From an uncultured Clostridia bacterium (lineage in GTDB: Bacteria > Bacillota > Clostridia > Oscillospirales > Ruminococcaceae), in assembly GCA_947175045.1 (NCBI GenBank), contig CAMWLH010000026.1, positions 1 through 12,726 on the forward strand: 12,726 bases of DNA, given 5' to 3'. Position numbers and translations under genes: made by a program. Positions 1 through 12,726 of this stretch are shown in pieces. Numbering within the stretch: position 1 is the first letter of the stretch; each line of letters opens with the position of its first letter. The notes below the pieces were generated by a model that saw only the letters and a list, made by a program, of their open reading frames with translations, ran no database searches and was not told the origin of the DNA.

Positions 1-166
1 CCGACCACTCTAATTCTGTGGGCAATGTATTTGCCGAGAAAATCTCATGCAGCACTCCGCTCTCATTAGCATGGACAGTATCAATAGCGCGCAGCGTTCC
101 GCTCTCGTTCACTGTAATGCCGGTCAGCTCGTGAAGCACGCCGCTTTCATTTACTGTTATGGACAA
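1..166 (-). CDS. Fibre-region protein with N-terminal NESG repeats (partial, 3' end missing)
   Basis: This reading frame opens just after the collagen-like fibre gene and runs off the left edge, leaving about 55 visible codons. I place the start at a TTG (166-164) because there is no in-frame ATG or GTG, and a GGCGGTGAG ribosome-binding-like stretch (178-170) sits a few bases upstream. Residues 3 to 44 are three tandem 14-residue repeats: ITVNESGVLHELTG, ITVNESGTLRAIDT and VHANESGVLHEIFS. From memory, similar NEGG/NESG repeat N-termini occur in clostridial phage proteins next to fibre genes, but I cannot name a family. The position after the tail fibre suggests a fibre, a fibre accessory or a receptor-binding component. 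The frame is continuous with the upstream fibre frame, separated only by its TAA, so a stop-codon readthrough extension is an alternative reading. Function is unassigned. Confidence 0.6.
   Translation of the reverse strand, partial: MSITVNESGVLHELTGITVNESGTLRAIDTVHANESGVLHEIFSANTLPTELEWS
35..160 (-). repeat. Three tandem 14-residue (42-base) coding repeats
   Basis: Units lie at 160-119, 118-77 and 76-35. The protein core NESG-x-L is kept in all three, while the third codon positions have drifted. This suggests an old duplication kept by selection on the protein rather than a recent DNA expansion. Confidence 0.8.
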
Positions 167-169
167 ACT

Positions 170-178
170 CTCACCGCC
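170..178 (-). promoter_or_regulatory. Ribosome-binding-like site for the TTG-started repeat gene
   Basis: GGCGGTGAG begins immediately after the TAA stop of the fibre gene (181-179) and ends 3 bases before the proposed TTG start. It is a moderate Shine-Dalgarno match and the main argument for a separate gene here. Confidence 0.45.
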
Positions 179-880
179 TTAATACTTTCCATACCAATAG
201 CCCGATGGGCAGTTCGACGTTGTAGCCGCTGCCGTACCTGTTTTCAGCACGTTCGGACCTGCGGGACCTTGCGGACCCGTCGCGCCTTTGGCACCTGTCG
301 CCCCCGTATCTCCTTTATCGCCTTTATCACCCTTTGCTCCCTGGAGACCTTGAGGACCTGTTGCTCCCGTAGCGCCCTTGGGGATAGTCAGATTTAACGT
401 TGTAACCGTCCCGCTCGTGGACACCGTTGCCGCTGCGCTGCTCCCTGCCGCGCCCGTGGTAACCGTACCTATTTTGATATTAGTGACCGCACCTATATCT
501 CCCGCCGAATGCGTGTGATTTGCGGCGGCAAAGTCCGAGGCGTGCTTGCCGTCTACCGTGTCGGAATCTCCGCCGTTTGCGGGGAGAGAAGTCGGGATTT
601 CGCTCTTATCGGCTTTTACGTTCAGTGCGGCAGAAATATCATTGATAGCCTGTTCGAGACTTATTCCCGCACTCTGCGCGGCAGAGAGAGCTTCAATCGC
701 CTTCATATAAGCTACATTAGCCTTTTTATCGGCAATAAAGCACACCTCGTTAAACTGTTGTGCGGTAGGCACACCATTTATGCCGCCGACGATCTGGACC
801 CAGCCCAGTTTCCAATCACTTTCATCAATATTTGACTTTACAGCGTCCTCCGCAAACGCCGTTTCAAAATTCAATTCCAT
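179..880 (-). CDS. Collagen-like phage tail fibre protein
   Basis: This 233-residue protein is a likely baseplate-attached tail fibre. Residues 1 to about 60 form a non-repetitive N-terminal region (WKLGWVQIVGGINGVPTAQQ), probably the baseplate attachment domain. Residues 107-124 carry the tail-fibre motif DTVDGKHASDF followed by NHTH. The linker LNLTIPKG then leads into 14 uninterrupted Gly-X-Y triplets (residues 169-210), expected to form a collagen-like triple helix. A short C-terminal cap ends in NCPSGYWYGKY. I chose the ATG at 880-878 because AAAGGAG (894-888) lies 7 bases upstream. The ATG at 886 is too close to that site, and a start further upstream would run deep into the previous gene. 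It follows the DUF2612 baseplate gene, as expected for the first fibre gene. Host-binding specificity cannot be read from sequence. Confidence 0.85.
   Translation of the reverse strand: MELNFETAFAEDAVKSNIDESDWKLGWVQIVGGINGVPTAQQFNEVCFIADKKANVAYMKAIEALSAAQSAGISLEQAINDISAALNVKADKSEIPTSLPANGGDSDTVDGKHASDFAAANHTHSAGDIGAVTNIKIGTVTTGAAGSSAAATVSTSGTVTTLNLTIPKGATGATGPQGLQGAKGDKGDKGDTGATGAKGATGPQGPAGPNVLKTGTAAATTSNCPSGYWYGKY
251..376 (-). repeat. Collagen-like Gly-X-Y coding repeat (14 triplets)
   Basis: Residues 169-210 of the fibre protein read GAT GAT GPQ GLQ GAK GDK GDK GDT GAT GAK GAT GPQ GPA GPN. The 9-base periodicity is visible in the DNA, so triplet number could vary between related phages by slippage or recombination. 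Confidence 0.9.
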
Positions 881-887
881 AGGCATA

Positions 888-894
888 CTCCTTT
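888..894 (-). promoter_or_regulatory. Ribosome binding site that decides the tail fibre start
   Basis: AAAGGAG shares its first A with the TGA stop (896-894) of the preceding gene. Spacing is 7 bases to the ATG at 880 but only 1 base to the ATG at 886, favouring the shorter protein. Sharing bases with the stop suggests translational coupling. Confidence 0.7.
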
Positions 895-1460
895 CATAGA
901 GATTGCGCGAATTTACCCTGCCCGAAGCCGAGAACATATTCGCTGACGTCCTTAAACCCGAAAACGTCCATACTGTGGTAACTTATGTTCGCCCTTACCC
1001 CCGCGGGCTTGACGGATACTCCCGCAGAAGTGAGCAAGCCTATCGTTTCGGTGGTGAGCTGAGTACCGATACCAAGAGAAAAAGCGGCGGGAGAAGCCCG
1101 GCTTTCGTGGTATGCTATGCTTTGAGCGCCGTACAGCAGCTTACAAGCATCGTAAAGTTCTTCTAAGGTACATCTGTTTGTATTTAGCAGCATTTTATAT
1201 TTAAGTAGAACGCGGTAGATGTCATCGGTAAAGTCGTAGCTGTACATTGACATTGCCTCCGCCCTTGTCAACCCGATTATACTGCCGAGCATATCAAGCT
1301 GAGCACCCCTCGCGCTGTCGATATTGCGCTCCGAAACAAGACATTTAAAGACTTCGTTTAATTCGTCGAGCTCCGCGGATATTGCCCGTATAAGCCCCGA
1401 TATATTGCTTTTGTTTTTAAACTGCTGCGGGATATCCGAAAGCCATTCACTGCTAATCAC
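894..1460 (-). CDS. DUF2612-family baseplate protein
   Basis: The 188-residue protein matches the DUF2612 pattern. An N-terminal helical part (residues 18-65) contains DSARGAQLDMLGSIIGL, followed by DDIYRVLLKYKMLLNTN, a TLEELYDACKLLYG segment and a KPAGV motif near residue 151. The C-terminus ends in FGFKD...LGFGQGKFA, typical of the family. Members sit between baseplate J and the fibre, in the place held by Mu gp48 or P2 gpI, and are thought to complete the wedge and present the fibre. The start is a GTG (1460-1458) inside the end of the baseplate J gene, 8 bases before its end. A GAGGTGG ribosome binding site lies 6 bases upstream of it. The assignment is by pattern recognition, not alignment. 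Confidence 0.82.
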   Translation of the reverse strand: MISSEWLSDIPQQFKNKSNISGLIRAISAELDELNEVFKCLVSERNIDSARGAQLDMLGSIIGLTRAEAMSMYSYDFTDDIYRVLLKYKMLLNTNRCTLEELYDACKLLYGAQSIAYHESRASPAAFSLGIGTQLTTETIGLLTSAGVSVKPAGVRANISYHSMDVFGFKDVSEYVLGFGQGKFAQSL

Positions 1461-2919
1461 TCAATACCACCTCGATCCTATCATAGGAAAATTCGGGCAA
1501 CTGCCGCGCCGTCGCCGTAATTGTGTCAAGCTCGTAGCTTGTCGGGGTATCGTTTATGTTCTCTGACGCGTGCGCCTTAATGCTCACATAACCAACACCA
1601 GATAAGTTCTGATACAGCGGAGACAGGAACTTCTGTAATATACAATTGCTCCCAATTTGCGCAATATCGTCGACGTTGTTCATAATGGTGTCCTGCGTTA
1701 TTTCCGAAAAGCTCTGCGGAGCTACACACCCCTTTATCAGGCTAAGCTCTATCCTTACCCACACATACAACACCGACGGTCTGCTGAAATAAACGTTGTG
1801 GCTGTTCTTGTACTCGTCTATTATGATATTTTCTATGTTGCCGAAGGTGGAAATACCGACGGGCTTCTTACTGAGGATCATATCGGCTATTCCGCTGTCT
1901 GTACCGCCTTGCACAACGATTTCTATCGAATGAGGCGGTCTGCCAAATTCGTCCGTTATATCGGTGTCGTTTTCATATGCCGTAATATACTTTACACCCT
2001 GAACGTTGTTGAAAATAGCCGATGTTATGCTGCTCAGCATATTGTCAGACCTTAAAGCTATGCGGTTTATGTAAGACTGCCGCGCCTCCGAATCCGTTGC
2101 GTCAAGCCGTCCGAGAACAGGGTCCTTGTCGTTAGTGACCGATTGCCAGCCGTCAATAAGCATGGCTATCTCGGTAACCGTGCCGTTAGGAATAACCACC
2201 TCCCCGTATTCCAGCGTTTCAAAGAGCAAATTAGAGGTGCAGGATGTAACCATAAGATTCGCAGACAGTACAAGCACATTCTCGCTGTTCCCGTTATCGT
2301 CACTTATGGTGAGCATTTCACGTTCGTTATCTTTGTCGTATTCCACCGTTGAGGTTATTCCCGATGCTTCGGAAATACCCGCGGAAAGAGCCTCCAGTAT
2401 CTCCTTAGAGCCGTCATTTTCACGAGGGGTATATGAATATGTAACCGAGTTCAGGGTAAGGCTGTAAACGCTCTTATCCTCTATTACTGCAACAGATATG
2501 CTTCTGAAGTTGTTTCGGCTTATTGTCTGGGCTTTCGCGCATTGGAGAGTCTTAACGGGCTGGGTAGCGGATTTGACCGTAGTTCCGTAAGGTATCTCCG
2601 TGCCGTCCTTGCCAACGCATTTCAAATTATATACCGTTCTTGCCTTTTTCAGGCGGATCACACCGCCGTACTGCATGGCATTGTCCAGATTAACACCAGT
2701 CGCACTGCTTGGGTACATGGCGAAATAGGTGTCCGCGGCGACCTCCCAAAGCTCCGCTATCCTGTCGGCAAAGGAGGTAACAAGCACTCCTATAAGCGAT
2801 TGAGGATCAATAGTGGTATCAACTCCCCACTCCGCCTTAAGCCTTGCGTGGATATCTGCGGATATAGTATCAAGCCTTTTCATCGCGAAACCGTTATCTG
2901 TTACGCCGTAATCAGGCAT
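1453..2919 (-). CDS. Baseplate J-like wedge protein
   Basis: This is a 488-residue baseplate wedge protein of the baseplate J family (Mu gp47, P2 gpJ and T4 gp6 relatives). The N-terminal region reads YGVTDNGFAMKRLDTISADI, then LIGVLVTSFADRIAELWE, then NLDNAMQYGGVIRLKKA, followed by a beta-rich section with IPYGTTVKS. The second half has TDSEARQSYINRIALRS, NNVQGVKYITAYENDTD, GRPPHSIEIVVQGG and a KPVGISTFGN segment, all hallmark positions of the family. Two copies dimerise to form the wedge core ringing the hub in related phages. The ATG overlaps the stop of the gp25-like gene by 8 bases, with GAGGTGAG 5 bases upstream, so translation is probably coupled. The length is in the normal range. Confidence 0.93.
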   Translation of the reverse strand: MPDYGVTDNGFAMKRLDTISADIHARLKAEWGVDTTIDPQSLIGVLVTSFADRIAELWEVAADTYFAMYPSSATGVNLDNAMQYGGVIRLKKARTVYNLKCVGKDGTEIPYGTTVKSATQPVKTLQCAKAQTISRNNFRSISVAVIEDKSVYSLTLNSVTYSYTPRENDGSKEILEALSAGISEASGITSTVEYDKDNEREMLTISDDNGNSENVLVLSANLMVTSCTSNLLFETLEYGEVVIPNGTVTEIAMLIDGWQSVTNDKDPVLGRLDATDSEARQSYINRIALRSDNMLSSITSAIFNNVQGVKYITAYENDTDITDEFGRPPHSIEIVVQGGTDSGIADMILSKKPVGISTFGNIENIIIDEYKNSHNVYFSRPSVLYVWVRIELSLIKGCVAPQSFSEITQDTIMNNVDDIAQIGSNCILQKFLSPLYQNLSGVGYVSIKAHASENINDTPTSYELDTITATARQLPEFSYDRIEVVLSD

Positions 2920-3265
2920 TTGTGCTCACCTCGTCTTTCAGAATATCACCGGTATCGGTCACAACCGTAAATTTTACGGTAAGAGTCCTGTCAACCCTGC
3001 TGAACAAAGCGCTGACGGACTTCACAGAGGAAACGCCCTCGATCTCCGACAGAGCTTCCTCAAAGATACGCGCTACGGTATCCATATCGGCGTTTTGTGC
3101 AAATATATAGTCGTAATAGGGCATTCCAAGCTCAGGATTGAATTTCCACTCGCCCCCGAACCACAACAGCTTTATCCGTATGCTTTGAGCAAGGCTGTCA
3201 ACTAACTGAATATCCGAACCGTTAAGCTCTATATCCCCGTCGAGCCCCAATTTTATATCTTTCAT
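2912..3265 (-). CDS. gp25/gp46-like baseplate wedge protein
   Basis: The 117-residue protein resembles T4 gp25, P2 gpW and Mu gp46. An N-terminal strand region (DIELNGSDIQLVDSLAQSIR) precedes a helix and the signature LLWFGGEWKFNPELGMPYYD at about residues 34-53. A second helix with LSEIEGVSSVKSV and a C-terminal beta hairpin follow. In known baseplates this protein links the wedge to the first sheath ring and helps nucleate sheath assembly. It lies directly before baseplate J, the usual order. The start has GGAGG 5 bases upstream, beginning within or just after the TAG stop of the spike gene. DUF2634 (XkdS-like) is a related alternative label. Confidence 0.88.
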   Translation of the reverse strand: MKDIKLGLDGDIELNGSDIQLVDSLAQSIRIKLLWFGGEWKFNPELGMPYYDYIFAQNADMDTVARIFEEALSEIEGVSSVKSVSALFSRVDRTLTVKFTVVTDTGDILKDEVSTNA

Positions 3266-3274
3266 TGAAGCCTC

Positions 3275-3847
3275 CTATCCCTTTGAACAAGTTCCGCCAT
3301 ACACGATATTGCCGCTTATGGTCAGATTTCCGTCTATTTTGACGTTCCCATCGGCAACAGTCAGCCTGGTGCTTCCGACGTTTACCTCTACCCTGCCCTT
3401 TTCAACGTCGACAGTAGTTTCTCCGCAGAATATTCTTACCTTGTCGTTGTCAGAAGCGTTTTTCACAGCGGGAACAGCGCGGTTTGAAAGACCGACTATC
3501 GCGATCGCGTTTGTAAGATCATATTTCAATGAGATATCCTGAGTCATACCGTTTTGCCAGCCGCTAATATCTTGCTCCGAGAATATCAGCAGACAATCGT
3601 CGCCTGCTTTGATAGGAAACGCGATACCGACATTTGCGGTTACCGAACAGCACGTTATAACAGGAACACTGCTTATCAAAGGATAATCCAGGCTCTGTCC
3701 ATTCACCGTCATGACACCGTATGGCTTTACAGTTGCAGTCCCGTTTGAGGCGTTGTATTCGAGTATACGCGCTGAAACGGCGGTATGAATATCGTTTATC
3801 ATACCGCTGACAAGCACTTTCATCTGTTTTACAAATTCCTGTACCAT
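3275..3847 (-). CDS. Gp138-type baseplate central spike protein
   Basis: The 190-residue protein fits the gp138 N-terminal family of membrane-puncturing spikes. Residues 20-60 form an oligosaccharide-binding-like barrel (TAVSARILEYNASNGTATVK). Next come SSVPVI and the hallmark FPIKAGDDCLLIFSEQDISG at 77-96, then LTNAIAIVGLS. From about residue 136 the sequence becomes short repeating strands (TTVDVEKG, VEVNVGSTRL, NVKIDGNLTISGN), consistent with a trimeric beta-helix ending in IVYGGTCSKG. I see no HxH metal motif near the tip, unlike several characterised spikes, but there is a cysteine at residue 187. The ATG (3847-3845) overlaps the hub stop in a TGATG junction with GGAGG 4 bases upstream. 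A longer TTG-started form of 201 residues is possible but less likely. Confidence 0.86.
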   Translation of the reverse strand: MVQEFVKQMKVLVSGMINDIHTAVSARILEYNASNGTATVKPYGVMTVNGQSLDYPLISSVPVITCCSVTANVGIAFPIKAGDDCLLIFSEQDISGWQNGMTQDISLKYDLTNAIAIVGLSNRAVPAVKNASDNDKVRIFCGETTVDVEKGRVEVNVGSTRLTVADGNVKIDGNLTISGNIVYGGTCSKG

Positions 3848-4701
3848 CACGCCTCCACGATCTGTGCCGTACAGCACCAATCCCCGCTGAAATTGTCTCC
3901 GTAAATAACTAGTTCCTTTACTCTGTATGTTCCGTTTATAGCTCTACTTTCAATCCGAACGGTATCGTTTATGTTAATGGCAGCGTTCATAAGGTATTTG
4001 ATCTCCCAACCTTTAAGAGTATCTCCGCCGTCGGAAGCCGCAAACGTGACCTGCTTGGGAATATCCACAAGTCCCGTTTCGGTATTGAGCAGATATGCCT
4101 TTGTATTAACGGCTTCATTGGCGGTGAATATCTGTAATACTCCGTTCTGGATACTCCAATTCAGTCCGCATATGCCGCAAATCTTGGACAGAGCCGCCGA
4201 AGCAGCTCCCACAAAGGAAAAACCATTGCAGCAGCTTTTGAAAACAGCTCTTTGAGAATAAGCGACAGCAACGCCGAGCGAGCTTGCTATTCTCTCGATT
4301 ATCGTTTTGCAGCCGATACTTCCCGCATAGGAAAGCGTTATGTAAGAATTTTTAAGCAGAACACAATTCTCAACAAACTCTATCTCCGTCTTTCGGTCTG
4401 CGCCGTCAAGAGATGTGGAAACGTGCGTTACGTCACCGCTGATTATCCTTGCGAGATTATTTCCGTAGCCTGCCTGGAGCTCGATCTCGCAGTTTTCAAG
4501 CTGTAAAACGGCAAGCTGGGAATCATTCAGATTCCAAATGCTTATAGTCCCCGTGTTTGAGGTTTCGCTGTCAGATTTCTCGATCGAGAAATCAATATGC
4601 AGAGCAGCGCCGCTTTCGTTGGATATACCGCCTACCTCAAACGTGCGTGATTTGGATACTCCTATTCGGAGTTTGTATCTTCTGTCAAAATTCTCGTTCA
4701 T
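3847..4701 (-). CDS. Baseplate hub protein (phage protein D-like)
   Basis: I assign this 284-residue protein as the hub, comparable with T4 gp27, P2 gpD and Mu gp44, on weak motifs plus position between plug and spike. The first part (about 35-115) is beta-rich, with ISIWNLNDSQLAVLQ and a segment around AGYGNNLARIISGDV. Next comes CKTIIERIASSLGVAV, then a SFVGAASAALSKICGICGL stretch with NWSIQNGVLQIF, which matches the pattern of late-control-D proteins. The C-terminal beta domain ends with VRIESRAINGTYRVKEL. The protein has nine cysteines (71, 113, 131, 157, 158, 175, 178, 276, 277), including a CxxC and two CC pairs, which is unusual for a hub. The start overlaps the plug stop in ATGA, with a GGAGTGG ribosome binding site. 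Confidence 0.75.
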   Translation of the reverse strand: MNENFDRRYKLRIGVSKSRTFEVGGISNESGAALHIDFSIEKSDSETSNTGTISIWNLNDSQLAVLQLENCEIELQAGYGNNLARIISGDVTHVSTSLDGADRKTEIEFVENCVLLKNSYITLSYAGSIGCKTIIERIASSLGVAVAYSQRAVFKSCCNGFSFVGAASAALSKICGICGLNWSIQNGVLQIFTANEAVNTKAYLLNTETGLVDIPKQVTFAASDGGDTLKGWEIKYLMNAAININDTVRIESRAINGTYRVKELVIYGDNFSGDWCCTAQIVEA

Positions 4702-5018
4702 AATTCCACTCCAAGGTCTTTATATGGCAAATAAACGAATTCAGCCTCACCATTAAGAAAGCTGTTTCTGCCTATTATCTCATTATCCGAAACCGCGCCG
4801 AACGTCCCCATAGGCATTCTGTCGTCCCTGTACCAGAGATTGAGGGGAGAATTGGGAACGAGCTTCATTGACGCGACTATCGGCTTTTCATCAAGCGTAT
4901 ATACTCCGAAAAGCCAATAACCTCCGCTTACGCAATAGGTAAACCGAAGCAGTATCTCCTTTCCGTCAAGCACAATTCTGGAAAAGCTGTCGTTCATATC
5001 GGGAACGCTTATAACCAT
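4698..5018 (-). CDS. Baseplate plug protein (Pam3 gp18-like)
   Basis: The 106-residue, beta-rich protein resembles the small baseplate plug family seen in cyanophage Pam3 and many simple myoviruses. It has an N-terminal DGKEILLRFTYCVSGGYWLF core, then a central PNSPLNLWYRDDRMPMGTFG segment and a C-terminal NGEAEFVYLP strand. Such proteins sit at the junction of tube, hub and Dit-like ring. Its position between the Dit-like gene and the hub gene is the usual one. The nearest good ribosome binding site (AGGAGAG) is about 12 bases from the ATG, which is long, so coupling to the preceding gene (10 bases upstream) may matter. It ends in an ATGA overlap with the hub gene. Confidence 0.75.
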   Translation of the reverse strand: MVISVPDMNDSFSRIVLDGKEILLRFTYCVSGGYWLFGVYTLDEKPIVASMKLVPNSPLNLWYRDDRMPMGTFGAVSDNEIIGRNSFLNGEAEFVYLPYKDLGVEL

Positions 5019-5027
5019 TTTACTCTG

Positions 5028-5600
5028 CTACTCTCCTATCAAATTTGATATCATGTCGGATAATCCGTTTACGGCGTTATACAGTATTGATCCTTTTTTC
5101 TTTGTATCTTCCTCGGTCTCGGCGGTGGTTGAAGCCGTGCCTGCGCTTGTTCCCGTTGCTCCGCTGCGGCTGTATGAGGAAACAACGTCTACCACCTTTG
5201 CCTTTGTAACGCGGATCTGTGTAAGCCCGATGGTTATTTCCACCGCTTTGCTCATGTCCTTGCGCGGAATAGACATACTTGCGATAACCATATTCTTATA
5301 CACTCCGCTTATCGTTGAGCGGTAAGTGACGGGCTTCCTGCTTTTATAAAGCTCGATAAGCTTGCCGCGTACAGCCTCCATACGGTGCTTATTGTTGCCG
5401 AAGTAGTCTCTGTAAGTCACGGGCAGATTACTGGCAATAACGGTTATATTTACGGTAAGCGGCGATAGCGATATATTGTCCGAAACGGAATATCCGTCCT
5501 CAACGGGATATTGAGGTATCTCGGCTTTGTAGTCCGCCGTTTCGTTCACCAGCACGTCAAATTCAATGTCACCCAGTGTTGTCGGTCTTTTTCTTGGCAT
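5028..5600 (-). CDS. Dit-like baseplate/distal tail protein
   Basis: The 190-residue protein has an N-terminal domain like the Dit-like phage tail family. DIEFDVLVNETADYKAEIP is followed by VEDGYSVSDNISLSPLTVNI, then NNKHRMEAVRGKLIELYKSR and ISGVYKNMVIASMSIPRK. This fold forms the ring that joins the tail tube to the baseplate hub. Residues 143-165 are a Ser/Thr/Gly/Ala-rich linker. The tail (KKKGSILYNAVNGLSDMISN) is a likely amphipathic helix. There is no LysM motif. I chose the ATG at 5600 because GGAGG lies 8 bases upstream; a start 15 codons earlier would lie inside the tape measure gene and lacks such a site. Only a few bases separate it from the tape measure stop (5605). Confidence 0.8.
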   Translation of the reverse strand: MPRKRPTTLGDIEFDVLVNETADYKAEIPQYPVEDGYSVSDNISLSPLTVNITVIASNLPVTYRDYFGNNKHRMEAVRGKLIELYKSRKPVTYRSTISGVYKNMVIASMSIPRKDMSKAVEITIGLTQIRVTKAKVVDVVSSYSRSGATGTSAGTASTTAETEEDTKKKGSILYNAVNGLSDMISNLIGE

Positions 5601-5604
5601 TTTA

Positions 5605-7644
5605 TCAGCCTCCGTACTGTACGCCCCGCGCGAGAATATCCACACTGTTGTCCGCCGCGCCCTCTATAGCGTCCACAGCCCGGTCAATATTCTCGTCGGA
5701 AGTTCCGTATATATTGGTCGTGGTCTCATTATTTACGGTTATATTGCTTGTGTTGCTGGTATTTGCCGCGTAATTGTACGCGCCGTCCGCGGTGCTGCCG
5801 TAGGTCGGAGATAACTTTTCCAGATCAAGACCGAGCGCGGCTAATTCATCGGCTGTATAGAAATTAAGATTGAGCGAGCCGTTTTCCTCCATCTGTCTGC
5901 GGCGGCTTTCCGCGTCCTCCGAATTTACGGTATCGGCAAAATGCTGCTGCCAGTAATACAGCTTCTCGTTGGTGTCAACTATTTCGTCAATAGCTTGATT
6001 TAAAGCGTCCTCCGCACTCATTCCTGCTCGCATAAGGGCGTTGCTTCTCATTCTCACGTCGCTGTCCATGTCCCCGTACTTATTTTGCAGATCAAGCTCG
6101 TTTATCTCATCGGCGTGAGTTATCTGATACAGATAGCTTCCAAATCCCTTCCAGAACTCCTTGACCTCGTTGTACCACTCTGAAAGATGCGTACCGAAAA
6201 GGCTGTCCACGAATTTCAGACAACTGTCGAAGGTGTTGCAGAAACCATCGGAGAACTCCTGCAAGCCCTTTTCGAAATCTCCGTTAAGGAAATCAATAAT
6301 TCCCTCCAGCATCGGTATAATGCCGTTATCAATTATATCCGTAAGTGTTTCGGCGATCAAAGGCAGCGCCAGCACCAGAAATTCCGCTATAAGCTCAAAA
6401 ACGGGCTGAATAATCTCCCATAATTTTGCCAGCGTAGTAAGCAGAGCCGACCCGAGCCTTTGCAAAGTGGGCAGCGTGCCTTTTATCGAATCCCACAGGT
6501 CAATAAAGATCTGCCTTACATCATCGGCGTTTATGCCCATTTTCTCAAACAGAGAACCCATTAGGCTGTCGTTTCCCTGCATGAAGTTGATAAAATCGTC
6601 TATTACAAGGAAAATGGCAAGCAGCAGGAGCTTCAAGCCCATTCCTTTCTTGTTGATAAGCCCGAAAGCAGAGGCTACCGCCTTAAGCACAGAAATAAAC
6701 TTAGCGCCTACGGCGCTGCCCGCAAATGTCAGTATCAGTCCCGAAACCAGTTTCAGAAGATTTTCCGTACCTCCGAGCTTGTCCGCCACCTTTTCAAGCG
6801 CCTCTTTCGCCTTATAAAGCCCCGCCATAATAACGTCGAAAACCTTTACCATACCGTTAGCAACGGTTTTGGTTATGCCAAAGGAGCTGTTAAAGTCGTC
6901 AACAAAGTTCCCCCACCTATCCTTGATGATCTGCAGCGAATCCGAGACAGACAGGTCGGTTTCGGCAAAGGCGGCGTTTATGGTATCTGCGTTATTGACA
7001 AAGGCGCGTTTGAGCTGTTCAAGCGAAATACCGCCGGAGGAAGCAAGCTTCTCCAGCTTGTCGGTCGTTGTGCCAACTGTTTCGGCAAGATACTTTGCCG
7101 CCTCGGGAGCGGAAGTCAGCATTGTTCCGACCGTCTGCGACGATACGGCGCCCTTTGCAAAGGAATCGGCTATGCTGTTCTGCAGCGAGGCGATCTGACT
7201 GTCCTCCATGCCGGAAGCCTTAAACAGCTTACCCGTAAGCGCGGTAAACTCAGTCGCTTCATCAACGCTTGAAAACGAAGCCGGTGCGGATTTCAGCAGC
7301 TTGGCGACAATATCCGATGTTTGACTGTAGGACAGCCGCGTTTCATTGGCGGTATCCAGTATTTTCTTCTGGATCTCCTCCTGATCGCCCAGTTCTTTTG
7401 TAGCCGCGCGTATCTTATCGTTGATATTACCGTATTCCTCGGCGGTCCGATTGAGGGATTTCAGCGATATCCCTATCCCCAGCACCGACAATGCCTGCAC
7501 AGCTGCCTGCTTTATCGTGCCAAAGGTTTTGGAAAATGCTTCGGAGATGTTCTCTGCGGTCTCGGAAGCCGTCTTTTCGGCTTGCGATTTGGAATTAGGA
7601 TCCGTCTCGTAAAATATGCTTGCGACAAGCTCCGCAACCGTCAT
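5605..7644 (-). CDS. Tail tape measure protein
   Basis: The 679-residue protein sets tail length and probably helps DNA entry. Residues 65-270 look like the tape-measure N-terminal domain: DKIRAATKELGDQEEIQKKI, then SYSQTSDIVAKLLKSAPASF, then GTMLTSAPEAAKYLAETVG, then ASSGGISLEQLKRAF. Long hydrophobic or amphipathic stretches follow at 296-330, 336-354 and 400-455, as in tape measures that insert into membranes. Residues 510-590 are charged helix. The C-terminus ends in an Asn/Thr-rich ITVNNETTTNIYG segment and a helix. I see no lysozyme, transglycosylase or peptidase motif. At about 1.5 angstrom per residue it predicts a tail of about 100 nm (inference). The ATG has AAGGAGATG upstream and follows the TGA of the chaperone frameshift extension by 4 bases. 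Confidence 0.92.
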   Translation of the reverse strand: MTVAELVASIFYETDPNSKSQAEKTASETAENISEAFSKTFGTIKQAAVQALSVLGIGISLKSLNRTAEEYGNINDKIRAATKELGDQEEIQKKILDTANETRLSYSQTSDIVAKLLKSAPASFSSVDEATEFTALTGKLFKASGMEDSQIASLQNSIADSFAKGAVSSQTVGTMLTSAPEAAKYLAETVGTTTDKLEKLASSGGISLEQLKRAFVNNADTINAAFAETDLSVSDSLQIIKDRWGNFVDDFNSSFGITKTVANGMVKVFDVIMAGLYKAKEALEKVADKLGGTENLLKLVSGLILTFAGSAVGAKFISVLKAVASAFGLINKKGMGLKLLLLAIFLVIDDFINFMQGNDSLMGSLFEKMGINADDVRQIFIDLWDSIKGTLPTLQRLGSALLTTLAKLWEIIQPVFELIAEFLVLALPLIAETLTDIIDNGIIPMLEGIIDFLNGDFEKGLQEFSDGFCNTFDSCLKFVDSLFGTHLSEWYNEVKEFWKGFGSYLYQITHADEINELDLQNKYGDMDSDVRMRSNALMRAGMSAEDALNQAIDEIVDTNEKLYYWQQHFADTVNSEDAESRRRQMEENGSLNLNFYTADELAALGLDLEKLSPTYGSTADGAYNYAANTSNTSNITVNNETTTNIYGTSDENIDRAVDAIEGAADNSVDILARGVQYGG

Positions 7645-7648
7645 TTGA

Positions 7649-7909
7649 TCATCTCCTTTTGCTCAATTCGTCATGCCTGCAGGCTTCTATATCCTTTTTC
7701 ATTCGATACAAGGCATATAATTTCAAAGCCTCGTCTAAGGTATAGAAGTTTTCCAGCTCAGATTTGCTTGCGAGATGCTCCTGTATAAGCAGATACATTC
7801 TCAGCTCCAGCTCGCTGAACTGCGTTATGTCGAGTTCTCCGTAATCACCGATTGTGCCATCTTGCTCAACCGACCTGCGGCACCGCCATATTGGTTGGTC
7901 AGCTTCCCG
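7649..7909 (-). CDS. -1 frameshift extension of the tail assembly chaperone
   Basis: In the -1 frame relative to the chaperone, the sequence is open from the slippery site to a TGA at 7651-7649, adding 86 residues. It begins READQPIWRCRRSVEQDG, continues through ELDITQFSELELRMYLLIQE and LDEALKLYALYRMKKDIEA, and ends in SKRR. The product would be 136 zero-frame residues plus 86, or 222 in total. It has the usual layout of a gpG/gpGT-type pair: short and long forms encoded just upstream of the tape measure. A competing reading is a separate 49-residue protein starting at an ATG (7798-7796) with GGAG 6 bases upstream. The frameshift better explains why the frame is open back to a perfect heptamer and why the gap is filled exactly. 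Confidence 0.78.
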   Translation of the reverse strand, partial: READQPIWRCRRSVEQDGTIGDYGELDITQFSELELRMYLLIQEHLASKSELENFYTLDEALKLYALYRMKKDIEACRHDELSKRR

Positions 7910-8316
7910 AAAAAACCGTTGTAATTCAGCTTTATAACCTCTAACGCAAGCAGGTACATATCCTGCACGTTCTCGCAGAACACCTCGTTCGCAAGGTCAG
8001 ATGTCAGCCGTTCTCCATCGGGATACTCCTCGTTGATTACCGTGATATTCTTTCCGTCGATAAGCAGCTTTTTGAGCAGTCTTTCAACAGCATCTCCGTC
8101 AAAAGAGCTGAAAGCGTCGCTTACCGCGCGTATCTCCTCAGCGCCGAAATCGGATATATCCTCATCGCTTCTCAAAAGCGGTACTATTCCAACGAGAAGA
8201 GGAGCTGCCGTTTTAAGCAGCTCCCCGCTCAGATTAGCCGCACGAAAAGCGGGAAACGGGAATATTGCAAATTCATTGCTTCCTATCTTTACGTTTTTTG
8301 CCTCAAACTGTTTCAT
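7825..8316 (-). CDS. Tail assembly chaperone (short form)
   Basis: The 163-residue zero-frame protein sits between tail tube and tape measure, the standard place for the tail chaperone that coats the tape measure during tube assembly. It begins MKQFEAKNVKIGSNEFAIFP with the conserved-looking FPAFRAANLSGELLK. A largely helical body follows (EEIRAVSDAFSSFDGDAVE, DLANEVFCENVQDMYLLALE). The segment NYNGFF at residues 131-136 encodes the slippery codons. After the slip point the short form continues GKLTNQYGGAAGRLSKMAQ and ends in NST. The ATG has GGAGGG 5 bases upstream. The assignment rests on position, pattern and the frameshift signal. Confidence 0.82.
   Translation of the reverse strand: MKQFEAKNVKIGSNEFAIFPFPAFRAANLSGELLKTAAPLLVGIVPLLRSDEDISDFGAEEIRAVSDAFSSFDGDAVERLLKKLLIDGKNITVINEEYPDGERLTSDLANEVFCENVQDMYLLALEVIKLNYNGFFGKLTNQYGGAAGRLSKMAQSVITENST
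7869..7903 (-). promoter_or_regulatory. Possible stem-loop stimulating the frameshift
   Basis: Five bases downstream of the slippery site, GCTGACC (7903-7897) can pair with GGTCGGT (7875-7869). This gives 7 base pairs including two G-U wobbles, around a 21-base loop that holds a small GGC/GCC hairpin. The spacing suits a -1 stimulator, but the stem is weak and was found by eye only. Confidence 0.35.
7909..7915 (-). promoter_or_regulatory. Programmed -1 ribosomal frameshift slippery site (TTTTTTC)
   Basis: On the minus strand the codons read GGT TTT TTC GGG, giving T TTT TTC in phase with the chaperone frame. Both tRNAs can re-pair after slipping back one base (TTT/TTC to TTT/TTT). The heptamer fits the X XXY YYZ rule exactly and leads into the 86-codon open -1 frame. 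Confidence 0.8.
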
Positions 8317-8328
8317 AGCTACCCTCCG

Positions 8329-8754
8329 TTATCCGTCCTTCAATGTAGCGTTTGCCGTCTGTATGGCCCACTGCCTGTTATTGGTGTCCTTACCGTATCC
8401 TCTGTCCGCCTGCTTGGTTACCCATGCATTTTCCGAGGAGAACACCAGACCTCCCTTGATATCCTTGATAAGAATGGGAAATATCCCATCCCCGCTTTCA
8501 ATGTCCCTGTCATACAATGACTGGAGATACTTGCTTGAATCTGAGGTTTGCAGCAGAGTAAGCTGAACCTGATAGGACTGATTGGGGTCGATTGCTCTCG
8601 CGACCTCGCCGTCACAGCCGAATTTTGACATTATTCCGTTGCCCACCTGCGAAATGGTTAGAAAGCTGTCGTCCGCAAGCCCCGATACCGCATGAGTGCC
8701 GATAGCGACCACTACCTCACGGCTGTTGTAGGTTTTTACTTTTACACTTGGCAT
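8329..8754 (-). CDS. Tail tube protein (DUF3277-like)
   Basis: The 141-residue protein fits DUF3277, the inner tube subunit of simple myovirus tails. It opens with KVKTYNSREVVVAIGTHAVS and GLADDSFLTISQVGNGIMSK. QSYQVQLTLLQTSDSSKYLQ, a typical tube core, follows, then FPILIKDIKGGLVFSSENAW and the C-terminal RQWAIQTANATL strand. Hexamers of this protein stack inside the sheath and carry DNA. It directly follows the sheath gene, the standard pairing. The ribosome binding site AAGGAGGT is one of the strongest in the window, consistent with a protein needed in many copies. Confidence 0.92.
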   Translation of the reverse strand: MPSVKVKTYNSREVVVAIGTHAVSGLADDSFLTISQVGNGIMSKFGCDGEVARAIDPNQSYQVQLTLLQTSDSSKYLQSLYDRDIESGDGIFPILIKDIKGGLVFSSENAWVTKQADRGYGKDTNNRQWAIQTANATLKDG

Positions 8755-8765
8755 TATTTACCTCC

Positions 8766-9824
8766 TTATGTTGTCAGAACGCCGACGATTTTTACGGCGT
8801 GGATTGCTCCAGCAAGCCTCGCTGTAAATTTACAGTTGTTGAGAGTTCTTGCGGCTTTTTCCGAATCGGTCACGTTTACGGCGTTGGGAACGGAAACCGT
8901 AAATCCGGCGATCTCGTTTCCGTCCGAATCATACTCGGTAGGTGCTATGCCGCCGTTCGCCTGCCCCTCTTTAAGTGAAGCAATCATCTGATTCTCTATA
9001 AGAGCTATCCCCGAGTTGGTAAAGGGTATCTTGGGATTCATGACAAACAGATTGTAGATTTTCTTCTGCATATCGTTATGCAGCCAATCACGAAAGCGTA
9101 TGGTGTCTATCCATTCGCCGCCGCACACCTTGCCGGTAAGCGTTATGTTCTTGCCCGCGCAGGCTATGTAATAATTCAGATTTGCCTTGTCAAGCTCCGC
9201 TATCTGACTGCTTGTAAGAACTGGCGGAGATATCTGCGACAGCGTCTTGTAAGCCCATGTTTCCGAGCCGCTGGTATATCCAAGACCAACCGCCATACAA
9301 GCGACATGGGTATAGGCATTGTAGGTCTTGCTGTCCTTTTCGGCGTAAAATCCGAAGGTCCTCATGCTTCCTGCGGAAACAGGATTGGTAAGGCTATCTG
9401 TCGTAAAGCCGAGTATCTTCTCCTGAGTTTCTATCCATGCCGTGGCAAGACGGGTATCCTCCGCGCTTGCATCGTCAAGCAGCGCAACACCGTACCAAAC
9501 GTCGTTTTCTATCGCGCGTGACAGCGTATCGGTTATATCCTCGGGTATTTCCTCGGAAATTTTCCGCACAGCTATGTATATCTTTTCCGCTCCGTTCGCG
9601 AAAGCGACCATAGCCGCCTTTGCTATCGGATCATCCGTTAAGCTCCACCCTGCTTCCGTAACCTCCGTGATATCCGAATATTCCCCAACGTCGGCGGGAG
9701 CTTTCGCGGGGCTTTGCAGCGGCGCGGGTCCTATAAGCAGCATATAGTTAAAGCTGGTGCTGTCCAAGACAGCCGACTGAATACTTATGCTGACGTTTAC
9801 GATTTTATCAAGCAAATTGCTCAT
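8766..9824 (-). CDS. Contractile tail sheath protein (DUF3383)
   Basis: The 352-residue protein matches DUF3383, a short form of contractile tail sheath. The N-terminus has VNVSISIQSAVLDSTSFNYM followed by LLIGPAP. The middle has an AAMVAFANGAEKIYIAVRKI segment, GSETWAYKTLSQISPPVLTS, LDKANLNYYIACAGKN and a GEWIDTIRFRDWLHNDMQKK stretch. The C-terminus has PFTNSGIALIENQMIASLKE and ends in AGAIHAVKIVGVLTT, the likely handshake strand that links neighbouring subunits. Its presence defines the tail as contractile. The ATG overlaps the terminator stop in ATGA, with GAGGAGG upstream, suggesting coupled but strong translation. It is shorter than T4-type sheaths, as is normal for this family. Confidence 0.93.
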   Translation of the reverse strand: MSNLLDKIVNVSISIQSAVLDSTSFNYMLLIGPAPLQSPAKAPADVGEYSDITEVTEAGWSLTDDPIAKAAMVAFANGAEKIYIAVRKISEEIPEDITDTLSRAIENDVWYGVALLDDASAEDTRLATAWIETQEKILGFTTDSLTNPVSAGSMRTFGFYAEKDSKTYNAYTHVACMAVGLGYTSGSETWAYKTLSQISPPVLTSSQIAELDKANLNYYIACAGKNITLTGKVCGGEWIDTIRFRDWLHNDMQKKIYNLFVMNPKIPFTNSGIALIENQMIASLKEGQANGGIAPTEYDSDGNEIAGFTVSVPNAVNVTDSEKAARTLNNCKFTARLAGAIHAVKIVGVLTT

Positions 9825-10399
9825 TCAATTTCCTCCTCTATATTGTTGACCTGTTCAAACCACCCGTTTGACATATCGGACAATTCCCGTGTTCCTCCGC
9901 CCGAGGAAGTGGGAAATACGGCAACGCCCGCTTTCCCGACGCTTTCGGTCAGAAAGCTCACCTGATAGGTCTGTATAGCCCTATACTCATATGCCGTATC
10001 AACGACCGCCGATATATCGTCCGTGGGGGAATCCGTTCTTACCGCTATTTCATACCTGTCCAGCTTCTCGGTAACATAATCGGAGATGAAATAGTGCGAA
10101 AACTCTACAAGGTCCGATACCGCCGAATTTTCATAATACGTATCACCGCCGATCTCGACCTTATTCCCATGAGTAAAAATCTGCACTTCAAGACGCGCTG
10201 TAACCGGCTGTATTCGCCTTATTTCGGGCGAAACCGATTCGGTTATATAATGTTGTGTGGGAACGAAGTTGTCCATTTTGAGCTTGATTAAGGGCTTATT
10301 TGGCTTTACCGCCTGCTGCTCGCTCCACATAACGTCGGCGGCGGAGAAATACTCTTTGACAACGCTATATATTATCTTCTTCAATGCGTCTATTGTCAT
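9821..10399 (-). CDS. Neck / tail terminator protein (LIC_12616, gp17-like)
   Basis: The 192-residue protein resembles the LIC_12616 / phage neck terminator group. It has an N-terminal helix (TIDALKKIIYSVVKEYF), then WSEQQAVKPNKPLIKLKMDN, a beta strand pair around IQPVTARLEVQIFTHGN, a helix with VSDLVEFSHYFISDYVTEKL and a strand reading YEYRAIQTYQVSFLT. The acidic C-terminal tail ends in NNIEEEIE. Terminators cap the tube and sheath and join the tail to the neck, and the gene's place directly before the sheath gene fits. The start overlaps the previous stop in ATGA. The closest ribosome binding site (GGGGAG) is about 11 bases away, so coupling probably helps. Family naming is by pattern only. 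Confidence 0.78.
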   Translation of the reverse strand: MTIDALKKIIYSVVKEYFSAADVMWSEQQAVKPNKPLIKLKMDNFVPTQHYITESVSPEIRRIQPVTARLEVQIFTHGNKVEIGGDTYYENSAVSDLVEFSHYFISDYVTEKLDRYEIAVRTDSPTDDISAVVDTAYEYRAIQTYQVSFLTESVGKAGVAVFPTSSGGGTRELSDMSNGWFEQVNNIEEEIE

Positions 10400-10746
10400 T
10401 TTTCTGATATCTCCCCTTCCGAAACTATGGTGAACTCCGATTCATAGTGAGCAAGCGGGGTATGCTCCCATTTGCTTACAGAGGTACATTCGTACCATAA
10501 GCCCTCAAACAAAACTCTGTCAGCGGGTATGCCGTTGAACTGGTCGGCGGTTTTTATGGGAAAGGTCCCGAAAGACTTTATAACCTTAATTCTCCGCCTG
10601 CCCTCGGGTAAGGTGTCCTGATTTTCGGTAACGGGCTGAATGTTCAAATACACATCAAACTCATTATAGGATTTTGCGGCATATCCGCTGACGATCCTCT
10701 GCTGCTCGTATCTGCGAAGCGTATACCGCTTTTTCCACAGCTTCAT
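10396..10746 (-). CDS. Head-tail joining protein, stopper-like
   Basis: This 116-residue protein is beta-rich after a basic N-terminus (KLWKKRYTLRRYEQQRIVSG). It continues with NEFDVYLNIQPVTE and a PEGRRRIKVIKSFGTFPIKT stretch. It ends with RVLFEGLWYECTSVSKWEHT and YESEFTIV, a pattern like small head-completion or stopper proteins, in which a strand pair around a Y-x-C/V turn precedes a final strand. Its place between the gp10-like protein and the terminator fits a neck role. Both ends overlap the neighbouring genes by 4 bases (ATGA), so translation is coupled. I cannot name a family firmly, and the functional call relies mostly on position. Confidence 0.65.
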   Translation of the reverse strand: MKLWKKRYTLRRYEQQRIVSGYAAKSYNEFDVYLNIQPVTENQDTLPEGRRRIKVIKSFGTFPIKTADQFNGIPADRVLFEGLWYECTSVSKWEHTPLAHYESEFTIVSEGEISEK

Positions 10747-11246
10747 TCCTCATCTTCACCCTTTTCCTTTATTACATAATGCACCGATTGCCGCATGGTT
10801 CCCGTGTCGATAAGCGGTTTGTCCGAGCCTTTCTTATCTATCGTGGATTGAGCGTTTGGAACAAACTCTCCGTTTCTGATATAATCCTGTACCTCCCCGA
10901 CAACCATAGCGCCGACCTGCTTCAAGGCTTCCTCCGAAGTGATATCGCCCGATATGACACGGCGCTTTTCAGCCTCCATGAATTTTGTGATTTTCTCTCC
11001 GCGACTATCTATCGTCCCTCTTATAAAGGGTCTGGAGGGCGCGCTTGACGTACCGAGCTCGTTCCACATTGCCACATCAAGGACGGTGACGGTTTTGTCC
11101 TCCTCTGTCTGACCATTCTTGTTCCTGCGCTTCGCCTTTTTTCCGTCATTCTGAAAACCGACATGAATCTCTTTTCCGCAAAGCTCCTCCAGTTGTCTTT
11201 TCATGTTCTCGCCCTCGGGCGTAAGTCTGAAATTGGTACGAACCAA
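10743..11246 (-). CDS. HK97 gp10-like neck / virion morphogenesis protein
   Basis: The 167-residue protein has two signatures of the gp10-like neck family: TVLDVAMWNELGTSSAPSRP followed by FIR (about residues 54-75), and KGSDKPLIDTGTMRQSV (139-155). The region between is helical and charged, and residues 37-50 form a basic loop (KAKRRNKNGQTEED). It likely helps build the head-tail interface. The start is uncertain: there is no ATG before the one at EGENMKRQ (residue 15). I prefer the TTG at 11246-11244 because AGAGG (11260-11256) is 9 bases upstream. A TTG at 11255 directly abuts that site, which is too close. The ATG at 11204 would drop residues that look like part of the N-terminal strand. 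Confidence 0.78.
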   Translation of the reverse strand: MVRTNFRLTPEGENMKRQLEELCGKEIHVGFQNDGKKAKRRNKNGQTEEDKTVTVLDVAMWNELGTSSAPSRPFIRGTIDSRGEKITKFMEAEKRRVISGDITSEEALKQVGAMVVGEVQDYIRNGEFVPNAQSTIDKKGSDKPLIDTGTMRQSVHYVIKEKGEDEE

Positions 11247-11255
11247 AAAAATCAA

Positions 11256-11260
11256 CCTCT
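11256..11260 (-). promoter_or_regulatory. Ribosome binding site deciding the gp10-like TTG start
   Basis: AGAGG follows directly after the TAG stop of the DUF4054-like gene. It is 9 bases from the TTG at 11246 and 0 bases from the TTG at 11255, which supports the shorter form. Confidence 0.5.
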
Positions 11261-11635
11261 CTATGACGAAACCGTGATCCCTATAACCATACTCTTTCTG
11301 AGCTGTAAATACTGCACCCCGTAAACGGTAAGTGCAAGCTCGGCGTCGGAAAGCAGATTGTTCGCCTGCGACGTCGAAAACCCTATTGACGTACTGCCTT
11401 CGCTGTAAGATGAAACGGCTATCATATCGGCTATGCTCCCCGTTTCGCTGTCGTAACCGAGACCGTTCATCTTCATCTTATGGCAGCACAGTAAGGCAAG
11501 AGCCAGATTATAGCTCTTGCCGAATGCTTTTCTGCTTACCAGCGGCGATACAAGCTCTGTCCACCTGCCAAGTGTTTCGGGATCGGTTTCCTTAAACTCA
11601 GGGGCGATCATGCGCACAGTTTCTTCTATCGTCAT
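11261..11635 (-). CDS. DUF4054-like head-tail connector protein
   Basis: The 124-residue, mostly helical protein fits DUF4054, a head completion/adaptor family found downstream of the capsid gene in DUF3383-type myoviruses. The N-terminus has VRMIAPEFKETDPETLGRW, then VSRKAFGKSYNLALALLCCH. A glycine-rich segment follows (GSIADMIAVSSYSEGSTSIG), then ALTVYGVQYLQLRKS, matching the family's T-x-YG-x-Q end motif. It probably binds the portal ring and the next neck protein. GGAGG is 5 bases from the ATG. The gene sits between the 93-residue protein and the gp10-like gene, with only 11 and 14 bases to the neighbouring coding regions as called here. Confidence 0.8.
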   Translation of the reverse strand: MTIEETVRMIAPEFKETDPETLGRWTELVSPLVSRKAFGKSYNLALALLCCHKMKMNGLGYDSETGSIADMIAVSSYSEGSTSIGFSTSQANNLLSDAELALTVYGVQYLQLRKSMVIGITVSS

Positions 11636-11646
11636 ATATGCCTCCG

Positions 11647-11928
11647 TTACTTGGCGAGCCTTGCCTTCTTTTTGCTGTCCTCATCAGAAGTCTCCTTGTC
11701 GGTTTTTTCGGGAGTGCCGGGGGTATCGGGTATAGGCAGTTTGTCCCCAGCCGAAGGAGCAGCGGGAGCAGCCGCGATATTAGTCTTTTCGGAAAGCTCC
11801 CCGCCTTTGATAAACGCCTTTATGACGGGATTTTTCATCAGCGTTTCGTCCGCCTCAAATTCCTCGCCGGGGAGAATGGCTCTCTTGCTGATGTTTATGA
11901 TCTTTCTGCTGCTGTTTACGAGTATCAT
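11647..11928 (-). CDS. Hypothetical 93-residue protein with low-complexity tail
   Basis: I do not recognise this family. Residues 1-47 look folded and end in PVIKAFIKGGELSE, preceded by ILVNSSRKIINISKRAILPG. Residues 48-93 are low complexity: an Ala/Pro stretch (AAAPAAPSAG), then Pro/Thr/Asp/Glu/Lys-rich sequence ending in KKKARLAK. The very strong ribosome binding site AAGGAGGT, 7 bases from the ATG, and the position directly after the major capsid gene suggest a product made in quantity. A capsid-associated minor protein or a decoration/anchor peptide is possible. I see no catalytic motif, signal peptide or membrane segment. The gene is probably real because it keeps the operon's spacing and the strong start signal. 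Confidence 0.75.
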   Translation of the reverse strand: MILVNSSRKIINISKRAILPGEEFEADETLMKNPVIKAFIKGGELSEKTNIAAAPAAPSAGDKLPIPDTPGTPEKTDKETSDEDSKKKARLAK

Positions 11929-11941
11929 AATTTCGACCTCC

Positions 11942-12726
11942 TTATATGCCCACCGCGATAAGCGCGGAAAGCGGGTAATATATCACAGCGCCTGCCACAC
12001 GCTGCTCGCAGGGTACGATAACCTCCAGCCCCTTGTTCTGGAGCGGGTACTGATAGAAATTCAGCGGAGTTTCGATAGTCAGCTTCTTGGGGTCGTTGGT
12101 ATACAGCAGCGCCACAGCGCTGTCGGTATCCGAATAGGGGTTAGTTTCCTCGCTGTCGGATTCGATCTCTGAGATATCATAGATATTCTTAAGATAGGGC
12201 GCATTGTCCATAATGAATTTCAGCACCGTTATACCCGTATCGGGAATACGGCGTGTGCTGAGATCAATGTAGACGCTCGACGGAAGTGCAAGGGTATCGG
12301 GCTTTTCGACGTTTTTAGTCACCTTTGCAACCTGCTTCATCATACCCGTGATATCCGCAAGTATCTGGTCGGCGGTCTTGTCCTTCCACTGAGTAGAGGG
12401 CTTGGACGCTTCGTCAGTACCGTCAGCGGGCAGAACGTACAGCGGGATATCATTGCTCTTGCTGAGTATTCCCATGATATTGTTTTCCTCGTCGCCCGCC
12501 CACGCGATCTTATTGCTCAGCCTTTCGATCTGATACCTTGCGGATTCAGCCTTACGAACATCAAGGGACTTGCCCGCCATGCGTGAAGCTCTCATATCCT
12601 GCGTAGAATATCCGTAGCTCGCGCCGACTGACTTGACATAGCCGGTGGTAGGCTTGCCCTTTACGTCCGCTCGGGGAAGATCTGTCGAATAGTTGTCGAT
12701 GATCTTCGCGATACCTGTCTTTTCAT
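11942..12726 (-). CDS. Major capsid protein, DUF2184-type (5' end outside window)
   Basis: The open frame continues through the right edge, so the ATG at 12595 is internal and not the start; about 260 residues are visible. The first visible part reads KTGIAKIIDNYSTDLPRADV, then VGASYGYSTQDMRASRMAGK, AESARYQIERLSNKIAWAGD and NNIMGILSKSNDIPL. These match DUF2184, the gp7-like major capsid proteins with the HK97 fold that accompany DUF3383 sheaths. The C-terminal part has LALPSSVYIDLSTRRIPDTG, VLKFIMDNAPYLKNIYDISE and a closing domain PLNFYQYPLQNKGLEVIVPC, followed by EQRVAGAVIYYPLSAL. The TAA stop is at 11944-11942. The missing N-terminus is likely to be several dozen residues. This gene shows the locus is a true phage head-tail module. 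Confidence 0.9.
   Translation of the reverse strand, partial: EKTGIAKIIDNYSTDLPRADVKGKPTTGYVKSVGASYGYSTQDMRASRMAGKSLDVRKAESARYQIERLSNKIAWAGDEENNIMGILSKSNDIPLYVLPADGTDEASKPSTQWKDKTADQILADITGMMKQVAKVTKNVEKPDTLALPSSVYIDLSTRRIPDTGITVLKFIMDNAPYLKNIYDISEIESDSEETNPYSDTDSAVALLYTNDPKKLTIETPLNFYQYPLQNKGLEVIVPCEQRVAGAVIYYPLSALIAVGI

Follow-up and report, generated by a model that had tools for sequence, protein, structure and literature searches.

The tail module in the window

The stretch of DNA analysed here (the window, 12,726 nucleotides) comes from an uncultured Clostridia bacterium, and its minus strand is a contractile-tail prophage module with the following genes, together with one for a Dit-like protein (PF21821).

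8766..9824, minus strand: tail sheath, DUF3383 (PF11863, E 1.2e-26; phrog_205 tail sheath, E 1.2e-74)
8329..8754, minus strand: tail tube-like structural protein, KPP10_Orf10 family (PF11681, E 1.3e-7; phrog_280 virion structural protein)
7825..8316, minus strand: tail assembly chaperone, short form, 163 aa, 0 frame (PF21822 Phage_TAC_15; phrog_1613)
5605..7644, minus strand: tape measure protein, 679 aa (PF20155 TMP_3, E 2.6e-33)

PHROGs concur with Pfam on the sheath, the chaperone and the tape measure, and call the tube-like product a "virion structural protein"; its role in the tube is suggested by its position. The chaperone scores 77.5 bits against PF21822 (Phage_TAC_15), for which the curated cut-off is 22, and thus belongs to that family; it also matches the phrog_1613 tail assembly chaperones (E 2.2e-22). 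Its gene sits between those for the tube-like and tape measure proteins, as a G/GT-type pair demands. For the chaperone, a sequence search against solved structures (E up to 1) was empty, a Foldseek search of its model against the PDB gave nothing at E ≤ 0.001, an NCBIfam search for this locus gave no match, and a pattern scan of 7500-8400 found no promoter-like site. Elsewhere on the minus strand, 179-937 encodes a predicted protein, possibly a tail fibre, in which Gly-X-Y repeats of the collagen type lie close to the C-terminus.

The predicted slip site and its reading frames

The features bearing on the decoding of the chaperone gene are as follows.

7909..7915, minus strand: candidate slippery heptamer T TTT TTC (0 frame GGT TTT TTC, 7917-7909), recognised by phase, cross-locus conservation and codon freezing
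7825..7827, minus strand: TAA closing the 0 frame (short form)
7796..7798, minus strand: internal ATG, start of phrog_31474, with GGAG 6 bases upstream
7652..7909, minus strand: C-terminal extension in the -1 frame, 86 aa, of the predicted 222-aa long form
7649..7651, minus strand: TGA closing the -1 frame

The first-pass annotation of this DNA had proposed a programmed -1 frameshift in the chaperone gene, and its description of the locus is borne out by the sequence. The heptamer lies at 7915-7909 in the phase of the chaperone, with the X XXY YYZ pattern correct in the 163-codon ORF 8316-7825, and 86 codons, from 7909 to 7652, follow in the open -1 frame before the TGA at 7651-7649. Four bases (7648-7645) separate this TGA from the tape measure ATG at 7644, and the apparent gap of about 180 bases between the called genes spans 7824-7645, exactly 180. 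The proposed product lengths match the predicted frames, the long form of 222 residues consisting of 136 common to both forms and the 86-residue extension, next to a short form of 163. The motif WRCRRSVEQDG and the ATG at 7798 (extension residue 38) are likewise present as claimed.

A heptamer in one sequence is weak evidence, since the 18 ORFs of the window contain seven X XXY YYZ sites in phase (Y = A or T). One of these, AAAAAAC at 8299, lies in the chaperone gene itself; of the two, only that at 7915 can reach the extension, because a shift at 8299 meets a -1 stop at 7999 at the latest. It is comparison with other loci, not the motif alone, that raises the predicted site above chance.

Relatives of the locus

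Relatives were sought by two differently aimed searches, one by the chaperone and one by the extension. In 50,697 phage records, tblastn with the chaperone (E up to 1e-3) matched only FP_Brigit, in two records, and the extension alone (E up to 1) led to the same place in that phage, with 57% identity over residues 1-84; a viral scan with the single chaperone sequence as query found nothing. A profile of 22 chaperones matched 34 viral-contig loci and 11 loci in genomes whose titles name Clostridia, Oscillospiraceae, Lachnospiraceae, Parablautia, Bacillota or uncultured bacterium. With a profile of 15 extensions, 132 viral-contig loci were matched, the best 80 of which were used. The chaperone is present in three of 100 related genomes and PF21822 in two of 299 genomes of the phylum, the window's own genome being included in both counts.

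Pooled with the window and L002-L004, and with truncated or repeated rows removed, the 127 entries (some contigs appearing twice) gave 78 distinct extensions, the window included; since the rows are related, counts over them are not independent, although the mean identity among extensions is only 55%. L001 and L050, which are the window itself, were not counted, L014 and L127 were set aside as truncated copies, and L072 was left out as lying on the same contig as L031; L051, a distant PF21822 member known by its ORF list, is unscored.

Conservation of the heptamer and freezing of its codons

All 78 distinct loci carry an in-phase slippery heptamer, as expected of a G/GT-type pair, in one of three types: T TTT TTC in 75, T TTT TTT in one and A AAT TTT in two. 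When only loci below 80% identity are retained, 61 remain, with counts of 58, one and two, respectively. The first-pass annotation had held that homologues lacking the heptamer would refute it, and none of the 78 is without a slippery heptamer. In 41 loci of the chaperone-search set, and in L003, the site was placed by the residues Gly-Phe-Phe, blind to the heptamer; these residues are encoded by GGT TTT TTC in 41/41, as they are in L003, which was read on the other strand. Upstream codon usage in 40 such genes predicts this spelling for 3.4% of Gly-Phe-Phe triplets. The test is softer in six loci without Gly-Phe-Phe (L009, L010, L027, L048, L031 and L037), as well as in ten distant phages, where the site was picked from the list of in-phase heptamers. 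Four of them (L009, L010, L027, L048) have Ser or Asp before an intact T TTT TTC, and where Gly is replaced (counted at three loci) the preceding codon still ends in T (AGT, GAT). In L031 and L037 T TTT TTC is gone; an A AAT TTT, likewise in phase, stands four codons upstream of its place and leads to the same -1 frame, so that the site is relocated and the output kept; these two loci amount to a natural test, in which slippage would have been retained and the amino acids not. The extension-search set agrees, T TTT TTC standing directly before the match in 78 of 80 loci, the other two being L086 (T TTT TTT) and L072 (the contig of L031, with the relocated site).

Codon choice at the site is frozen. 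Across 39 aligned chaperones, the slip-site Gly is GGT in 34/34, the first Phe TTT in 37/37 and the second Phe TTC in 37/37, whereas other conserved Phe columns of the same alignment show TTT:TTC ratios of 23:12, 17:19 and 6:33, and another conserved Gly column, for example, holds 17 GGC, 7 GGA, 7 GGT and 6 GGG. Upstream in the same genes, TTT and TTC occur 120 and 153 times, and GGT accounts for 55 of 400 Gly codons.

These comparisons bear on two explanations that would dispense with ribosomal slippage. The window is one 12.7-kb contig of a 443-contig draft genome, as would suit a sequencing error or a decayed prophage gene that broke one ORF in two; yet 75 further distinct loci, among viral contigs, genomes and an annotated phage, break frame at this very codon, and two more do so at a moved site, which refutes this account and leaves it a negligible probability. 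RNA polymerase slippage on the T6 run could also generate the long form through an altered transcript, and the run is indeed present, with seven T in L086. Six T, however, is short for polymerase slippage, and the X XXY YYZ codon phase, which transcript slippage would not need, is kept in 78/78. In L031 and L037 the A AAT TTT site offers only four T, and the longest homopolymer between -60 and +80 is 5 and 4 nucleotides, respectively; we thus consider polymerase slippage extremely unlikely as the source of the long form at this locus. L086, in which the heptamer lies just before the extension match at 355, is the sole relative with T TTT TTT, and polymerase slippage at its seven-T run is also conceivable.

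The extension as a coding sequence

The -1 frame is 84-100 codons long in 77 of the 78 loci, and in L037 it runs for 28 codons to the end of the contig. Stops in this frame, which the first-pass annotation had named as contrary evidence, do not occur ahead of the extension end (77 full, L037 contig-limited). When 40 sequences are recoded at random with synonymous codons, the part overlapping the 0 frame stays open in 47% of cases on average. The -1 reading bears a coding signature: third positions of the -1 frame vary most in 5/5 blocks tested, and near-invariant residues begin right after the heptamer, with E2 and P6 at 99%, W8 at 100% and G24 within 99-100%. Identity over the first eight codons is 69% in the -1 reading, against 40% in the 0 reading (seven codons). 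Among 37 sequences, mean pairwise identity of the extension is 51% ahead of the internal ATG and 60% after it, whereas that of the 0-frame tail is 28%; conservation confined to the part after the ATG at 7798, the third objection foreseen, is thus not what is observed. When the next long ORF is assigned by a crude rule, its start lies within 5 bases of the end of the -1 frame in 26 of 41 loci and 9-112 bases beyond that end in 11; in four no start was found. As in a G/GT-type pair, the overlapping -1 frame is open, selected for coding and ends near the tape measure start.

The internal ATG invites another explanation, in which the downstream frame would be no more than a small gene of its own, with initiation at 7798 from a dedicated ribosome-binding site or by re-initiation. 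The GGAG stands at a good distance, 6 bases before the ATG, the 0-frame stop lies 26 bases upstream of it (as the re-initiation variant would have it), and the codon is ATG in 68 of 77 relatives; phrog_31474, a family of 50 positions and unknown function, begins there, and the FP_Brigit annotation has its own CDS of that length. Against this, conservation of the -1 frame sets in right after the heptamer (E2, P6, W8), ahead of any start codon, and the slip-site codons are frozen. The apparent GGAG falls within the conserved coding motif ELELR, and in eight of the 77 relatives the position holds CTG, TTA, CTC, CTA, CTT or TGC, with no ATG, GTG or TTG. A separate gene as the only product is consequently very unlikely.

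The same features (GGAG, ATG in 68/77, phrog_31474 and the FP_Brigit CDS) would equally suit a frameshifted long form accompanied by a free 49-residue C-terminal copy from the internal ATG, since the two readings are compatible. Given that the start codon is missing in 8/77, we regard this combination, with its hypothetical free product, as improbable; its share of probability is included in that of frameshifting and overlaps with it. A free C-terminal fragment would in any case not be the whole story, because eight of 77 relatives lack a start and conservation begins about 37 residues earlier.

The family phrog_31474 covers extension residues 38-86 (E 3.1e-20) and is matched by all 15 extensions scanned. 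An independent family would keep its own start across its members, which the eight relatives do not, and our reading is that phrog_31474 probably represents a fragment of the chaperone long form, in which case it gains a function.

AlphaFold2 models the extension with a mean pLDDT of 88. Two short strands (residues 8-10 and 24-26) lie ahead of the internal ATG in this model, and three helices around and beyond it; along the 0-frame tail of the short form predicted confidence drops, in blocks of 70, 52, 48 and 32. Foldseek found no match for the extension model at E ≤ 0.001 in the PDB or in BFVD, where the best E was 9.9e-3 and several short phage proteins, including a 48-residue protein of Edwardsiella phage GF-2, had probabilities of 0.93-1.00. 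Weak matches to the extension come from phrog_4774 and phrog_3976, both absent from 14/14 control genomes.

In-frame fusions of chaperone and extension (22 hits, 14 read) were dropped as evidence. One of them, P0121 (246 aa, on a 90.6-kb contig), has chaperone and extension in one frame, cleanly joined at Gly-Phe-Phe, but in others the junction shifts from protein to protein or the N-terminus is an unrelated one, a pattern expected of assembly errors. P0121 is either a natural fusion or a T-run indel. Among the metagenomic P0128-P0133 and P0141, several join unrelated N-termini (regulator-like, methylase-like, chaperones) near the slip site to one same extension, and look like assembly chimeras.

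Proposed mechanism

Taken together, the comparison of 78 loci supports the first-pass proposal, and programmed -1 ribosomal frameshifting very probably lets the chaperone gene yield two proteins. The 163-residue short form would come from the majority of ribosomes, which stay in frame through GGT TTT TTC and terminate at 7827-7825. A minority would slip back one base, both tRNA-Phe shifting from T TTT TTC to re-pair on TTT TTT, and would go on in the -1 frame to the stop at 7651-7649, giving the 222-residue long form. The most likely event is a tandem -1 slip of two tRNA-Phe, of the standard type; we infer slippage itself, as well as how often it happens, the ratio of short to long form and the binding partners discussed below.

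Many such frameshift sites, though not all, have a downstream stimulatory RNA structure. A search for a conserved one found none, RNAalifold giving -0.46 kcal/mol on 37 sequences (energies in the column-shuffle control were zero, which yields no z-score). Single-sequence z-scores showed nothing specific either: at -1.10, the value for downstream folding lies inside the range of four control windows (-1.25 to 0.02).

Comparison with known systems

In lambda, as PMC5009743 describes, gpG and gpGT arise by a -1 frameshift near the 3′ end of the tail chaperone gene in a ratio of 30:1, the short form binds the tape measure, the extension binds the tube protein, and neither is found in the virion; the same review reports that this type of frameshift is widespread in long-tailed phages and keeps its place despite low sequence similarity. 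The present locus resembles lambda in the position of the shift near the 3′ end of the gene and in an N-terminal part common to both forms. It differs in having a DUF3383-sheath module, a Phage_TAC_15 chaperone and T TTT TTC; the likeness drawn here is one of layout. By this analogy, the short form, in many copies, would cover the tape measure protein, and the extra domain of the less abundant long form would recruit tail tube subunits, both forms departing before the tail is completed. The tape measure protein of the window is then the expected client of the chaperone, and the tube-like protein (8329..8754) the expected partner of the extension.

The nearest published case (PMC12846349) is TAC-N/TAC-NC of the Vandenendeviridae (Pseudomonas phage Adele), where a -1 frameshift is predicted at an invariant GTTTTT in 56 alleles from 159 genomes, an arrangement reported there also in 231 Andersonviridae. 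Both cases are predictions that start from a -1 frame free of stops and a motif that does not vary, with a downstream ORF routinely annotated as hypothetical; the motif is GTTTTT there and T TTT TTC here, and the likeness drawn is again one of layout. Further sources describe a prediction tool (PMC10274946) and measured frameshifting of 6% and 7% in two genes of an HK97-like chaperone cluster (PMC3711429).

FP_Brigit (gp45/gp46, NC_047909.1) has the same in-phase T TTT TTC, with a chaperone 49% and an extension 57% identical to those of the window. Its annotation presents two separate proteins and no frameshift, the chaperone CDS being followed by a 50-aa hypothetical CDS (gp46) that fits a start at the internal ATG, which bears out the earlier expectation that automatic gene calling would miss the product. 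The main text of the FP_Brigit paper (PMC5883640) contains neither "frameshift" nor "chaperone", and "frameshift" is absent from the main texts on FP01 (PMC13432834), MiCath (PMC10710427) and SEN34 (PMC5261728); among the open-access papers listed for PF21822/Phage_TAC_15 the titles are all unrelated, and no open-access paper was found that links DUF3383 with a frameshift in tail assembly. The locus in the window is a well-supported new instance of a well-known tailed-phage trick, and as such not surprising. Its practical value lies in annotation: gene callers tend to split such genes into a gene and a mystery fragment, and in this group a chaperone followed by a small "hypothetical" ORF, or by a gap before the tape measure, would be one frameshifted gene.

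Distant phages and a possible ancestral cassette

With the sheath as query and an E limit of 0.01, 1,372 phage records were matched. Ten sheath-matched phages and GF-2, taken from the fold search, made eleven, ten of which were analysed, L139 (LIET2), which has no annotated chaperone, being left out; in GF-2, vB_Ecl_MII_001 and Pd_22F no gene at that place is named chaperone, and the ORF was taken by position. The same layout recurs in six of the ten (GF-2, phiEt88, vB_Ecl_MII_001, POR1, MiCath and SEN34), with an in-phase T TTT TTN near the chaperone end and a -1 frame ending within 11 bases of the tape measure start.

The other four (AM24, vB_PseuGesM_254, VH-8 and Pd_22F) have no in-phase X XXY YYZ, although their -1 frame stays open as far as the tape measure start or close to it; GTTTTT(T) runs are present in AM24 and vB_PseuGesM_254. 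Three of these chaperone genes, in phages of Acinetobacter, Pseudomonas and Vibrio (L137 6361-7011, L140 5907-6551 and L141 6316-6996), combine a long open -1 frame up to the tape measure gene with the lack of an in-phase X XXY YYZ, so their shift signal must differ.

Scored with a profile of the 78 extensions, vB_Ecl_MII_001 (16.5 bits), phiEt88 (14.2) and GF-2 (11.8) all exceed 1,200 shuffled sequences (best 6.4), whereas POR1 (3.9), MiCath (2.8) and SEN34 (-1.3) do not; by these scores, descent from one domain is supported for the first three only. The chances are about even that the slip site and C-terminal domain constitute one ancestral decoding cassette of contractile-tailed phages, with hosts from Clostridia to Proteobacteria. 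Such a cassette would have kept a helical core and a start resembling P-[ILV]-W, with its heptamer swapped (T TTT TTC, T TTT TTT, T TTT TTA, T TTT TTG, A AAT TTT) or moved, and several families of 40-90 residues and "unknown function" between chaperone and tape measure genes would be pieces of frameshift products; profile support for this scenario comes from three of the six distant phages.
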